From: Streptomyces qinzhouensis
GTDB lineage: Bacteria > Actinomycetota > Actinomycetes > Streptomycetales > Streptomycetaceae
Reading direction: 5' to 3'
Assembly: GCF_007856155.1 (NCBI RefSeq)
Contig: NZ_CP042266.1
Location: forward strand, 6,138,001 to 6,202,000
DNA length: 64,000 nucleotides
Part shown: positions 1-64,000 of the stretch, piece by piece
Position numbering within the stretch: position 1 is the stretch's first letter
How the letters are laid out: each line of letters opens with the position of its first letter
Program-made: the position numbers and the translations under genes
Notes under the pieces: generated by a model
Database searches by the model: none
Told to the model about the DNA's origin: nothing
The model's input: only the letters and a program-made list of their open reading frames with translations

Positions 1-366
1 GGAGCGGCCGGCGGCGGTGCCTCGGCGTCCGAGGACGGCGAACGGGACTCTCTGACGAGCCTTCTGGAGGCCGTGCCGAGCTTCCGGGGCGACATGGTCG
101 TCCCGGAGCGGCCCGCGCCCGCCGAGGCCGAGGAGAGCGCTGTGGAGCCCGAGGCGGAGGAGACGGTCGCGCCCGCGGCGTCGGCGGGGGCGGGATCCGC
201 GTACGCCGACGTTCTGATGCCGCGTTCGGTCGCGGGCCACCGGGACCGGCTGATCGGGACCACCGACCGGCAGGCCGAGGCGGACGGCGTCCGTCCGGGA
301 CGGCGGGCCGCCGTCCCGAGCTGGGACGAGATCGTCTTCGGCACGCGCCGCAAAAAGCAGGACTGA
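1..366 (+). CDS. sepH: Septation protein SepH, C-terminal part
   Basis: Open from base 1 to a TGA at 364-366, so only the last 121 residues are visible. The end AVPSWDEIVFGTRRKK is the characteristic basic tail of the Streptomyces DUF3071 protein SepH, which stimulates FtsZ assembly at sporulation septa. The preceding part is an acidic, Ala/Glu/Pro-rich linker (EAEESAVEPEAEETVAP), as expected of the disordered C-terminal half of the family. The N-terminal DUF3071/HTH part lies outside the window, so identification rests on the tail alone. A strong hairpin follows directly. Confidence 0.8.
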   Translation, partial: GAAGGGASASEDGERDSLTSLLEAVPSFRGDMVVPERPAPAEAEESAVEPEAEETVAPAASAGAGSAYADVLMPRSVAGHRDRLIGTTDRQAEADGVRPGRRAAVPSWDEIVFGTRRKKQD

Positions 367-369
367 CCG

Positions 370-401
370 CCGGCGGCGGCCCGGGAAAGGGCCGCCGCCG
401 G
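370..401. terminator. Bidirectional terminator between sepH and the amidotransferase
   Basis: Perfect 13-bp inverted repeat: CCGGCGGCGGCCC at 370-382 and its complement at 389-401, with a 6-base loop GGGAAA. It sits between two convergent genes and can serve both. There is no U-tract, as is usual in Streptomyces. Confidence 0.85.
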
Positions 402-407
402 GGCCGG

Positions 408-1220
408 TCACGGGGCCGGAGTGCCCGCCGCCGCCCGGACGAAGGCATCGAAGATCCGCTGCTGGGCGGGGTCGTCGTGAGCCGTGTCCTCCGGATGCCA
501 CTGAACAGCGGTCAGCCAGTCCTGCGCACCGACGAGTTCCAGCGCCTCAGCCGTGCCGTCCGCCGCCCGTGCCGTGACCCGCAGTCCGTCGCCGAGCAGG
601 CCGACCCGCTGCCGGTGATGACAGGAGGCCCGCACCGTCTCGTTGCCGGCGATCCGCGCTATCCGGGAGCCGGGGCGCAGTGTCACCGGATGCACCAGAT
701 GCCGGTGACCCGTCTCCGCGCCGTGCGCGTCCTCGCGCAGGGTGCCGCCGAGCACGGTGTTCACGATGTGGAGTCCGCGGCAGACCGCCAGGATCGGCAG
801 TCCGGTACGCAGCGCCTGACGGGCCAGCTCCAGATCGAAACCGTCCTGCTCCGCGTCGTCCGCGTCGTCCGCGTCGTCCGTGTGGTCCGTGTTGCGGGTG
901 TTGCGGGTGTTGTCGGGGTCGCTCGGGGTACCGCGGTCGTGGGAGCCGTCGTGGAGCGAGCCGTCCTTGGCGTACCGGTGCGGTGCGATGTCTCCGCCAC
1001 CGGGCAGCAGCACTCCGTCGAAGCGGGCGAGCCGGGCCGCCACGTCGTCCGCGTAGGCGAATCCCCCCGGTGCGTACGGATGGAGGGCGACGGGCTCACC
1101 ACCGGCCCGCCACACCGCGTCCACGAGGGGGCGGGCACTGACCACGGCGGTGCCCGGAAGACCGGGAGCCGACGGAGAGAAGCGGGCGGGGACGGCGATG
1201 AGAGGTCTGGGCAGGGTCAC
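408..1220 (-). CDS. Class-I glutamine amidotransferase / gamma-glutamyl-GABA hydrolase family
   Basis: 270 aa from a GTG at 1220-1218 (MTLPRPLIAVPARF). The open frame runs further upstream but that extension is Arg/Pro-rich and not protein-like. Peptidase C26 features: VLLPGGGDIAPHRY near the N-terminus, the nucleophile elbow LAVCRGLHIVN with the catalytic Cys, and a late QWHPEDT carrying the His-x-Glu of the triad. These enzymes hydrolyse gamma-glutamyl amides such as gamma-glutamyl-GABA or gamma-glutamyl polyamines; the substrate here is not deducible. Between the GGGD motif and the elbow lies an inserted low-complexity stretch (NTRNTRNT, then DDADDADDAE) encoded by short tandem repeats at about 850-920. 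Convergent with sepH. Confidence 0.85.
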   Translation of the reverse strand: MTLPRPLIAVPARFSPSAPGLPGTAVVSARPLVDAVWRAGGEPVALHPYAPGGFAYADDVAARLARFDGVLLPGGGDIAPHRYAKDGSLHDGSHDRGTPSDPDNTRNTRNTDHTDDADDADDAEQDGFDLELARQALRTGLPILAVCRGLHIVNTVLGGTLREDAHGAETGHRHLVHPVTLRPGSRIARIAGNETVRASCHHRQRVGLLGDGLRVTARAADGTAEALELVGAQDWLTAVQWHPEDTAHDDPAQQRIFDAFVRAAAGTPAP

Positions 1221-1911
1221 GGGCGGTCCAGGGGTCGGTGCGGGCCGGGCCGTCGCCGGAGAGCCGCGCCGGCCCTCGATGGGAAAGGACTGTGATGAAC
1301 GACCGGCCTGACGCGGCCGTGGTCGCGCCGGGGGAACGGAATGATTCCGGACTTCCGCGCGGAAGGGTAGCCACCCGCTTCCGGCCGACCCGGCGGCAAG
1401 GACACGGAACCCCGGGTGGCCGCCGCGGAGAACGGGCGACAGAGGGCGCACATGTGGTGCTCCGCCGGTGACGGCCGTCGACGGGCGCAGCGCGGCCGGG
1501 GGCCTGTGACGGCGTCCCGGCGGTGAGAAGCCGTTCCACGGCGATGGGCGACAGGCGGCAGGCCGTGGGGTGTCGGCGGGAAATCGCGCGGACACCCGGA
1601 GCGGATCCGGTCGGGAAGGGCCGCCGACGGCGGCCGCGGGGGATGGGTCCGTCCCGCGCGGCCACCGCCGACGGCGGGCCGTGGTCCGCCGGTTCCGGTC
1701 GGCGGACCACGATGCCGGTCGGGTCTGCTCAGGTCTCCTCAGGTCTGCTCAAGCCGGTCTCGTACGGCTCTGATCGAATCCCACCGGCCGCGTTCGGATC
1801 GGATCGGATGCGAACGGGCCCGATCGAACCTGCGAGGCTCTGTTCGCTTCGAAGGTCCCTTGTGGTGTGCCTCTGTGGTCGGTACGGGGCGATGAGAGCC
1901 CTCGGGACAGG
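1221..1911. other. Non-coding gap rich in repeats next to the ParB-like gene
   Basis: No convincing gene in 690 bases; the frames crossing it are Arg/Pro-rich shadows. Its right third holds an unusual concentration of repeats, listed separately. It must contain the amidotransferase promoter (minus strand, upstream of 1220) and any terminator of the ParB-like gene. Confidence 0.6.
1681..1830. repeat. Cluster of inverted and direct repeats, possible ParB-like binding region
   Basis: Seen directly: a perfect 10-bp inverted repeat GTGGTCCGCC (1681-1690) / GGCGGACCAC (1701-1710); three head-to-tail 10-bp units GGTCTGCTCA, GGTCTCCTCA, GGTCTGCTCA (1722-1751); GATCGAATC (1772-1780) and GATCGAACC (1822-1830), 50 bases apart; and GTTCG (1792-1796) / CGAAC (1811-1815) flanking three copies of GGATC or GGATG. 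The 10-bp period equals one helical turn. The array starts about 80 bases past the stop of a ParB-like gene, so a centromere-like or autoregulatory role is possible. It does not match the chromosomal parS site. Confidence 0.5.
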
Positions 1912-2850
1912 TCAGACCTGACGGGGCGCGGCCAGCCGACGGGCCGCCCTGGCTTCCTTCTCCGCCTCCTGCCACAGCCGCTGGAGCATGCGCCGCCGCT
2001 CAGAGGGGCGCATCCGGGCGATCGCGATCTCCGCACAGGCGGCACCGTCGGCCCAGGGCATCGTCACGATCCCGCGCTGGCGCGGAATCCCGGCCATGGT
2101 CCCCGGCGGGGCGTGCACCCGAGCCGGATGCCGGTGGTCGGACGTCCTCGCCCCGCGTGCCTCGGGGTTCCTCGATGCCGAGGCCGCCGCCCTGGCGTCC
2201 GCCCGCTGCTTCTGCTGCTGCGGGCTGAGCCGGGAGAGATTGCGCACATGGACGACCTTGCGCCGGCCCGCCAGCAGGTCCGCCTGGAGCTCCGGGCCGA
2301 GTTCGAGAACGGACAGCTTGGAGGAGATCGTCGACTGGGCGATGCCCAGCCGCTTGGCGGCCTTGTTCTGGGAGCCGTAGAACTCCACCAGCTTCTTCAG
2401 GGCGTACGCCTGCTCCAGCGGGTTCATATCGTCCCGGTGGACATTGGCGACGAACGCCGCCTCCAGGAGAGAGCGGTCGGTCGAGACGAGGGCGTCGTCC
2501 ACACTGACGCGGACGCTGGCCAGTCCCGCCCTGCGCGCCGCCTCCAGCCGCCGGTGGCCGTCGACGACGATGTAGCGGGCGCCCGGGTCCAGTTCGGCGG
2601 CACGGGCCGGTCGCTCCCGTACGTACGCCTCCACCGAAGCAACCGTGATGGCGTTGACGAGGCCGATCTCCCGGATGCTGGTGGTCAGCGGTTCGAGGTC
2701 GCGCAGGGCCTCCCGAGGGTTGTCGGGATTCCGGCCGATGGAGCCGAGTTTCAGCTCCGACGGCTGCCCGTCTTCGGTCTCCTGGTCCGTGGCACTCTGG
2801 GATCGTGTCTGGTGCGTCCTGTCGGTCTCGATGAACATATCGGAAGACAT
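1912..2850 (-). CDS. ParB/RepB/Spo0J-family DNA-binding protein
   Basis: 312 aa starting MSSDMFIETD. Residues about 30-120 form the ParB N-terminal (CTPase-type) domain: LGSIGRNPDNPREAL, then the VVDGHRRLEAARRAG signature. Residues about 150-190 form an HTH (NKAAKRLGIAQSTISSKLSV). The C-terminal 110 residues are basic and Ala/Arg-rich and do not look like the usual dimerisation domain. Chromosomal Streptomyces parB sits beside parA near oriC; here there is no parA, so this is an accessory paralogue, either a KorB/SopB-like regulator or a plasmid or phage relic. It is divergent from the AfsR-like gene across 152 bases carrying an inverted repeat. Confidence 0.8.
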   Translation of the reverse strand: MSSDMFIETDRTHQTRSQSATDQETEDGQPSELKLGSIGRNPDNPREALRDLEPLTTSIREIGLVNAITVASVEAYVRERPARAAELDPGARYIVVDGHRRLEAARRAGLASVRVSVDDALVSTDRSLLEAAFVANVHRDDMNPLEQAYALKKLVEFYGSQNKAAKRLGIAQSTISSKLSVLELGPELQADLLAGRRKVVHVRNLSRLSPQQQKQRADARAAASASRNPEARGARTSDHRHPARVHAPPGTMAGIPRQRGIVTMPWADGAACAEIAIARMRPSERRRMLQRLWQEAEKEARAARRLAAPRQV

Positions 2851-2941
2851 GCTGGTGAGCCCTTTCCTCTTACGTGCCGCCCGAGTTCCCCGTGTTCAAG
2901 CCCGAGCAGACGGCAAATGTCGCAGGTCTCACCGGCCAGAG

Positions 2942-2962
2942 CTTGGCCAACTCATTGCCAAG
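2942..2962. promoter_or_regulatory. Inverted repeat between ParB-like and AfsR-like genes
   Basis: CTTGGC (2942-2947) and GCCAAG (2957-2962) with a 9-base spacer, followed by further TTGCCA units, so TTGSCA half-sites recur here. It lies 40 bases upstream of the AfsR-like start in the shared promoter region. It looks like an operator for one of the two divergent regulators; which one is inference. Confidence 0.5.
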
Positions 2963-3002
2963 CGCTTGCCACGGAGCGGGGTGATTGCGGAGGATTCACG
3001 AC

Positions 3003-6000
3003 ATGACCGATGGGGGAATGCGGTTCCGGATCCTCGGCGGCCTGGAATGGACCGTCGACCGCGCGTCGTTGCGCATCGGGCGGCGCCGTGAACGGCTGCT
3101 GCTCGGCCTGCTGCTGCTCGACGTCGGCCGCGTGGTCCCGGCAAACAGACTGATCAGTCTTCTTTGGGACGAAGGCCAGCCGCCTTCGAGTGCCCGGGGC
3201 AGCCTTCAGGTTCATGTTTCGCGTCTCCGGGGCCGGTTCACGGCCGAGGATGCCGAGCACTACGGCTTCGCGCTGGTGAAGTCGGGCGACGGCTATCTGA
3301 TCGAAGGCGATCCCAGCGCCGTCGACCTGCACCGCTTCCGCTCCTCGCTGCTCCGAGCCGAACGCGCCGACAATCTCGACGAGCGGCTGAGGCGGCTCGA
3401 CGCGGCCTTGGCCGACTGGGGCGGTCCGGTGCTGGCGGGCACCGCGCCCGAAGGGCTGGTGCGCCGCCTGGGGGCCGGTTTCGAGGAGTCGTACATCTCC
3501 GCGGTAACCCAGCGGGCGGAGACCCGGCTGCTGCTGGGCCGCCGTGAACTGGTTCTGGACGAGCTGGCGCGGGCCACGGCGGAGCATCCGCACCACGAGC
3601 GGCTCGCCATGCTGAGGATGATCGCGCTGTACCGCGCCGACCACCGCGGCGAGGCGCTGGAGGTCTACAACGAGACCCGTACCCGGCTCGCCGAGGACCT
3701 CGGTCTGGACCCGGGCGCCGACCTCCAGCACGTACAGAACATGATCCTGCGGGCCGATCCCCTCCTGCTGGACGATGCCGTCGTGCCCCGTACCGAACGC
3801 GGCCGCGGCGACGTTTCCGGCCGTGCGGGATGGTTCCTGGGGGCCGTGCCCAATCCGCGCGCCGGCGGCGCCGGTGAACGGGTGCCCGGCGGCAGGCCGG
3901 GGGGCCCGCAGCTCCGGTCCGGCGGCGGCGCGGAGCTGTCCACGGGCGGCCGACGGGAGCGGGACCTTCGTACGGGTGGTTCCGGAGGCATCGGCGAGCA
4001 CGACGGTACGGGGGAGGGCGCCGCCCCCGGCACCGCGGGCGACGGCACCGGCGCCGGGCTCGACCACGGACACGCCTCCCTCCGTACGTCCGGCCACGGC
4101 CACCGCCTTGCCACCGGCCATGGACATGCCTCGGGCCATGGACCCGGCTCCGGGCAGGGGCCCGCCCCGGGCCACGGTCACGACCACGCGCGCTCCCACG
4201 ACGACTATGCGGCGGGACCGGTACGCCCCGAGGCCGAGTCGGTCCAGCGCCAGTCCCGGACCGGCGCGTTCATCGGACGGGCCAAGGAACTGGCCCTGAT
4301 GGGGCGGCTCGTCGAGGAGGCGCGCGGCGGCTCGGGCGTGCTGATGATCGTGGGCCCCGCGGGCAGCGGCAAGACCGCGCTGGCGCTCCACTGGTGCCGG
4401 AGCTCCCGTGAGGCCTTCCCCGACGGCCAGCTCTTCCTCGACCTGCGCGGTCACAGCGACGAGAGCCCGATGCGCCCCAAGGAGGCGCTGTCCGGACTGC
4501 TGCGCGCGCTGGGCATCCCGTACCAGAACATTCCGCATGAACTCGCGGAGATGGCGGAGCTGTACCAGAGCACCCTTGCCGACCGGCGCGTCCTGATCGT
4601 GCTCGATAATGCGGAATCAGCGGATCAGGTACGGCAACTGCTGCCGTACGACACCGGATGCCTCGCCTTGGTCACCAGCCGCAACCGCCTGGGGTCGCTG
4701 ATCGTCACGCACGGCGCGTCCATGCTGCCGCTCCAGCCGCTGGCGTCCGAGGAGGCCAAGGCGCTGGTGCGCAGTGTGGTCGGGGCGCGCCGGGCCGAGG
4801 CGGAGCCCGAGGCGCTCGGCGACCTCGTCGCGATCTGCGGACGCAGTCCGCTCGCGCTGCGGATCGCCGCCGCCAATCTGGCCCTGCACCCCGACAGCCT
4901 GATCGCCCATCACGTACGGGAGCTGCGGTCCGGGAATCCCCTGGAGACACTGGCGGTGGCGGGCGATCCGGACGCGGCGGTGCGCCGGACCTTCGAGCTG
5001 TCGTACCGGCGGCTGGACCCGGACGCGCGGGACGCGTTCCGGCTTCTGGGCATCCTGCCGGGGCCGGTGACGACGGTACCGGCCGTCGCGGCGCTGCTCG
5101 GCCGCTCCGTGACGGCCGCCAGCGGGATCCTCGACCGGCTCTTCGCGGAGCATCTGGTCGAGCGGATCGGCCGGGACCGGCTGCGGCTGCACGATCTGAT
5201 CTGGTGGTACGCCCGGCTTCTGGTGGAAGCAGGGGATCCGGTTCCTGTTCAGCGGGAGGCCCGCCGCCGGCTGCTGCGCTGGTACGCCGTCTCCGCCGAC
5301 TCCGCGGCCCGCTGTCTCTATCCGCAGATGCTGCGGCTGGAGGTGACCCCGGTGGGGGCCGACGCCCGTCCGGCCACCTTCGACGATCCGCAGCGCGCGG
5401 CCGACTGGTTCGACGCGGAGCACGCGGACCTGGTGCGGCTGATCGAGGCCGAGGCGCCGGGCGACGGCGGTACGGCGGTGAGGGCGGGCGGAAACGGTGC
5501 TCTTGGTTCCGCTGATTCCCCTGGTTCTCCTGATTTCGCTGATTCCGCGCCGGACTCCAGCGTCTGGATCATCGCCGACATCCTCCGCGGCTATTTCTGG
5601 CTCCGCAGGCACACCGACTCCTGGGCGGCGGTTGCCGCGGTCGGCCTGCGGACCGCGAAGGAGGCCGGGGACTTCCGCGGCCAGGCCGCGGCCCATCAGA
5701 GCCTGGGGCTGGTCAGCTTCACCCGCGGGGACCTGGAGCTGAGCCGTAACCACTTCGAACAGGCCATCGAGTTGGCCCGGCGGGTCGGCTGGGGGGTGGC
5801 CGAGTCCGTCGCGCTGTCCAACCTCGCGGGGGTCTCCGGCGACCTCGGACGGCTCAGCCAGGCCGCCGAGTACTACGGCCAGTCCATCGCGATCGACCGC
5901 AAGCTCCGCCGCAGCCCCTCCCAGCCGTTCCTCGGGCTCGGTGAGGTGCTGCACAGCATGGGGCGGCTGCGCGAGGCGGAGCGGCTGTGCCGCCGCGCCC

Positions 6001-6710
6001 TCGCGCTCTCCCACAAGATCGGGGCTCCCGACAGCCCCTCGCGGATCAGTTGCACCCTGGCGACGATCTCCCTCGATCTGGGTCTGCTGGTGACGGCGCA
6101 GGAACTGGCCATGACCTCCCGCAGGGGCTTCCAGGCCATCGGGAACCTCCCGGGCGAGGCGGAGGTCCTCAGCGTGCTCGCCATGATCGGCGCCGAAGCG
6201 GGCGACGGACAGGGCGCACTGCGGGCCGCCCTGACGGCGTGCCGGCTCAGCCGGCGCTCGGGGCGGCCCCGGCTGCGGCTCGACGCGATGATCGCGATGG
6301 GGCACGCGCGGTATCAGCTCGGCCAGTACGAGCGGGCCCTGGAGCACTTCCGGATCGCCAGGGAGACGGCCGAGGACATCGGCTACCTCAAGGGGCGCAC
6401 GATGGCCCTGCTCGGGCTCGGGGTCTGCGCGACGCGTATTCACCGGCCGCTGGAGGCCCTCGGGTACGCGGCGTCCGCGCTCAGTCTTGCCAAGGAGTCC
6501 CAGCTGAGGCTCCAGGAGGGGCAGGCGCAGGCGGTGATCGCTCTCTCGCAGGCCGCGTGCGGAGACCCCGTCTCGGCGGCGCGGGCGGGACGCCTGGCCG
6601 AGGACATCTACGCCGCTACGGGGTACCGCCCCCTGCATTCGCCGTTCGGGCGCCCGATGGAAGGGCTGCCGACGGAGGACGAGTTCCCGGAACTGTGCCT
6701 TCCCACCTGA
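3003..6710 (+). CDS. AfsR/SARP-family transcriptional regulator (BTAD, NB-ARC, TPR)
   Basis: 1235 aa from ATG 3003, chosen because GGAGG lies 9 bases upstream; the open frame starts at a TTG 18 bases earlier. Order: winged-helix DNA-binding domain (residues about 5-90, FRILGGLEWTV ... GSLQVHVSRLRGRF); bacterial transcriptional activation domain (about 95-250); a disordered linker about 270-410 whose end is rich in Gly-His (GHGHASGHGPGSG); NB-ARC ATPase with P-loop GPAGSGKT at about 450; C-terminal TPRs (about 860-1200, e.g. RGDLELSRNHFEQAIELA). Such SARPs activate secondary-metabolite or developmental genes and use ATP-driven oligomerisation. No biosynthetic cluster is in the window, so it may act at a distance. 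The His-rich linker is unusual and might bind metal. Confidence 0.9.
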   Translation: MTDGGMRFRILGGLEWTVDRASLRIGRRRERLLLGLLLLDVGRVVPANRLISLLWDEGQPPSSARGSLQVHVSRLRGRFTAEDAEHYGFALVKSGDGYLIEGDPSAVDLHRFRSSLLRAERADNLDERLRRLDAALADWGGPVLAGTAPEGLVRRLGAGFEESYISAVTQRAETRLLLGRRELVLDELARATAEHPHHERLAMLRMIALYRADHRGEALEVYNETRTRLAEDLGLDPGADLQHVQNMILRADPLLLDDAVVPRTERGRGDVSGRAGWFLGAVPNPRAGGAGERVPGGRPGGPQLRSGGGAELSTGGRRERDLRTGGSGGIGEHDGTGEGAAPGTAGDGTGAGLDHGHASLRTSGHGHRLATGHGHASGHGPGSGQGPAPGHGHDHARSHDDYAAGPVRPEAESVQRQSRTGAFIGRAKELALMGRLVEEARGGSGVLMIVGPAGSGKTALALHWCRSSREAFPDGQLFLDLRGHSDESPMRPKEALSGLLRALGIPYQNIPHELAEMAELYQSTLADRRVLIVLDNAESADQVRQLLPYDTGCLALVTSRNRLGSLIVTHGASMLPLQPLASEEAKALVRSVVGARRAEAEPEALGDLVAICGRSPLALRIAAANLALHPDSLIAHHVRELRSGNPLETLAVAGDPDAAVRRTFELSYRRLDPDARDAFRLLGILPGPVTTVPAVAALLGRSVTAASGILDRLFAEHLVERIGRDRLRLHDLIWWYARLLVEAGDPVPVQREARRRLLRWYAVSADSAARCLYPQMLRLEVTPVGADARPATFDDPQRAADWFDAEHADLVRLIEAEAPGDGGTAVRAGGNGALGSADSPGSPDFADSAPDSSVWIIADILRGYFWLRRHTDSWAAVAAVGLRTAKEAGDFRGQAAAHQSLGLVSFTRGDLELSRNHFEQAIELARRVGWGVAESVALSNLAGVSGDLGRLSQAAEYYGQSIAIDRKLRRSPSQPFLGLGEVLHSMGRLREAERLCRRALALSHKIGAPDSPSRISCTLATISLDLGLLVTAQELAMTSRRGFQAIGNLPGEAEVLSVLAMIGAEAGDGQGALRAALTACRLSRRSGRPRLRLDAMIAMGHARYQLGQYERALEHFRIARETAEDIGYLKGRTMALLGLGVCATRIHRPLEALGYAASALSLAKESQLRLQEGQAQAVIALSQAACGDPVSAARAGRLAEDIYAATGYRPLHSPFGRPMEGLPTEDEFPELCLPT

Positions 6711-6775
6711 CCGTGCCCGGTGCGGGAGTTGCCCCCGGGAGCCGGCCGCCCCGCTGTCGATCGGCATCTGCATAT

Positions 6776-6817
6776 GTATCGGTGTACGTATCGGTATCGG
6801 TATCGGTATCGGTATCG
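6776..6817. repeat. GTATCG hexamer tandem repeat
   Basis: GTATCG at 6776-6781, a degenerate GTGTAC, then five perfect GTATCG copies at 6788-6817. It lies in the 314-base gap between the AfsR-like gene and the SepF-like gene. Either a microsatellite or phased sites upstream of the sepF-like promoter. Nothing else is recognisable in the gap. Confidence 0.8.
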
Positions 6818-7024
6818 GCGCAGGCGGGGGCGCGGGGCGCGGGGCGCGGGCGATGTCAGTGCCGTTGGATACGGTTTTGGTGCCGGGGTGGATCCGGTGG
6901 GGCGGCGCCGGGTTGCGCCGGGGGCGGACGGCGGAGCCCGAGCCGTTCGTCCGACGGTGAAAGATGCGCGGCCCACCCGTGTCGCTGTTTGGGCCGAACG
7001 GGTGAGGGGCGGGAGGATGGAGTC

Positions 7025-7444
7025 ATGAGCAGGTACGAAAGGTATGATGTCACGGACGAGCAGTGGGAGGGCCTGGCGCAGGTCGTCCCCTTGCGCGGTC
7101 GTGACGAATGGCCGTCACGGGTCGATCACCGGACCGCCCCCCAGGACTATGCGGCCGCGCGTCAGCGCCGGTTCATCGTGCTGAGAGTGCAGATCTTCGC
7201 GGATGCGCGGGAGGTCGCGGAGTATCTGGTCGGGGGGATTCCCGTGCTTCTCGACCTGACGGGCGCGGACACGGACGTGGCGAAGCGGATTCTCGACTTC
7301 AGCAGTGGTGTCGTCTTCGGGCTCGAATGCGGGATGCACCGGGTGGACCGGAATGTGTTCCTTCTGGCCCCGGCGGGTACGGAGGTCGACGGGATCACCG
7401 AGGCCGCGACGGGGAGCTTCACGACCACCCGGCCCCGCGTCTGA
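7025..7444 (+). CDS. SepF-like cell division protein (Sfl paralogue)
   Basis: 139 aa starting MSRYERYDVTDEQW, with GGGAGG 9-14 bases upstream of the ATG. Residues about 45-125 form the SepF (DUF552) fold: FIVLRVQIFADAREVAEYL, then PVLLDLTGADTDVAKRILDF, then FLLAPAGTEV. SepF links FtsZ to the membrane. Streptomyces carry one canonical sepF in the dcw cluster and two stand-alone SepF-like proteins, SflA and SflB, reported to keep FtsZ and DivIVA from ectopic positions during tip growth. The absence of division-cluster neighbours and the wider gene order argue for one of these paralogues, not sepF itself; I cannot decide which. Confidence 0.85.
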   Translation: MSRYERYDVTDEQWEGLAQVVPLRGRDEWPSRVDHRTAPQDYAAARQRRFIVLRVQIFADAREVAEYLVGGIPVLLDLTGADTDVAKRILDFSSGVVFGLECGMHRVDRNVFLLAPAGTEVDGITEAATGSFTTTRPRV

Positions 7445-7673
7445 CCCGCCGCCCCCGCGCCCGGTCTTCCCGGTGTCTGCCGCGGCGCCGCTTCCCGGTG
7501 CCGCCTTCCGGTGACGGTGACGGTTGACGTTGGTCCGGGGCGCGGGGACGGACGGCCGACGCTGCCCCACGCCGATGCGCGCCCACCGGACCCGGTGGGC
7601 CGGGTCGCCCGTTCGTAGGAAGGTGTCCGCGGCGGAACGGTTCGGCGGGCGGGCACTGCGTACCGTCCGGCGC

Positions 7674-8912
7674 ATGAACGACAACGGTCCACTCGTCACC
7701 GAGCCCCTCTTCCCGCCCGCCGGTTCCCCGTCCACCGCGGACGAGCCCCTCGCCTTGTCCGCTGCCGCTGAGGCCCCTTCCCTCTCCTTGTCCACCGCGG
7801 TCCGCCCCACCGTCTCCGAAGTACGGTTGTCCGCCTTCCGGATCCACCGCAGCGCCGTCTTCCGGCTGGCCCCGCTGACCTTGATCGCGGGCGCCAGCGG
7901 CAGTGGGAAATCGAGTGTCTTACAGGCGTACGAAGCCTTGGCGGACCTGGCCGGGGGCGCCCCGCTCGGCGAGGTTTTCGCCGCTCCGGAGTCCTGTGTC
8001 CCGGAGTGGGCGGAGGCCGACGCACAGGGCCGCCGCGGCTTCCGTATCGGCTGTACGGTCGACGGCCCGGCCGGTGCCGTACGGCTCGATCTGGCCGTAC
8101 AGGCCGAACCTCGTCTGAGGATCGTCGGTGAACGGCTGACCTGCGACGGGAGGACACTGCTCAGGACGGCGCTACGGGATCCCGAGCGGCCGGCGGTCCA
8201 AGCGGAGTGGCTCACCGCGGGGTCCGTGCCGGTGACCCGGGCACCGCTGCCCGACGACCGGTTGGGTACCGCGCTGCTGCCGCTGCGGGTCGCGGGCAAG
8301 ACGGAGGGACAGTTGCTGGTGCTCGCCGCGGCGGAGCAGGCCGTGGTCGCGCTGCGGTCGGTCTTCGCCTGCGACCCGCGGCCGTGGGGGATGCGGCGTC
8401 CGGTGGCCGTGGACGACGGCCGGCTCCGGCGGACCTGCGAGAACCTGGCCGAGGTACTGCACCGGACCCGTGACCAGTGCGTGAGGCGCCATGCCCGGCT
8501 GACCGCCGCGGCGCGGGCCGGCTGTCGGGGGGAGGTCGCTGAACTGGCGGTGGAGCAGCTGCCCGACGGGATGCTGCGGGCGCTGCTGGACCGGGGACCG
8601 GGACGGGCCGCGACCCCTGTCGAGCGGCTCGGGGAGGGCGAACTGCGCTTTCTCGCCCTGGCGCTGGTGCTGCTCACGGGGCCCGGTGTCCTTGCCATGG
8701 ACCGGGCGGCGGAGATCCCCGACGCGTATCAGTCCTTCACGGTCCTCGCGGACGGTTTCGACCGGGCTCTGGACGCACGGCAGGCCCGGGAACTGGTCTC
8801 GCTGGCCGCCGAAACGGCCGCGCGCGGGCATGTGCGGCTGGTGGGGGCGGTCTGTGACGCCTCGTTCGCGCGTGGGGTGGAGGGCGTCTCGGTGGTAGAT
8901 CTGGTGCCGTGA
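7674..8912 (+). CDS. RecF/SMC-like AAA-family ATPase
   Basis: 412 aa from ATG 7674 (MNDNGPLVTEPLFPPAG). A variable 45-residue N-terminus is followed by the recombination-type ATPase start: VRLSAFRIHRSAVFRLAP, then Walker [10 protein letters not shown] (residues about 73-81). Near the C-terminus a degenerate signature (LGEGELRFLALAL) precedes a Walker-B-like VLAMDRAAE. The gap between the two halves is too short for long SMC coiled coils, so it resembles OLD/RecF-type single-gene ATPases. It overlaps the next gene by 4 bases (GTGA), so it is translationally coupled to a nucleotide pyrophosphohydrolase; a role in DNA damage response or nucleotide sanitation is inference. Confidence 0.75.
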   Translation: MNDNGPLVTEPLFPPAGSPSTADEPLALSAAAEAPSLSLSTAVRPTVSEVRLSAFRIHRSAVFRLAPLTLIAGASGSGKSSVLQAYEALADLAGGAPLGEVFAAPESCVPEWAEADAQGRRGFRIGCTVDGPAGAVRLDLAVQAEPRLRIVGERLTCDGRTLLRTALRDPERPAVQAEWLTAGSVPVTRAPLPDDRLGTALLPLRVAGKTEGQLLVLAAAEQAVVALRSVFACDPRPWGMRRPVAVDDGRLRRTCENLAEVLHRTRDQCVRRHARLTAAARAGCRGEVAELAVEQLPDGMLRALLDRGPGRAATPVERLGEGELRFLALALVLLTGPGVLAMDRAAEIPDAYQSFTVLADGFDRALDARQARELVSLAAETAARGHVRLVGAVCDASFARGVEGVSVVDLVP

Positions 8913-9322
8913 CGAAACGGAGCAGCGGTACGGATGACGGTGACGGTGACGGCGGTGGGGGTACGGAGGGTGCCGGGGGCGAGGCGGGTGGCGAGCGGGC
9001 CGGTGGGCTCGATGTGGTCGGACTCCAGCGCCGTTTGGTGGAGTTCGCCGAGGCGCGGGACTGGGGGCCCTACCACACGCCGAAGAACCTCGCCGTGGCG
9101 CTGAGCGTGGAGGCGGCCGAACTGGTCGAGATCTTCCAGTGGCTGACGCCGGAACAGTCGGCGGTGGTGATGGAGGACGAAGGGACGGCTCACCGGGTGC
9201 GGGACGAGGTGGCCGATGTGCTGGCGTATCTGCTCCAGTTCTGCGCGGTGGTCGGGGTCGACCCGCTGGCGGCGCTCTCCGACAAGATCGACCGCAACGA
9301 GCACCGCTTTCCGCGGAGTTGA
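8909..9322 (+). CDS. MazG-like / RS21-C6-type nucleotide pyrophosphohydrolase
   Basis: 137 aa from GTG 8909, overlapping the previous stop. After a Gly/Asp-rich leader of about 33 residues comes the all-alpha NTP-PPase fold: RDWGPYHTPKNLAVALSVEA, the ExxE metal ligands in EAAELVEIFQWL, and the second ExxD in DEVADVLAYLLQF. This family (dCTPase-like) hydrolyses dCTP or modified dNTPs to monophosphates. The acidic metal-binding residues look intact, so it should be active. Confidence 0.85.
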   Translation: MTKRSSGTDDGDGDGGGGTEGAGGEAGGERAGGLDVVGLQRRLVEFAEARDWGPYHTPKNLAVALSVEAAELVEIFQWLTPEQSAVVMEDEGTAHRVRDEVADVLAYLLQFCAVVGVDPLAALSDKIDRNEHRFPRS

Positions 9323-9630
9323 GACGGCGGGCGGCCGGCGCCATGGGCCGGATTCCGTATCCCGGACGGCGGTACGGACGCGGTTCACCCGTCGATCGGT
9401 TGTCCGGTATTGCCGGGGTTTTGGGAGTTTTCGGGGGGTGTTGGGAGTGGTGGGGATCCTGGTACCGGGCCTTTCGGATCATGGTTTCGTCACTCTCCGG
9501 AGTTATCGACTTGTTCACATCCGGCCTCCTGTCCATAGATTTCCGATTTCCTCTGGCTTTTTGACTCAAAGGCCTTCACGCTGGGTAATGAATCAATGGG
9601 CAGACAGTCGTACGATCGGGGGCGGCGTAC
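9323..9630. promoter_or_regulatory. Gap with candidate promoter for the DUF6099-like gene
   Basis: 308 bases without a gene. The last 120 bases are clearly AT-richer than the surroundings. TTGACT at 9561-9566 with TAATGA at 9586-9591 (19-base spacing, wider than ideal) is a possible sigma-70-type promoter 40 bases upstream of the next ATG. No operator is obvious. Confidence 0.35.
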
Positions 9631-10551
9631 ATGGACGCGGAACGACTCATCGACCTGAGTCGACACGCCCTTGCGCGGAGCAGGGCGGTTGCGGAGGTGG
9701 TGGCCGAGGCATGGCAGGCACAGATGCTCGCGCAGGCCATCGGTGGACAGTTGGTGGCCGTCGGCCCGCCCGAGCTGAGCAGGGACGCCCGCGGCCTCGC
9801 CGAAACCAGCGGCCCCGGGGCCGGGAGCCGGGACGGCCCGGCCGGGGTGGAGGTCGTGAGGGGCGGGATCAGAGCCGCTCACCTCACGGGGATCGACGAC
9901 CCTCGTGAGGCGCTGATCGCGCTGGGTGCGCTGCTCGCCGATGTGGGTATCGCCCTCGTCGGGGTTGCCTGTGCCACGGGCGAGGAGGGGTTGTACTGGC
10001 ACTGTGTCGAGGCGATGGACGCCGCCGACGAAGCGGGCGACAGGGTCCGGGCCATGCTGCGCAGGCTCTCGGCCGCGGATCTGGCCGGACGTGATCTGCG
10101 CAGGCCTCCGGGCGTGGTCGGGGAGCGGGCCGGCCCTCGGGGCGGGCCGGCCACCGGGGCAGGTGGTCCGGCCGGACCGTCGGGCGGCGACCGGGCTCGG
10201 GAGCGGGCGGCCGACCGAGGAGCCGAAGGGGTGCCGAGGAGCGGTGGGCTGCTGCCGGGTGAGCCCGAGCGGCGCAACGGCGCGGCCGTACGGGACGGAT
10301 GCGGGCATACCGCCGGTGCGAGTGGCCAGACCGTCGCCCGGCCCGCGCCCCCGTCCGTTACCCCGCCCCGGACGGACGGGCCGGTTTCCTGTCATGTGCC
10401 GCTGCCGCCCCGGGCGGGCCGGGGCGGAGGGTCCCCGGCTCCCCGCCCGAGAGCGGCCCGGCATTCGGACGGAGCGCCGGACGGAGCGCCGGACCACGGG
10501 GGCGCGCTGGGCGTCCCGGACGCGGTCGACTCGGCGGCGGGTTCCCCGTGA
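9631..10551 (+). CDS. DUF6099-like Streptomyces protein
   Basis: 306 aa from ATG 9631. The N-terminal 150 residues are helical and compact (LIDLSRHALARSRAVAEVV, then ALIALGALLADVGIALVGVA, then YWHCVEAMDAADEAGDRVR) and match my memory of DUF6099, a conserved Streptomyces protein of unknown function. Residues about 155-306 are a long disordered Gly/Pro/Arg tail with no domain. No signal peptide or membrane segment. It stands alone, with non-coding gaps on both sides. Confidence 0.6.
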   Translation: MDAERLIDLSRHALARSRAVAEVVAEAWQAQMLAQAIGGQLVAVGPPELSRDARGLAETSGPGAGSRDGPAGVEVVRGGIRAAHLTGIDDPREALIALGALLADVGIALVGVACATGEEGLYWHCVEAMDAADEAGDRVRAMLRRLSAADLAGRDLRRPPGVVGERAGPRGGPATGAGGPAGPSGGDRARERAADRGAEGVPRSGGLLPGEPERRNGAAVRDGCGHTAGASGQTVARPAPPSVTPPRTDGPVSCHVPLPPRAGRGGGSPAPRPRAARHSDGAPDGAPDHGGALGVPDAVDSAAGSP

Positions 10552-10578
10552 CCGGGTCCGTGGCCGCCCCCCTTGGCC

Positions 10579-10616
10579 GGTCCGGTGACCGGGTCCGGTG
10601 ACCAGGTCCGGTGACC
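10579..10616. repeat. Three 13-bp direct repeats
   Basis: GGTCCGGTGACC at 10579-10590, 10592-10603 and 10605-10616, separated by single bases (period 13). A partial copy precedes them just after the DUF6099-like stop. They lie in the 292-base gap before the LLM oxidoreductase. Function unknown. Confidence 0.75.
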
Positions 10617-10843
10617 GGGGCCGGGCATGGTCCCGAAGGTGGTTCACGGCGAGGCCCGGAGTGCGGCGGCGGGCCGGATGCGGGTGCGGAGGTTGGTGCC
10701 GGAAGAGCCGGGGCACTGCGGGGTGACCGCCCCGGCGGCGGCGCCCGAGGCCACCCGGCCGGCGGGTTTCGTCCCGCCGCGTGGGCGGGTCGCGGGTGAG
10801 GGCGGCGAGCTGTGCGGCCCCGACGGGGTGCAGGATGGAGGGT

Positions 10844-11767
10844 ATGGAACTCCGCATCTTCACCGAACCCCAGCAGGGCGCGAGCTACGACACGCTGCTG
10901 ACCGTCGCCAAGGCCACCGAGGATCTTGGGTTCGACGCCTTTTTTCGCTCTGATCATTATCTCGCCATGGGGTCCGCCGACGGTCTGCCCGGTCCGACCG
11001 ACGCCTGGATCACTCTGGCCGGGCTGGCCCGGGAGACGAGCCGGATCCGGCTCGGGACGCTGATGACGGCCGGCACGTTCCGGCTCCCCGGGGTGCTCGC
11101 CATCCAGGTGGCCCAGGTGGACCAGATGTCGGGCGGCCGGATCGAACTGGGATTGGGCGCGGGCTGGTTCGAGGAGGAGCACCGGGCGTACGGCATCCCC
11201 TTCCCCAAGGAGAAGTTCGCCCGTCTGGAAGAGCAGTTGGCCATCGTCACGGGCCTCTGGGACACACCGGTCGGCGACACCTTCTCGTACGACGGCACGC
11301 ATTACCGGCTCACGGACTCGCCCGCGCTCCCCAAGCCCGTGAACGGCCGGGTGCCGGTGCTGATCGGCGGTCACGGGGCGGCCCGCACCCCCCGCCTCGC
11401 CGCACGGTACGCGGACGAGTTCAACATCCCCTTCGCCTCCGTCGAGGACACCGAGCGGCAGTTCGGGCGGGTCAGGGCGGCCGCCGAAGCCCAGGGGCGC
11501 GGCCCGGACGAGCTGGTGTACTCGAACGCCCTGGTGGTCTGCGTCGGCCGGAACGACGCCGAAGTGGCTCGGCGGGCCGCGGCGATCGGCCGGGAGGTCG
11601 AGGAGCTGAAGTCGAACGGGCTGGCCGGTTCGCCCGCCGAGGTCGTCGACAAGATCGGACAGTACGCGGCCGCCGGATCGTCCCGGGTCTACCTCCAGAT
11701 CCTCGACCTGTCCGATCTCGACCATCTGGAGCTGATCTCCGCCGAGGTCCAGTCCCGGCTGGGCTGA
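10844..11767 (+). CDS. LLM-class F420-dependent oxidoreductase
   Basis: 307 aa from ATG 10844 (MELRIFTEPQQGASY); the frame opens earlier but that part is not protein-like. It has the luciferase-like TIM barrel of the F420-dependent clade: ATEDLGFDAFFRSDHYL, RIRLGTLMTAGTFRLPGVLA, and the cofactor-proximal DQMSGGRIELGLGAGWFEEE. Typical length. Such enzymes use F420 (or FMN) to reduce or oxidise small molecules; the substrate cannot be told. It is 4 bases from the next gene and likely co-transcribed with homocysteine methyltransferase. Confidence 0.85.
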   Translation: MELRIFTEPQQGASYDTLLTVAKATEDLGFDAFFRSDHYLAMGSADGLPGPTDAWITLAGLARETSRIRLGTLMTAGTFRLPGVLAIQVAQVDQMSGGRIELGLGAGWFEEEHRAYGIPFPKEKFARLEEQLAIVTGLWDTPVGDTFSYDGTHYRLTDSPALPKPVNGRVPVLIGGHGAARTPRLAARYADEFNIPFASVEDTERQFGRVRAAAEAQGRGPDELVYSNALVVCVGRNDAEVARRAAAIGREVEELKSNGLAGSPAEVVDKIGQYAAAGSSRVYLQILDLSDLDHLELISAEVQSRLG

Positions 11768-11771
11768 GTCC

Positions 11772-12710
11772 GTGCGCCCCGTCCGCCCGCTCGCCGAAGC
11801 TCTCGCCGAAGGAGCCCTCGTCCTCGACGGGGGCCTGGCGAGCCGACTGGAGGAGCAGGGGTGCGATCTCTCCGGCGAGCTGTGGTCGGCGCGCCTTCTG
11901 GCGGACGGCCCGGACCGGATCGAAGCCGCGCACCGGGCCTATGTGCGGGCGGGCGCCCGGGTGTTGATCACCGCGAGCTACCAGGCCTCGTACGAGGGGT
12001 TCGCCCGCCGTGGACTGACCCGGGCGGGGGCGGAGCGGCTGTTCACCCGCAGCGTGCGGCTCGCCCGGGCCGCCGCCGAGGACAGTTCCGACGAGGTGTG
12101 GGTCGCCGCCTCGGTCGGGCCGTACGGAGCGGTCCTCGCGGACGGCGGCGAGTACCGGGGCCGGTACGGTCTCACCGTCCGGGAACTGGAGCGGTTCCAC
12201 CGGCCGCGGGTCGAGGCACTGGCCGCCGCCGGGCCCGACGTCCTGGCTCTCGAGACCGTGCCGGACACGGACGAGGCGGAGGCACTGCTGCGGGCCGCCG
12301 AAGGCTGCGGGGTGCCCGTCTGGCTCTCGTACACGGTCAGCGGTACGCGGACCCGCGCCGGGCAGGACCTGGACACGGCCTTCGGGCTGGTCCGGGGTCT
12401 GGACCACGTGGTCGCCGCCGGTGTCAACTGCGGTGAGCCGCCGGACACCGCGGCGGCCGTCGCCCACGCGGCCCGGCTGACGGGGAAACCCGTCGTGGCC
12501 TATCCGAACAGCGGCGAAACCTGGGACGCGCGGCGCGGTGCCTGGACCGGCCCGGTCACCTACAACGCCCACCGGGTGACCGACTGGCTGAACGCGGGTG
12601 CCCGGCTGGTCGGCGGCTGCTGCCGGACCGGACCCGGCACGATCGCCGATGTCGCCGCCACCGTCTCGGCGTACGAACCGGGAGCGGGCGGCGGGGCGGG
12701 CCGCGGCTGA
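11772..12710 (+). CDS. mmuM: Homocysteine S-methyltransferase
   Basis: 312 aa from GTG 11772, only 4 bases after the LLM stop. Family landmarks: LVLDGGLASRLEEQG at the N-terminus, the first zinc Cys in AGVNCGEP and the paired zinc Cys in GGCCRTGP. It transfers a methyl group from S-methylmethionine (or S-adenosylmethionine) to homocysteine to give methionine in the cytosol. All three zinc-ligand cysteines are present. The usual S-methylmethionine permease partner is absent. Confidence 0.9.
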   Translation: MRPVRPLAEALAEGALVLDGGLASRLEEQGCDLSGELWSARLLADGPDRIEAAHRAYVRAGARVLITASYQASYEGFARRGLTRAGAERLFTRSVRLARAAAEDSSDEVWVAASVGPYGAVLADGGEYRGRYGLTVRELERFHRPRVEALAAAGPDVLALETVPDTDEAEALLRAAEGCGVPVWLSYTVSGTRTRAGQDLDTAFGLVRGLDHVVAAGVNCGEPPDTAAAVAHAARLTGKPVVAYPNSGETWDARRGAWTGPVTYNAHRVTDWLNAGARLVGGCCRTGPGTIADVAATVSAYEPGAGGGAGRG

Positions 12711-12830
12711 ACTCCGTCCCGGCACCCGGGCGTGAGACCTGACGGGAAGGATCGCCCGGGCCCCGCCCTCCCGCCGGGGCCGGGGGATATTCCCGGCGCC
12801 CGCGGTCCGGAATCCGCCATAATCGGGCTG

Positions 12831-14423
12831 GTGTTCTTGACGATCCGAACGACCGGTACCCCCGAACGACCCGCCACCGACCTGGGCTTTCTGCTGCACA
12901 AGCATCCCGGTAAGGCACAGTCGTTCTCCACCTCGCACGGGCGGGCGCACGTCTTCTACCCCGAGGCGTCCCCCGAGTCCTGTACGGCCGCACTACTGCT
13001 CGAGGTGGATCCGGTGGCGCTGGTGCGGCGCAGCAAGGAGAAGGGCCGCGGCGGCGCGCCCGACGCCGCCCTGGCGCAGTACGTCAACGACCGCCCCTAC
13101 GCGGCCTCCTCCCTGCTGGCCGTGGCTCTGAGCACGGTCTTCAGGAGCGCTCTCCACGGGCAGTGCACCGCGCTCCCGGAGCGGGCGGAGGCCCCGATGC
13201 CGCTGCGTATCGAGGTGCCCGCGCTCCCGGCCCGCGGCGGACCCGAACTGGTCGCCAAGCTCTTCGAACCCCTGGGCTGGGACCGGGTCGAGGCCCACCC
13301 GGTCGCCCTGGACGAGCAGTTCCCCGAATGGGGCGACTCCCGCTATGTGCAACTCGTCCTCGAGGGCGAACTGCGGCTCTCGGAAGCGCTCCGGCAGTTG
13401 TACGTCCTGCTCCCGGTACTCGACGACGCCAAGCACTACTGGGTCGCACCGGACGAGGTCGACAAGCTGATCCGCGCCGGGGAGGGCTGGCTCGCCGACC
13501 ACCCGGAACGCAAGCTCATCACCAGCCGTTATCTCTCCCGCCGCTGGGGTCTGACCCGGCAGGCCACGGAGCGGCTGGAACTCGTCCGGCTGGCCGAGGC
13601 CGACCACCTCGACATCGAGGACGTCGACAACGCCGTGGACGAGACCACCGACACCGAGGAACGGCCGCTGCCCCTGGCCGAGCAGCGGCGTGAGGCCGTC
13701 CTGGCGGCACTGCGCGCCGCGGGCGCCGCCCGGGTCCTCGACCTGGGCTGCGGGCAGGGCCAGCTGGTGCAGGCGCTCCTCAAGGACGTCCGCTTCACCG
13801 AGATCGTCGGTGTCGATGTCTCCGTACGGGCGCTGACGGTCGCGGCGCGGCGGCTCAAGCTGGACCGCATGGGCGAGCGGCAGGCCGGCCGGGTGACGCT
13901 CCTCCAGGGCGCGCTCACCTACACAGACACCCGGCTCAAGGGCTATGACGCCGCCGTGCTCAGCGAGGTCATCGAACATCTCGACCTGCCGCGACTGCCC
14001 GCGCTGGTGTACGCGGTCTTCCGCTCGGCCCGGCCCTCGACCGTCGTCGTGACCACGCCGAACGTCGAGTACAACGTCCGCTGGGAGACCCTGCCCGCCG
14101 GGCACGTACGCCACGGGGACCACCGATTCGAATGGACCCGGGAGGAGTTCCGGGCCTGGGCGGACGAGGTCGCCGCAGGGCACGGCTACACCGTCGGGTA
14201 TCTGCCCGTAGGGCCCGATGACCCCGAGGTGGGCCCACCGACCCAGATGGCGGTCTTCACCCGTACCGACGACGACCGCACCGCCGGACCCGGCCGCGAC
14301 ACCAGCCGCACCGGAGAGACCAGCACCGGAACCACCCGTACCGGAACCACCCGCACCGGGGATACCCGCGACAACACCCGCACCGGGGACACCCGCACCG
14401 AGAAGGAGGCGAAGGCCGCATGA
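12831..14423 (+). CDS. hen1: 3'-terminal RNA ribose 2'-O-methyltransferase Hen1
   Basis: 530 aa from GTG 12831 (MFLTIRTTGTPERP; a TTG two codons on is an alternative). The N-terminal Pnkp-interacting half (about 1-260) begins LGFLLHKHPGKAQSF. The C-terminal SAM-dependent methyltransferase has VLDLGCGQGQLV, then the metal-binding EVIEHLD and the downstream His residues in RHGDHRFEW. In the bacterial system Hen1 marks the 3' end of a cleaved RNA with a 2'-O-methyl group before sealing, which blocks re-cleavage at that site. The last 45 residues are a Thr/Arg/Gly repeat tail not found in the core family. Overlaps pnkp by 4 bases (ATGA). Confidence 0.93.
   Translation: MFLTIRTTGTPERPATDLGFLLHKHPGKAQSFSTSHGRAHVFYPEASPESCTAALLLEVDPVALVRRSKEKGRGGAPDAALAQYVNDRPYAASSLLAVALSTVFRSALHGQCTALPERAEAPMPLRIEVPALPARGGPELVAKLFEPLGWDRVEAHPVALDEQFPEWGDSRYVQLVLEGELRLSEALRQLYVLLPVLDDAKHYWVAPDEVDKLIRAGEGWLADHPERKLITSRYLSRRWGLTRQATERLELVRLAEADHLDIEDVDNAVDETTDTEERPLPLAEQRREAVLAALRAAGAARVLDLGCGQGQLVQALLKDVRFTEIVGVDVSVRALTVAARRLKLDRMGERQAGRVTLLQGALTYTDTRLKGYDAAVLSEVIEHLDLPRLPALVYAVFRSARPSTVVVTTPNVEYNVRWETLPAGHVRHGDHRFEWTREEFRAWADEVAAGHGYTVGYLPVGPDDPEVGPPTQMAVFTRTDDDRTAGPGRDTSRTGETSTGTTRTGTTRTGDTRDNTRTGDTRTEKEAKAA
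14301..14400 (+). repeat. 15-bp tandem repeat encoding the Hen1 tail
   Basis: About five imperfect copies of ACCCGYACCGGRRAY (period 15) encode repeated TRTGT / TRTGD pentapeptides at the end of Hen1. In-frame repeat expansion lengthens the tail without a frameshift. Confidence 0.8.
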
Positions 14424-17041
14424 CCACCCCCCGGAAGACCGGCACCACGGGTGTCGCGGCCCCCGGCGAAAGCGTGCCCGGTGCGCCGGCGAGACGCCGT
14501 CTCCCGGTCACCGACCTCTCCCTCGTCGTCCTCATCGGCGCCAGCGGATCCGGCAAGTCCACCTTCGCCCGCCGTCACTTCAAGCCCACCGAGATCATCT
14601 CCTCGGACTTCTGCCGCGGCCTCGTCGCCGACGACGAGAACGACCAGTCGGCCAGCCGTGATGCCTTCGACGTCCTTCACTACATCGCGGGCAAGCGGCT
14701 CGCCGCCGGACGGCTGACCGTCGTCGATGCCACCAATGTGCAGACCGAGAGCCGCAAGCAGCTCGTCCGGCTGGCGCGCGAGCACGACGTCCTGCCGATC
14801 GCGATCGTCCTCGACCTGCCCGAGGAGGTCTGCGCCGAACGGAACGCCACCCGCCCCGACCGGGCCGGAATGCCCCGCCGGGTCATCAAACGCCACCGTG
14901 CCGAGCTGCGCCGCTCCCTGCGCGGACTGGAACGCGAGGGCTTCCGCAAGGTGCACGTCCTGCGCAGCGCCGCCGAGGCGGACACGGCCGAGATCGTCCT
15001 CGAACGCCGTTTCAACGACCTCCGGCACCTCACCGGCCCCTTCGACATCATCGGCGATATCCACGGGTGCAGCTCCGAACTGGACACCCTGCTGACGAAG
15101 CTCGGATACGAGAACGGCGCCCACCGGGACGGCCGGACCGCCGTCTTCGTCGGTGACCTGGTCGACCGCGGACCGGACAGCCCCGGTGTCCTGCGGCGGG
15201 TGATGTCCATGGTCGCCTCCGGAAACGCGCTCTGCGTCCCCGGGAACCATGAGAACAAGCTCGGCCGTTACCTCAAGGGACGGAACGTCCAGCACACCCA
15301 CGGACTCGCCGAGACCATCGCCCAGCTGGAGCAGGAGGACGAGAAGGACCCCGCCTTCCGAGAGCGGGTGAGGGAGTTCATCGACGGACTGGTCAGCCAC
15401 TATGTGCTCGACGGCGGTGCCCTCGTCGTCTGCCATGCCGGACTGCCGGAGAAGTACCACGGCCGCACCTCCGGCCGGGTCCGCTCGCACGCCCTTTACG
15501 GGGACACCACGGGTGAGACCGATGAATTCGGCCTGCCCGTCCGCTACCCCTGGGCGGAGGAGTACCGCGGCCGGGCCGCCGTCGTCTACGGCCACACCCC
15601 CGTGCCCAACACCTCGTGGATCAACAACACCATCTGCCTCGACACTGGTGCCGTCTTCGGCGGGAAGATGACCGCGCTGCGCTGGCCCGAGCGCGAACTG
15701 GTCGACGTACCCGCCGAACAGGTCTGGTACGAACCGGCCAAGCCGCTGCTCACCGATGCCCCCGGTGCCCGCGAGGGGCGGCCGCTCGACCTCGCCGACG
15801 TCCAGGGGCGGCGGGTCGTCGAAACCACCCATCTCGCCCGGGTCGGCGTCCGCGAGGAGAACGCGGCGGCCGCCCTGGAGGTGATGAGCCGGTTCGCCGT
15901 CGACCCCCGGCTGCTCACCTATCTCCCGCCGACCATGGCGCCGACCGCGACCTCCCAGGAGGACGGCTATCTGGAGCACCCGGCCGAGGCGTTCGCTCAG
16001 TACCGCGACGACGGCGTCGCACGGGTCGTCTGCCAGGAGAAGCACATGGGCTCCCGCGCCGTCGCCCTGGTCTGCCGCTCCGGGCCCGCCGCACACGACC
16101 GCTTCGGCGTCGGCACCCCGGACGGCACCGGTGGGCCGACCGGCGCGCTCTACACCCGTACCGGACGGCCCTTCTTCACCGACGAGGCCTTCACCGAACA
16201 GATCATCGACCGGCTGCGCGCCGCCGTGACGGCGGCCGGGCTCTGGGACGAACTGAACACCGACTGGCTGTTGCTGGACGCCGAACTGATGCCGTGGTCG
16301 CTGAAGGCGTCCGGGCTGCTGCGCGGGCAGTACGCGGCCGTGGGCGCCGCGGCCGGAGCGGTCTTCCCCCGGGCCACGGCCGCACTGGAGGCCGCCGCCG
16401 CCCGGGGCGTCGACGTCGACGGGCTGCTGGCCGTCCAGCGGGAACGGGCCGTCGACGCGGCCGCTTTCACCGAGGCCTACCGCCGCTACTGCTGGACGAC
16501 GGACGGCCTGGAGGGCGTGCGGTTCGCTCCGTTCCAGATCCTCGCCGCCCAGGGCCGTTCACTGGCGGCTGTCTCCCACGAGGAACAGCTCGACCTGATC
16601 GACCGGCTGGTGACACACGACCCGACCGGGTTGCTCCGGACGACCCGGCGACTGATTGTCGACACCGGCGACGAGGAGTCCGTCCGCGCCGGAACCGACT
16701 GGTGGCTGGCGATGACCGAGGAGGGCGGCGAGGGCATGGTGGTGAAACCGCTCCAGCCGCTCGTCCGCACCCCGAAGGGCGCCCTGGTCCAGCCCGGGAT
16801 CAAGGTCCGCGGCCGGGAGTACCTCCGGATCGTGTACGGACCGGAGTACACCCGCCCGGCCCACCTCGAGCAGCTCCGGAAGCGCTTCCTCAACCACAAG
16901 CGGTCGCTCGCCCTGCGCGAGTACGCCCTCGGCCTCGAGGCGCTGGACCGGCTCGCCGCCGGGGAGCCGCTGTGGCGGATCCACGAGGCGGTCTTCGCGG
17001 TGCTGGCCCTGGAGTCGGAGCCCGTCGACCCGAGGCTCTGA
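14420..17041 (+). CDS. pnkp: Polynucleotide kinase-phosphatase-ligase Pnkp
   Basis: 873 aa with three catalytic modules in order. 5' kinase: P-loop GASGSGKST (residues about 40-48). Central metallophosphatase: GDIHG at about 213, [13 protein letters not shown] and PGNHENK, acting on 2',3'-cyclic and 3' phosphates. C-terminal ligase-like nucleotidyltransferase: EKHMGSRA with the nucleophilic Lys at about 540. With Hen1 this forms the bacterial heterotetrameric RNA repair complex that mends RNAs cut by ribotoxins such as anticodon nucleases. All signature residues are present and the length is normal, so it should be functional. Start is the ATG overlapping the hen1 stop. Confidence 0.95.
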
Positions 17042-17057
17042 CCCCGCTTCCGCCGGA

Positions 17058-17090
17058 GCCCGGTGCGGTGCCCCGCGTACCGCACCGGGC
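17058..17090. terminator. Terminator after pnkp
   Basis: Perfect 12-bp stem GCCCGGTGCGGT (17058-17069) and its complement (17079-17090) around a 9-base loop, 17 bases past the pnkp stop. It ends the hen1-pnkp operon and isolates arcA. Confidence 0.85.
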
Positions 17091-17175
17091 CGCCCGGGCC
17101 ACCGGGACCCGGCGGCGGGACGACCGTGCCGGTGTCCACCGGGTGAAGGGCCGCGCGGACGGTGAGGATAGAGAT

Positions 17176-18408
17176 ATGGGATTCCATGTCGACTCCGAGA
17201 CCGGGCGGCTGCGCCGGGTCGTACTGCACCGGCCGGATCTGGAGCTGAAGAGGCTCACCCCCGGCAACAAGGACGCACTGCTCTTCGACGATGTGCTCTG
17301 GGTCCGCCGGGCCCGGGCCGAACACGACGGCTTCGCGGACGTCCTGCGCGACCGCGGCGTCGAGGTACATCTCTTCGGCGATCTGCTGCGCGAGTCGCTG
17401 GAGATCCCCGAGGCGCGCACACTCGTCCTCGACCGGGTCTTCGACGAGAAGGAGTACGGACCGCTCGCCACCGGCCATCTTCGTGACGCCTTCGACAAGA
17501 TGACCACCGCGGACCTGGTGGCGGCCCTGGTCGGAGGGATGACCAAGCGGGAGTTCCTCGCCGGGCACCCCGAGCCCACTTCCGTACGGTTCCACGCGAT
17601 GGAACTGGACGACTTCCTGCTGGATCCGCTGCCCAACCACCTCTTCACCCGCGACACCTCGGCCTGGATCTACGACGGGGTCTCCATCAATGCCATGCGC
17701 TGGCCCGCCCGGCGGCGCGAGACGGTCCACTTCGAGGCGATCTACGCCCATCATCCGCTGTTCACCGGGCCGCAGGCCGGACCCTTCCACCACTGGTCAC
17801 GGGGGCAGGCCGACTATCCCTCCACCATCGAGGGCGGGGACGTCCTGGTCATCGGGAACGGCGCGGTCCTCATCGGGATGAGCGAACGGACCACCCCTCA
17901 GGCGGTGGAGATGCTGGCCAAGGGGCTGTTCGCGGCCGGCTCGGCACGGACCATCGTGGCCCTGGACATGCCGAAACGGCGGGCTTTCATGCATCTCGAC
18001 ACCGTGATGACCATGGTCGACGGCTCCACCTTCACCCAGTACGGGGGACTCGGCATGCTCCGCTCCTACACGATCGAGCCCGCGGAGGGCCCGCAGGCCC
18101 TGCGGGTCAGCGACCATCCGCCCGAGCACATGCACAGTGCCATCGCCGCCGCGCTGGGACTGAAGGAGATCAGGGTTCTGACCGCCACCCAGGACGTACA
18201 CGCGGCCGCGCGCGAACAGTGGGACGACGGATGCAATGTGCTGGCCGTCGAGCCCGGGGTGGTGGTCGCGTACGAGCGCAACGCGACCACCAATACGCAT
18301 CTGCGCAAACAGGGCATCGAGGTGATCGAGATCCCGGGGAGCGAACTCGGGCGGGGGCGGGGCGGGCCGCGGTGCATGAGCTGCCCCGTCGAACGCGACG
18401 CCGTCTGA
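17176..18408 (+). CDS. arcA: Arginine deiminase
   Basis: 410 aa from ATG 17176 ([20 protein letters not shown]). It converts arginine to citrulline plus ammonia, the first step of the ADI pathway. Landmarks: [12 protein letters not shown] and LLFDDVLWV near the N-terminus, [21 protein letters not shown], and the C-terminal CMSCPVERD carrying the catalytic Cys. Length and motifs are normal. The next gene encodes ornithine carbamoyltransferase, the second ADI enzyme, but no carbamate kinase (arcC) or arginine/ornithine antiporter is nearby, so energy yield by the full pathway is not shown. Confidence 0.95.
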
Positions 18409-18452
18409 CCTTCCCCTACCCCCCTACCTCCTTACCTTCCCCTTCCCCTTCG

Positions 18453-18510
18453 CTTTCCTCTCCCTCTCCCTCTCCCTCTCCCTCTCCCTCTCCCTCTCCC
18501 TCTTTCTCTT
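18453..18510. repeat. Polypyrimidine tract with seven TCCCTC repeats
   Basis: 58 bases of pure pyrimidine on the plus strand, including seven perfect TCCCTC units at 18461-18502. It continues a pyrimidine-rich run from the arcA stop. Such homopurine-homopyrimidine mirror repeats can form triplex DNA, and as mRNA would be unstructured. It lies in the arcA-argF gap. Confidence 0.85.
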
Positions 18511-18594
18511 GTCTGTCCGTCCGTCTCCGCTGTTTCCTTCCGGCCCGCTTGCCGCGCACCCGGGGTTTGGCCGCGCGGGCCGAAGGACACTCTG

Positions 18595-18617
18595 TATAGT
18601 GATGCGTGTTGACGCAT
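18595..18617 (+). promoter_or_regulatory. argF promoter -10 element with overlapping inverted repeat
   Basis: TATAGT at 18595-18600 resembles a -10 box. Immediately downstream ATGCGT (18602-18607) and ACGCAT (18612-18617) form a perfect 6-bp inverted repeat with a 4-base spacer, where RNA polymerase would start. This is the expected place for a repressor. ArgR is the natural candidate but the match to an ARG box is not strong. No good -35 was found. Confidence 0.45.
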
Positions 18618-18653
18618 ACGCTTCCACCGCCGCGACCGACCCAGGAGCACGCC

Positions 18654-19667
18654 ATGGCGATACACCTCGAAGGCCGCCACTTCCTCAAGGAGCTGGACTT
18701 CTCCGCCGAGGAGTTCCGAGGGCTCGTCGACCTGGCCGCGCGGCTGAAGGCGGCGAAGCGTTCCGGCGGTGAGCAGCGGTATTTGCAGGGCAAGAACATC
18801 GCCTTGATCTTCGAGAAGCCGTCGACGCGTACCCGGTGCGCTTTCGAGGTCGCCGCCGCCGACCAGGGCGCCGCCACGACGTACATCGACCCGGCCGGAT
18901 CGCATATCGGCCGCAAGGAGACCGCGAAGGACACCGCCCGGGTGCTCGGTCGGATGTTCGATGCCATTGAATTCCGCGGCGACGCGCAGTCGACGATCGA
19001 GGAACTGGCCGAGCACTCCGGCGTTCCCGTCTACAACGGCCTCACCGACGACTGGCACCCCACCCAGATGCTCGCCGATGTGCTCACCATGACCGAGCAC
19101 AGTGACAAGCCGCTGCACGAGATCGCCTTCGCCTATCTCGGGGACGCCCGCTTCAATATGGGCAACTCCTATCTGATCACCGGCGCCCTGCTGGGCATGG
19201 ATGTCCGGATCGTCGGCCCCCGGGCGTACTGGCCCGCCGAGGAGATCCAGCTCCGGGCCCGGGAGATCGCCGGGAACAGCGGGGCCCGGATCACCCTGAC
19301 CGAGGAAGTCGCCGACGGCGTCCGCGGCGCGGACTTCGTCGCTACCGACGTCTGGGTGTCGATGGGGGAGCCCAAGGAGGTCTGGGACGAGCGGATCAAG
19401 GCCCTCGGCCCGTACGCGGTCACCATGGACGTGCTCCGCGCCACCGGTAATCCGGACGTGAAGTTCCTGCACTGTCTGCCCGCGTTCCACGACCTCGGGA
19501 CGGCGGTGGCGCGGGACATCCATGAGTCGTACGGCCTGACCGAGCTGGAGGTGACGGACGAGGTCTTCGAATCCGCGCACTCCGTCGTCTTCGACGAGGC
19601 GGAGAACCGGCTGCACACGATCAAGGCGGTGATGGTGGCGACGCTCGGATCGGCCGTCGAAGGCTGA
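18654..19667 (+). CDS. argF: Ornithine carbamoyltransferase
   Basis: 337 aa from ATG 18654, with AGGAG 6 bases upstream. Carbamoyl-phosphate-binding STRTRCAFE, the [10 protein letters not shown] motif, and the ornithine-binding HCLPAFHD are all present. It catalyses ornithine plus carbamoyl phosphate to citrulline, or the reverse phosphorolysis when it works as catabolic ArcB. Its position after arcA argues for the ADI-linked role. It has its own promoter-like region, so expression may be separate from arcA. Confidence 0.95.
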
Positions 19668-19792
19668 CCAGGACGGCGCTTCGCGGCAGAGGTGTCTATC
19701 GCGTACTCATGACGGAAGTCACAAGACGGTGATACTTTCGGAAGGAGGCAGACGCGGGGCAGTAGCACCCGCCGCCGGAGGAGGCCCCTTCC

Positions 19793-20620
19793 ATGAGCCC
19801 CTTTACCGGATCCGCTCAACCCACTGAGGAATGGCGCCACCTGGGGCTCTCGGTGGACGGCGGGGTCGCCACCGTGACCCTGGCCCGCCCGCGGAAGCTC
19901 AACGCCCTCACCTTCGGCGCCTATGCCGATCTGCGCGACCTGCTCGCGCAGTTGTCACGCGAACGCTCCGTACGGGCCCTGGTGCTCGGCGGTGAGGGAC
20001 GGGGCTTCTGCTCGGGCGGTGACGTCGACGAGATCATCGGTGCCACCCTCGCCCTGGACACCGCGGAACTCCTCGACTTCAACCGGATGACCGGCGCGAC
20101 CGTACGGGCGATCCGCGAGTGTCCGTTTCCCGTGATCGCCGCCGTGCACGGGGTGGCCGCCGGGGCAGGCGCCGTCCTCGCCCTCGCCGCGGACTTCCGG
20201 ATCGCCGACCCCACCGCCCGATTCTCCTTTCTCTTTACCCGGGTGGGTCTGTCCGGCGGGGATATGGGCGCCGCCTATCTGCTGCCCAGAGTCGTCGGGC
20301 TCGGCCACGCCACCAGACTGCTGATGCTCGGCGAACCCGTGCCCGCACCCGAAGCGGAAAGGATCGGGCTGATCAGCGAACTGGTCCCCGAAGGCACCGC
20401 CGGGGAACGAGCCGCCGCGCTCGCGGCCCGCCTCGCTGCCGGGCCCGCACTGGCCCAGGCCCAGACGAAGGCGCTGCTCACGGTGGAACTGGACATGCCG
20501 CTGGCCGCGTCGGTGGAACTCGACGCGGCCACCCAGGCACTGCTGATGACCAGCGCGGACTACGCCGAATTCCATGCGGCCTTCACCGCGAAACGCCCAC
20601 CGGAATGGCGCGGGCGATGA
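19793..20620 (+). CDS. Enoyl-CoA hydratase/isomerase family protein
   Basis: 275 aa from ATG 19793, with GGAGG 10 bases upstream. Crotonase fold: [14 protein letters not shown], the oxyanion-hole segments [13 protein letters not shown] and [20 protein letters not shown], and [20 protein letters not shown] with an acidic active-site residue. Only 13 bases separate it from the monooxygenase/reductase fusion, so it is the first gene of the aromatic-CoA operon. Likely role: hydration of the ring-derived enoyl-CoA intermediate. The exact substrate is inferred from the neighbours. Confidence 0.88.
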
Positions 20621-20633
20621 ACGGACGCAGACT

Positions 20634-23039
20634 GTGACCGGCCGCCCGTCCCGGCCACTGCGGATCGCCGTCATCGGTGGCGGCCCCGGCGGGCTCTACG
20701 CCGCGGCCCTGCTGAAACGGCACGATCCGCGCCGGTCCATCACGGTCTGGGAGCGTCGGGCACCCCAGGACACCTTCGGCTTCGGAGTCGTCCTTTCGGA
20801 CGAGACCCTCGGCGCGATCGAACACGCCGACCCCGCCGTCCACCGATCCCTCCGGCGGGAGTTCGTACGCTGGGACACGATCGACATCGTCCACCGGGGC
20901 CGGACGCTCACCTCCGGCGGACACGGCTTCGCCGCCCTGGGACGGCAGAGACTGCTGGCCCTGCTGCACCGGCGCTGTACGGAGCTGGGGGTACGGCTCC
21001 GCTTCCGTACCCCCGCGCCGCCCGCGACCGAACTCGCCGCCGGCCACGATCTGGTTATCGCCGCCGACGGAGCGGGCAGCGGCACCAGGGAGGCGCACCC
21101 GGAGGCGTACCGGCCGACCATCACCACCCATGCCTGCCGCTACCGCTGGCTGGCCGCGGACTTCGCGTTCGACGCCTTCCGCTTCGAGATCGCCGAGACC
21201 GACTTCGGCGTGATGCAACTCCACGGCTACCCCTACGCTCCCGACGCCTCCACCGTGGTCGTCGAAATGCGGGAAGAGGTATGGCGGGCGGCCGGATTCC
21301 ACACCGAGCGGGCGGACCGGGGACCGGCCCGGACAGTCGATCGCTGTGCCGAGATCTTCGCCGGGGCCCTCGGCGGGCGGGCGCTTCGCCACTCCGACTC
21401 GACCTGGACCGCGTTCCGTACCGTCGTCAACGACCGCTGGACCGACGGCCGGACCGTCCTCATCGGCGACGCGGCCCATACGGCCCACTTCTCCATCGGC
21501 TCCGGCACCAAACTCGCCGTCGAGGACGCCCTCGCGCTCGCCGGCTCCATCGAGGAGCACCCCGCGCTCGACGACGCGCTGGCCGCCTACGAGGCGGAGC
21601 GCCGCCCGGTCGTCGAGTCGACGCAGCGCGCCGCACTGGCCAGCCTGCGCTGGTTCGAAGAACTGGAGACGTACACGGAACAGTCCGCGCGGCAGTTCGC
21701 CTTCAACCTGCTGACCCGCAGCCGCCGCGTCACCCACGACAATCTGAGGCTGCGGGACGCTTCGTTCACCACCGCCGTCGACCGTGACTTCGGCTGCCCC
21801 CCGGACACACCCCCGATGTTCACCCCGTTCCGGCTGCGCGGACTCACCCTCCGCAACCGGATCGTCGTCTCGCCGATGGACATGTATACGGCGGTGGACG
21901 GCGTTCCCGGGGACTTTCATCTGGTCCATCTGGGGGCGCGGGCCCTCGGCGGTGCCGGGCTGGTGATGACGGAGATGGTCTGTGTGAGCGCCGAGGGACG
22001 GATCACCCCCGGCTGCGCGGGGCTGTACAGCGGCGAGCAGGTGGCTGCCTGGCGGCGGATCACCGGCTTCGTCCGGGCCGCCGCGCCCGGTACGGCGATC
22101 GGCGTCCAGCTCGGCCACAGTGGACGCAAGGGTTCCACCCGGCGGATGTGGGAAGGCACGGACGAGCCGCTCCCGGACGGCAACTGGCCGCTGGTCGCCG
22201 CTTCGACCCTGCCCTACCGGCCGGACGGCCGGGTGCCCACGGCGCTGGACCGGGCGGGCATGACCGCCGTACGGAACGCGTTCACGGCCGCCGCGCGACG
22301 GGCCGCCGACGCCGGATTCGACCTCCTCGAACTGCACTGCGCGCACGGCTACCTCCTCTCCGGTTTCCTCTCACCCCTCACCAACCGGCGTACCGACGGC
22401 TACGGCGGCGATCTCGTGGGCCGGCTCCGCTTTCCGCTGGAGGTCTTCGACGCGGTACGGGACGTCTGGCCGGACGAGCGGCCCATGACCGTCCGGATCT
22501 CCGCGACCGACTGGGCGCCGGGCGGTACGTCGGACGCGGATGCCGTGGCGATCGCCGCGGCCTTCGCGGCTCACGGCGCCGACGCGATCGACGTGTCCAC
22601 CGGCCAGGTCGTCGCGGAGGAGCGGCCCGAGTTCGGGCGTTCCTACCAGACTCCCTACGCCGACCGGATCCGCAACACCGTGGGCGTGCCCGTGATCGCC
22701 GTGGGTGCCATCTCGTCGTGGGACGACGTCAACTCCCTGCTGCTCGCCGGCCGGGCCGATCTGTGTGCCCTGGCCCGGCCCCATCTGTACGACCCGCACT
22801 GGACGCTGCACGCGGCGGCCGAGCAGGGGTACACCGGGCCGGGGGCGCCCTGGCCCGTGCAGTACCGGGCGGGCAGCCGCAGACCGCCGACCGGGCGGGA
22901 TGTGCCGCGGCCCCGCCAGGGCCGGCCGGACGTGTCCTCGCCGGACGAACGGTCGCCGGACGTGTCTTCGCCGGACGTGTCCTCGCCGGGCGGGTCTTCG
23001 CCGAAGGTGCCGTCGCCGGGCGGGCCCGGCGGACGGTGA
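20634..23039 (+). CDS. Flavin monooxygenase / old-yellow-enzyme fusion, 2-aminobenzoyl-CoA (or salicylyl-CoA) type
   Basis: 801 aa from GTG 20634. Residues about 1-390 are a group-A flavoprotein monooxygenase: FAD-binding [13 protein letters not shown] at the start and [16 protein letters not shown] near 280. Residues about 395-750 are an old-yellow-enzyme domain: [20 protein letters not shown], then the catalytic-loop region [16 protein letters not shown]. This fusion is known from 2-aminobenzoyl-CoA monooxygenase/reductase of Azoarcus, which hydroxylates and reduces the CoA-activated ring, and is annotated in other bacteria as salicylyl-CoA 5-hydroxylase. A neighbouring aryl-CoA ligase and RidA-like protein favour the amino substrate. 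The last 50 residues are a SSPDVSSPD repeat tail. Confidence 0.88.
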
Positions 23040-23066
23040 CGGCCCGGGGCCGCCCGGTCGAACATG

Positions 23067-23084
23067 TTGGCGACAACTCGCCAA
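23067..23084. terminator. Inverted repeat between convergent genes
   Basis: TTGGCG (23067-23072) and CGCCAA (23079-23084) with a 6-base spacer, between the fusion gene and the convergent paaX-like gene. A second weak hairpin (GAGAG ... CTCTC, about 23106-23120) follows. A short bidirectional terminator is most likely. Confidence 0.45.
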
Positions 23085-23143
23085 AGAGGTTCGGTGGATG
23101 CCCGAGAGAGGGACACTCTCCGTAGTAAGTGGCGGGGCTTCCG

Positions 23144-23953
23144 TCACTCCCGGTGGACGAATGCGGCGCCTGTCTCCCGCAGCAGATCGTGCACCTGACG
23201 GAAGACCCCGGCCGAGCGGCCGCCGGGCCAGCCCTCCGGCAGCAGTTCGATCGGCAGTCCCGGATCGGTGTAGGGCAGGCGCCGCCAGGAGTCCAGGGCC
23301 AGCAGATAGTCCCGGTAGGCGTCCTCGGCCGATCCGGTCCGCTCCGCCGACCACCGGCGGAGCACCGGCTCGTGGGAGTCGAGGAACTCCTCGTGCGCCT
23401 TGGCGACGGCGCCGAGATCCCACCAGCTCGCCACCGCCTCGGAGGTCGCCGCGAAGCCGAGGTGGGTGCCGCGGAACAGCTCGACGTAGGGGTCGAGCTG
23501 GAGGCGGCGCAAGGTGTGGCGGGTCTCCTCGTACAGCCGGGCGGGGGCGACCCACACCCCGGGTGCGGCGGAGCCGAAGCCGAGCCGGTGGAGGCGGGAG
23601 CGGAGCAGATGGCGCTTGTGGCGTTCGGCCTCGGGCACGGAGAAGACGGCCAGAACCCAGCCGTCGGAGAGAAGGGGGGTGCGATGGTCGTAGATGCGGC
23701 GGTCGCCGTCGTCGAGAAGCTGGTGGGCGTCCTGCGACAGCGCGTAGCCCGCCGAGCCGTCCGCGGCGTGGGCGGAGAGCAGCAGCCCACGCCGTTTGAG
23801 CCGGGAGACGGAGGACCGCACGGCGGGCGCGTCGACACCGAGCGCACCCATCAGCCGGATGAGTTCGGCCACCGGGAGCGGCCCCGGGCGTTCGCGCCCG
23901 TAGGCGCCGTAGAGGGTGACGATGAGCGAGCGGGGGGTGTGCTGGTCGGCCAC
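23144..23953 (-). CDS. PaaX-family transcriptional regulator
   Basis: 269 aa starting MADQHTPRSLIVTLYGAYGR. It has the PaaX N-terminal winged helix (LIRLMGALGVDAPAVRSSVSRLKRRGLL), the central domain (SDGWVLAVFSVPEAERHKRHLLRSRL) and the PaaX C-terminal domain (HEEFLDSHEPVLRRW). PaaX proteins repress aryl-CoA catabolic genes and are released by the aryl-CoA ligand. It lies 15 bases after the ligase gene in the same minus-strand operon, so the ligase would make the inducer and the regulator would sense it. Confidence 0.92.
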   Translation of the reverse strand: MADQHTPRSLIVTLYGAYGRERPGPLPVAELIRLMGALGVDAPAVRSSVSRLKRRGLLLSAHAADGSAGYALSQDAHQLLDDGDRRIYDHRTPLLSDGWVLAVFSVPEAERHKRHLLRSRLHRLGFGSAAPGVWVAPARLYEETRHTLRRLQLDPYVELFRGTHLGFAATSEAVASWWDLGAVAKAHEEFLDSHEPVLRRWSAERTGSAEDAYRDYLLALDSWRRLPYTDPGLPIELLPEGWPGGRSAGVFRQVHDLLRETGAAFVHRE

Positions 23954-23968
23954 GTGATCACTCTAGGC

Positions 23969-25585
23969 TCAGTTCCCGGCCCGCAGCCGGAAGCGCTGGA
24001 GCTTGCCGGTGGGTGTGCGGGGGAGCGCGTCGAGGAAGACGAAGACCCGGGGGCATTTGTACGGCGAGAGCCTGGCGCGCACGGCGGCACCGAGCGCCTC
24101 GGCGGTGGCATCGCCGGGCGGGACACCGTCGCGCAGGACGACATGGGCGACCACGATCTGGCCGCGCAGCTCGTCGTCCCGGCCGACGACGGCCGCCTCG
24201 GCGACATCGGGATGGTGCAGCAGCGCCTTCTCCACCTCGGGCCCGGCGATGTTGTACCCGGCCGAAATGATCATGTCGTCGGCGCGTGCGACATAACGGA
24301 ACCAGCCGTCGGCCTCCCGGACGTAGGTGTCGCCGGTGAGGTTCCAGCCGTCCCGGACGTACTCCCGCTGACGCGGGTCGGCGAGATAGCGGCAGCCGAC
24401 GGGGCCGCGGACGGCGAGCAGCCCCGGGCTTCCGTCGGGGACGGGCCGGCCGTCCGTGTCGACGACACGGGCCTGCCAGCCGGGGACGGGGAGGCCGGTG
24501 GTGCCGGGGCGGACGGCCTCGTCGGCCGCCGACAGGAAGATATGGAGCAGTTCGGTGGCGCCGATGCCGTTGATGATGCGCAGGCCGGTCCGCTCGTACC
24601 AGGCCTGCCAGGTGGCGGCGGGCAGATTCTCCCCGGCCGAGACACAGCGGCGCAGCGAGCGGAGGTCGCAGCTCCGGGGGTCGGCCAGCATCACCCGGTA
24701 GGCGGTCGGCGCGGTGAACAGCACGGTGACGTGGTGCTCGCCGATCGCGGGCAGCAGCTGCTCGGGGCCCGACCGCTCCAGCAGCAGCGCGCAGGCCCCC
24801 GCGCGCAGGGGGAAGACGACAAGTCCGCCGAGCCCGAAGGTGAAGCCGAGAGGAGGACTGCCGGCGAAAAGGTCGTCGGGGGAGGGCCGGAGCACCCGGG
24901 CCGAGAAGGTGTCCGCGACGGCCAGTACATCGCGGTGGAAGTGCAGGCAGCCCTTGGGACGGCCGGTGGTGCCGGAGGTGAAGGCGATCAGGGCGACGTC
25001 GTCCGCGGCGGTCGGGACCGCGGGAGCGGGCCCGGCGGGCGCCCGGGCGGCCAGTTGGAGCAGATCGCCGGAGTCCTTGCCGCCGAAGGGGGTGATCCGC
25101 AGGTCCGGAAGGAGCGCGCCACGCAGTTCGCCGAGGGAGCGGATATCGCACAGGGCGTGGCTGACACGGGCCAGCTGACCGATGGCGGCCAGTTCCTCGG
25201 CCCGGTGCTGGGCCAGTACGGTGACCGCGATCGCGCCCGCCTTCATGACGGCGAGCCAGCAGGCGGCGAGCCAGGGAGTGGTGGGGCCGCGCAGCAGGAC
25301 GCGGTGGCCGGGGACCACCCCGAGATGGCCGCTGAGGACCCGGGTGATCCGGTCGACGCGGTCGCGCAGTTCTCCGTACGACCAGATCTCCCCGGTGCCG
25401 GTGCGGAAGGCGGGGCGGTCGGGGCCGAAGCGCTCGATGGTGCGGTCGAGGAGCTCATGGCCGCAGTTGAGCCGGTCGGGGTAGTCCAGCTCGGGCAGCT
25501 CGAAGAGGAGGTCGGGCCAGTGTTCGGCGGGCGGGAGTCCATCGCGCGCGAAGGTGTCGAGATGGGCCGAGGGTGTCAGCTCCAT
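23969..25585 (-). CDS. Aryl-CoA ligase (benzoate/2-aminobenzoate-CoA ligase family)
   Basis: 538 aa from ATG at 25585-25583 (MELTPSAHLDTFARDGLPP) with a purine-rich RBS. ANL-superfamily motifs: P-loop-like FTSGTTGRPKGCLHFHRD, NGIGATELLHIF, the hinge region GWFRYVARADDMIISAGYNI, and the catalytic Lys in PRTPTGKLQRFRLR. Starting SAHLDTFARDGLPP.. and keeping GATE-x-LHIF is typical of the benzoate-CoA and 2-aminobenzoate-CoA ligase branch. It would activate the aromatic acid to its CoA thioester in the cytosol, feeding the monooxygenase/reductase fusion. Divergent from the acyl-CoA dehydrogenase. Confidence 0.9.
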   Translation of the reverse strand: MELTPSAHLDTFARDGLPPAEHWPDLLFELPELDYPDRLNCGHELLDRTIERFGPDRPAFRTGTGEIWSYGELRDRVDRITRVLSGHLGVVPGHRVLLRGPTTPWLAACWLAVMKAGAIAVTVLAQHRAEELAAIGQLARVSHALCDIRSLGELRGALLPDLRITPFGGKDSGDLLQLAARAPAGPAPAVPTAADDVALIAFTSGTTGRPKGCLHFHRDVLAVADTFSARVLRPSPDDLFAGSPPLGFTFGLGGLVVFPLRAGACALLLERSGPEQLLPAIGEHHVTVLFTAPTAYRVMLADPRSCDLRSLRRCVSAGENLPAATWQAWYERTGLRIINGIGATELLHIFLSAADEAVRPGTTGLPVPGWQARVVDTDGRPVPDGSPGLLAVRGPVGCRYLADPRQREYVRDGWNLTGDTYVREADGWFRYVARADDMIISAGYNIAGPEVEKALLHHPDVAEAAVVGRDDELRGQIVVAHVVLRDGVPPGDATAEALGAAVRARLSPYKCPRVFVFLDALPRTPTGKLQRFRLRAGN

Positions 25586-25639
25586 GGTGCGCCCCCTTCT
25601 CGTGGTGGGGTCGTGCAGGGAGCGTATCGTTGTGATGAC

Positions 25640-25653
25640 GACAGTCAACTGTC
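25640..25653. promoter_or_regulatory. Palindrome in the ligase / acyl-CoA dehydrogenase divergent promoter
   Basis: GACAGT-CA-ACTGTC, a perfect 6-bp inverted repeat with a 2-base centre, about midway in the 96-base region between two divergent genes of the same pathway. The natural candidate binder is the PaaX-family regulator encoded in the operon. Confidence 0.5.
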
Positions 25654-25681
25654 CGCGATAGATGAGATGTATGGGGGACGG

Positions 25682-27250
25682 ATGCCCGTATTCTCGCTTG
25701 ATCCGGTACAGACCGCTTGGTGTGCCGAACTCCGTGAGCTGGCCGTCGGGACCCTGCGGCCGCTGGCGGCCGGCGGCGAACCCGGGAGGGTCAACCGTCC
25801 CTTGCTGGCCGCGCTCGGCGAACGGGGACTGCTGAGCAGGATGTTCACCGGCCCGCCGGGCGCGCCGCCGGGTGCGCCGCCCGGCGGGACGTGGGCCGGG
25901 ACGGCAGGTTCGGGCGTCACCGGGGCCGGGGTTTCCGGCGGTGGACGTGCGGACGAGGGCACTCCCACCGGCGGCGGTGCGTCGGCAGGCGGCGGATCGC
26001 GCGCCGGGGCGGGGCCGGGCGGCACCGGGCCCGGAGGCGCGGGCCCGCCGGGGGCGGCCACCGGTCCGGACGACGGCTCCGGCGGCGCGTGCCATGGTGC
26101 CGGTGCCGGCACCGATGGCAGTGGCAGTGGCAGTGGCGGGCGCGGGGGCGCGGGGGGACCCTCGGGTTCAGGGGGTGTCGGGTGGGCCGGGGCGTTTCCG
26201 GGAGCGGGCGGCGGCTCCACCGACGGCGGCGGGGGCCGGTTCCCGGTCTTCGAGGGTGCGGGGCGGGCGCTGGAGTTGTGCCTGATGCGGGAGTCCCTGG
26301 CGTACGGCTGCACCGAGGCGGAGACCGCGCTCGCGCTCCAGGGGCTGGGCGCCTGGCCGGTCGCCCGGGCGGGCACCCCGGCCCAACGGACCCGGTGGCT
26401 GCCGGACGTGACGGCGGGCCGGGCCGTCGCCGCCTTCGCCCTCAGTGAGCCCGGTGCCGGCTCCGATGCCGCCGCCCTGGCGCTGCGCGCCGTCCCCGAC
26501 CCCAGGAGCGGCCGGGAAGGGTGGCTGCTGACCGGCGAGAAACAGTGGATCTCCAATGCGCCCGAGGCCGACTTCTACACCGTCTTCGCCCGGACGGCCG
26601 AGGGCGCCGGCTCCCGGGGGATCACGGCCTTCCTGGTGCCCGCCGACCGCCCTGGTCTCTCCGGGAGCGCCCTGGAGATGCTGTCGCCCCACCCCGTGGG
26701 CCGACTCGTCTTCGACGGCACCCCGGTTACCCGGGCCGATGTCCTCGGAGAGCCCGGACGGGGATTCCGGATCGCTATGGACACCCTCAACCTCTTCCGC
26801 CCGAGCGTCGGAGCCTTCGCCGTCGGCATGGCGCAGGCCGCCCTGGACGCGACCCTCGCCCACACCGCCGCCCGTACCGCCTTCGGCGGCCCGCTGAAGG
26901 ACCTCCAGTCCGTCGCCCATCAGGTCGCCGAGATGGCCACCCGGACCGAGGCCGCCCGGCTGCTGGTGCTGAGTGCGGCGGCGGCCTATGACGCGGGGGA
27001 TCCCGACGTGCCCCGGCGCTCCGCGATGGCCAAACTGTTCGCCACCGAGACCGCGCAGTACGTCGTGGACACCGCCGTCCAGTTGCACGGGGCAAGGGCC
27101 CTGCAGCGCGGGCATCTGCTGGAGCACCTCTACCGCGAGGTGCGCGCCCCGCGGATCTACGAGGGCGCCAGCGAGATCCAGCGCTCCATCGTCGCCAAGG
27201 AGCTGTACGCCCGGCACCGGACGGCGCGGCAGCGGGGGAGCGGCACATGA
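25682..27250 (+). CDS. Acyl-CoA dehydrogenase with large glycine-rich insertion
   Basis: 522 aa from ATG 25682 (GGGGGA 3 bases upstream; ATG 25667 also in frame). ACAD landmarks: AAFALSEPGAGSDAA (FAD/substrate loop), LTGEKQWISNAPEADFYTVF, and the C-terminal RIYEGASEIQRSIVAKEL with the usual catalytic/FAD region. After residue about 55 and before GRFPVFEGAGRALELC (about 190) lies a roughly 130-residue Gly/Ser/Ala/Pro stretch inside the N-terminal helical domain, where family members have only a short linker. The frame stays open and the core is intact, so the enzyme may still fold. Expected role: oxidation of a ring-derived acyl-CoA. Overlaps the RidA-like gene by 4 bases. Confidence 0.88.
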   Translation: MPVFSLDPVQTAWCAELRELAVGTLRPLAAGGEPGRVNRPLLAALGERGLLSRMFTGPPGAPPGAPPGGTWAGTAGSGVTGAGVSGGGRADEGTPTGGGASAGGGSRAGAGPGGTGPGGAGPPGAATGPDDGSGGACHGAGAGTDGSGSGSGGRGGAGGPSGSGGVGWAGAFPGAGGGSTDGGGGRFPVFEGAGRALELCLMRESLAYGCTEAETALALQGLGAWPVARAGTPAQRTRWLPDVTAGRAVAAFALSEPGAGSDAAALALRAVPDPRSGREGWLLTGEKQWISNAPEADFYTVFARTAEGAGSRGITAFLVPADRPGLSGSALEMLSPHPVGRLVFDGTPVTRADVLGEPGRGFRIAMDTLNLFRPSVGAFAVGMAQAALDATLAHTAARTAFGGPLKDLQSVAHQVAEMATRTEAARLLVLSAAAAYDAGDPDVPRRSAMAKLFATETAQYVVDTAVQLHGARALQRGHLLEHLYREVRAPRIYEGASEIQRSIVAKELYARHRTARQRGSGT

Positions 27251-27645
27251 CCGTGCGCCGGACCAACCCCGACCGTCTCGCCCCCGCCTCCGGTTTCTCG
27301 CACGCCGTCACGGCCACCGGCTCCCGGCTGGTGTTCCTCGCCGGGCAGACCGCGCTCGACGCCCGGGGCGCGGTGGTGGGAACGACCCTGCCCGAACAGT
27401 TCGAGACCGCCCTGGCGAATCTGCTCACCGCGCTCGCCGCCGCCGGTGGCAGCCCCTCCGACCTGTGCCGGGTGACCGTCTACACCACGGACGTCGGCGC
27501 CTACCGGTCCCACGCTCCCGACCTCGGCCGGGTCTGGCGCCGGCTGGCGGGCCGGGACTATCCGGCGATGGCCCTGATCGGGGTCGTACGTCTCTGGGAC
27601 GAACAGGCCCTGGTCGAAATCGACGGAACGGCGGTCCTGCCTTGA
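27247..27645 (+). CDS. RidA (YjgF/YER057c/UK114) family protein lacking the key Arg
   Basis: 132 aa from ATG 27247, overlapping the dehydrogenase stop (ATGA). RidA trimer-fold features: GSRLVFLAGQTALDARG, EQFETALANLLTALAAAGG, and VTVYTTDVGAYR. Canonical RidA hydrolyses 2-imino/enamine acids and needs an Arg in the PARS motif that holds the substrate carboxylate; here the aligned segment is YPAMALIGVVRL, with Met at that position. It therefore belongs to the Arg-less Rid groups. A CoA-linked imine has no free carboxylate, so deamination of the 2-amino ring product of this pathway would be consistent. Confidence 0.88.
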   Translation: MTVRRTNPDRLAPASGFSHAVTATGSRLVFLAGQTALDARGAVVGTTLPEQFETALANLLTALAAAGGSPSDLCRVTVYTTDVGAYRSHAPDLGRVWRRLAGRDYPAMALIGVVRLWDEQALVEIDGTAVLP

Positions 27646-27808
27646 CCGCGGCAGACCGCCCCGCGGCCGGGGCCGGCCGGAGGCTGATCGACTGGTGGCA
27701 CCCCACGGCCGGGTTTAGGGTCGATGGGTGGACGCGGCGCACCGAGCACGTGTCGCGGGCCGCCCGGCCGTACCCTCGGCCGACCCCCCTCCCCGGAGGG
27801 CACGGCAC

Positions 27809-29488
27809 ATGATGAGCAGCCCCGACAGCCCCGACTCCCGAGCGCCCCGGGCCGCGGCCACGAACGCCGCATCGGCACGCACCCGCACCCGCACCCGCGC
27901 CGGAGGCGACGGCAAAGGCATCGCCCTGGTCGTCATCGCCTCCTGCCAGTTGATGGTGGTCCTGGACATCACCATCGTGAACATCGCGCTCCCGCACATC
28001 CAGAGCGACCTGCACTTCTCCACCACCGATCTGTCCTGGGTGGTCAGCGCCTACACCCTGACCTTCGGCGGGCTGCTCCTGCTCGGCGGGCGGACCGGCG
28101 ACATCCTCGGCCGCCGCCGGATGTTCATGGTCGGCGTCGCGCTCTTCGCCGTCGCCTCCCTCCTCGGCGGCCTCTCCCAGAACGGCGGCCAACTTCTCGC
28201 AGCCCGGGCCCTCCAGGGCGTCGGCGGGGCCATCGCCTCCCCGACCGCGCTGGCCCTGATCACCACCACATTCCGCGAGGGCCCCGAGCGGAACCGGGCG
28301 TTCGGGGTGTTCGCCGCGGTCTCGGCGGGCGGCGGGGCGATCGGGCTGCTGGCGGGCGGCATGCTCGTGGAGTGGCTCGACTGGCGTTGGGTCCTCTTCG
28401 TCAATGTGCCGATCGCGGCCCTGATCCTGCTGGCCACCCCACGTCATATCGCGGAGTCCGAGAGACACCCCGGACACTTCGACATCGCCGGGGCGCTCAC
28501 CTCGACCCTCGGCATGGTCGCCCTGGTGTACGGCTTCATCCGGGCCTCCCAGCACGGCTGGAGCGATCCGCTCACCCTGGCCTCGTTCGGTGCCGCGATC
28601 GTGCTGCTCACAGTGTTCCTGCTGGTGGAGCGGAGCTCCCCGCAGCCGATCACCCCACTGCACATGTTCGCCGAGCGCAATCGCGCCGGGACGTACGCCA
28701 TCATGCTCTGTCTGTCCGCCGCGATCTTCGGCATGTTCTTCTTCCTCACGCTCTACGTCCAGGACGTCCTCGGCTTCAGCCCGCTCACCGCGGGCCTGGC
28801 GTTCCTGCCCGTCAGCGCCGTGATCGCGATCGGTGCCACCGTCACCTCCCGGCTGCTGCCCCGCTACGGCCCCAAACCGTTCATCGTCTGCGGTGCGCTG
28901 CTGGCCGCGGGCGGACTGAGCTGGCTGACCCGGATCGACGTCGACTCGACCTACGCCGGAAGCGTGCTGGGGCCGATGCTGGTCTTCAGCGCCGGGATGG
29001 GCATGCAGTTCGTCTGTCTCACCCTGACCGCGGTCTCCGGTGTCCCCCGGCGCGAGACCGGCGCGGCCTCCGGGCTGCTGAACGCCTCCCAGCAGGTGGG
29101 CGGGTCGCTCGGGCTCTCCATCCTGGTCACCGTCTTCGGCACGGCCGCCGCGGACGAGGCCCGCGGGCTGGTCCCCGGTTTCCTGGCCCTGGCGAGCCCG
29201 GCCGAGCGGGCCGCCTTCCGCCGTACCGGCCAGCTGCCGCAGCCATGGGCGGCCGAGGTCCTCACCCACGGGATAGCCATGGCGTTCGTGACGGCGGCCG
29301 TCTTCGCCGTGATCGCCGCCGTGATCGCCTTGGTCGTCCTCCGGATCCGGCCCGCCGATCTCGAACGGCTCCAGGGCAGCGCCCCCGCCCCGGCTCCCGA
29401 TCCCGCCCCGGCTCCCGATCCCGCACCCGGTCCGGGCGCCGCCCCTACCCCGGCCCCGGGCCCCGCACCGGCCCCCGGCGACAGCTGA
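27809..29488 (+). CDS. MFS drug-efflux transporter, DHA2 (14-TM) family
   Basis: 559 aa from ATG 27809 with GGAGGG 8 bases upstream. After a 35-residue basic leader come about 14 membrane segments. Motif C/D1-like signatures: QLMVVLDITIVNIALPHIQ in TM1, GGRTGDILGRRRMF in the loop between TM2 and TM3, and RALQGVGGAIASPTALALI. The final 40 residues are a Pro/Ala repeat tail (APAPDPAPAPDP). Proton-driven export of a drug or metabolite is likely; there is no adjacent regulator. It may export an intermediate of the upstream CoA pathway but the 163-base gap leaves this open. Confidence 0.9.
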   Translation: MMSSPDSPDSRAPRAAATNAASARTRTRTRAGGDGKGIALVVIASCQLMVVLDITIVNIALPHIQSDLHFSTTDLSWVVSAYTLTFGGLLLLGGRTGDILGRRRMFMVGVALFAVASLLGGLSQNGGQLLAARALQGVGGAIASPTALALITTTFREGPERNRAFGVFAAVSAGGGAIGLLAGGMLVEWLDWRWVLFVNVPIAALILLATPRHIAESERHPGHFDIAGALTSTLGMVALVYGFIRASQHGWSDPLTLASFGAAIVLLTVFLLVERSSPQPITPLHMFAERNRAGTYAIMLCLSAAIFGMFFFLTLYVQDVLGFSPLTAGLAFLPVSAVIAIGATVTSRLLPRYGPKPFIVCGALLAAGGLSWLTRIDVDSTYAGSVLGPMLVFSAGMGMQFVCLTLTAVSGVPRRETGAASGLLNASQQVGGSLGLSILVTVFGTAAADEARGLVPGFLALASPAERAAFRRTGQLPQPWAAEVLTHGIAMAFVTAAVFAVIAAVIALVVLRIRPADLERLQGSAPAPAPDPAPAPDPAPGPGAAPTPAPGPAPAPGDS

Positions 29489-29588
29489 CGCCCCGGGCCG
29501 ACGGCCGCGCCGGTCAGCGGCGGGGAATCCGTGACACACGTCCCTGACCAGGCATGGAGCGGGGCTCTGCCCCCGACCTCCGGAGGTG

Positions 29589-29628
29589 GCGCAAGCGAGT
29601 TGTAGCATGCTCCGCGGCAAGCTTGCGC
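29589..29628. promoter_or_regulatory. Double palindromic element upstream of the DUF2617 operon
   Basis: GCGCAAGC (29589-29596) and GCTTGCGC (29621-29628) form an 8-bp inverted repeat 24 bases apart. The right arm overlaps a perfect 10-bp palindrome GCAAGCTTGC (29617-29626). It lies about 40-75 bases upstream of the first start codon in the operon and looks like a two-site operator. Confidence 0.5.
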
Positions 29629-29664
29629 GGTCGTGAACCGCGGTAGTGCAACACGGGGGGCGTG

Positions 29665-29769
29665 ATGGTGGGGGAGAAGGCTGCCGTTCTCATGGGCACG
29701 GCAGCGGGGAACGCCCCGCCGGGCGGTCACGCCGCGGCCCCGGGCCGCCGTCCGGACGGCTGCGGATGA
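29665..29769 (+). CDS. Possible 34-aa leader ORF upstream of DUF2617 gene
   Basis: MVGEKAAVLMGTAAGNAPPG and a further 14 residues. A six-G run 4 bases before the ATG could act as RBS, and a GTG start one codon earlier is also possible. Its TGA overlaps the DUF2617 ATG by 4 bases (ATGA), the usual layout for translational coupling. A 7-bp hairpin (GCTGCCG at 29680-29686, CGGCAGC at 29699-29705) lies inside it. I do not recognise the peptide; it could be a regulatory leader or chance. Confidence 0.35.
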   Translation: MVGEKAAVLMGTAAGNAPPGGHAAAPGRRPDGCG

Positions 29770-30293
29770 GCGCTCGCTCCCTCGCGACCCCGTACCAGGA
29801 CACCGACGCCGACCAGCTCTCCTTCGCACTCGGCCATCCCCCGATGGCGGCCCTCGCCGTCCGTGACATCGACCTCGGCGGGCTCGCCGTTCAGCTTCGG
29901 CTGCTGGGCGCCTCGCACCAGGTCTTCGCCGGACCCGTTGCCGAGACGGTGGCCTGTCTGCCCGGCGGCGCGGGGGGTCTGCCGGACACCGTTCGGGAGA
30001 TCGACGGCTGGCAGTATCGTTTCCGCGCCCAGGTGCACCGCTATCCGCCCGAGGAGTTCAGCCGGCGGGTGGCCCGTATCGTGCATCGCGCCGACACCCA
30101 CCCCCATGCGCTGTACGGGGTCTTCCCGGGCGATCCGGAGGCGGTCACGGCCCTGACCGTCGATACCGGGACCGGCCCCGGGGACGACGGCGACGACGCC
30201 CCCGCGGGCCCCGGGCTCAACTGGCGTACTTGGCACACCTACCCGCAGAGCCGCCGGATCGTGGCAACGCACTCCCGGCTGGAGGCCCGATGA
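29766..30293 (+). CDS. DUF2617 family protein
   Basis: 175 aa from ATG 29766 (MSARSLATPYQDTDADQLSF). Conserved features: LAVRDIDLGGLAVQLRLLGASHQVF and WQYRFRAQVHRYPPEEFSRRV. Unknown function, no signal peptide. Overlaps the next gene by 4 bases (ATGA). In actinobacteria DUF2617, DUF4247, DUF350 and a membrane-anchored aminopropyltransferase form a conserved operon, and all four occur here in that order. Confidence 0.85.
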   Translation: MSARSLATPYQDTDADQLSFALGHPPMAALAVRDIDLGGLAVQLRLLGASHQVFAGPVAETVACLPGGAGGLPDTVREIDGWQYRFRAQVHRYPPEEFSRRVARIVHRADTHPHALYGVFPGDPEAVTALTVDTGTGPGDDGDDAPAGPGLNWRTWHTYPQSRRIVATHSRLEAR

Positions 30294-30706
30294 AGACCGC
30301 CCGACGCATCAGCGTGATACTCCTCGCCGCGGCAGCGCTCACCGCCTGCTCCAGTGACGACGACAAGGACGCCACCAAGTACAACGACGTACCGATCCAG
30401 TGGATCCGCGGCGAGTACACCGCGAGCCCCAGCGGCTACACCGACCCGGTCGACGACCACAACACGGTTGCCGACGAGATCCACACCAACACGGCGTCCC
30501 GTGACCGCGTCTCCGGCGCGAGCACGGTCTACCTCCGCTACGACGACGACATCGTCGCCGTCACCCGGCAGCCGCGCGGCAGCCTGATCGAGATTCAGGA
30601 CTACCGCTCCGGCTACTCGCGCTGGCACCACCACCTCCGCACCTCGTCCTGGCCCGACCCGGCGACCCAGAGCTTCCGCGGCGGCGGCCCCGGCTCCGGC
30701 AAGTGA
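30290..30706 (+). CDS. DUF4247 lipoprotein
   Basis: 138 aa. Signal peptide with lipobox LTACSS, Cys at about residue 20, predicted to be anchored on the outer face of the membrane. The mature part includes PIQWIRGEYTASPSGYTDPV and TVYLRYDDDIVAV. Function unknown; operon context links it to the membrane aminopropyltransferase. Confidence 0.85.
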   Translation: MKTARRISVILLAAAALTACSSDDDKDATKYNDVPIQWIRGEYTASPSGYTDPVDDHNTVADEIHTNTASRDRVSGASTVYLRYDDDIVAVTRQPRGSLIEIQDYRSGYSRWHHHLRTSSWPDPATQSFRGGGPGSGK

Positions 30707-30764
30707 GCCCCGTCCCCGCCACCGTTCCCCCGAGTCCGTGAAGACGTCCCCGAAAGGCATCCCC

Positions 30765-31202
30765 GTGGCAGAGATATTCGAGTCGGCAGGCACCGCCCTG
30801 CTCTACGGACTCGTCGGCTTCGTCGTGATGGCGGCCGGTTTCATCGCCCTCGACCTGGTCACCCCCGGCAAGCTCTTCCATGTCGTGTGGTCGGAGCGCA
30901 ACCGCGGTGCCGCCGTTCTGCTGGCCGGTCAGACCCTCGCGATCGGCCTGGTCATCGAGGAGTCCATCCGGGCCAGTGAATCCGAGCAGGGCCTGGGCCA
31001 CGGCCTGGTCAGCACGCTGCTCTACGGAATGGCCGGGGTGGTCGTGATGACCGTGATCTCCCTGATCGTCGGTCTGCTGACGCCCGGCCGGCTCGGCGCC
31101 GCCGCCCTGGAGGACGACGGCGACCGCCCCCACCCCGCCGCCTGGGTGATGGCGGCCACCTATCTCGGCGCGGCCTTCATGGTCGGCGCCGCCGTCTCCT
31201 GA
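30765..31202 (+). CDS. DUF350 membrane protein
   Basis: 145 aa from GTG 30765 (MAEIFESAGTALLYGLVG), chosen because AAAGG lies 7 bases upstream; another GTG at 30738 lacks an RBS. Four membrane helices in two repeated pairs (LLYGLVGFVVMAAGFIALDL and LLYGMAGVVVMTVISLIVGL), the internal duplication typical of DUF350. Function unknown. Confidence 0.85.
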   Translation: MAEIFESAGTALLYGLVGFVVMAAGFIALDLVTPGKLFHVVWSERNRGAAVLLAGQTLAIGLVIEESIRASESEQGLGHGLVSTLLYGMAGVVVMTVISLIVGLLTPGRLGAAALEDDGDRPHPAAWVMAATYLGAAFMVGAAVS

Positions 31203-31221
31203 ACCCGGGACCGGACCCACG

Positions 31222-32826
31222 ATGAGCACCACCACGGAGGAGCGCGCCACCCCTACCGCCGCCGAGGAGGACATGCGCATCCCCACCTCCAGGGGTGCGC
31301 GGTTCCTGCTGATGCTCGCCGTGTTCATCTGCGCGGCCTGCGGACTGATCTACGAGCTCGCGCTCACCGCGCTCGGCAGTTACCTCATCGGCAACTCCGT
31401 GATGCAGACCTCCGTGGTCCTGTCCGTCATGGTCTTCGCGATGGGCATCGGCTCCCTCGCCGCCAAACCGCTCCAGAAGCGGGCGGTCGGCGGCTTCGCC
31501 CTCGTCGAGGGCGCCCTGGCGCTCGTCGGCGGACTGTCGGTGCTGATCCTGTACGTCTGCTTCGCCTGGCTCCGCATCTACATGCCCGCCATGATCGTGG
31601 TGTCGTTCGTGGTGGGTCTGCTGATCGGCGCCGAGATCCCGCTGCTGATGACGCTTCTCCAGCGCATCCGCCGCCAGGAGGCGGGCAGCGCGGTCGCGGA
31701 TATGTTCGCCGTCGACTACATCGGCGCCCTGGTCGGCGGCCTCGCCTTCCCCCTCCTCCTGCTCCCGGCCTTCGGCCAGTTGAAGGGAGCTCTGGTGGTG
31801 GGCGCGGTCAACGCGGTCGCCGGGGTGATTGTCGTCCTGTGGATCTTTCGGCGGGAGACCCGGCGGATCGTCAGAGTGGGCCTGCTCGCCGGGATGGCGG
31901 CCGTACTCGCGGTACTGGGCACCGTCTACGTCCTCGCCGACGAGATCGAGGTCACCGCGCGGCAGCAGCTCTACCGCGACCCCATCGTGCACGCCGAGAC
32001 CACCCCGTACCAGGACATCGTCCTCACCCGGTCCACCGCGTTCACCGGCTCGCCCGATCTGCGGCTCTTCCTCAACGGCGACCTGCAGTTCTCCTCGGTC
32101 GACGAGTACCGCTACCACGAGAGCCTGGTCCACCCCGCGATGGCGGGACGGCGCTCCTCGGTGCTGATCCTCGGCGGCGGCGACGCGCTCGCGCTGCGCG
32201 AGGTCCTCCGCTACGACGACGTGAAGCAGGTCACCCTGGTCGACCTCGACCCGGCGGTGACCGATCTGGCCCGGACGTACGGCCCCCTGCGCGAGCTCAA
32301 CGGCGACGCGCTCGACGATCCCCGGGTGACCGCGGTCAACGCCGACGCCTTCAACTGGCTGCGGGACGCGCGGCAGCGCTACGACGCCGTCCTGATCGAC
32401 TTCCCGGACCCCGATACCGCGTCTCTGGCCAAGCTCTACAGCGTGGAGTTCTACCATCTGCTCGGCCGGGTGCTGAATCCCGGGGCGCGCATTCTGGTGC
32501 AGGGCGGATCGCCGTTCTTCGCCCCCAAGACGTACTGGTCCGTCGTCGAGACCATCGCCGAAGCCGGCTATGCGACCACCCCCTACCAGGTGGACGTGCC
32601 CAGCTTCGGCAACTGGGGCTTCGTCCTGGCCACCCGGGGCAAGGACGCCCCCGATCCCGTACTGCAACTGGCCCCCGACGTACCGCGACTCCGGTTTCTC
32701 GACACCGCCGTCCTGAAGGCCTCGACCGTCTTCCCCGTCGACCGGCGGCCCCGTGACGTACGCGCCAGCACGCTGATGGACCCGGTGGTCCTGGAGTACA
32801 CGCGCCACGAGTGGCGGGACTACTGA
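31222..32826 (+). CDS. Membrane-anchored spermidine synthase-like aminopropyltransferase
   Basis: 534 aa. The N-terminal 230 residues contain about 7 membrane segments (e.g. MLAVFICAACGLIYELALTA). The C-terminal 290 form a spermidine synthase domain: YQDIVLTRS, LRLFLNGDLQFSSVDEYRYH, the SAM-type motif SVLILGGGDALALREVL, TLVDLDPAVTDLAR and the catalytic-loop DFPDPDT. Such fused enzymes may make unusual polyamines or modify a membrane-associated substrate with decarboxylated SAM. No speD is nearby. Last gene of the DUF2617 operon, followed by a terminator. Confidence 0.9.
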   Translation: MSTTTEERATPTAAEEDMRIPTSRGARFLLMLAVFICAACGLIYELALTALGSYLIGNSVMQTSVVLSVMVFAMGIGSLAAKPLQKRAVGGFALVEGALALVGGLSVLILYVCFAWLRIYMPAMIVVSFVVGLLIGAEIPLLMTLLQRIRRQEAGSAVADMFAVDYIGALVGGLAFPLLLLPAFGQLKGALVVGAVNAVAGVIVVLWIFRRETRRIVRVGLLAGMAAVLAVLGTVYVLADEIEVTARQQLYRDPIVHAETTPYQDIVLTRSTAFTGSPDLRLFLNGDLQFSSVDEYRYHESLVHPAMAGRRSSVLILGGGDALALREVLRYDDVKQVTLVDLDPAVTDLARTYGPLRELNGDALDDPRVTAVNADAFNWLRDARQRYDAVLIDFPDPDTASLAKLYSVEFYHLLGRVLNPGARILVQGGSPFFAPKTYWSVVETIAEAGYATTPYQVDVPSFGNWGFVLATRGKDAPDPVLQLAPDVPRLRFLDTAVLKASTVFPVDRRPRDVRASTLMDPVVLEYTRHEWRDY

Positions 32827-32847
32827 GCCACGCGGGGCGGGGCGATT

Positions 32848-32878
32848 CCGGGCGGGTCCTGATCCAGGGCCCGCCCGG
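32848..32878 (+). terminator. Terminator of the DUF2617-aminopropyltransferase operon
   Basis: CCGGGCGGGTCCT (32848-32860) pairs with AGGGCCCGCCCGG (32866-32878), 13 bp with one G-U, loop GATCC, 22 bases past the stop. Confidence 0.85.
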
Positions 32879-33113
32879 CCGCGTACGCGCGGGGAGTTCA
32901 ACTGACGCGGAGCGGAGCGGTGTTCGCGCGATACGTTCCCGGCTGGAGCCGTAACCACGGAGTCCCCGGGGTATCCCCGGAACAGCGTTTCCGCCGCGGG
33001 CCCCTGGATCAGCCGGTCCGCGCGTCCGTCCTCGCGCCCCACACCCGGTGGGCCGGGGTTCCCTGTCCCGACTCGCCGCGCGACCGCCGCGGCGGTTCAG
33101 CGAAAGGACACCC

Positions 33114-33566
33114 ATGCGTCGTACGCTCTCGGCCACCCTCGCCACGGCGGCATCGGCCGTGCTGGTGGGTACCGTCATGGCGGGCCCCGCCGCCGCCGTT
33201 CCCGCGGACAAGCCGCAGATCCTCTCGCAGTGGACGCAGACCAGTGCGAGCAGCTACAACTCCTGGTCGGCCGCCCGCGGCAACCAGGGCGGCTGGTCCG
33301 CGTACCGGTTCGACTGGTCCACCGACTACTGCTCCAGCTCGCCCGACAACCCCTTCGGCTTCCCCTTCCAGAACTCCTGTGCCCGCCATGACTTCGGCTA
33401 CCGCAACTACAAGGCGGCGGGCTCGTTCAGCGCCAACAAGGCCCGGCTGGACAGCGCCTTCTACGAGGATCTCAAGCGGGTGTGCGCGGGGTACGGCGGA
33501 GCGACGAAAGTGACCTGCAACAGCACCGCTTGGACGTACTACCAGGCGGTACGTGCGCTGGGCTGA
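33114..33566 (+). CDS. Secreted phospholipase A2
   Basis: 150 aa from ATG 33114 with AAAGGA upstream. Signal peptide of about 30 residues ending AVPA. The mature part matches the prokaryotic PLA2 family first described in Streptomyces violaceoruber: a calcium-binding FDWSTDYCS, then the catalytic SCARHDFGYRNY (His-Asp), and four cysteines for two disulfides. It hydrolyses the sn-2 ester of phospholipids outside the cell. Convergent with the TetR gene. Confidence 0.93.
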   Translation: MRRTLSATLATAASAVLVGTVMAGPAAAVPADKPQILSQWTQTSASSYNSWSAARGNQGGWSAYRFDWSTDYCSSSPDNPFGFPFQNSCARHDFGYRNYKAAGSFSANKARLDSAFYEDLKRVCAGYGGATKVTCNSTAWTYYQAVRALG

Positions 33567-33664
33567 GCCGGACGGAGCGCGGTGGGCGGACGCGGCGGGC
33601 CGACCGCCCCTGGTACGGCCGTCCTCCGGACGGACGCTTCCGCCCGCGCCCACGCACGTACCCA

Positions 33665-33707
33665 CGGTTCGGGCCCGCGACGCGCACCGTGTCGCCGGCC
33701 CGAACCG
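33665..33707. terminator. Bidirectional terminator between PLA2 and TetR genes
   Basis: Outer stem CGGTTCGGGCC (33665-33675) with GGCCCGAACCG (33697-33707), 11 bp; after one C-C mismatch an inner stem GCGAC/GTCGC of 5 bp; 9-base loop. It sits between two convergent genes. Confidence 0.85.
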
Positions 33708-33732
33708 GCTTCGGCCCCGCCCCGCCCCGCCG

Positions 33733-34596
33733 TCAGGCGCCCGGCGCCCCGCGTGCCGACCGGACCCGGCTCTCCACCCCGTCCAGCAGCCGCTGGAGTC
33801 CGAAGTCCAGGCTGGGCACGATGTCGTTGTACGCGGTGTCACCCGGTTCGAAGACCCCTGACGCCACCAGCCGGGACAGGGCGGGGAACCGGCTGCCGTC
33901 CATGAGTTCCCGCATCGCGCGGGCGTAGTTCTCACCCATCTCCCGGACGGTCACGCCGGTACGGTCCGGAGCCTGCGCCAGTTCCCGGGAGGTCCGGGCC
34001 AGATCGCGTACGGCACCGCCGACGAACATCGCCAGGAACAGCATCTCGTCGTCCTCCAGGCCGATGTCCGCCACCTCCTGGAGCAGCGCGTCGAGCCAGG
34101 CGAGCTGATTGGGCCCGAGCGGCGGGGTGCTCATGGTGATGTCCAGCAGCCAGGGGTGACGGTCGTACACCTTCAGGATCGACCGGACCCAGTGGTAGAC
34201 ACCGGCCCGCCAGTCCCGTCCGTCCGGCGCACCGGAGTCCGGCCGGCCGGGCTCACCCGGCTCGTCGGCCGTTCCTCCGGCGCCGTCCGCGGATACCCCG
34301 GGCGCCGCCCGGCCCGGCGGCGGACCGATCGCCCGGTCGTACACGATGTCGACGAGCTGTTCCTTGCCCGGAACATAGCGATAGAGCGACATCGCCGTAT
34401 AGCCGAGGCGCCCGGCGACCTGCTGCATCGAGATGCCGTCGAGCCCCTCCTCGTCGGCGATTCCGATGGCTGTCGAGGCGATCTTCTCCACCGAGAGCCC
34501 TCTTTTGGGGCCCCGGGCGGAGCGCCCGGGGTCGCGGCCCCACAGCGCCTCCAGGGTCCTGGCCTGACTCTCCTTGGTCTTTCGACTCGCGCTCAT
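33733..34596 (-). CDS. TetR-family transcriptional repressor
   Basis: 287 aa from ATG at 34596-34594 (MSASRKTKESQARTLEALWG). The N-terminal HTH is SMQQVAGRLGYTAMSLYRYV; the C-terminal half is a TetR_C ligand domain (HPWLLDITMSTPPLGPNQLAW). Divergent from the ABC ATPase gene and probably its repressor. A Gly/Pro-rich insertion at residues about 100-135 separates the domains. Confidence 0.9.
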   Translation of the reverse strand: MSASRKTKESQARTLEALWGRDPGRSARGPKRGLSVEKIASTAIGIADEEGLDGISMQQVAGRLGYTAMSLYRYVPGKEQLVDIVYDRAIGPPPGRAAPGVSADGAGGTADEPGEPGRPDSGAPDGRDWRAGVYHWVRSILKVYDRHPWLLDITMSTPPLGPNQLAWLDALLQEVADIGLEDDEMLFLAMFVGGAVRDLARTSRELAQAPDRTGVTVREMGENYARAMRELMDGSRFPALSRLVASGVFEPGDTAYNDIVPSLDFGLQRLLDGVESRVRSARGAPGA

Positions 34597-34613
34597 CGCT
34601 CTCCGTGATCGGG

Positions 34614-34668
34614 TTGACAGTGTCGATGGAAACCCTGTATCGCTTATACCTGAGTTTACGGCGTATAC
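34614..34668 (+). promoter_or_regulatory. Promoter and operator-like region of the ABC ATPase gene
   Basis: TTGACA (34614-34619), 16 bases, TGTATC (34636-34641) is a plausible promoter in a clearly AT-rich 110-base divergent region. TATAC (34645-34649) and GTATA (34663-34667) form an inverted repeat directly downstream, suited to block transcription. The divergent TetR is the likely binder. Confidence 0.5.
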
Positions 34669-34706
34669 GGTTTCTGATTTCTGATGCACGGGGGAGTTGT
34701 GTCGGC

Positions 34707-35639
34707 ATGGCCGTCAGTTATGCGATCGAAGTGAAGGGGCTGCGCAAGTCGTTCGGCGCCGCGCGGGTGCCGGCCTCGGTCGACCTGCGCGTCGAGCGCG
34801 GGACGATGCTTGCGCTGCTCGGGCCCAACGGCGCCGGAAAGACCACCACGGTGCGGATCCTCACCACCCTGCTGGCGGCCGACGGCGGTACGGCGCTGGT
34901 GGCGGGCCATGACGTCGCCCGCGATCCGCGGGCCGTCCGCCGGGTGATCGGACTCACCGGTCAGGCCACCGCCGTGGACGAACTCCTCACCGGCGAGGAG
35001 AACCTGGAGATGATGGCGAGGCTGTTCGGCCTCCGCGCCCCGGCCGCCCGCCGCCGCGGGGCCGAACTGCCGGCGGAGTTCGGTCTGCGACCGGCCGCCC
35101 GGCGGCCCGTCAGGACGTACTCGGGTGGGCAGCGCCGCCGCCTCGACCTGGCGATCAGCCTGATCAGCCGACCGTCGGTGCTCTTCCTCGACGAGCCGAC
35201 CACCGGTCTCGACCCCACCAGCCGGGCGGGGATGTGGGAGACCATCCGCGGACTGCTGGCCGCCGGTACGACCGTCCTGCTGACCACCCAGTATCTGGAG
35301 GAGGCCGATCAACTGGCGCACCGGATCGCGGTGATCGACGGTGGCCGGGTGGTCGCCGAGGGTACCGCGGCCCAGCTGAAGAGCCGGATCGGCGCCGAGC
35401 GCGTGGAACTGTCCTTCGCCGCCGCCGATCTGCCCCTGGCCCGCCGGCTCTTTCCGGGCGACTGGCGGGACGGGGACCGGCTCAGCGTCCCGGTCGACGG
35501 TGCCGCGGATGTCCGCCGGCTGCTCAACCGGGCGGCGGAGAACGGCGCCGAGGTCGTCGCCATGGACCTGCACCGGCCGAGCCTCGACGACGTCTTCGCC
35601 GAACTGACCGGCGCGGGTGTTCAGGGGGTGCGGTCATGA
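34707..35639 (+). CDS. DrrA-type ABC transporter ATP-binding protein
   Basis: 310 aa from ATG 34707. Walker A GPNGAGKTTT, signature YSGGQRRRLDLA, Walker B VLFLDEPTTGLDP, and the daunorubicin-resistance ATP-binding C-terminal domain ending SLDDVFAELTG. It would drive an ABC-2 type exporter. The expected DrrB-like permease overlaps its stop (ATGA at 35636) but is broken, so this ATPase has no partner here and is probably non-functional as a transporter unless it pairs with a permease elsewhere. Confidence 0.92.
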   Translation: MAVSYAIEVKGLRKSFGAARVPASVDLRVERGTMLALLGPNGAGKTTTVRILTTLLAADGGTALVAGHDVARDPRAVRRVIGLTGQATAVDELLTGEENLEMMARLFGLRAPAARRRGAELPAEFGLRPAARRPVRTYSGGQRRRLDLAISLISRPSVLFLDEPTTGLDPTSRAGMWETIRGLLAAGTTVLLTTQYLEEADQLAHRIAVIDGGRVVAEGTAAQLKSRIGAERVELSFAAADLPLARRLFPGDWRDGDRLSVPVDGAADVRRLLNRAAENGAEVVAMDLHRPSLDDVFAELTGAGVQGVRS

Positions 35640-35778
35640 GCCGGGTCACCGCCTTCCGGCCGGGTGCGACCTTCCGGTCGGTAACGACGTCCTGGCCGCC
35701 TTCGTCTGGTGGGTACCGATCCTGGTCCTCGCCGCCGCCTTCACCGTGCACCGCTTCGCCCGGCGCGCCGGAGGGTGA
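35636..35778 (+). pseudogene. Remnant of ABC-2 (DrrB-like) permease with internal deletion
   Basis: An ATG at 35636 overlaps the ATPase stop, as in intact drrAB operons, and starts MSRVTAFRPGATF. Within 15 codons the signal passes to another frame: 35641-35778 reads PVGNDVLAAFVWWVPILV followed by a basic HRFARRAGG end and a TGA, which looks like the last membrane helix and tail of an ABC-2 permease. A whole permease is about 250 residues, so some 200 codons appear to have been lost, leaving the start and the end out of frame. Bases 35779-36005 hold nothing I can identify. Confidence 0.65.
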
Positions 35779-36005
35779 CCGCGCCTTCCTGGCGTGGGCC
35801 CACGAGGTGCGCGAGCCGCTCCGGCTCGAACCGGCGGAGGCCGTGCAGGGGTAGGTGATGGACCGTTACCGGACGGTCCGGCCGGTGTGCCCCGCACACG
35901 GTCTCGGGTACCACCCCGTACTCGTCGGGGGCAGCCCGCAAGGGGAGTGCTCGTCCGGGGCGCACCCGGGTCCCGATCCTCGACGAGCGCCGCCACTGAA
36001 CAGAC

Positions 36006-36040
36006 GCCGGATGCCGCTGTGAGACGCGGCGGCATCCGGC
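36006..36040. terminator. Terminator of the small secreted protein gene
   Basis: GCCGGATGCCG (36006-36016) and CGGCATCCGGC (36030-36040), a perfect 11-bp stem with a 13-base loop, 15 bases beyond the stop of the minus-strand gene. Confidence 0.8.
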
Positions 36041-36054
36041 AGCCGCCGCTGTTC

Positions 36055-36324
36055 TCAGCCGTTCACCCACAGTTCGGCCCGGCCGCCGCTGATCACCCGG
36101 CATTGCGTCGACACCCAGTCGCCGACGCTCAGCGACGCGAGGTAGCAGTCGTTGTAGCTGGGGTACGTGGCGAGATAGGTCCATGCGCTCGCCGCCGACG
36201 GGGCGGCGCCGGGGGCGGCGGCCTGAGCGGCGGCCGGACAGCTGAGGGCCGCGGCTGCCACGAGCGTTGCCGTCGCGGCGAATCGGCCGAGGGTTCGGGA
36301 AGAGCCGAATAAGAAGGAGGACAC
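36055..36324 (-). CDS. Small secreted protein of unknown function
   Basis: 89 aa starting MSSFLFGSSRTLGRF. Signal peptide with hydrophobic core and AQAAA cleavage region near residue 36. The mature part of about 50 residues has two cysteines (NDCYLASL and STQCRV) that could make one disulfide, and several aromatics (WTYLATYPSYNDCY). Not recognised. A following terminator and clean signal peptide support that it is real. Confidence 0.7.
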   Translation of the reverse strand: MSSFLFGSSRTLGRFAATATLVAAAALSCPAAAQAAAPGAAPSAASAWTYLATYPSYNDCYLASLSVGDWVSTQCRVISGGRAELWVNG

Positions 36325-36524
36325 GCTTCATTCCTCTCGACAGGGGGCCCGGACCGGCCGGGCCCGACGGAGCGGACCGGAGGTGCTTCGTATGTATGGC
36401 ATGTCCATGCTTGATGCACCGGTGGCGGGTGTCAACGGCAGGGGTGTCCGTTTGAGGGCGGGGCTCGCGGGGCAGGGGAGCCCCACCGTGACGCCGGGGC
36501 CGATCCGGCCCGGTGCGCACGGAA

Positions 36525-36561
36525 GGCCCCGGCCCGGCGCATCCCGCGACGGGCCGGGGCC
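36525..36561. terminator. Terminator of the riboflavin operon
   Basis: GGCCCCGGCCCG (36525-36536) and its complement (36550-36561), a perfect 12-bp stem with a 13-base loop, about 90 bases beyond the transporter stop on the minus strand. Apart from this the 325-base gap 36325-36649 holds only the promoter region of the small secreted protein. Confidence 0.75.
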
Positions 36562-36649
36562 GCCGGCTCTTCTCCGGTCCTCGAGGGTGTCGGGCCGACC
36601 GGCAGCCGGGTAATAAGGCGTCGAGTGCTTCGTCCGGAGTCGTCATCGG

Positions 36650-37471
36650 TCAGTCGCCCACTCCCGCTCCGGCTCCCGCTCCGGCGCCGGGTCCGCGTGC
36701 CCCTTCCGTGCCCGCCCGGGAAGTGGACGTTGACGCTGACGTTGAGGTGGCAGCGGACGTGGCCGGGGACGTGCCCGTCGCGGGCGCGATGTCGTTCCGG
36801 CCCTCCACCACGACCGCCGACTCCAGCGGCGAGGCGATCTCCTGGGTCGTGCTGCGGGACGCCCAGTCACGGATACCGATGACGACCATGACGAAGAAGA
36901 TCGCGTAGACGATTCCGGAGAAGTACAGCTCGGAGTGGATGGCCAGGGGCACCCCGACGAGGTCGACGGCCAGCCAGGCGAACCAGAACTCCACGTACCG
37001 CCGGGCCTGGGAGTACATCGCCAGGATGGAGCCGACGAAGATCCACGCGTCGGCGAGGATCATCCACGTGGGGGCGCCCGGGTAGAACGACGCGTCGGTC
37101 GCCTTGAGCAGGGAGGCGAACGCGAAGGTTCCGACGACCATGGCGACGAGGAGCACGACGCGCTCCCGCCACGACGCCCAGCGGACGTTGATCGCGCCTT
37201 CCTTCTCCCGGCTGCGACGCCATGTCGCCCAGCCCCAAGTGGCCGATGCTATGATCACAATCTGCCGGGCGGCGTTGCCTCCGAGGTCCACATTGAGGCT
37301 CGCGATCAGCAGCAGCACCGATCCGAGGATCTGCACCGGCCAGGCGATGAGCAGCCGCCGCAGCGCCAGCATCACCGTCGCGAGCGCCAGGATGTTGCCG
37401 AGGAAGTCGGACCAGTAGACGGGCAGACCGAAGAAGCTGAACTGCTCGTTCAGCCACTCAAATGCGCTCAT
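36650..37471 (-). CDS. PnuC/RibM-type vitamin transporter, probably for riboflavin
   Basis: 273 aa starting MSAFEWLNEQFSFFGLPVYW. PnuC fold with about 7 membrane segments, e.g. SDFLGNILALATVMLALRR, and the WATWRRSREKEGA loop. PnuC proteins carry nicotinamide riboside; the actinobacterial branch RibM carries riboflavin. The neighbours handle riboflavin, so uptake of riboflavin followed by trapping through phosphorylation is the likely role. I see no FMN riboswitch in the 120 bases upstream, unlike biosynthetic ribM genes. The final 40 residues are a Ser/Thr/Ala/Gly low-complexity tail. Confidence 0.8.
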   Translation of the reverse strand: MSAFEWLNEQFSFFGLPVYWSDFLGNILALATVMLALRRLLIAWPVQILGSVLLLIASLNVDLGGNAARQIVIIASATWGWATWRRSREKEGAINVRWASWRERVVLLVAMVVGTFAFASLLKATDASFYPGAPTWMILADAWIFVGSILAMYSQARRYVEFWFAWLAVDLVGVPLAIHSELYFSGIVYAIFFVMVVIGIRDWASRSTTQEIASPLESAVVVEGRNDIAPATGTSPATSAATSTSASTSTSRAGTEGARGPGAGAGAGAGVGD

Positions 37472-37591
37472 AACTCACACCTTTGTTCGTTCGGAGCAAT
37501 GCTGGTGTGGGGGGCGTCGGCCCGGGCCGGGCCGGTCATGGCCGCAGGGAGGCCGGCAGCGCTTGCCGGACCCGTGCGGGGAAGCGGTGCC

Positions 37592-38050
37592 TCAGACGGA
37601 GGCGGGTTTCCGATGGGCGGCGAGTGCGCCGCCGAGGACACGGCGCCCGTGGCCGGAGGCGAGAAGAGCCTCCGACCGCAGGACGTCCCGCCGGGCGGCA
37701 CGTACCAGATCGCCGGACGACGCGAACTTCACCGTGTCCCGGATCCGGGCCACGAACCACAGTCCGACGCGCTCTCCGTAGAACTCGTCCGACGTGTCGT
37801 GGCAGTACACCTCGACATGGACCTCCGCCGTATCGCAGAAGGTGGGATTCGACCCGATACTGATCGTTCCGCGGTGGACGACGCCGGTCGAATGGCGTAC
37901 GACCCAGCCGCTGTAGATCGCGGGCGGCGGGATCCGCGAGCCGGGATCGGCCGCGATGTTCGCGGTGGGGAACCCGAGCCCACGGCCCCGGCCGGCCCCG
38001 CGCACCACCGCACCCGTGAGGTGCGCGGGAACGGTCGGGGTGTCAGCCAT
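37592..38050 (-). CDS. rcaA: Stand-alone riboflavin kinase
   Basis: 152 aa from ATG at 38050-38048, overlapping the end of the flavin reductase gene by 8 bases. Only the flavokinase half of RibF: the GRGLGFPTANIA nucleotide/flavin motif, then the TISIGSNPTF segment and EVYCHDTSDEFYGERV. There is no FAD synthetase domain, so it makes FMN from riboflavin but not FAD. This matches RcaA of the Microbacterium riboflavin catabolic cluster, where phosphorylation traps and supplies FMN for the monooxygenase. The housekeeping bifunctional ribF should be elsewhere. Confidence 0.85.
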   Translation of the reverse strand: MADTPTVPAHLTGAVVRGAGRGRGLGFPTANIAADPGSRIPPPAIYSGWVVRHSTGVVHRGTISIGSNPTFCDTAEVHVEVYCHDTSDEFYGERVGLWFVARIRDTVKFASSGDLVRAARRDVLRSEALLASGHGRRVLGGALAAHRKPASV

Positions 38051-38603
38051 GGGGGATGAGCTCACGGAACTGGCTGGTGTGGAAGACGAGCGGCTCCACA
38101 CCGGAGAACAATTCGGCTGTCAGCAGCTCCATGAGCACGATCTCGTGATCGCCGCCGTCGTAGACCGCGTTCACCCGGGCCGTCAGCCAGAGCGCGGCGT
38201 CCTCGATCAGCACGGCGCCCTCGGCCGTCGGCTGCCACGAGACGCCGTCGAAGCGGTTGCCGTCCCGGGACGCCAGCCGCCGGCACAGGGCGCCCTGACC
38301 GTGGCTGAGCACACTCAGCCCCAGTACGGACGCCTCCGCGAGGAGCGGCCAGGTGGTCGACGTACGGGCCACGCTGACCGCGGCCATGGGCGGTTGCAGC
38401 GAGATCGACACGAACGAGCTGGCCGCGAACCCGACCGGCTCGTTCCCGCGCAGCGCGCTGATCGCGACGACACCGGTCGGGTAGGCCCCGAACGCCTGTC
38501 GCAGCGTCCCCGCGTCCAACTCCGCCGGAGCCGGAGCCGGAGCCGGTGCCCATGCCGGTGCCCCGGGCGGGTGCTGGGCCGACGTGGCCATGGTCTTCAC
38601 CAT
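38043..38603 (-). CDS. rcaB: Flavin reductase (NADH:flavin oxidoreductase)
   Basis: 186 aa from ATG at 38603-38601, with an AGGAGAGG ribosome site; an ATG 12 bases in is possible. Flavin-reductase-like FMN-binding fold: LRQAFGAYPTGVVAISAL, PVGFAASSFVSISLQPPMAAVSV, and the C-terminal DHEIVLMELLTAE. The N-terminus has a Pro/Ala repeat. It supplies reduced flavin to the adjacent LLM monooxygenase, as RcaB does. 22 bases from the upstream gene in the operon. Confidence 0.87.
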   Translation of the reverse strand: MVKTMATSAQHPPGAPAWAPAPAPAPAELDAGTLRQAFGAYPTGVVAISALRGNEPVGFAASSFVSISLQPPMAAVSVARTSTTWPLLAEASVLGLSVLSHGQGALCRRLASRDGNRFDGVSWQPTAEGAVLIEDAALWLTARVNAVYDGGDHEIVLMELLTAELFSGVEPLVFHTSQFRELIPHG

Positions 38604-38625
38604 CCTCTCCTCGCGCGTTCCGTAC

Positions 38626-39972
38626 TCAGTGCCTGAACCGTGCCGCGGGGTGGCTGTCCGGCAGCGCGCCGTCGGACGCCCCGGTGAGGCGCTCCCGCAG
38701 GCTCTCGCCCTCCGTGTACTCGCCGCGGAAGACTCCACGCTCCCGCAGGATCGGCAGGACCGACTCGACGAACTCCGTTGTCGAGGCGGGCTGGACCGTC
38801 GGGGACAGCAGGAATCCGTCGAGGTCGGCGCCGTCCGCGAGCGCGCAGATCTCATCGGCGATCTCCTCCGCCGTACCGACGACGGGCCGCGCTCCGACAC
38901 CGTGGGTGTGCCAGTCGGCGAGGACATCACCGACCGTCTTGTCCGCGAAACGGGCCACCTGGGTCTGCGACAGCTCGGTCGAGAGCTCCGCCATGGGCGT
39001 CTCGGGCGCGTAGGACGACAGGTCGAGCCCGGTGAACATGGCGTAGCTGGCGACGGTCACCTCGGGGCGCTGGGCGTCCAGGATCCGCTGGTAGCGCCGC
39101 TCCGCGTCCTGGGTCGTCGCACCGATGACACAGGAGAACGCCGACATCACCTTCACATCGTCGGCCCGGCGGCCCGCCTTGACCGCCTCCTCACGGATCG
39201 AGGAGGTGTGCCCGGCGAGCTGGGCGATCGAGCCGCTGCCCACGAACATGCATTCGCCGTGCCGGCCGCCGACCCGCCGTCCGGCGGGCGACGCCCCGGC
39301 CTGGAACAGGACCGGCGTGCCCTGCGGGGAGCGCGCGGTGTTGCCGTACCCCTCCGAGCGGAAGAACGGACCCTTGTGGCTGACGAGGTGCACCTTGGCG
39401 GGGTCGGCGAACCGCCCCTCCTTGTCCTTCTCCAGCGCGTCCGGCTCCCAGGCGCCCTCCCAGTACTTGTAGACGAGCTCCAGGAAGTCCTCGGCCATCC
39501 GGTAGCGGTCGTCGTGCGCCACCATGTCCATGCCGAAGGCCTTGACCGCGGTGTCCGCCGTACCGGTCGTCACGATGTTCCAGCCGATCCGGCCGCCGGA
39601 GAGCTGGTCGAGCGTGGCGAGACGGCGCGCGAAGGCGTACGGGGGCTCCACGAGGACCGAACCGGTCATGACGAGACCGAGGTTGGTCGTCGTGGAGAGC
39701 AGCGCGGAGGCCACGACTATCGGGTCGAGCCGCGGGAGGTCGAGGGTCTCCTCCGTGGCGATGGCCGGGCGGGTGCCGTCGATCTCCGACCAGCCCCAGG
39801 CATCGGCGAGGAAGAGGAAGTCCAGCTTGGCGTCCTCGCAGACGGCGGCGAGGTCGCGCCAGTACTCGAGGGTGTCGAAGAGGTGCCGCCGGCTGTCGGG
39901 GTGCCGCCAGGTGGCGGTGCCGCTCGCATTGGTCTGCGCGTTCTCGAAAACGCCGATCTTGAGGTTCCGCAT
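38626..39972 (-). CDS. rcaE: Riboflavin lyase-like FMNH2-dependent monooxygenase
   Basis: 448 aa from ATG at 39972-39970 (MRNLKIGVFENAQTNASG). NtaA/SnaA/DszA subgroup of luciferase-like monooxygenases: DFLFLADAWGWSEIDG, LDQLSGGRIGWNIVTTG, and RYRMAEDFLELVYKYWEG. The combination with flavin kinase, flavin reductase and ribokinase matches RcaE, which uses reduced FMN and oxygen to release lumichrome and ribose from riboflavin. Assignment rests on context and family, since the same fold oxidises other substrates such as EDTA, nitrilotriacetate or dibenzothiophene sulfone. Confidence 0.8.
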   Translation of the reverse strand: MRNLKIGVFENAQTNASGTATWRHPDSRRHLFDTLEYWRDLAAVCEDAKLDFLFLADAWGWSEIDGTRPAIATEETLDLPRLDPIVVASALLSTTTNLGLVMTGSVLVEPPYAFARRLATLDQLSGGRIGWNIVTTGTADTAVKAFGMDMVAHDDRYRMAEDFLELVYKYWEGAWEPDALEKDKEGRFADPAKVHLVSHKGPFFRSEGYGNTARSPQGTPVLFQAGASPAGRRVGGRHGECMFVGSGSIAQLAGHTSSIREEAVKAGRRADDVKVMSAFSCVIGATTQDAERRYQRILDAQRPEVTVASYAMFTGLDLSSYAPETPMAELSTELSQTQVARFADKTVGDVLADWHTHGVGARPVVGTAEEIADEICALADGADLDGFLLSPTVQPASTTEFVESVLPILRERGVFRGEYTEGESLRERLTGASDGALPDSHPAARFRH

Positions 39973-40012
39973 GGGTGGTTCTCCGTAGTGCTGGTGGGTG
40001 ACCCGTGGGGTG

Positions 40013-40942
40013 TCAGAGAGCAGAGGTGGCAGCGGCGACCGTGGGCGGGTCGAGCTGTGCCGCGTACGGCATGGAGGTCTGGGCGCCGAGGCCGGTGGCG
40101 GCATACGACGCCGCGTGTACGGCGCGCTCGACCGCGGCCCGCAGTCCGGTGCCGCGTCCGAGGGCGTCCGCGAGGGCGCCGCAGAAGGTGTCCCCGGCCC
40201 CCACGGTGTCGACGGCGTCGACGACCGGCGCGGGGATGTGGACGGTGTCCGGGCTGTGCGCCTCCTTCAGTACGGCTCCGTCCGCGCCGAGCGTGACCAC
40301 GACGGCGCGGCACGGGAGCGCGGCGCGTACCAGCAGGTCCCGGGCTTCGTCGACGGTCGCGGGCGGCTCGGTCCCGAGCAGCGAGGCCAGCTCGCCGCGG
40401 TTGGGGACGAGGATGTCGACGGCGGCCAGGACCTCCGCGTCGACCGGCCGGGCGGGGGCGGGGTTGAGGACGACGACCCCGCCCTGCTCCCGGGCGCGCA
40501 GCACCGCCAGCGCGACCACCTCGGGCGCGATCTCGTTCTGGACGAGAACGATCTCTCCGGCCTCCCGGACGAGTCGGCCCGGCAGGTCCTGGACGCCGAG
40601 TTCGGCGTTGGCCCCCGGATTCACGACGATGGTGTTCTCGCCGGCGTCGTCGACGACCACCGCGGCGATTCCGGTCGTGACCCGCTCGTCCGGCCGCACG
40701 GCGTCGACGTCCACGCCTTCGGCCGTGAGCACCTCGAGGATGGCGGCCGCGTCCGCGCCGACCCTGGCGATCAGACGTACCGGCGAGCCGAGGCGGGCGG
40801 CGGCGACGGCCTGGTTGGCGCCCTTGCCGCCGACGCCCTCCACGAAGCGCCGTGCGAGCACGGTCTCACCGGGGTGCGGCAGGTCTTCGACGGTCAGGAC
40901 GAAGTCGCGGTTCACCGAACCGACGACGGTGATGGGCGACAT
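40013..40942 (-). CDS. rcaD: Ribokinase, first gene of the riboflavin operon
   Basis: 309 aa starting MSPITVVGSVNRDFVLTVED. PfkB family: N-terminal GGKGANQAVAAARLG and C-terminal DTVGAGDTFCGAL with the catalytic Asp of GAGD. Phosphorylates ribose to ribose 5-phosphate. No ribose ABC importer or rbsD is present, so the ribose is presumably produced inside the cell by cleavage of riboflavin. 40 bases before the monooxygenase gene. Confidence 0.92.
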   Translation of the reverse strand: MSPITVVGSVNRDFVLTVEDLPHPGETVLARRFVEGVGGKGANQAVAAARLGSPVRLIARVGADAAAILEVLTAEGVDVDAVRPDERVTTGIAAVVVDDAGENTIVVNPGANAELGVQDLPGRLVREAGEIVLVQNEIAPEVVALAVLRAREQGGVVVLNPAPARPVDAEVLAAVDILVPNRGELASLLGTEPPATVDEARDLLVRAALPCRAVVVTLGADGAVLKEAHSPDTVHIPAPVVDAVDTVGAGDTFCGALADALGRGTGLRAAVERAVHAASYAATGLGAQTSMPYAAQLDPPTVAAATSAL

Positions 40943-40954
40943 TTGGACTCCTTG

Positions 40955-40968
40955 GGAGATCGATTTCC
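40955..40968. promoter_or_regulatory. LacI-type operator in front of the riboflavin operon
   Basis: GGAGATCGATTTCC, a 14-bp palindrome centred on ATCGAT with one mismatched pair, the AANCGNTT-like centre typical of LacI-family operators. It is 12 bases upstream of the ribokinase start, in the 129-base region shared with the divergent LacI gene. Confidence 0.6.
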
Positions 40969-41071
40969 GACATGCTGTACCAGGGTTCCCGTGCCGTCAA
41001 GTAGCCTCGTGCTTCCTGATCGCCCCGCCGCCGTGGCGCATCCCCGTCCATCGACCGAGAAGGATCTCCAC

Positions 41072-42058
41072 GTGACAGCGCCCCGACTCATCGACGTGGC
41101 CGAGGCCGCAGGCGTCTCCCGCGCCACGGCGTCACGCGTGCTCGCCGGCACGCCGCGCAACGTCGACCCGGAGCTCGCGCGCCGCGTCGAACAGGCCGCG
41201 GACCGGCTCGGTTACCAGCCCAACCATTCGGCCCGGGCGCTGCGCACCGGCGAGACCGGCACCATCGGGGTCGTGGTCCCCACGCTCGCCAACCCGTATT
41301 TCGTCCAACTCGCCGATGCCATCGCACAACAGGTGCGGGCCGCCGGTGGCACGCTCGTGGTCACCGACGCGGCGAACGACACCGCCATCGAGGCCGAGCA
41401 GATCGACACCCTGCTCAGCGGCCGGGTGGACGGCCTGTTCGTCGTTCCCGTCTCGGCCGACGCTTCCGGACCCGCGATCCGCGAGGCCGCGGGCCGCCGT
41501 CCCGTCGTTCTCTTCGACCGGTGGGCCAAGGGATCCGGCACCGTGGCCGTCACGCTCGACAACGCGTCCGCGGTCCGGCTTCTCGTCGAGCATCTGGAGG
41601 GCATCGGGAGGCACCGGATCGCGCTCGTCGCCGACCAGGCCTCCTCCTCGGGTGCCGAACGGGTGGCCGCCTTCGCCGAGACCCAAGGACCCGACGCCAC
41701 CACCATCCTGCTGCCCGGCTTCAGCACCGACGGCGGACGGACGGCGGCGCGCCGGATCATCGAACAGCGCGACCGGGTCGACGCGGTCGTCTGCGGGGCG
41801 GACGTCCTCGCCGTGGGGCTGGTGAGCGCGCTGCACCGGTCATCGGTGGCCGTCCCCCGGCAGATCGCCGTCACCGGCTTCGACGACACCGAGATGCTCA
41901 AGTTCCTCGACCCGCCCATCACTTCCATCCGCCACCCGCTGTCCGCCATGGCCGAACGCGGTCTGACGCTGCTTCAGGCGCCGGGCCGCGAACGGGCCGA
42001 GCGGGTCGAGCGGTTCCCGCCGCGGCTCGTCGTCCGGGCCTCGACCGACGAATCCTGA
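41072..42058 (+). CDS. LacI-family transcriptional regulator
   Basis: 328 aa from GTG 41072 with AAGGA upstream. HTH RLIDVAEAAGVSRATASRVL followed by the hinge helix region GYQPNHSARALRTG, then a periplasmic-binding-protein-like ligand domain (GVVVPTLANPYFVQLADAI ... GFDDTEMLKFLDPPITSIRH). Divergent from ribokinase, so it likely represses the riboflavin genes; ribose, ribose phosphate or a flavin product could be the inducer. Confidence 0.92.
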   Translation: MTAPRLIDVAEAAGVSRATASRVLAGTPRNVDPELARRVEQAADRLGYQPNHSARALRTGETGTIGVVVPTLANPYFVQLADAIAQQVRAAGGTLVVTDAANDTAIEAEQIDTLLSGRVDGLFVVPVSADASGPAIREAAGRRPVVLFDRWAKGSGTVAVTLDNASAVRLLVEHLEGIGRHRIALVADQASSSGAERVAAFAETQGPDATTILLPGFSTDGGRTAARRIIEQRDRVDAVVCGADVLAVGLVSALHRSSVAVPRQIAVTGFDDTEMLKFLDPPITSIRHPLSAMAERGLTLLQAPGRERAERVERFPPRLVVRASTDES

Positions 42059-42087
42059 CGGATGGTCATATCGGTGGTGCGGGGCCT

Positions 42088-42168
42088 GTAAGGAACCGGC
42101 GGGGTGCTGGTACGGAACCGGACGGGGTGCTGGTACGGAACCGGCCGGGGCTCGTACGGAACCGGCCG
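42088..42168. repeat. Four direct repeats phased by two helical turns
   Basis: GTACGGAACCGG-type units start at 42088 (GTAAGGAACCGG), 42110, 42133 and 42154, spaced 22, 23 and 21 bases. They fill the 144-base gap upstream of the sensor kinase gene. The period of two helical turns puts all sites on one DNA face, as expected for a multimeric activator such as a response regulator. Confidence 0.65.
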
Positions 42169-42202
42169 ACGTGAGGGCGGCGGCGCCCTCCACAATGGGC
42201 CG

Positions 42203-43969
42203 ATGACCTTCACCTTCCGCAGTCCTTTCACGGCCCCCGGCGAAAGGAGCCGGGGAACGTGGCGGGCGCTCGCCGAAACGGTCGGCGGCGGACTGCTGAT
42301 ACTGCTCGTCCTGCTCCCCGACGACCGGCTGGCCGGTTCGCTGCCCGGGGAGGCCCTGCTCTTTCTGGGCGCGGTCGTCGTCACCCTGCTGGCCGTCCGC
42401 CGCCACTACCCGACGGCGAGCCTGCTGGGTGCGGCCGTCGTCCTGGGCCTGCTGCCGCCCGCCGGGCTGCCGGCCGCCGTGATCGCGTACACCACCGCCC
42501 AGCAGCTGGTTTCGCACCGGCACCGGGCTGTCGTGCTGTCGGTGTCGGCCGCTCTGACGACCCTGGTCTGCGGGGTCTTCGCACCCCATATCGGGCAAGG
42601 CGGCCATGGATTCGGGTTCGCCCTCGGTGGTGTGCTCGCCGCCACCACCCTGACCGTGCCGGCCCTGGTCGGCACCGCGAACGGACAGCAGAGCCGGCTG
42701 CTGCGCGCCCTGCATGAACGCGCCGTCGCCGCGGAGGAGGTCCGCCGGCTCACGGACAGCGAGTCCCGGATCCATGAGCGGTCCCGGATCGCCGCCGAGA
42801 TGCACGATCTCGTCGGCCACCGGCTCAGCCTGGTCTCACTGCACGCGGGCGGCCTGGAAATGGCCTTGCGGAAGGAGCCCCCCGAACTGCGCGACGAGGC
42901 GGAACTGGTGCGCAGGGCCGCCGGAGAGGCGATGCGGGAACTCCGTGAAGTGCTGGGCGTACTGGGGCCGCTGGGGCGCGACACCGGCCCCGGCACCCTG
43001 ACCGAGACGACCGGCACCCGGTCCGATATCGAGGCGCTGGCCGAGGAGTCGCGCCGTGGCGGCATCGCACTCCGTCTCAGCTGGGACGGCCCCGACCTCG
43101 ACGACCGCCCGGCCCGGGTCCGGCGCGCGGTACACCGGGTGGTGCGGGAATCCCTGACCAATGTGCACCGGTACGCCGCCGAGGCCCATGTCACCGTGGC
43201 GGTCACCCACACCGAGGACCGGGTGGAGATTCTCGTACGCAACGGGCTGCCGCCCCTGACCGCCGGGGCTTCGACCGGCCTGGGCACGGGACGCGGTCTG
43301 ATCGGGCTGAGGGAGCGGCTGTCACTGCTCGGCGGCACTCTGGAGGCGGGCCCGGCGCCCGGCGGAGGCTTCGCGGTCAAGGCCGGCATTCCGGCGCGAC
43401 CGGATCCGGAGACCGTAATCACCGGCCCGGGCACCCCACCGACCGGACCGCCGCCCGCACCGGGCACCGGCCCCGAGGCCGGCGGTGTCCACCGCGGAGC
43501 GGTGAGCGCCCTCACCGGGTTTCTCGGCCTCGCGGGTGTGGGGGTGCTGATGCTGCTCGGTCTGGTCCTCGTCAGCTCCGCGAGAACGGATTCCGACCGG
43601 CTCGCCTCCCCGGAGCCGCCCCGGATCGGAATGACGCGCGACGAGGTCGAGTCCATCGTGTACGGGGACTATGAGCTGGCGCGCGCGGCGGCGACGGGCC
43701 GGGAGCCGGCCCGCCCGAAGTCCGTGACGAGCTGCATCTATCCGGCGGAGCCGGACGACGTCTTCGTACCGTCGGCCGCGAATGCCGTACCGCCGGCAGA
43801 GGATCCCGCGGCCGATCCCGCGGCCGTGGCGGCCGCCGCCGGGCGGGCTGCCGAAGGCCCCGGGCACTTCACTCTCACCCGTTACTGTTTCCGTGACGAC
43901 AAGTTGGCCGCGATCGACCGCTTCACCGTGCCGGTGATGTCGCAGACTTCGCCGGAGGAGTCCCCTTGA
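42203..43969 (+). CDS. NarL-type sensor histidine kinase with C-terminal extracytoplasmic domain
   Basis: 588 aa from ATG 42203. About five N-terminal membrane segments, then HisKA_3 with the phospho-acceptor His in RIAAEMHDLVGHRLS (residue about 200), an N-box RESLTNVHRYAAEA and a G-box GLGTGRGLIGLRERL. Unusually, after the kinase core come a Pro-rich linker, a further membrane helix (LGLAGVGVLMLLGLVLV) and about 130 residues outside the membrane, including IGMTRDEVESIVYGDYE and two Cys, resembling a small BamE/OmlA-like repeat. Signal sensing may thus be C-terminal. Coupled to the regulator gene by a 3-base overlap. Confidence 0.88.
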   Translation: MTFTFRSPFTAPGERSRGTWRALAETVGGGLLILLVLLPDDRLAGSLPGEALLFLGAVVVTLLAVRRHYPTASLLGAAVVLGLLPPAGLPAAVIAYTTAQQLVSHRHRAVVLSVSAALTTLVCGVFAPHIGQGGHGFGFALGGVLAATTLTVPALVGTANGQQSRLLRALHERAVAAEEVRRLTDSESRIHERSRIAAEMHDLVGHRLSLVSLHAGGLEMALRKEPPELRDEAELVRRAAGEAMRELREVLGVLGPLGRDTGPGTLTETTGTRSDIEALAEESRRGGIALRLSWDGPDLDDRPARVRRAVHRVVRESLTNVHRYAAEAHVTVAVTHTEDRVEILVRNGLPPLTAGASTGLGTGRGLIGLRERLSLLGGTLEAGPAPGGGFAVKAGIPARPDPETVITGPGTPPTGPPPAPGTGPEAGGVHRGAVSALTGFLGLAGVGVLMLLGLVLVSSARTDSDRLASPEPPRIGMTRDEVESIVYGDYELARAAATGREPARPKSVTSCIYPAEPDDVFVPSAANAVPPAEDPAADPAAVAAAAGRAAEGPGHFTLTRYCFRDDKLAAIDRFTVPVMSQTSPEESP

Positions 43970-44667
43970 CCGAGCCCGCCCCTTCCGGCACCCGGCCCAT
44001 CCGGGTGCTGCTCGCCGACGACGAAGAGCTGATCAGGTACGGCGTCCGGCTGATTCTGCGCCATGCCGACGGCATCGAGGTGGTCGGTGAGGCGGTGAAC
44101 GGCGAGGACGCCGTGCGGGTCGCCGAGCAGACCCGCCCCGATGTGGCGCTGGTCGATATCCGGATGCCCGTCCTCGACGGGCTCGCCGCGATCGAAGGGC
44201 TCCTGGCGCTCCGGCCCAGACCGCGGGTCGTCATGCTCACCACATTCGGCGACGAGGAGAACGTGACCGTCGCCCTGCGGGCCGGCGCCACCGGCTTTCT
44301 GCTCAAGGACGAGGGCCCGCAGGAGCTGATCCGTGCGGTGCGGGCCGCGTACGCGGGCGACGCCGTTCTCTCCCCCGGGGTAACCGGCGCCGTCATCGAA
44401 CGCATGCTCAACGGCGGCGCCGGTACGCCGGGGGCCGGGAAGGCCTCGGACACCGGCACCGATCAGCGGCTGGCGGCGCTCACCGGCCGGGAGCGCGACG
44501 TATTGGCGCTGCTGGCCGAGGGCCTCGCCAATGTGGCGATCGGCCGGCAACTCGGCATCGGCGTAGGCACGGTGAAGTCCCATGTCAGCGCCATCCTGGA
44601 GAAGACGGACACGGAAAGCCGGCTGCAGGCGGCGGTCCTGGCCTACCGGGCCGGGCTGCTGTCCTGA
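43966..44667 (+). CDS. NarL/FixJ-family response regulator
   Basis: 233 aa from TTG 43966, accepted because GGAGGAG lies 5 bases upstream and the TTGA overlap couples it to the kinase stop. Receiver domain: LLADDEELIRYGVRL with the acidic pocket, phospho-acceptor Asp in VALVDIRMP, and the conserved Lys in FLLKDEGP. LuxR-type HTH: LTGRERDVLALLAEGLANVAIGR (part) and GTVKSHVSAIL. Probable target: the ABC exporter downstream. Confidence 0.93.
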   Translation: MTEPAPSGTRPIRVLLADDEELIRYGVRLILRHADGIEVVGEAVNGEDAVRVAEQTRPDVALVDIRMPVLDGLAAIEGLLALRPRPRVVMLTTFGDEENVTVALRAGATGFLLKDEGPQELIRAVRAAYAGDAVLSPGVTGAVIERMLNGGAGTPGAGKASDTGTDQRLAALTGRERDVLALLAEGLANVAIGRQLGIGVGTVKSHVSAILEKTDTESRLQAAVLAYRAGLLS

Positions 44668-44849
44668 ACCGCCGCCCCGCGTGCCGTCTCTGCCGAAAGA
44701 CAGATCCGGCCGTCCGCCCCGAGGACGAGGCGCACCCGCGAACCCGCCTTCCGGCAGACGCTCCTTACACACCCTGAGGCCGACGGTTCGGACACCCGGC
44801 GCATCGAGGATGGAAGCCGTACCCCCTTCCCCTCCCCGTTGGAGCCGCC

Positions 44850-45617
44850 ATGCCGATACAGCCGGCCGCGTCCGTGCCCGCCCGTCCACCGGTCGTCTCC
44901 GCCGCCGGAGCCACCGGGCTGACCAAGGTGTACGGCGCGGGCGAGACCCGGGTCATCGCCCTGGACTCGGTCTCGGTGGAGTTCGGACGCGCCCGTTTCA
45001 CGGCCATCATGGGTCCGTCCGGTTCCGGCAAGTCGACGCTGATGCACTGTGTGGCCGGCCTCGACTCGTTCTCCGCGGGCTCCGCGCGCATCGGTGACAC
45101 CGAGCTGTCCACGCTGAACGACCGGCAGCTCACCCGGGTCCGGCGGGACAGCGTCGGCTTTGTCTTCCAGGCCTTCAACCTGCTGCCCACCCTGACGGCG
45201 CTGGAGAACATCACACTGCCGATGGCCATCGCGGGCCGCGAACCGGACCCCCGGTGGCTGGACCTGGTCGTGGCGAAGGTCGGCCTCTCCGGACGGCTGG
45301 GCCACCGCCCCGCTCAGCTGTCCGGCGGCCAGCAGCAGCGCGTCGCCGTGGCCCGCGCCCTGGTGTCCAGGCCGCAGATCATCTTCGCGGACGAGCCCAC
45401 CGGCAACCTGGACTCCCGGGCCGGCGCCGAGGTCCTGGGCTTCCTGCGCGATTCCGTACGGGACCTGGGCCAGACCGTTGTCATGGTCACCCACGACCCG
45501 GTGGCCGCCTCGTACGCGGACCGTGTGATCTTCCTCGTCGACGGCCGGATCACGGACGAACTGATCACCCCGACCGCCGAGGGCGTCCTGGACCTGATGC
45601 GGCACCTCGGTCACTAG
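44850..45617 (+). CDS. MacB/LolD-type ABC transporter ATP-binding protein
   Basis: 255 aa from ATG 44850. Walker A GPSGSGKST, Q-loop FVFQAFNLLPTL, signature LSGGQQQRVAVARAL, Walker B IIFADEPTGNLDS and the switch His in VMVTHDP. It powers the FtsX-like permease encoded next. In Firmicutes and actinobacteria this arrangement after a two-component system is typical for sensing and resisting peptide antibiotics or cell-envelope stress. Confidence 0.93.
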   Translation: MPIQPAASVPARPPVVSAAGATGLTKVYGAGETRVIALDSVSVEFGRARFTAIMGPSGSGKSTLMHCVAGLDSFSAGSARIGDTELSTLNDRQLTRVRRDSVGFVFQAFNLLPTLTALENITLPMAIAGREPDPRWLDLVVAKVGLSGRLGHRPAQLSGGQQQRVAVARALVSRPQIIFADEPTGNLDSRAGAEVLGFLRDSVRDLGQTVVMVTHDPVAASYADRVIFLVDGRITDELITPTAEGVLDLMRHLGH

Positions 45618-45889
45618 AAGGGCGCCGGCCACCACGCCGCAACGCGTCCGCAGTCCCGCTGCCGGGCCCCGACCCGCCGGGCATATCCCGTACGAGGGCG
45701 GGTCCCCGCGCGGTGAGAGCGCGTCCCCTCCCCGAAGCCACCGCGCCCGCCGGACGCCGGCGCTCCGACGACCGGACCCGGACCACCTCGGACCGGCCCG
45801 GCACAGACGGCCCCCGCCTCGGACCGGTCGAAACACCCGGTTCTCCTCCTCCCCGGACCTCCTCCACGCACCCCAGAAGTGGGACCACC

Positions 45890-48469
45890 ATGCTCCGTAC
45901 CGTCCTGCGCAATGTCTTCGCGCACCGGGCCCGACTGAGCATGACCACCCTCGCGGTCATGCTCGGTGTCGCCTTCGTCTCCGGCACGCTCGTCTTCGGC
46001 GACACCGTCGCCCAAGCACTGCGCGGCGCGTCCGCGAAGAACCTCCAGGACGTCGCCGTATCCGTACAGGCCGAGCCCCAGCCGGCCCCGGACAGCGCGG
46101 CGGGCCCCGGCCGCACCACCGCGCTGACCGGCGATCTGGCCGCCAGGATCCGTTCCGTACCCGGTGTCGTATCGGTGCACTCCGTCGTCCACGGCAACGC
46201 CACCCTGGCGGCCGCGAACGGCCGGCCGCTGAACGCCGACAACAGGTGGCAGAACCTGGCGACCAACTACTCACCGGACCACCGGAAGAACGGCCGGGAC
46301 AGCCGTTTCCCCCTCACTGCCGGACGGGGACCGGCCGCCCCCGGCGAGATCGCCCTGGACCGCCGTACCGCCCAGAAGGCCGGTTACGACATCGGTGACA
46401 CCGTACGCTTCGCCGTCGACGGCCCCACCCTCACCACGGAGCTGGTCGGCACCGTCCGCACCGACGACCCGCGCGTGACCGCGGGCGGAACCCTCGCGCT
46501 CTTCGACACCGGGACCGCACAGCGGCTCTTCCTGCAGAAGGGCCGGTTCGACGAACTGGCCATCGGTTCGGCACCCGGTACCGACAACGAGGAACTCACC
46601 CGGACCATCGGCGAACTGCTGCCCGACCGGACGATCACGGCGACCAGCGGCGCCCGGCTCGCGGACGAGCAGGCGAAGGAGATCGCCGAGAACACCAAGG
46701 GCCTCACCCGGATGCTCCTGGTCTTCGCCGGAATCGCACTGTTCGTGGGCGTCTTCATCATCGCCAACACCTTCACCATGCTGATCGCCCAGCGAAGCCG
46801 CGAGACCGCGCTGCTGCGCGCCGTGGGAGCCTCGCGCCGCCAAGTGGTCCGTGCCGTCCTCATCGAGGCCGCTCTCCTCGGACTCGCCTCCTCGGCGGTC
46901 GGATTCGTGCTCGGTATCGGCATGGCGACCGGCCTGGGACCACTACTCAATTCGGGCGGCGCGGGTCTTCCGGACGGCCCCCTGGTGATCTCCACGAGCG
47001 CCTGGGGCTGGTCCCTCGTGGTCGGCGTCGGTGTGACGGTGCTGTCCGCCTGGCTGCCGGCCCGCAAGGCCGCACGGATCGCCCCGGTCGAGGCGCTGAG
47101 CACCGTCGACCAGGCCCCTTCGAAGCCCGGCATGCTGCCGCGCAATGTCCTCGGGGGGCTGCTCGGAGGTACGGGAGTCCTCGCCCTGCTGTACATCTCG
47201 GGGCAGCGCGACGGCTTCGACACCAACCTCCTGATCGCCGTGTCCGGCTCGGTCCTCACGCTGACGGGCGTGATCGTGCTGGCACCGCTGTTGTCCCGGC
47301 CGCTCGTCCTGCTCCTCGGCGTGTTCGCCGCCCGGCCCTTCGGCGCCGTCGGCAGGCTGGCCAAGGAGAACGCGCTGCGCAATCCGCGCCGTACCGCCGC
47401 CACCGCCTCGGCACTGATGATCGGACTCGCCTTGATCACCGGCCTGAACGTGGCCGGTGGTTCCACGGAGGCCGCGCTCAAGGACGCGGCGGTACGGGGG
47501 CTGACCGCCGACTACAAGGTGTCGTACGCCGGGTCCGGTGGCATCGACCCGGCACTCGACACCCGGGTCGCCGGTGTCCCGGGCGTCGAGGCCACCGTGC
47601 CCGTCGCCACCGCGGGCTTCGAAGTACGCGGTGAGTGGTCCACGCTGACCGGCGCCGACCCGCGGCGGCTCGGCACCGTGTACGGCCTGAAGTTCAGCAG
47701 TGGCTCACTCGCCGACCTCGGGCCCGGCAGGGTCGCGCTCTCCGACGAACTGGCCGACCTGACCGGTCTGTCGAAGGGCGACACCTTCACCGGCGCACTG
47801 GGCTTCGGCACCGGCCCGAAGAAGAAGACGCTGACCGTCGCCGGTGTCTACCAGCACACCCGGGCCGTCGGCGACGCCGTGGCCACCATGGACGAAGTCC
47901 TTCCGCACGCCGACGGCGGGAAGCTCGACAGCATTCTGGTCAAGACCGCGTCCGGCCACAGCACGAGCGGCCTCGACCAGCACATCCGCCGGGCCCTCGG
48001 CAACAGCCCCCTCCTCCAGGTACAGAACCAGGAGCAGTTGGTCAAGGCGCAGGCCGGCACGGTCGACGAGATGCTCGGCATGATGTACGGGCTGCTCGGT
48101 ATGACCGTCGTCATCGGAGTGCTCGGTGTCGTCAACACCTTGGCCATGTCGGTCTTCGAGCGGACCCGGGAGATCGGGCTGCTGCGCGCGATCGGCCTCG
48201 ACCACCGGGGTGTCAGGCGGATGGTGAGCCTGGAGTCGGTGGTGATCTCGCTGTTCGGCGCGATCCTGGGCATCGGCACCGGGATATTCCTGGCCTGGGC
48301 GTGCGGCAGTCTCACGGCCACCGCGCTCCCGACGTACGAGACGGTGCTGCCCTGGGCCGGGCTCTGCCTCTATCTGCTGCTCGGCCTGGCGGTCGGGATC
48401 CTGGCGTCGATCTGGCCGGCCCACCGGGCGACCCGTTCGAACATGCTGCGGTCGATCAACGGCCGATAG
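45890..48469 (+). CDS. FtsX-like ABC transporter permease
   Basis: 859 aa from ATG 45890 (MLRTVLRNVFAHRARLSMTT). Two FtsX domains: membrane helices at the start (MTTLAVMLGVAFVSGTLVFG), a large extracytoplasmic MacB-like periplasmic-core region (about 40-255), three helices about 270-400, further helices 410-480, a second extracytoplasmic region about 535-715, and three final helices (YGLLGMTVVIGVLGVVNTLA onwards). Size is normal. Works with the preceding ATPase across a 272-base gap that probably contains no gene. Confidence 0.92.
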   Translation: MLRTVLRNVFAHRARLSMTTLAVMLGVAFVSGTLVFGDTVAQALRGASAKNLQDVAVSVQAEPQPAPDSAAGPGRTTALTGDLAARIRSVPGVVSVHSVVHGNATLAAANGRPLNADNRWQNLATNYSPDHRKNGRDSRFPLTAGRGPAAPGEIALDRRTAQKAGYDIGDTVRFAVDGPTLTTELVGTVRTDDPRVTAGGTLALFDTGTAQRLFLQKGRFDELAIGSAPGTDNEELTRTIGELLPDRTITATSGARLADEQAKEIAENTKGLTRMLLVFAGIALFVGVFIIANTFTMLIAQRSRETALLRAVGASRRQVVRAVLIEAALLGLASSAVGFVLGIGMATGLGPLLNSGGAGLPDGPLVISTSAWGWSLVVGVGVTVLSAWLPARKAARIAPVEALSTVDQAPSKPGMLPRNVLGGLLGGTGVLALLYISGQRDGFDTNLLIAVSGSVLTLTGVIVLAPLLSRPLVLLLGVFAARPFGAVGRLAKENALRNPRRTAATASALMIGLALITGLNVAGGSTEAALKDAAVRGLTADYKVSYAGSGGIDPALDTRVAGVPGVEATVPVATAGFEVRGEWSTLTGADPRRLGTVYGLKFSSGSLADLGPGRVALSDELADLTGLSKGDTFTGALGFGTGPKKKTLTVAGVYQHTRAVGDAVATMDEVLPHADGGKLDSILVKTASGHSTSGLDQHIRRALGNSPLLQVQNQEQLVKAQAGTVDEMLGMMYGLLGMTVVIGVLGVVNTLAMSVFERTREIGLLRAIGLDHRGVRRMVSLESVVISLFGAILGIGTGIFLAWACGSLTATALPTYETVLPWAGLCLYLLLGLAVGILASIWPAHRATRSNMLRSINGR

Positions 48470-48545
48470 CACGCGACGAGGGGTCCCCTCCGTCACTCCG
48501 GCACTCCGGCACGCCGCGCCGCGCCGGTCCGGACACCGGCGCCGG

Positions 48546-48562
48546 CCTCGCCGAGGGCGAGG
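48546..48562. terminator. Short hairpin between convergent genes
   Basis: CCTCGCC-GAG-GGCGAGG, a 7-bp stem with a 3-base loop, between the permease gene and the convergent coiled-coil gene. Confidence 0.5.
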
Positions 48563-48579
48563 GAGAGTTCGGCGGCGGG

Positions 48580-49311
48580 TCAGCCGGTGAAGACCTGCTG
48601 CACCAGATACAACTGATCGTCCACGGTGAAGGCCGGTGCGACCACGAAGAGCACGCGACCGCGTGAGTCGCATGAGGGCCACGGGGACTGGCGGTCGGGG
48701 TCCAGCGCGGCCCCCTTCGTGAAGTCCAGGTGCCAGGTGCAGCGCATCTCGGACGCCCTGGCCTTGGCGCGAAAGGAACATGCCTTGGAGAATGTGTCGT
48801 TGAGAGAGTCGAACGCACCCCCGTAGTCCGGCGCGTTCAACAGGGTTCGCAGCTTGTTCAGATCGGGCGGGTATTCTCCGAAGAGAATTTCACAAATCCC
48901 TCCGACAAGTCGCGGAAGGCGCTCCCTCTGAGGAAATTCCGTCAGCCCGTCGACGTATGCCAGGCGGCTTCGTGCCACATTCTGCAGCCGTTGTTCAATA
49001 AACTGCTTCACCTCCTGTGAAAATGTCTCCATGGCTGCATGGGCGTTGGAGGCCAGATTGCTCTGCTGGCGCGTTTTCGTCGCCATGAGCGTGCTCAGCC
49101 GGGACTTGATTTCTTTGATGGCGGCAGCGTGTTCGGCGTGGACCTTGGCGCCGAGGCGGACTTGTCTTTCAAGCTCGAGAATGCGAGCCTCCAGAGCAAA
49201 AAGCACCTCCTCATGAGTCTCGACTTTTACTCGGATCCCATCAATCGCCCGCAGCGTGGACTCCAGAACCGGGAGCCGGCCAACAGCCTGATTGCCGATA
49301 TGCGAGAACAA
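48580..49311 (-). CDS. Coiled-coil protein paired with the Hsp70-like ATPase
   Basis: 243 aa from a TTG at 49311-49309; no ATG or GTG lies upstream in frame, although the frame continues into the Hsp70-like gene with plausible protein sequence (EGWFEV), so the start is uncertain. Residues about 20-85 are a predicted coiled coil (EEVLFALEARILELERQVRL, then AIKEIKSRLSTLM). The middle is helical (VKQFIEQRLQNVARSRLAYV). The C-terminus ends as a beta-type segment (RGRVLFVVAPAFTVDDQLYL). No signal peptide or membrane helix. I do not recognise the family. Codon use is less G/C-biased than in neighbours. Seventeen bases from the Hsp70-like stop: same operon. Confidence 0.75.
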   Translation of the reverse strand: MFSHIGNQAVGRLPVLESTLRAIDGIRVKVETHEEVLFALEARILELERQVRLGAKVHAEHAAAIKEIKSRLSTLMATKTRQQSNLASNAHAAMETFSQEVKQFIEQRLQNVARSRLAYVDGLTEFPQRERLPRLVGGICEILFGEYPPDLNKLRTLLNAPDYGGAFDSLNDTFSKACSFRAKARASEMRCTWHLDFTKGAALDPDRQSPWPSCDSRGRVLFVVAPAFTVDDQLYLVQQVFTG

Positions 49312-49328
49312 AACCTCGAACCAACCTT

Positions 49329-51122
49329 CTAGTAGTCGCTGTGGAAGTCAACGGTGGTGGATACTTCTTCTCCGCTCTTCTCTACGACGGCGCGCACCCC
49401 GACCTCGGTTTCTCCGAACTTCATGTAGACACGAACGCCTCGATCCTCCAGGGCGAAGCGCATCACCTTCTTGAGGTTCAAGGTGATCTTTCCGACCTCC
49501 AGGCAACCTTCGTCCGTGACGTATCGAGGTTCTCGGGAATCGCAGACAAAAAGCGGGATGGAGAGGGCCTCTTGCGTTGCGTAGGCGGGAATGTATCTGC
49601 GATTCGCTTCGCGACCCGATGGCACGATGTCGCCGTTGTTCACGAACACGCTGAAGCGATTTGCGCAGAGCTCCTGATCCAGGTCACCGGTGAATCGAAG
49701 ATCTTCAGGATCGATGCCCTTCTCGAAGCGTGAAGAGGTCTGCACCCCATACGTCCACCTGGCTCGGCGCGCCCGGGTGTGCGGCTCGTAACAGAAATGA
49801 ACAGCTCCGAAGAGGACCGCGACATTCGGATCCGGAGGGATCAGAACTTCCGCCTTGCCGGCCAGATGCACCCTTGCGGCTTCTTGTAGATAGGGGGAAT
49901 TTCCGAAGCCTCCGACGAGCAGTACCGTTGGTGGAGCCTTTTGCTTTGATCCACTGTTCACGGTCATTTCAAGGAGTTGCTTGTCGATCAGGTTGAGGAT
50001 GCCGGGGACGACGGACTCGAACAGGCTGCGGAGTTCACTCGGCGAGATGGCGATGGCATCGGACACACCGTTCTGCAGGCGCGAGAGGCGCTGGCGGGTC
50101 GCGTCGTCGATGAAGCGGTCGATCGCCGCCGGCAGCGTCAGGTAGACATGGTCGTCTTGATCCGCGGTTACATGAAGCTTGGCGCGTTCCCAGGCGTCGA
50201 GGAGTTCGAGGAAGGCGACCGACTGCTGTTGCCGCATCTCCTCGACAATTTCATGGCTTCCGAAGCGAGCGGTCAGCAATGTCTCCTGGAACGCCTGGTT
50301 GATGTAGTTGGATCCGAGCCGCCCGCCGTTCGCCCGGGCGATCTCGTTCATCATCCCCTTCGCATCGTTCTCGTAGGCGGTGATATCCACGGTTCCGCCG
50401 CCGCAGTCGACCACCATAAACCGCTCTCCGGGAGTCCGCAGATCGGCTTTCGTGCTTCCTCGGGTGATACGTACTTTGCTTACCCGTGCGTGATGAGCAG
50501 CGGCCTCGGGTTCGTAGGCGAGCAGGAGGCGGTCGTCCTCGGTCGGGAATCCGGCATTCTTGGCCGCGTCACGCATGACCTGCTTCTGGTAGTCGGTCCA
50601 GATCGCAGGCACGGTGAGGCACCAACGGATATCGTCTTCGTTGTACCCGCTTGCCGAGATTTGATCAATAGCGCACTCGTATACCTGCCTCAGATAGGCA
50701 ACGATGAAATTGAACGAAGGGTGGTACCGATTCGAATTGACCCTCATCGACTCGTCGTCCGGCAGATAGGCCTCGGCATCCGGGACGGTTTCGCCGCTGC
50801 CTGACCCTCTGAGGGTGGCGCCCGGGTCGGTGAAGATGTCCATCTTGAAGCCCGAAACGAATTGGTAATCGGCCAGCTCTTCGTTCCGCATCATCAGACG
50901 TTTCTTGCGGGCATCAAAACCCCAGGCCGCAACATCGCCGTTCTGATTGATGAGCAGAGCGGACAGGTTCTTTGCGCAGGCGACAGGTTGGGCGGGCCAT
51001 CGATTGCAGAAGTTGATGACGCGGTTTTCCGGGTCGGCATTCTTGGGTTCGATGATCGTCCAGGCGAAACCGGTTCCATGGGTTCCAAAATCGACTGCCG
51101 CGACAATCAAAGGCTCGAACAT
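49329..51122 (-). CDS. HSPA12-like Hsp70/actin-fold ATPase
   Basis: 597 aa starting MFEPLIVAAVDFGTHGTGFA. Actin/Hsp70 ATPase motifs: phosphate-1 DFGTHGTGFAWTI, connect region around CLTVPAIWTDYQKQVMRDAA and LLLAYEPEAAAHHAR, phosphate-2 VVDCGGGTVDITAYE, adenosine motif LLVGGFGNSPYLQEAA. The C-terminal 170 residues (after ARWTYGVQTSSRFE) are not a DnaK substrate-binding domain with lid; the layout resembles eukaryotic HSPA12 and its bacterial relatives. No DnaJ or GrpE partner is nearby; the partner is the coiled-coil gene. G+C is visibly below that of flanking genes. Possibly a chaperone-like switch in a defence or stress cassette; function unknown. Confidence 0.85.
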   Translation of the reverse strand: MFEPLIVAAVDFGTHGTGFAWTIIEPKNADPENRVINFCNRWPAQPVACAKNLSALLINQNGDVAAWGFDARKKRLMMRNEELADYQFVSGFKMDIFTDPGATLRGSGSGETVPDAEAYLPDDESMRVNSNRYHPSFNFIVAYLRQVYECAIDQISASGYNEDDIRWCLTVPAIWTDYQKQVMRDAAKNAGFPTEDDRLLLAYEPEAAAHHARVSKVRITRGSTKADLRTPGERFMVVDCGGGTVDITAYENDAKGMMNEIARANGGRLGSNYINQAFQETLLTARFGSHEIVEEMRQQQSVAFLELLDAWERAKLHVTADQDDHVYLTLPAAIDRFIDDATRQRLSRLQNGVSDAIAISPSELRSLFESVVPGILNLIDKQLLEMTVNSGSKQKAPPTVLLVGGFGNSPYLQEAARVHLAGKAEVLIPPDPNVAVLFGAVHFCYEPHTRARRARWTYGVQTSSRFEKGIDPEDLRFTGDLDQELCANRFSVFVNNGDIVPSGREANRRYIPAYATQEALSIPLFVCDSREPRYVTDEGCLEVGKITLNLKKVMRFALEDRGVRVYMKFGETEVGVRAVVEKSGEEVSTTVDFHSDY

Positions 51123-51262
51123 CTGTCGCCCCCTCGGTAGTGATGTGAGGTCGAGAGTTGCACAGTCGAACTACCTGGACGGAAATGCGAAGGCGACTCG
51201 TTAGCTCGCCAGGGGGATGAGGTTGCTGCGAAAGGCCCATCCGTAACAGTAGTAGCAATAGT

Positions 51263-51286
51263 GGTAGTACTCCTATAAGTGCTACC
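51263..51286. promoter_or_regulatory. Inverted repeat in the Hsp70-like cassette promoter
   Basis: GGTAGTACT (51263-51271) and AGTGCTACC (51278-51286), 9 bp with one mismatch, 6-base centre CCTATA. It lies 140 bases upstream of the Hsp70-like start in the most AT-rich stretch of the region. It may be an operator for the cassette or a terminator of murA. Confidence 0.5.
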
Positions 51287-51411
51287 GGTGGTGAAAATTT
51301 GTGGGTCAGGTTATCGCGTGGATATGGCGAGGCTCAACTCCCGCAAACGCCACCGCACCCCACCCGGCCTGTGTTTCAGCAGGCCAGAAGGGGTGCGGCG
51401 GTATCCGTCTA

Positions 51412-52941
51412 TCAAATGTCGCGGAAGATTTCGATCTGGGCGCCCACCGAGTTCAGGCGCTCCGCCAGCTCTTCGTAGCCGCGGTTGATGACATACACAT
51501 TGCGGAGTACGGAGGTGCCCTCGGCCGCCATCATCGCCAGCAGGACCACCACCGCCGGGCGCAGCGCGGGCGGGCACATCATTTCCGCCGCGCGCCAGCG
51601 GGTGGGGCCCTCGACCAGGACGCGGTGGGGGTCGAGCAACTGGAGTCGGCCGCCGAGGCGGTTGAGGTCGGTGAGGTAGATGGCCCGGTTGTCGTAGACC
51701 CAGTCGTGGATCAGGGTCTGTCCCTGGGCGGAGGCCGCGATCGCCGCGAAGAACGGGACGTTGTCGATGTTCAGGCCGGGGAACGGCATGGGGTGGATCT
51801 TGTCGATCGGCGCCTCCAGTTTGGAGGGGCGGACCGTCAGGTCGACCAGACGGGTGCGGCCGTTGTCCGCCGTGTACTCGGAGGTGCGGTCGTGGTCGAG
51901 GCCCATCTCCTCCAGGACCGCCAGCTCGATTTCGAGGAACTCGATCGGTACCCGGCGGATGGTCAGCTCGGACTCGGTGACCACCGCGGCGGCCAGCAGG
52001 CTCATCGCCTCGACCGGGTCCTCGGAGGGGGAGTAGTCGACGTCCACGTCGATCATGGGCACACCGTGGACGGTGAGGGTGGTGGTGCCGATGCCTTCGA
52101 CCTTGACGCCGAGCGCTTCCAGGAAGAAGCAGAGGTCCTGGACCATGTAGTTGGACGAGGCGTTGCGGATGACGGTGACGCCGTCGTGGCGGGCGGCGGC
52201 CAGCAGCGCGTTCTCGGTCACCGTGTCGCCGCGTTCGGTCAGGACGATCGGCCGTCCGGAGGTCGTCGGGCGCTCGACCCGGGCATGGTAGAGGCCCTCG
52301 GTCGCGGTGATGTCGAGGCCGAAGCGGCGCAGCGCGATCATATGGGGTTCGATCGTCCGGGTGCCGAGGTCGCAGCCGCCCGCGTACGGCAGCCGGAAGC
52401 TGTCCACGCGGTGCAGCAGCGGGCCGAGGAACATGATGATCGAACGGGTGCGGCGGGCGGCCTCCGCGTCGATGGCGTCCAGGTCGAGCCGGGCCGGGGG
52501 CACGATCTCCAGGTCCATGCCCTCGTTGATCCACCGGGTGCGGACGCCGATGGAGTTGAGGACCTCCAGCAGCCGGTAGACCTCTTCGATCCGGGCGACC
52601 CGGCGCAGGACCGTACGTCCCTTGTTGAGCAGCGAGCCGCAGAGCAGGGCGACACAGGCGTTCTTGCTCGTCTTGACGTCGATGGCGCCGGAGAGCCGGC
52701 GGCCTCCGACGACTCGCAGATGCATGGGTCCGGCATAGCCGAGCGAGACGATTTCGCTGTCGAGCGCTTCTCCGATGCGCGCGATCATCTCAAGGCTGAT
52801 GTTCTGGTTGCCGCGCTCGATGCGGTTGACCGCGCTCTGGCTGGTGCCGAGCGCCTCGGCGAGCTGGCTCTGTGTCCAGCCGCGATGCTGCCGGGCGTCG
52901 CGGATGAGCCTGCCGATGCGTACGAGGTAGTCGTCTGCCAT
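51412..52941 (-). CDS. murA: HTH-XRE / UDP-GlcNAc 1-carboxyvinyltransferase (MurA) fusion
   Basis: 509 aa starting MADDYLVRIGRLIRDARQ. Residues about 8-65 are an XRE helix-turn-helix (WTQSQLAEALGTSQSAVNRIERG). Residues about 75-509 are an EPT/MurA domain with the conserved Lys in TSKNACVALL and the catalytic Cys in GGCDLGTRTIEPH. It would add enolpyruvate to UDP-GlcNAc, the first committed step of peptidoglycan synthesis. Streptomyces have a second plain murA elsewhere; this fused paralogue next to aconitase is the usual second copy. Whether the HTH regulates its own gene is unknown. Cys makes it fosfomycin-type sensitive in principle. Confidence 0.9.
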   Translation of the reverse strand: MADDYLVRIGRLIRDARQHRGWTQSQLAEALGTSQSAVNRIERGNQNISLEMIARIGEALDSEIVSLGYAGPMHLRVVGGRRLSGAIDVKTSKNACVALLCGSLLNKGRTVLRRVARIEEVYRLLEVLNSIGVRTRWINEGMDLEIVPPARLDLDAIDAEAARRTRSIIMFLGPLLHRVDSFRLPYAGGCDLGTRTIEPHMIALRRFGLDITATEGLYHARVERPTTSGRPIVLTERGDTVTENALLAAARHDGVTVIRNASSNYMVQDLCFFLEALGVKVEGIGTTTLTVHGVPMIDVDVDYSPSEDPVEAMSLLAAAVVTESELTIRRVPIEFLEIELAVLEEMGLDHDRTSEYTADNGRTRLVDLTVRPSKLEAPIDKIHPMPFPGLNIDNVPFFAAIAASAQGQTLIHDWVYDNRAIYLTDLNRLGGRLQLLDPHRVLVEGPTRWRAAEMMCPPALRPAVVVLLAMMAAEGTSVLRNVYVINRGYEELAERLNSVGAQIEIFRDI

Positions 52942-53236
52942 GCGGTTGAGGTTATCTCAGATATGAGATGAGGCGCGCGTTGGGGGTGTCAACCGGGTGA
53001 GTCCGCGCGCCGGAACCGCCGCGCTTCTGACGTTCCGTCGGCCCGGCGGCCAAGGCAACCGGAGGGGATCCGTCCGGGTGAGACCCCGGTTCATCTGCCC
53101 GCCGTTCGGGCGTCCATGCCGGATAACTCTGTGGCGTGCGTCGCGAGGGGTTTGGGGTAATTAATGGGCTGTTTATCCAGTTTGATGGTCACCGTTGATC
53201 CGGCAGGAGACGCGGACGGGTGAGCCGCGGGGCCGA

Positions 53237-53569
53237 ATGGGCTCACTGCTCAGTACCCGCCGCCCCGTGGAGCCGGTGCGTCCGCCCTGGGAGTTCATGA
53301 GTCACTGCTCGCGAGGCGTCCGACCCCCGGAGGTGAACCGAGCCCCCAATGCGCGGCGGGCGGCACGGCCATCCGTTCTGCCGGAACGGTTCGCCTCGGG
53401 TGCGCCGCTCAACGGCATCGACGGGGATCACCTCTACACCCATGGCGCCCGCGGCTATACCGACTATCCGCGCCACGCCGAAGCCCTCGCCGAGGCGCGG
53501 GCCGGAACCCCGGCCGCGGTCCGACCCGGCCGCCCCGCCCGGGGCGGCGCCGTACCGGCCCATGAGTGA
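53237..53569 (+). CDS. Doubtful short ORF, 110 aa
   Basis: From ATG 53237 (MGSLLSTRRPVEPV). The second half, NGIDGDHLYTHGARGYTDYP onwards, has strongly G/C-rich third positions and protein-like composition; the first half is Arg/Pro-rich. No RBS of note and no recognised domain. It could be a small actinobacterial protein or chance; an overlapping minus-strand frame is equally long. Confidence 0.3.
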   Translation: MGSLLSTRRPVEPVRPPWEFMSHCSRGVRPPEVNRAPNARRAARPSVLPERFASGAPLNGIDGDHLYTHGARGYTDYPRHAEALAEARAGTPAAVRPGRPARGGAVPAHE

Positions 53570-53629
53570 CGGCGGACACCCCCGCCCCGGGGTGCCCGCG
53601 CATGACCGTGCCGCGGTGATGTACTAGAG

Positions 53630-53649
53630 TTATCTCGACATCGAGATAA
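53630..53649. promoter_or_regulatory. TCTCGA palindrome upstream of aconitase (MarR/TamR-type)
   Basis: TTATCTCGA, CA, TCGAGATAA: perfect 9-bp arms around a 2-base centre, 127 bases upstream of the acnA start. Such sites fit MarR-family dimers; in S. coelicolor the MarR protein TamR is reported to control aconitase. Assignment to TamR is inference. Confidence 0.65.
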
Positions 53650-53690
53650 CTGCCCGGGCGTACCGCAGTCGCCATCCCGGTAAGGGTTAC

Positions 53691-53709
53691 CTAACTAAGC
53701 CCTACCTTA
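53691..53709. promoter_or_regulatory. Iron-box-like site upstream of aconitase
   Basis: On the minus strand TAAGGTAGGGCTTAGTTAG matches the 19-bp DtxR/DmdR palindrome consensus at about 13 of 19 positions, with an overlapping similar sequence just upstream. Aconitase contains an iron-sulfur cluster, so iron-dependent control would make sense. Half-sites are imperfect. Confidence 0.4.
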
Positions 53710-53721
53710 GCGGATCGGTGA

Positions 53722-56502
<2,781 letters not shown>

Positions 56503-56520
56503 CGCGCCACCGGCACCACG

Positions 56521-56557
56521 AGGGCCGCACCCCCCCGACTCCGGGGGGTGCGGCCCT
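56521..56557. terminator. Bidirectional terminator between acnA and the mannosidase
   Basis: AGGGCCGCACCCCCC (56521-56535) and its perfect complement (56543-56557), 15-bp stem, 7-base loop, between convergent genes. Confidence 0.9.
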
Positions 56558-56572
56558 GTGTCGTACTGGGGT

Positions 56573-59500
56573 TCAGGCCAGCAGCTCGACCTCCGCCAGC
56601 AGCACCGGACCACCGCCCGCGGCCACCAGCCGGTAGCGGTCGTACGCGGCGGGCCGGGCGATCGAGAACACCCGGGTCTGCCGGTCCCAGGCGAAGACCT
56701 CGCCCGACCGCCGGTCCACCTCCCGCCAGCTCTCCCCGTCCCGCGAGCCCTCCAGCACCCACCCCGACGGCGCCTTCGCCCGTTCGGCCGAGGTCAGTGT
56801 GTACTGCACGGCCCGGGTCGCCGCCGGCACCGCCAGGTCCGCCGACGAGAACTCCGCCGACGTCGCCGACGAATCGTCCGACAGCGCGCCCCCGGCCCCG
56901 ACCACGTCCTTCCGCGGCTCCGGCACCCGGTCGTCCGCCGTGATCGAGACCGGCGCGGCGCCCGGGCCCGTACCCCACGACGAAGGCCGCGGCCCCATCG
57001 CGAACTCCAGCGTGCCGCCCCGGGCGATCGCGGAGTGCGGCAGCGCGGTCGACGTCCACCGCTTGCCGTTGACCTTCAGCCCCTGGACATAGACGTTCTC
57101 CGCACTGTTCCGCGGGGCCTTGACCACCAGCTTCCGGCCGGCCCCGAGATCCACCGTCATCCGGGTGAAGAGCGGCGAGCCGATCGCGTACTCCCCGCTG
57201 CCCATGACCAGCGGATAGAAGCCGAGCGCCGAGAACAGCCACCACGCCGACTGCTCGCCGTTGTCCTCGTCGCCGTGGTAACCCTGGCCGATCTCGCTGC
57301 CGGTGTAGAGCCGGGAGAGCACCTCCCGCACCTTCTCCTGCGTCTTCCAGGGCTGCGCCGCCGCGTTGTACATATACGTGGCGTGGTGGGCGACCTGGTT
57401 GGAATGCCCGTACATGCCCATCCGGACATCCCTGGCCTCCGTCATCTCATGGATGACCTGCCCGTACGAGCCCTGGAATTCGGGCGACGCGGTCTCCGGC
57501 GTGCTGAAGTACGCATCGAGCTTGCGCGCCAGGCCGGCCCGGCCGCCGTACAGATTGGCCAGGCCCCTGCTGTCCTGGACCGCGGTGAAGGCATAGCCCC
57601 AGCCGTTGGTCTCGGTGTAGTCGTAACCCCAGATCCGGGGGTCGTACCGCGCACTCGGCACCCGCCACTCGCCCTTCGGGGTCCGGCCCTGGAAGAAGCC
57701 GGCCTCCCGGTCGAAGAGGGCGGTATAGCCGCGGGCACGGTTGAGGAAGTACGCGGCCTCGTCCCGGTAGCGCGCCTTCCCGGTCTTCCGGTGCAGCGCC
57801 TGCGCCATCTTGGCGATGCCGTAGTCGTTGAGATAGCCCTCCAGGGACCAGGAGAGGCCCTCATGGGTGGCGGTGGAGGCATAGCCGGTGAACGGGGAGG
57901 TCTCCATGCCCTTGCGGCCCACCCCGGGCATCGGCGGGACGACCGTGGCGTTCTTCAGCGCCGCCTCGTAGGCGGCCGCCGCGTCGAAGCCGCGCACCCC
58001 CTTCACATACGCGTCCGCGAACGCCACGTCCGAGCTGGTGCCGGTCATCAGATCGGCATAGCCGGGGGAGGACCAGCGGGATATCCAGCCGCCGTCGCGG
58101 TACTGCTGGACGAAGCCGTCGACCAGCTCGCCCGCCCGCTCCGGGGCGAGCAGCGTATAGGCGGGCCAGGTGGTGCGATAGGTGTCCCAGAAGCCGTTGT
58201 TGACATACACCTTGCCGTCGGTGATCTTCGCGCCGGTGCGGGTCGGGGTGTCCTCGGACTCCATCGGCGAGAAGGGGCTCGCGTACTGGTGTCGCGGCCG
58301 GGACCGGGTGCCCGTGTTCTCGAAACCGGAATTCGGATAGAGGTACAGCCGGTAGAGGCTGGAGTAGAGCGTGACGAGTTGGTCCTCGGTGGCGCCCTCG
58401 ACCTTCACCCGGCCCAGCAGCCGCTCCCAGGCATCTTCGGCCCGCTCTTTGACCTGGTCGAAGCGGGTGCCCTCGGGGATCTGGTCTCCGAGGTTCTTCT
58501 TCGCCTGGTCGACGCCGATCAGCGACGTAGCGATCCGGAGGTTGACCGTCCGGTCTGTTCCGGCGTTGAAGCGGAAGTGGCCGCTGACGCCGTCGGCGGA
58601 CGATCCGGTGACCGGCGCGTCGAAGACGCCGTACAGGAACAGCCGGGTGGCACCGGTGGAGAGACCGCTCTTGACGTCCGAGTAGCCGGTGAAGGAGGCG
58701 GTGGCCGGGTCGAGGGTGAGACCGCCCTGCCGGGTGATGTTGTCGAAGACGACGCTCGCGTCGGAGCCGGGGTAGGTGAAGCGCATCGCCGCGGCGTGGT
58801 CGGTCGGCGCCAGCTCGGCCTTCAGACCGTTCTCGAAGGTGACGCCGTAGTAGTGCGGGCGGGCGGTCTCGTTCTCGTGGCGGAAGGCGAGCCCGCGCTG
58901 GTCCCGGCCGGCCGGCGGGGTCCCGGCCGCCGCCGACGGCATCACCTGGAAGGTCTGCCGGTCACCCATCCAGGGGCTGGGCTCATGGCTCGCGCTGAAC
59001 GCCTTGATGACGGGCAGATTCCGCTCGTCGTTGCCGCGCTGGTACTCGTACAGCCAACTGGTCGAGTCGGCGAGGGTGACCGGGGTCCAGAAGTTGAAGC
59101 CGTGCGGTACCGCGGTGGCGGGGAAGGTGTTGCCGCGGGAGAACCAGAAGGCGGAGTTGGTGCCGCGGGTGGTGACCGCGTAGTCCACCACGCTCTCCCG
59201 CTTCTTCGCCGGGGGCCTCGGGGCGATCCGGACATCGTCCAGCCAGCCCTGGAACTTCGCCGGGCCCTTCATGGAGTCGTAGCCGACCAGGATCCGGTCG
59301 ACGGTCTTCCCGGCCGCGACCGTGCCGAGGGCGGCGGAGACCGCGTTCCACTGGTTGACGTAGAGCCGTTTGGCATCGCCCTGACCCCGCGGGGTCAGCG
59401 CCCCGCCGTGGGCGTCGGTCGCGCCCAGATCGCTGAGGTAGGTGCCGTCGGTGAAGGCCAGATCGACGGCGACCTGCGTGGCCGGATAGTTCAGGTCCGT

Positions 59501-60442
59501 CTCCGGCATCGACGGGAAGATCTTGTACGACAGCTCGGTGTCCCGGCCGACGCGGGTATGGACGTCGAAGACCTTGTTGTACGAGTACGCCCGGCCCGCG
59601 GCCTCGTGGGTGCCGGTGTAGCGCAGCGCGCGCAGTCCGGTGAAGCCCGCGTTCGCCTTGGCGGTGGGGGAGGAGCGGGGGCCGCGGTCGACCAGGGAGC
59701 GCATATCGGCCGGCGGCGGCGGGGTGGTGCCCCCGTCGGAGAACTGGACATCGGCGAGCTGGGTGAGCCCGGCGCCGTTGTTGCGGGTGATTTCCAGCCG
59801 ATAGTGGGCGTACGGGGTGATCTGCTCCGGATCCCCGATGTCATAGGTTCTGGTGTGAAAGCGTTCGGCGAAGGACTGGCCTTCGCGCCGGTCGAGCACC
59901 TTCCATTCCCGGCCGTCGGCCGAGCCTTTGAGCGTCCAGTCCCGGGGGTCGCGTTCGGCGTGGTCATTGGCCGAGGTCAGGGCGTACTCGGCGACACGGA
60001 CCGGGGCGTCGGTATCGAACTCGACCCAGGAAGTACTGGCGAATTCCAGCCATTTTGTCGTCGGCTGGAGATCGGCCAGATTCTCCTTCACCTCGCCGCT
60101 GTTCGCGTTCTCGCCACTGGCCCGGAGCGTGATCACCCGGTCGGTGACATTGCCCGGAATTCCGGCGGCGAATCCGCCGTTGACGCCTGATGACCGCTTC
60201 TTTCCGTCCGCCCCGACTTCCACGGTATTGCGCCATTCCGGCGGGCGTTCGTCCGGCTCGAACGAGGAGTGGAAGACCCGATCGGCCGGATCCGCGGGAG
60301 CGGCCGGGGGTCGGGCGGCGGCCGACTGGGCGCTGATGGTCGCCGCCAGGGTCAGCAGAGCGGTGGCGGCGGCGACGGCCGCGGTGCGGAGCGGTCGCCG
60401 GGGCGGTGCGGCCGGCCTGAGCCGGCGTCCGGGTCTGGCCAT
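56573..60442 (-). CDS. Secreted GH92 alpha-mannosidase with carbohydrate-binding domains
   Basis: 1289 aa starting MARPGRRLRPAAPPRRP. Signal peptide with basic n-region and AQSAAARP cleavage area. Residues about 90-235 look like an F5/8-type C (CBM32-like) domain (TKWLEFASTSWVEFDTDAPV). The GH92 domain (about 420-1150) has NGFWDTYRTTWPAY, YMYNAAAQPWKTQ and the catalytic HGDEDNGEQSAWW. A second discoidin-like domain closes the protein (about 1160-1289). GH92 enzymes are calcium-dependent exo-alpha-mannosidases, often alpha-1,2, acting on fungal or glycoprotein mannans. Exported; monocistronic. Confidence 0.92.
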   Translation of the reverse strand: MARPGRRLRPAAPPRRPLRTAAVAAATALLTLAATISAQSAAARPPAAPADPADRVFHSSFEPDERPPEWRNTVEVGADGKKRSSGVNGGFAAGIPGNVTDRVITLRASGENANSGEVKENLADLQPTTKWLEFASTSWVEFDTDAPVRVAEYALTSANDHAERDPRDWTLKGSADGREWKVLDRREGQSFAERFHTRTYDIGDPEQITPYAHYRLEITRNNGAGLTQLADVQFSDGGTTPPPPADMRSLVDRGPRSSPTAKANAGFTGLRALRYTGTHEAAGRAYSYNKVFDVHTRVGRDTELSYKIFPSMPETDLNYPATQVAVDLAFTDGTYLSDLGATDAHGGALTPRGQGDAKRLYVNQWNAVSAALGTVAAGKTVDRILVGYDSMKGPAKFQGWLDDVRIAPRPPAKKRESVVDYAVTTRGTNSAFWFSRGNTFPATAVPHGFNFWTPVTLADSTSWLYEYQRGNDERNLPVIKAFSASHEPSPWMGDRQTFQVMPSAAAGTPPAGRDQRGLAFRHENETARPHYYGVTFENGLKAELAPTDHAAAMRFTYPGSDASVVFDNITRQGGLTLDPATASFTGYSDVKSGLSTGATRLFLYGVFDAPVTGSSADGVSGHFRFNAGTDRTVNLRIATSLIGVDQAKKNLGDQIPEGTRFDQVKERAEDAWERLLGRVKVEGATEDQLVTLYSSLYRLYLYPNSGFENTGTRSRPRHQYASPFSPMESEDTPTRTGAKITDGKVYVNNGFWDTYRTTWPAYTLLAPERAGELVDGFVQQYRDGGWISRWSSPGYADLMTGTSSDVAFADAYVKGVRGFDAAAAYEAALKNATVVPPMPGVGRKGMETSPFTGYASTATHEGLSWSLEGYLNDYGIAKMAQALHRKTGKARYRDEAAYFLNRARGYTALFDREAGFFQGRTPKGEWRVPSARYDPRIWGYDYTETNGWGYAFTAVQDSRGLANLYGGRAGLARKLDAYFSTPETASPEFQGSYGQVIHEMTEARDVRMGMYGHSNQVAHHATYMYNAAAQPWKTQEKVREVLSRLYTGSEIGQGYHGDEDNGEQSAWWLFSALGFYPLVMGSGEYAIGSPLFTRMTVDLGAGRKLVVKAPRNSAENVYVQGLKVNGKRWTSTALPHSAIARGGTLEFAMGPRPSSWGTGPGAAPVSITADDRVPEPRKDVVGAGGALSDDSSATSAEFSSADLAVPAATRAVQYTLTSAERAKAPSGWVLEGSRDGESWREVDRRSGEVFAWDRQTRVFSIARPAAYDRYRLVAAGGGPVLLAEVELLA

Positions 60443-60495
60443 TCACGGGCCCTTCTTCTGGAGGAAAGCCGCGGTTCGGGCGGCGTTACCCCGAT

Positions 60496-60509
60496 TGGCA
60501 ACGTTGTCA
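60496..60509. promoter_or_regulatory. LacI-type operator upstream of the mannosidase gene
   Basis: TGGCAACGTTGTCA with a perfect CAACGTTG centre and one mismatched pair, 54 bases upstream of the start (minus strand). The AACGTT core is typical of LacI-family sugar regulators. No regulator gene is adjacent. Confidence 0.55.
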
Positions 60510-60632
60510 GAATGCTGCGCAAGCTCCAGTAGGAAGGGGAGTGACCTGCGGTGTCAAGGGTGTTGACGCACTGTCGGACGGGTAAAGCGGGGTGGCGCCC
60601 TTGGAATCGGCCATTCCGCGAAGAATGATCAG

Positions 60633-60662
60633 GTCATGGGTGCATCCGCATGTCATGGGTGC
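60633..60662. repeat. Two GTCATGGGTGC direct repeats, 19 bases apart
   Basis: Copies at 60633-60643 and 60652-60662 in the 565-base gap between the mannosidase and ngcE. A further inverted repeat GTTGAG (60663-60668) / CTCAAC (60686-60691) follows. Both may belong to ngcE or mannosidase control. Confidence 0.5.
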
Positions 60663-60743
60663 GTTGAGTGAGATATCCGAACGGTCTCAACTAGGGAAAG
60701 ACTGACGGTCAACCTTGCTCTTGATCTTGCTCCCCCTGAGGGA

Positions 60744-60759
60744 AGTGGACTATACCTGT
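60744..60759. promoter_or_regulatory. DasR-responsive-element-like site upstream of ngcE
   Basis: AGTGGACTATACCTGT agrees with the DasR consensus ASTGGTCTAGACCAST at 13 of 16 positions. It lies about 250 bases upstream of ngcE, whose product imports chitin-derived sugars, the pathway DasR governs through glucosamine-6-phosphate. Confidence 0.6.
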
Positions 60760-61007
60760 CGGCGTCCGGGCGACAGTCGACGACACCGCTCGGGCCAGGG
60801 GGAACAGGGACCGTGGGCTGTCGCGTGCCGTAACGCGGCCACTACTGCCGTGCTCCCCCGGAGAAAGGTGCACTACCCAAGCTTCACTGAGTTTCCCTGC
60901 GGGAAATCACAGCAATTCACCGCGGTGGCGGGGCCCTGCGCCGGGAGGCGACACGGACGGGCGACTTGTTCACCGCCTGAGTCCTGAATGAAGGCGAGGA
61001 CTTGAGC

Positions 61008-62453
61008 ATGGGATCCACCTCCGCCAACGACAACGGGGGCCTCGGCCGCCGCAAACTGATGAAGCGCTCCGCGGCGCTCGGCCTGTTGACCGTCCCCACC
61101 ATGAGCTTTCTGTCGGCCTGCGCCAGCGGTGACGGGGACAAGAAGGAAGAGGTCAAGGGCGGAACCAAGTCGGCCAAGAACCCCCTCGCGGTCAACGAGA
61201 CGGCGGAGCTCGACTTCGTTCTCTTCGACGGCGGCTTCGGCCAGCAGTACGCCAAGGACGCCGTCAAGATCTACGAGAAGAACTTCCCCAAGGCCAAGGT
61301 GAAGTTCCACGCCACCCAGGCCATCCAGACCGAGCTCCAGCCGCGGTTCAACGGCGGCACCCCGCCGGACCTGATCGACAACTCCGGCAAAGAGCAGATG
61401 GACATGGGCGCCCTGGTCGGCCAGAACCAGCTCACCGATCTGACCGCGCTGCTGGACGCCGCCTCCTACGACGATCCCGCCAAGACGGTCCGCGACACCC
61501 TGCGGCCGGGCATCGTCGAGATGGGCCAGTTCGAGGGCAACCAGGTCTGGATGCTCTACTACGCCTACACCGTCTACGGCGTGTGGTACTCGAAGAAGCT
61601 CCTGGACTCCCTCGAGGTCACCTACCCCGAGACCTGGGACCAGATGATCGCGGTCTGTAAGAAGGCCAAGGCCAAGGGCATCGCGCCCTGGACGTACACG
61701 GGTGTCCACCCGTACTACATCCCCTTCACCCTCTTCCCGATGATCGGTAAGCGCGGCGGCCCCGACGTGCTCAAGGCCATCGACAACCTGGAGCCGAACG
61801 CCTGGAAGCACCCCGCGGTCAAGGACTGTTTCGAGGCGTACTACGAGCTGTTCAAGAGCGGGTACATCCTCAAGGGCAGCGCCGGCCTGGACCACATCCA
61901 GTCGCAGACCAAGTGGACCGAGGGCAAGGCGCTCTTCATCCCCAACGGTTCCTGGGTGGAGAACGAGGCGTCGAAGACCATGCCGAAGGACTTCGACCTC
62001 GCGGTCGGCGCCCCCACCGGCATCGACTCCAGCGACAAGATGCCCTTCGGTACCCTCTGGGCCTCCGGCGGCGAGCCGTTCATCGTCCCCGCCAAGGCGA
62101 AGAACAAGGCGGGCGGCATGGAGCAGCTGCGCATCATGCTCGGCGAGGCCTCCTCCAAGAGCTTCACCCAGTCCGTGAAGTCGCTGAGCGCCTTCAACGG
62201 CGGTACCGACGGTATCGAGCTGACCCCGGGCATGAAGTCCGTCGTCGCCGCCCTGGACAAGGCCGGTAAGAACGTCGTCAACCCGCGGATCGGCGACTGG
62301 TACACGGTCCTCCTGAAGGAGAAGATCGGTACCGCGGGCCTGGGCGAGATGATGGCGGGCCGGCTCACCCCCGCCGAGGCCATCAAGCGCATCCAGGGCT
62401 TCGCCGACGAGACGGCCAAGGACGCCTCCGTCAAGAAGTTCAAGCGCCAGTGA
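61008..62453 (+). CDS. ngcE: Chito-oligosaccharide ABC transporter binding lipoprotein NgcE
   Basis: 481 aa from ATG 61008, with GAGGA 7 bases upstream; an earlier TTG is in frame. Twin-arginine-like GRRKLMKRSAALG followed by lipobox FLSACAS (Cys at 38), so a lipoprotein possibly exported by Tat. The mature part is a family-1 solute-binding protein (FHATQAIQTELQPRFNGGTP, GKALFIPNGSWVENEA). Close to the NgcE protein of Streptomyces that binds GlcNAc or diacetylchitobiose. It depends on an ATPase encoded elsewhere (MsiK), since no ATPase gene follows the permeases in view. Confidence 0.9.
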   Translation: MGSTSANDNGGLGRRKLMKRSAALGLLTVPTMSFLSACASGDGDKKEEVKGGTKSAKNPLAVNETAELDFVLFDGGFGQQYAKDAVKIYEKNFPKAKVKFHATQAIQTELQPRFNGGTPPDLIDNSGKEQMDMGALVGQNQLTDLTALLDAASYDDPAKTVRDTLRPGIVEMGQFEGNQVWMLYYAYTVYGVWYSKKLLDSLEVTYPETWDQMIAVCKKAKAKGIAPWTYTGVHPYYIPFTLFPMIGKRGGPDVLKAIDNLEPNAWKHPAVKDCFEAYYELFKSGYILKGSAGLDHIQSQTKWTEGKALFIPNGSWVENEASKTMPKDFDLAVGAPTGIDSSDKMPFGTLWASGGEPFIVPAKAKNKAGGMEQLRIMLGEASSKSFTQSVKSLSAFNGGTDGIELTPGMKSVVAALDKAGKNVVNPRIGDWYTVLLKEKIGTAGLGEMMAGRLTPAEAIKRIQGFADETAKDASVKKFKRQ

Positions 62454-62458
62454 ACCCT

Positions 62459-62498
62459 GCCGGGGCCCCGTCCGGCCGACCGGGAACGGGGCCCCGGC
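62459..62498 (+). terminator. Intra-operon hairpin between ngcE and ngcF
   Basis: GCCGGGGCCCCGT (62459-62471) and its perfect complement (62486-62498), 13-bp stem, 14-base loop, right after the ngcE stop. Probably partial termination or 3'-end protection that gives more binding protein than permease. Confidence 0.8.
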
Positions 62499-62550
62499 AC
62501 TCCACACGGCACCAGCGGTACTTTCCGCGGGAAGATCGGGGTCGGTAGGA

Positions 62551-63480
62551 ATGCAGCACGGCAAGTACCGTTTCATCGTGGGGTTCCTGGTGGTACCCCT
62601 GGCGCTCTACGCGCTCTTCGTCCTCTGGCCGTTCGTCCAGGCCATCTTCTACTCGTTCACCAACTGGTCCGGTCTGAGCCCCGATTTCCAGATGATCGGC
62701 TTCGACAACTACACCAGGATGTTCGAAGACGAGATCTTCTGGAAGGCGCTCCGGCACAGCCTGATCTTCGCGGTGGTCCTGCCGCTGCTGACCATCGGGC
62801 TGGCGCTGTTCTTCGCCTTCATGCTCAACGTCGGCGGGCGCGCGCGGAAGGGAGCCGCCGTCACCGGTGTGCGCGGCTCCGGCTTCTACAAGATCGTGTA
62901 CTTCTTCCCGCAGGTGCTGTCGATCGCGATCGTGGCCCTGCTGTTCAAGTTCGCGTACAACCCGACGGACGGCGTCCTCAACTCCCTGCTGAGGGCCATC
63001 GGTCTCGACAGCGTCCAGCCCGACTGGCTGGGCGACCCCGATCTCGCGCTGATCTGCGTGATGGTCGTCCTGGTCTGGTCCACCGTCGGCTTCTTCGTGG
63101 TGCTCTTCTCCGCCGGCATGGCCTCCATCCCCAAGGACTTCTACGAGGCCGCGCTGCTGGACGGAGCCAACCGCTTCACCACCTTCTTCCGGATCACCCT
63201 GCCCCTGCTCTGGGACACCGTGCAGTCGGGGTGGATCTACATGGGCATCCTCGCGCTGGGCGCGGAGTCCTTCGCGGTCGTCCACATCATGACCGTCGGC
63301 CCGCGCGGCGGTGGCCCGGACTTCTCGACCATCGTTCTGCCGCTGTACGTGTACCAGAACGCGTTCGGCCCCGGCCAGGCCGCCTACGCGACGACCATCG
63401 GTGTGGCCCTGCTCATCGTCACGCTGCTCTTCGCGACCGTGGTGATGCGACTGGGCCGGCGCGAGCGGCTGGAGTACTGA
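62551..63480 (+). CDS. ngcF: Sugar ABC transporter permease NgcF
   Basis: 309 aa from ATG 62551. Six membrane segments, starting YRFIVGFLVVPLALYALFVL. The cytoplasmic EAA loop that contacts the ATPase is EAALLDGANRFTTFFRITLP. MalF-type member of the binding-protein-dependent family. One base separates it from ngcG. Confidence 0.92.
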   Translation: MQHGKYRFIVGFLVVPLALYALFVLWPFVQAIFYSFTNWSGLSPDFQMIGFDNYTRMFEDEIFWKALRHSLIFAVVLPLLTIGLALFFAFMLNVGGRARKGAAVTGVRGSGFYKIVYFFPQVLSIAIVALLFKFAYNPTDGVLNSLLRAIGLDSVQPDWLGDPDLALICVMVVLVWSTVGFFVVLFSAGMASIPKDFYEAALLDGANRFTTFFRITLPLLWDTVQSGWIYMGILALGAESFAVVHIMTVGPRGGGPDFSTIVLPLYVYQNAFGPGQAAYATTIGVALLIVTLLFATVVMRLGRRERLEY

Positions 63481-63481
63481 G

Positions 63482-64000
63482 ATGAAGACGACTGACACCA
63501 TTTCCGAGGGTGTGGCGGGCGACGGCCCCGAGCCGGTACCGGCGCCCATCGCTCCGGAGCGCACGGGTCCGGGCTCCCGGACGGCGCCGGGCAAGAAGGG
63601 CGAGGGGCAGGTCCTCAACGTCTTCTCGCACGGCATGCTGGTCATCTGGGCGATCATGGTCGTGGTGCCGCTGCTCTGGGCGGTGATGAGCTCCTTCAAG
63701 ACCGATAAGACGATCTTCACCGAGCCCTGGTCGCTGCCCGACAAGCTGCACTTCGAGAACTGGTCGCGCGCCTGGACCGAAGCGCATATGAGCGACTACT
63801 TCCTCAACACCGTCCTGGTGGTGGGCGGCTCGCTCGTGGGCACCCTGCTGCTGGGCTCGATGGCGGCGTACGTACTGGCCCGGTTCGAGTTCCCCGGCAA
63901 CCGGTTCATCTACTTCCTCTTCATCGGAGGAATGAGCTTTCCGGTCATCCTGGCGCTGGTACCGCTCTTCTACGTACTCCAGAACATGACCCTGCTGAAC
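63482..64000 (+). CDS. ngcG: Sugar ABC transporter permease NgcG, partial
   Basis: ATG 63482, open to the window end (173 codons). A polar, Pro-rich N-terminus of about 45 residues is followed by membrane segments (VFSHGMLVIWAIMVVVPLLW) and a conserved MalG-type MSSFKTDKTIFTEPWSLP. The EAA loop lies beyond the window. Partner of NgcF. Confidence 0.9.
   Translation, partial: MKTTDTISEGVAGDGPEPVPAPIAPERTGPGSRTAPGKKGEGQVLNVFSHGMLVIWAIMVVVPLLWAVMSSFKTDKTIFTEPWSLPDKLHFENWSRAWTEAHMSDYFLNTVLVVGGSLVGTLLLGSMAAYVLARFEFPGNRFIYFLFIGGMSFPVILALVPLFYVLQNMTLLN

Follow-up and report, generated by a model that had tools for sequence, protein, structure and literature searches.

A putative LacI-controlled riboflavin catabolic operon in Streptomyces qinzhouensis

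Introduction

To our knowledge, the catabolism of vitamins is poorly charted. In the case of riboflavin, riboflavin kinase, flavin reductase, ribokinase and the monooxygenase RcaE reportedly make up the rca set described in 2016. A complete set of this kind (all four genes together) is present in the window, the stretch of 64,000 nucleotides from Streptomyces qinzhouensis analysed here, where it adjoins genes for a transporter and a regulator. The locus raises the question of whether the organism breaks down riboflavin, for which it has, by our reading, a biosynthesis operon behind an FMN riboswitch, and of how uptake and control of such a pathway would be arranged.

Results and Discussion

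Organisation of the locus

A preliminary description of this DNA had reported a minus-strand operon of ribokinase, monooxygenase, flavin reductase, flavokinase and PnuC-type transporter together with a divergent LacI gene; all six genes were found in place and matched the expected families (Table 1), and the three top protein matches, all from Streptomyces, agree with the Streptomyces-like genome that it had proposed.

Table 1. Features of the riboflavin catabolic locus in window coordinates.
Feature	Position	Strand	Basis and remarks
LacI-family repressor gene	41072..42058	+	GTG start; divergent from operon; Pfam LacI HTH and periplasmic-binding domains
TTGACG, -35-like element of inferred promoter	40995..41000	-	Invariant in 15/15 aligned upstream regions
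Putative operator-like palindrome GGAAATCGATCTCC	40955..40968	-	Between inferred promoter and ribokinase start
PfkB-family ribokinase, RcaD role	40013..40942	-	TIGR02152, PF00294
Riboflavin lyase / riboflavin monooxygenase RcaE, NtaA/DmoA family	about 38626..39972	-	PDB 5w48 match, tree
Flavin reductase, RcaB role	about 38043..38600	-	PF01613, 4ywn
Stand-alone riboflavin kinase, RcaA role	about 37592..38050	-	PF01687; start chosen by us within the listed open reading frame
PnuC/RibM-type transporter, inferred riboflavin importer	36650..37471	-	PF04973; low-complexity C-terminal tail

The ribokinase scores 204.7 bits with PF00294 and 283.2 bits with TIGR02152 (cut-off 299.65), the flavin reductase 117 bits with PF01613 and 122.4 bits with the NADH-FMN oxidoreductase 4ywn, and the riboflavin kinase 100.4 bits with PF01687; all three proteins stay under the NCBIfam equivalog cut-offs. 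The second flavokinase domain of the host genome makes up the C-terminal region of a frame of 321 residues, which lies at another place and which we read as RibF-like. A generic scan for sigma-70 promoters and terminators reported no site. Among the loci listed, the gene set was found again at 14 other named loci, with all six genes in 12: two Catenulispora loci hold all six with the reductase placed last, the contig of L017 ends ahead of the transporter gene, and L018 has kept lacI, rbsK and rcaE without the other three. Such a recurrence cannot reasonably be put down to chance.

The monooxygenase groups with riboflavin lyase

The monooxygenase matches PDB 5w48, which we take to be RcaE and whose record itself reads 'Riboflavin Lyase', over its full length (residues 2-448) with 703.5 bits, against 307.8 bits for the second-best solved family, a margin of about 396 bits, and 162.9 bits for EDTA monooxygenase. 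Its relatives among the best 80 loci comprise 62 named loci at 56-93% identity, followed by a gap down to at most 38%; the 18 loci at or below this value were taken to lie outside the RcaE clade and do not enter the architecture counts. In a tree calculated without the fragment L065, the protein lies inside the RcaE clade, as does that of Devosia riboflavina (L057): the branch separating 62 RcaE rows from four outgroup rows has a support of 89/99, just under the program's star, whilst the clade of architecture A (see below) reaches 100/100, architecture B is not one clade, and the tree resolves neither the root of the RcaE group nor an order of age for the two architectures. The preliminary description had held that clustering with EDTA- or sulfonate-type enzymes would speak against its proposal; by bit score and by tree the enzyme sides with the riboflavin lyase instead, and riboflavin catabolism is therefore supported by the sequence. 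The assignment as an RcaE orthologue is thus supported, with the conversion of riboflavin to lumichrome as its predicted activity. An anti-phage role was also considered and set aside, with no PADLOC match to the monooxygenase.

Two operon architectures around RcaE

Comparison of the 62 named RcaE-clade loci among the best 80 revealed two architectures. Architecture A (14 loci and the window) belongs to Streptomyces, Kitasatospora and Catenulispora and combines rcaE with a divergent LacI gene upstream (15/15 of the loci listed), ribokinase (15/15), reductase (14/15), flavokinase (14/15) and a PnuC-type transporter (13/15); ABC binding protein, permease and PadR were each found in 0/15, although three of these loci, the window included, show a weak ABC-ATPase match (32-37%) without binding protein or permease. 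Architecture B (46 of the loci listed; Microbacteriaceae, Nocardioides and Devosiaceae) exhibits ABC binding protein and permease in 46/46 and PadR in 45/46, with a PnuC-type transporter in 0/46. Two B loci, L044 and L053, have a LacI match, both distant from rcaE. Ribokinase is absent from 17/46 B loci within the fetched stretch, four of these stretches being short or cut, and from 0/15 A loci. The ABC importer near rcaE in 46/46 B loci is of the NMT1 type, which is the annotation class of RibXY (COG0600/COG0715) in the accessible part of PMC4418817.

The preliminary description had likened the operon to that of Microbacterium maritypicum, and this holds for the enzyme set but not for the layout. 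M. maritypicum itself is absent from the loci compared, so that its relatives and L057 (D. riboflavina IFO13584) stand in for the rca cluster of M. maritypicum G10 and D. riboflavina. The window shares with this cluster the RcaE orthologue, flavin reductase, flavokinase and, in many cases, ribokinase; however, the B loci, those of the Microbacterium relatives included, carry upstream an ABC importer of the NMT1 type, with PadR encoded on the opposite strand, where the window has the PnuC/RibM transporter and the divergent LacI gene. Importer and regulator have been exchanged around one enzyme core.

The transporter as a candidate riboflavin importer

The transporter reaches 145.6 bits with PF04973, the family of RibM (PnuX), the riboflavin facilitator of Streptomyces and Corynebacterium; solved structures gave no sequence match to it at 1e-3. 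The host has another PF04973 protein (214 residues), which by its position is RibM and which is linked to an FMN riboswitch: the two are 46% identical over a 212-column alignment. This comparison takes the host RibM as reference, whereas the published criterion, as given in the available portion of PMC4418817, asks for membership of PF04973 and for an identity to S. davawensis RibM of 38% or more over 80%. The transporter groups apart from Streptomyces RibM. Nearer relatives outside the cluster show 61-69% identity (e.g. in Herbiconiux), a comparison made at the level of the proteins, and a 56%-identical relative in another family sits behind an FMN riboswitch. In a class sample, 41/296 genomes gave matches at 1e-45, mostly at the ordinary RibM level of 38-49% identity, with the exception of the host's own copy and one at 56%; neighbourhoods were examined for G610, G367 and the host.

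Unlike RibM, the window transporter has a low-complexity C-terminal tail and lies in a neighbourhood of riboflavin catabolism, not of riboflavin biosynthesis. Control of the operon by an FMN riboswitch was rejected: Rfam gave no match in the window, nor in L008, L009 and L019, and the three architecture-A and three architecture-B loci scanned likewise gave no FMN riboswitch. Kinship with RibM, FMN-riboswitch-linked relatives and the NMT1-type ABC importer that architecture B has in its place suggest that the transporter is a riboflavin importer. As the host appears to synthesise riboflavin itself, imported flavin would come on top of its own supply, and uptake for catabolism would need a different control.

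The LacI regulator and its putative operator

The regulator exceeds the cut-offs of both PF00356 and PF13377 (helix-turn-helix and sugar-binding domains). Its likeness to RbsR-type ribose repressors lies in its top NCBIfam match, RbsR, in its top solved structure, the ribose operon repressor 9ny7, which is ahead of the next by 0.7 bit, and in its local, divergent gene with one operator-like site in the genome; yet the RbsR score of 184.8 bits is below the equivalog cut-off of 382. Two pocket positions are changed compared to 9ny7 (Asn to Ala, Gln to His), presumably ribose contacts in RbsB, with Ala and His present at both in 15/15 LacI proteins compared, and in the alignment 9ny7 in turn shows a gap opposite the Arg that follows a retained Asp. 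Ribose is an uncertain ligand because of these pocket changes. It is conceivable, if rather improbable, that this ribose-type pocket has been reshaped to accept the ribityl chain of riboflavin, or some other ribityl compound derived from a flavin; were this so, the protein would be a LacI-family flavin sensor that turns on the catabolism of vitamin B2 and stands where the other operons have PadR.

The palindrome GGARATCGATYTCC occurs in all 15 architecture-A loci, 26 bases behind TTGACG, and ribokinase is the first gene behind it in 15/15. Counted over the loci listed, it is present in 20/20 architecture-A loci including the window, in 0/48 other RcaE-clade loci and in 0/18 outgroup loci; the spacing was read in 18/20 strings, those of L003 and L007 holding the palindrome without covering it. 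An initial 16-base pattern matched nothing, the window's own site deviating at the outer base, and the 14-base pattern has a single site in the window and no second one in the host genome (one 8.15-Mb contig). Of 300 shuffles of one upstream region each, 29 reached the palindrome for the window, 1 for L008, 53 for L013 and 41 for L019: since such a palindrome is not unusual in a single upstream region, the case for an operator rests on its conservation.

Proposed pathway and alternative functions

We favour the interpretation, with a probability of roughly 0.86, that this is a LacI-controlled riboflavin catabolic operon which would import riboflavin, cleave it to lumichrome and ribose, and use the ribose. 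The PnuC/RibM-type facilitator, judging from its kinship, would let riboflavin in; flavokinase would make FMN and the reductase FMNH2, roles that the matched families are expected to share with the characterised rca pathway; RcaE would then use FMNH2 and O2 to take off the ribityl chain, by the chemistry described in the literature for its orthologue, and the ribokinase would phosphorylate the ribose for central metabolism, leaving lumichrome as a probable waste product. LacI may repress the operon from the palindrome, which lies directly after the inferred promoter, and come off on binding a ribose-like ligand, for which ribose is the most likely candidate.

The operon could instead serve to produce lumichrome as a signal to plants or other bacteria, with ribose recovery as a by-product, a reading that we regard as doubtful but worth weighing. 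It was raised by Sinha et al. 2025 because rcaE and lumichrome-degrading genes had not turned up side by side in any strain (PMC12746152); in the same paper, lumichrome breakdown by the lum cluster of Nocardioides simplex forms the second half of the overall route, and lumichrome has been reported, in a source available in part, from Streptomyces cultures. No lum cluster was recognised in the window neighbourhood, and with PF00848 as marker for a lumichrome-degrading Rieske cluster the host genome yielded one alpha subunit only, located in a benzoate-type gene set and not fitting lumichrome breakdown, so that by this proxy the known lumichrome route looks absent from the host. Light, too, turns riboflavin into lumichrome. 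Against a signalling purpose, the position of ribokinase behind the palindrome and the ribose repressors among the regulator's top matches point to the sugar as the goal.

The preliminary description had also offered that the operon removes a flavin antibiotic such as roseoflavin; a role against this or any similarly toxic analogue of flavins now appears very unlikely: the known roseoflavin makers, in the part of the source available, are Streptomyces and an enzyme cleaving the ribityl chain could accept an analogue, but the operon encodes an importer-type protein, its flavokinase would convert the analogue to its phosphate, and no efflux gene was recognised in the conserved set, of whose shared families a part was scanned. 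Moreover, RibM imports roseoflavin and its expression raises roseoflavin sensitivity, although it might in principle export the compound, according to the available text of PMC3239331. That the monooxygenase acts on another NtaA/DmoA-type substrate (a sulfide or chelator), the flavin genes only supplying FMNH2, is hardly credible: the NCBIfam match goes no further than the broad NtaA/DmoA family and reduced flavin is required by all two-component monooxygenases, but the enzyme scores far better with riboflavin lyase than with the remaining solved families, and ribokinase and a RibM-type transporter would be useless for a substrate other than riboflavin.

Conclusions

The cleaving enzyme of this operon is of a known type, whilst its uptake protein and regulator are not the ones seen in the operons of its relatives. 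The exchange of both importer and regulator is an independent sign from the genomes that uptake and induced control are part of riboflavin breakdown, and a precise predicted operator and promoter are now available to examine. With ribokinase first behind the putative operator, the locus is also informative for the question of lumichrome as a waste product or a signal. Streptomyces, Kitasatospora and Catenulispora are indicated as riboflavin degraders, and a cell that eats a vitamin which it also makes would need just such a riboflavin importer, released from FMN-riboswitch control.

Operon and riboflavin lyase

Frames and family scans placed all six genes that the preliminary description had assigned to 36650..42058 at the positions it reported (see table); the letters RcaA, RcaB and RcaD presumably apply to the kinase, reductase and ribokinase, an assignment taken from that description. 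The second gene had been read there as the riboflavin lyase RcaE, and this identification was upheld: in a search of solved structures, the monooxygenase matched 'Riboflavin Lyase' 5w48 with 703.5 bits over residues 2-448, compared with 307.8 bits for the second-best structure, a dimethyl-sulfide monooxygenase, and 162.9 bits for EDTA monooxygenase. Frame reading also revealed a candidate drug-export-type ABC ATPase at 34605-35639 beside a TetR-like frame; none of the frames to the right of the ATPase stood out as its partner permease.

Genes of the operon and its divergent regulator (window numbering)
Feature	Position	Strand
PfkB-family ribokinase, first gene	40942-40013	minus
NtaA/DmoA-family monooxygenase, second gene	about 39972-38626	minus
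Flavin reductase, third gene	about 38600-38043	minus
Stand-alone flavokinase, fourth gene, overlaps reductase stop	about 38050-37592	minus
PnuC-family transporter, fifth gene	37471-36650	minus
LacI-family gene, opposite orientation to operon	41072-42058	plus

Among the best 80 loci from a scan of GTDB species genomes, 62 showed 56-93% identity, followed by a gap down to 38% or less. In a tree built from 66 proteins, the 62 RcaE rows (the window plus 61 loci, without the fragment L065) stood apart from four outgroup rows (branch 89/99), with the window protein and that of Devosia riboflavina inside the same RcaE group; the Streptomyces, Kitasatospora and Catenulispora rows formed a single clade (15 including the window, 100/100). 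Judged by its sequence, the monooxygenase is thus RcaE, an enzyme that oxidatively removes the ribityl chain to yield lumichrome and ribose, as described in PMC12746152. RcaE is rare in the sample of the host's genus (1/392 genomes, namely the host), and was found in 6 of 100 relatives (the host and five from one other genus of the order) and in 1 of 394 genomes of the class sample. The host carries a single copy on one 8.15-Mb contig, the sole further match being weak (29%).

Exchange of uptake and control

The 62 named loci, taken from the best 80 matches listed, were compared with the window by tblastn (1e-10, in-frame queries). In architecture A (15 loci including the window), LacI and ribokinase were present in all 15, the latter always as first gene, reductase and flavokinase in 14 each and the PnuC-type transporter in 13, a count that misses L017, where the contig stops ahead of the transporter; at 1e-10, ABC binding protein, ABC permease and PadR were each found in 0/15 loci, with a weak ABC-ATPase match in three. 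Architecture B (46 loci) comprises Microbacterium, Agromyces, Leifsonia, Salinibacterium, Ruicaihuangia, marine actinobacterium PHSC20C1, Nocardioides astragali, Devosia and Maritalea: the ABC components (binding protein, ATPase and permease) were each found in all 46, PadR in 45 (L065 being a short fragment), reductase in 45, flavokinase in 43 or 44 depending on the query and ribokinase in 29, whilst tblastn at 1e-10 detected the PnuC-type transporter in none and LacI in two, both times far from rcaE. Pfam analysis of one example of each B protein returned NMT1/THI5-like, ABC_tran, BPD_transp_1 and PadR. In the 17 B loci lacking ribokinase (for example L021, L043 and L053), it was missing from the fetched stretch, four of these being short or cut. 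Two Microbacterium esteraromaticum loci (L024, 3096-4033; L068, 3105-4033) carry flavokinase and reductase upstream on the opposite strand.

These gene counts reveal that uptake and control were exchanged together around a retained enzyme core. B forms no single clade in the 66-protein tree, which does not fix the root of the RcaE group, so that either architecture may be the older. Among the matches listed, titles and abstracts on riboflavin catabolism, lumichrome and RcaE did not describe an operon of this layout.

The B-type ABC system belongs to the same class as RibXY, a proposed riboflavin importer annotated COG0600/COG0715 (PMC4418817). Two unrelated importers thus occupy the same place around the enzyme core, a good argument for riboflavin import by the PnuC protein. 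It shares 46% identity over a 212-column alignment with the host's other PF04973 protein, whose gene lies behind an FMN riboswitch among candidate ribD, ribE, ribBA and ribH read from frames; this is RibM by position, and the candidate rib genes indicate that the host synthesises riboflavin itself. For RibM of S. davawensis, energy-independent transport of both riboflavin and roseoflavin is described (PMC3239331). Catabolic-locus transporters cluster separately from Streptomyces RibM; nearer relatives (61-69% identity) occur in Microbacteriaceae and others, and the best non-self match in the class sample (genome G610, 56%) lies directly behind an FMN riboswitch. An Rfam scan detected no riboswitch in the window, L008, L009 or L019, and no family at threshold in the window; a catabolic importer would fail if such a switch closed it at plentiful flavin. 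The host's RibM has nothing equivalent to the final ~60 residues of the window transporter, a low-complexity tail (Ala, Ser, Thr, Gly).

Promoter and regulator

The 14-base palindrome GGARATCGATYTCC occurred once in each of 20 A loci (the window, 14 named and five further, some duplicating named ones); none of the 48 other RcaE-clade loci and none of the 18 outgroup loci contained it. It is present once in the entire host genome, and once in the window versus 0 in 100 shuffles; in a single upstream region a palindrome of this kind is not rare (29, 1, 53 and 41 of 300 shuffles for the window, L008, L013 and L019), and the weight of the case is its conservation. When the 15 promoters were aligned, TTGACG showed no variation, nor did 12 of the palindrome's 14 columns; the two elements always stood 26 bases apart, with a mostly variable spacer between them. 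In the window, the hexamer CAGCAT follows 17 bases behind TTGACG, from which transcription would start within the palindrome; a generic promoter scan found no site. The natural reading is that the repressor would bind the palindrome and block the transcription start site.

Ribose is the likeliest ligand of the LacI protein as judged by sequence, with a modified ribityl compound as a less likely candidate. Its best NCBIfam match was RbsR, well below cut-off, and its best solved structure the ribose operon repressor 9ny7, ahead by 0.7 bit. At positions that we take to be equivalents of the RbsB ribose contacts, NPYF, Asp-Arg and Arg were present in all 15 proteins and Phe in 13; at two further positions Ala and His, invariant in the 15, replace the Asn and Gln of 9ny7, which in turn has a gap at the Arg following Asp when aligned with the window protein.

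Outlying loci and fate of lumichrome

In L018 (Kitasatospora sp. SolWspMP-SS2h, 8347-8604), lacI, palindrome, rbsK and rcaE are retained; tblastn at 1e-10 did not find reductase, flavokinase or transporter in the fetched locus, and the next large frame resembles a beta-ketoacyl synthase. Two Rhodobacterales MAGs encode RcaE-clade proteins of 56-58% identity (L063, 6989-8368; L064, 2247-3623), with no partner genes within the stretches compared (merely 3.7 kb for L064); by frame reading, neighbours seem sugar-related (aldolase, HAD phosphatase, triose-phosphate isomerase). Together with the entry named 'marine actinobacterium', these loci seem to sit badly with the statement in PMC12746152 that rca clusters occur only in soil bacteria.

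The known lumichrome route requires a Rieske dioxygenase, according to the same source. The only PF00848 alpha subunit of the host adjoins a beta subunit, reductase, short-chain dehydrogenase, catechol dioxygenase, CoA-transferase and thiolase, a set that fits benzoate use. Two papers report lumichrome from Streptomyces cultures, in passages that give no gene for it. Since the only PF00848 set fits benzoate, lumichrome is probably left over in this organism, or else released as a signal, as proposed by Sinha et al. (PMC12746152).
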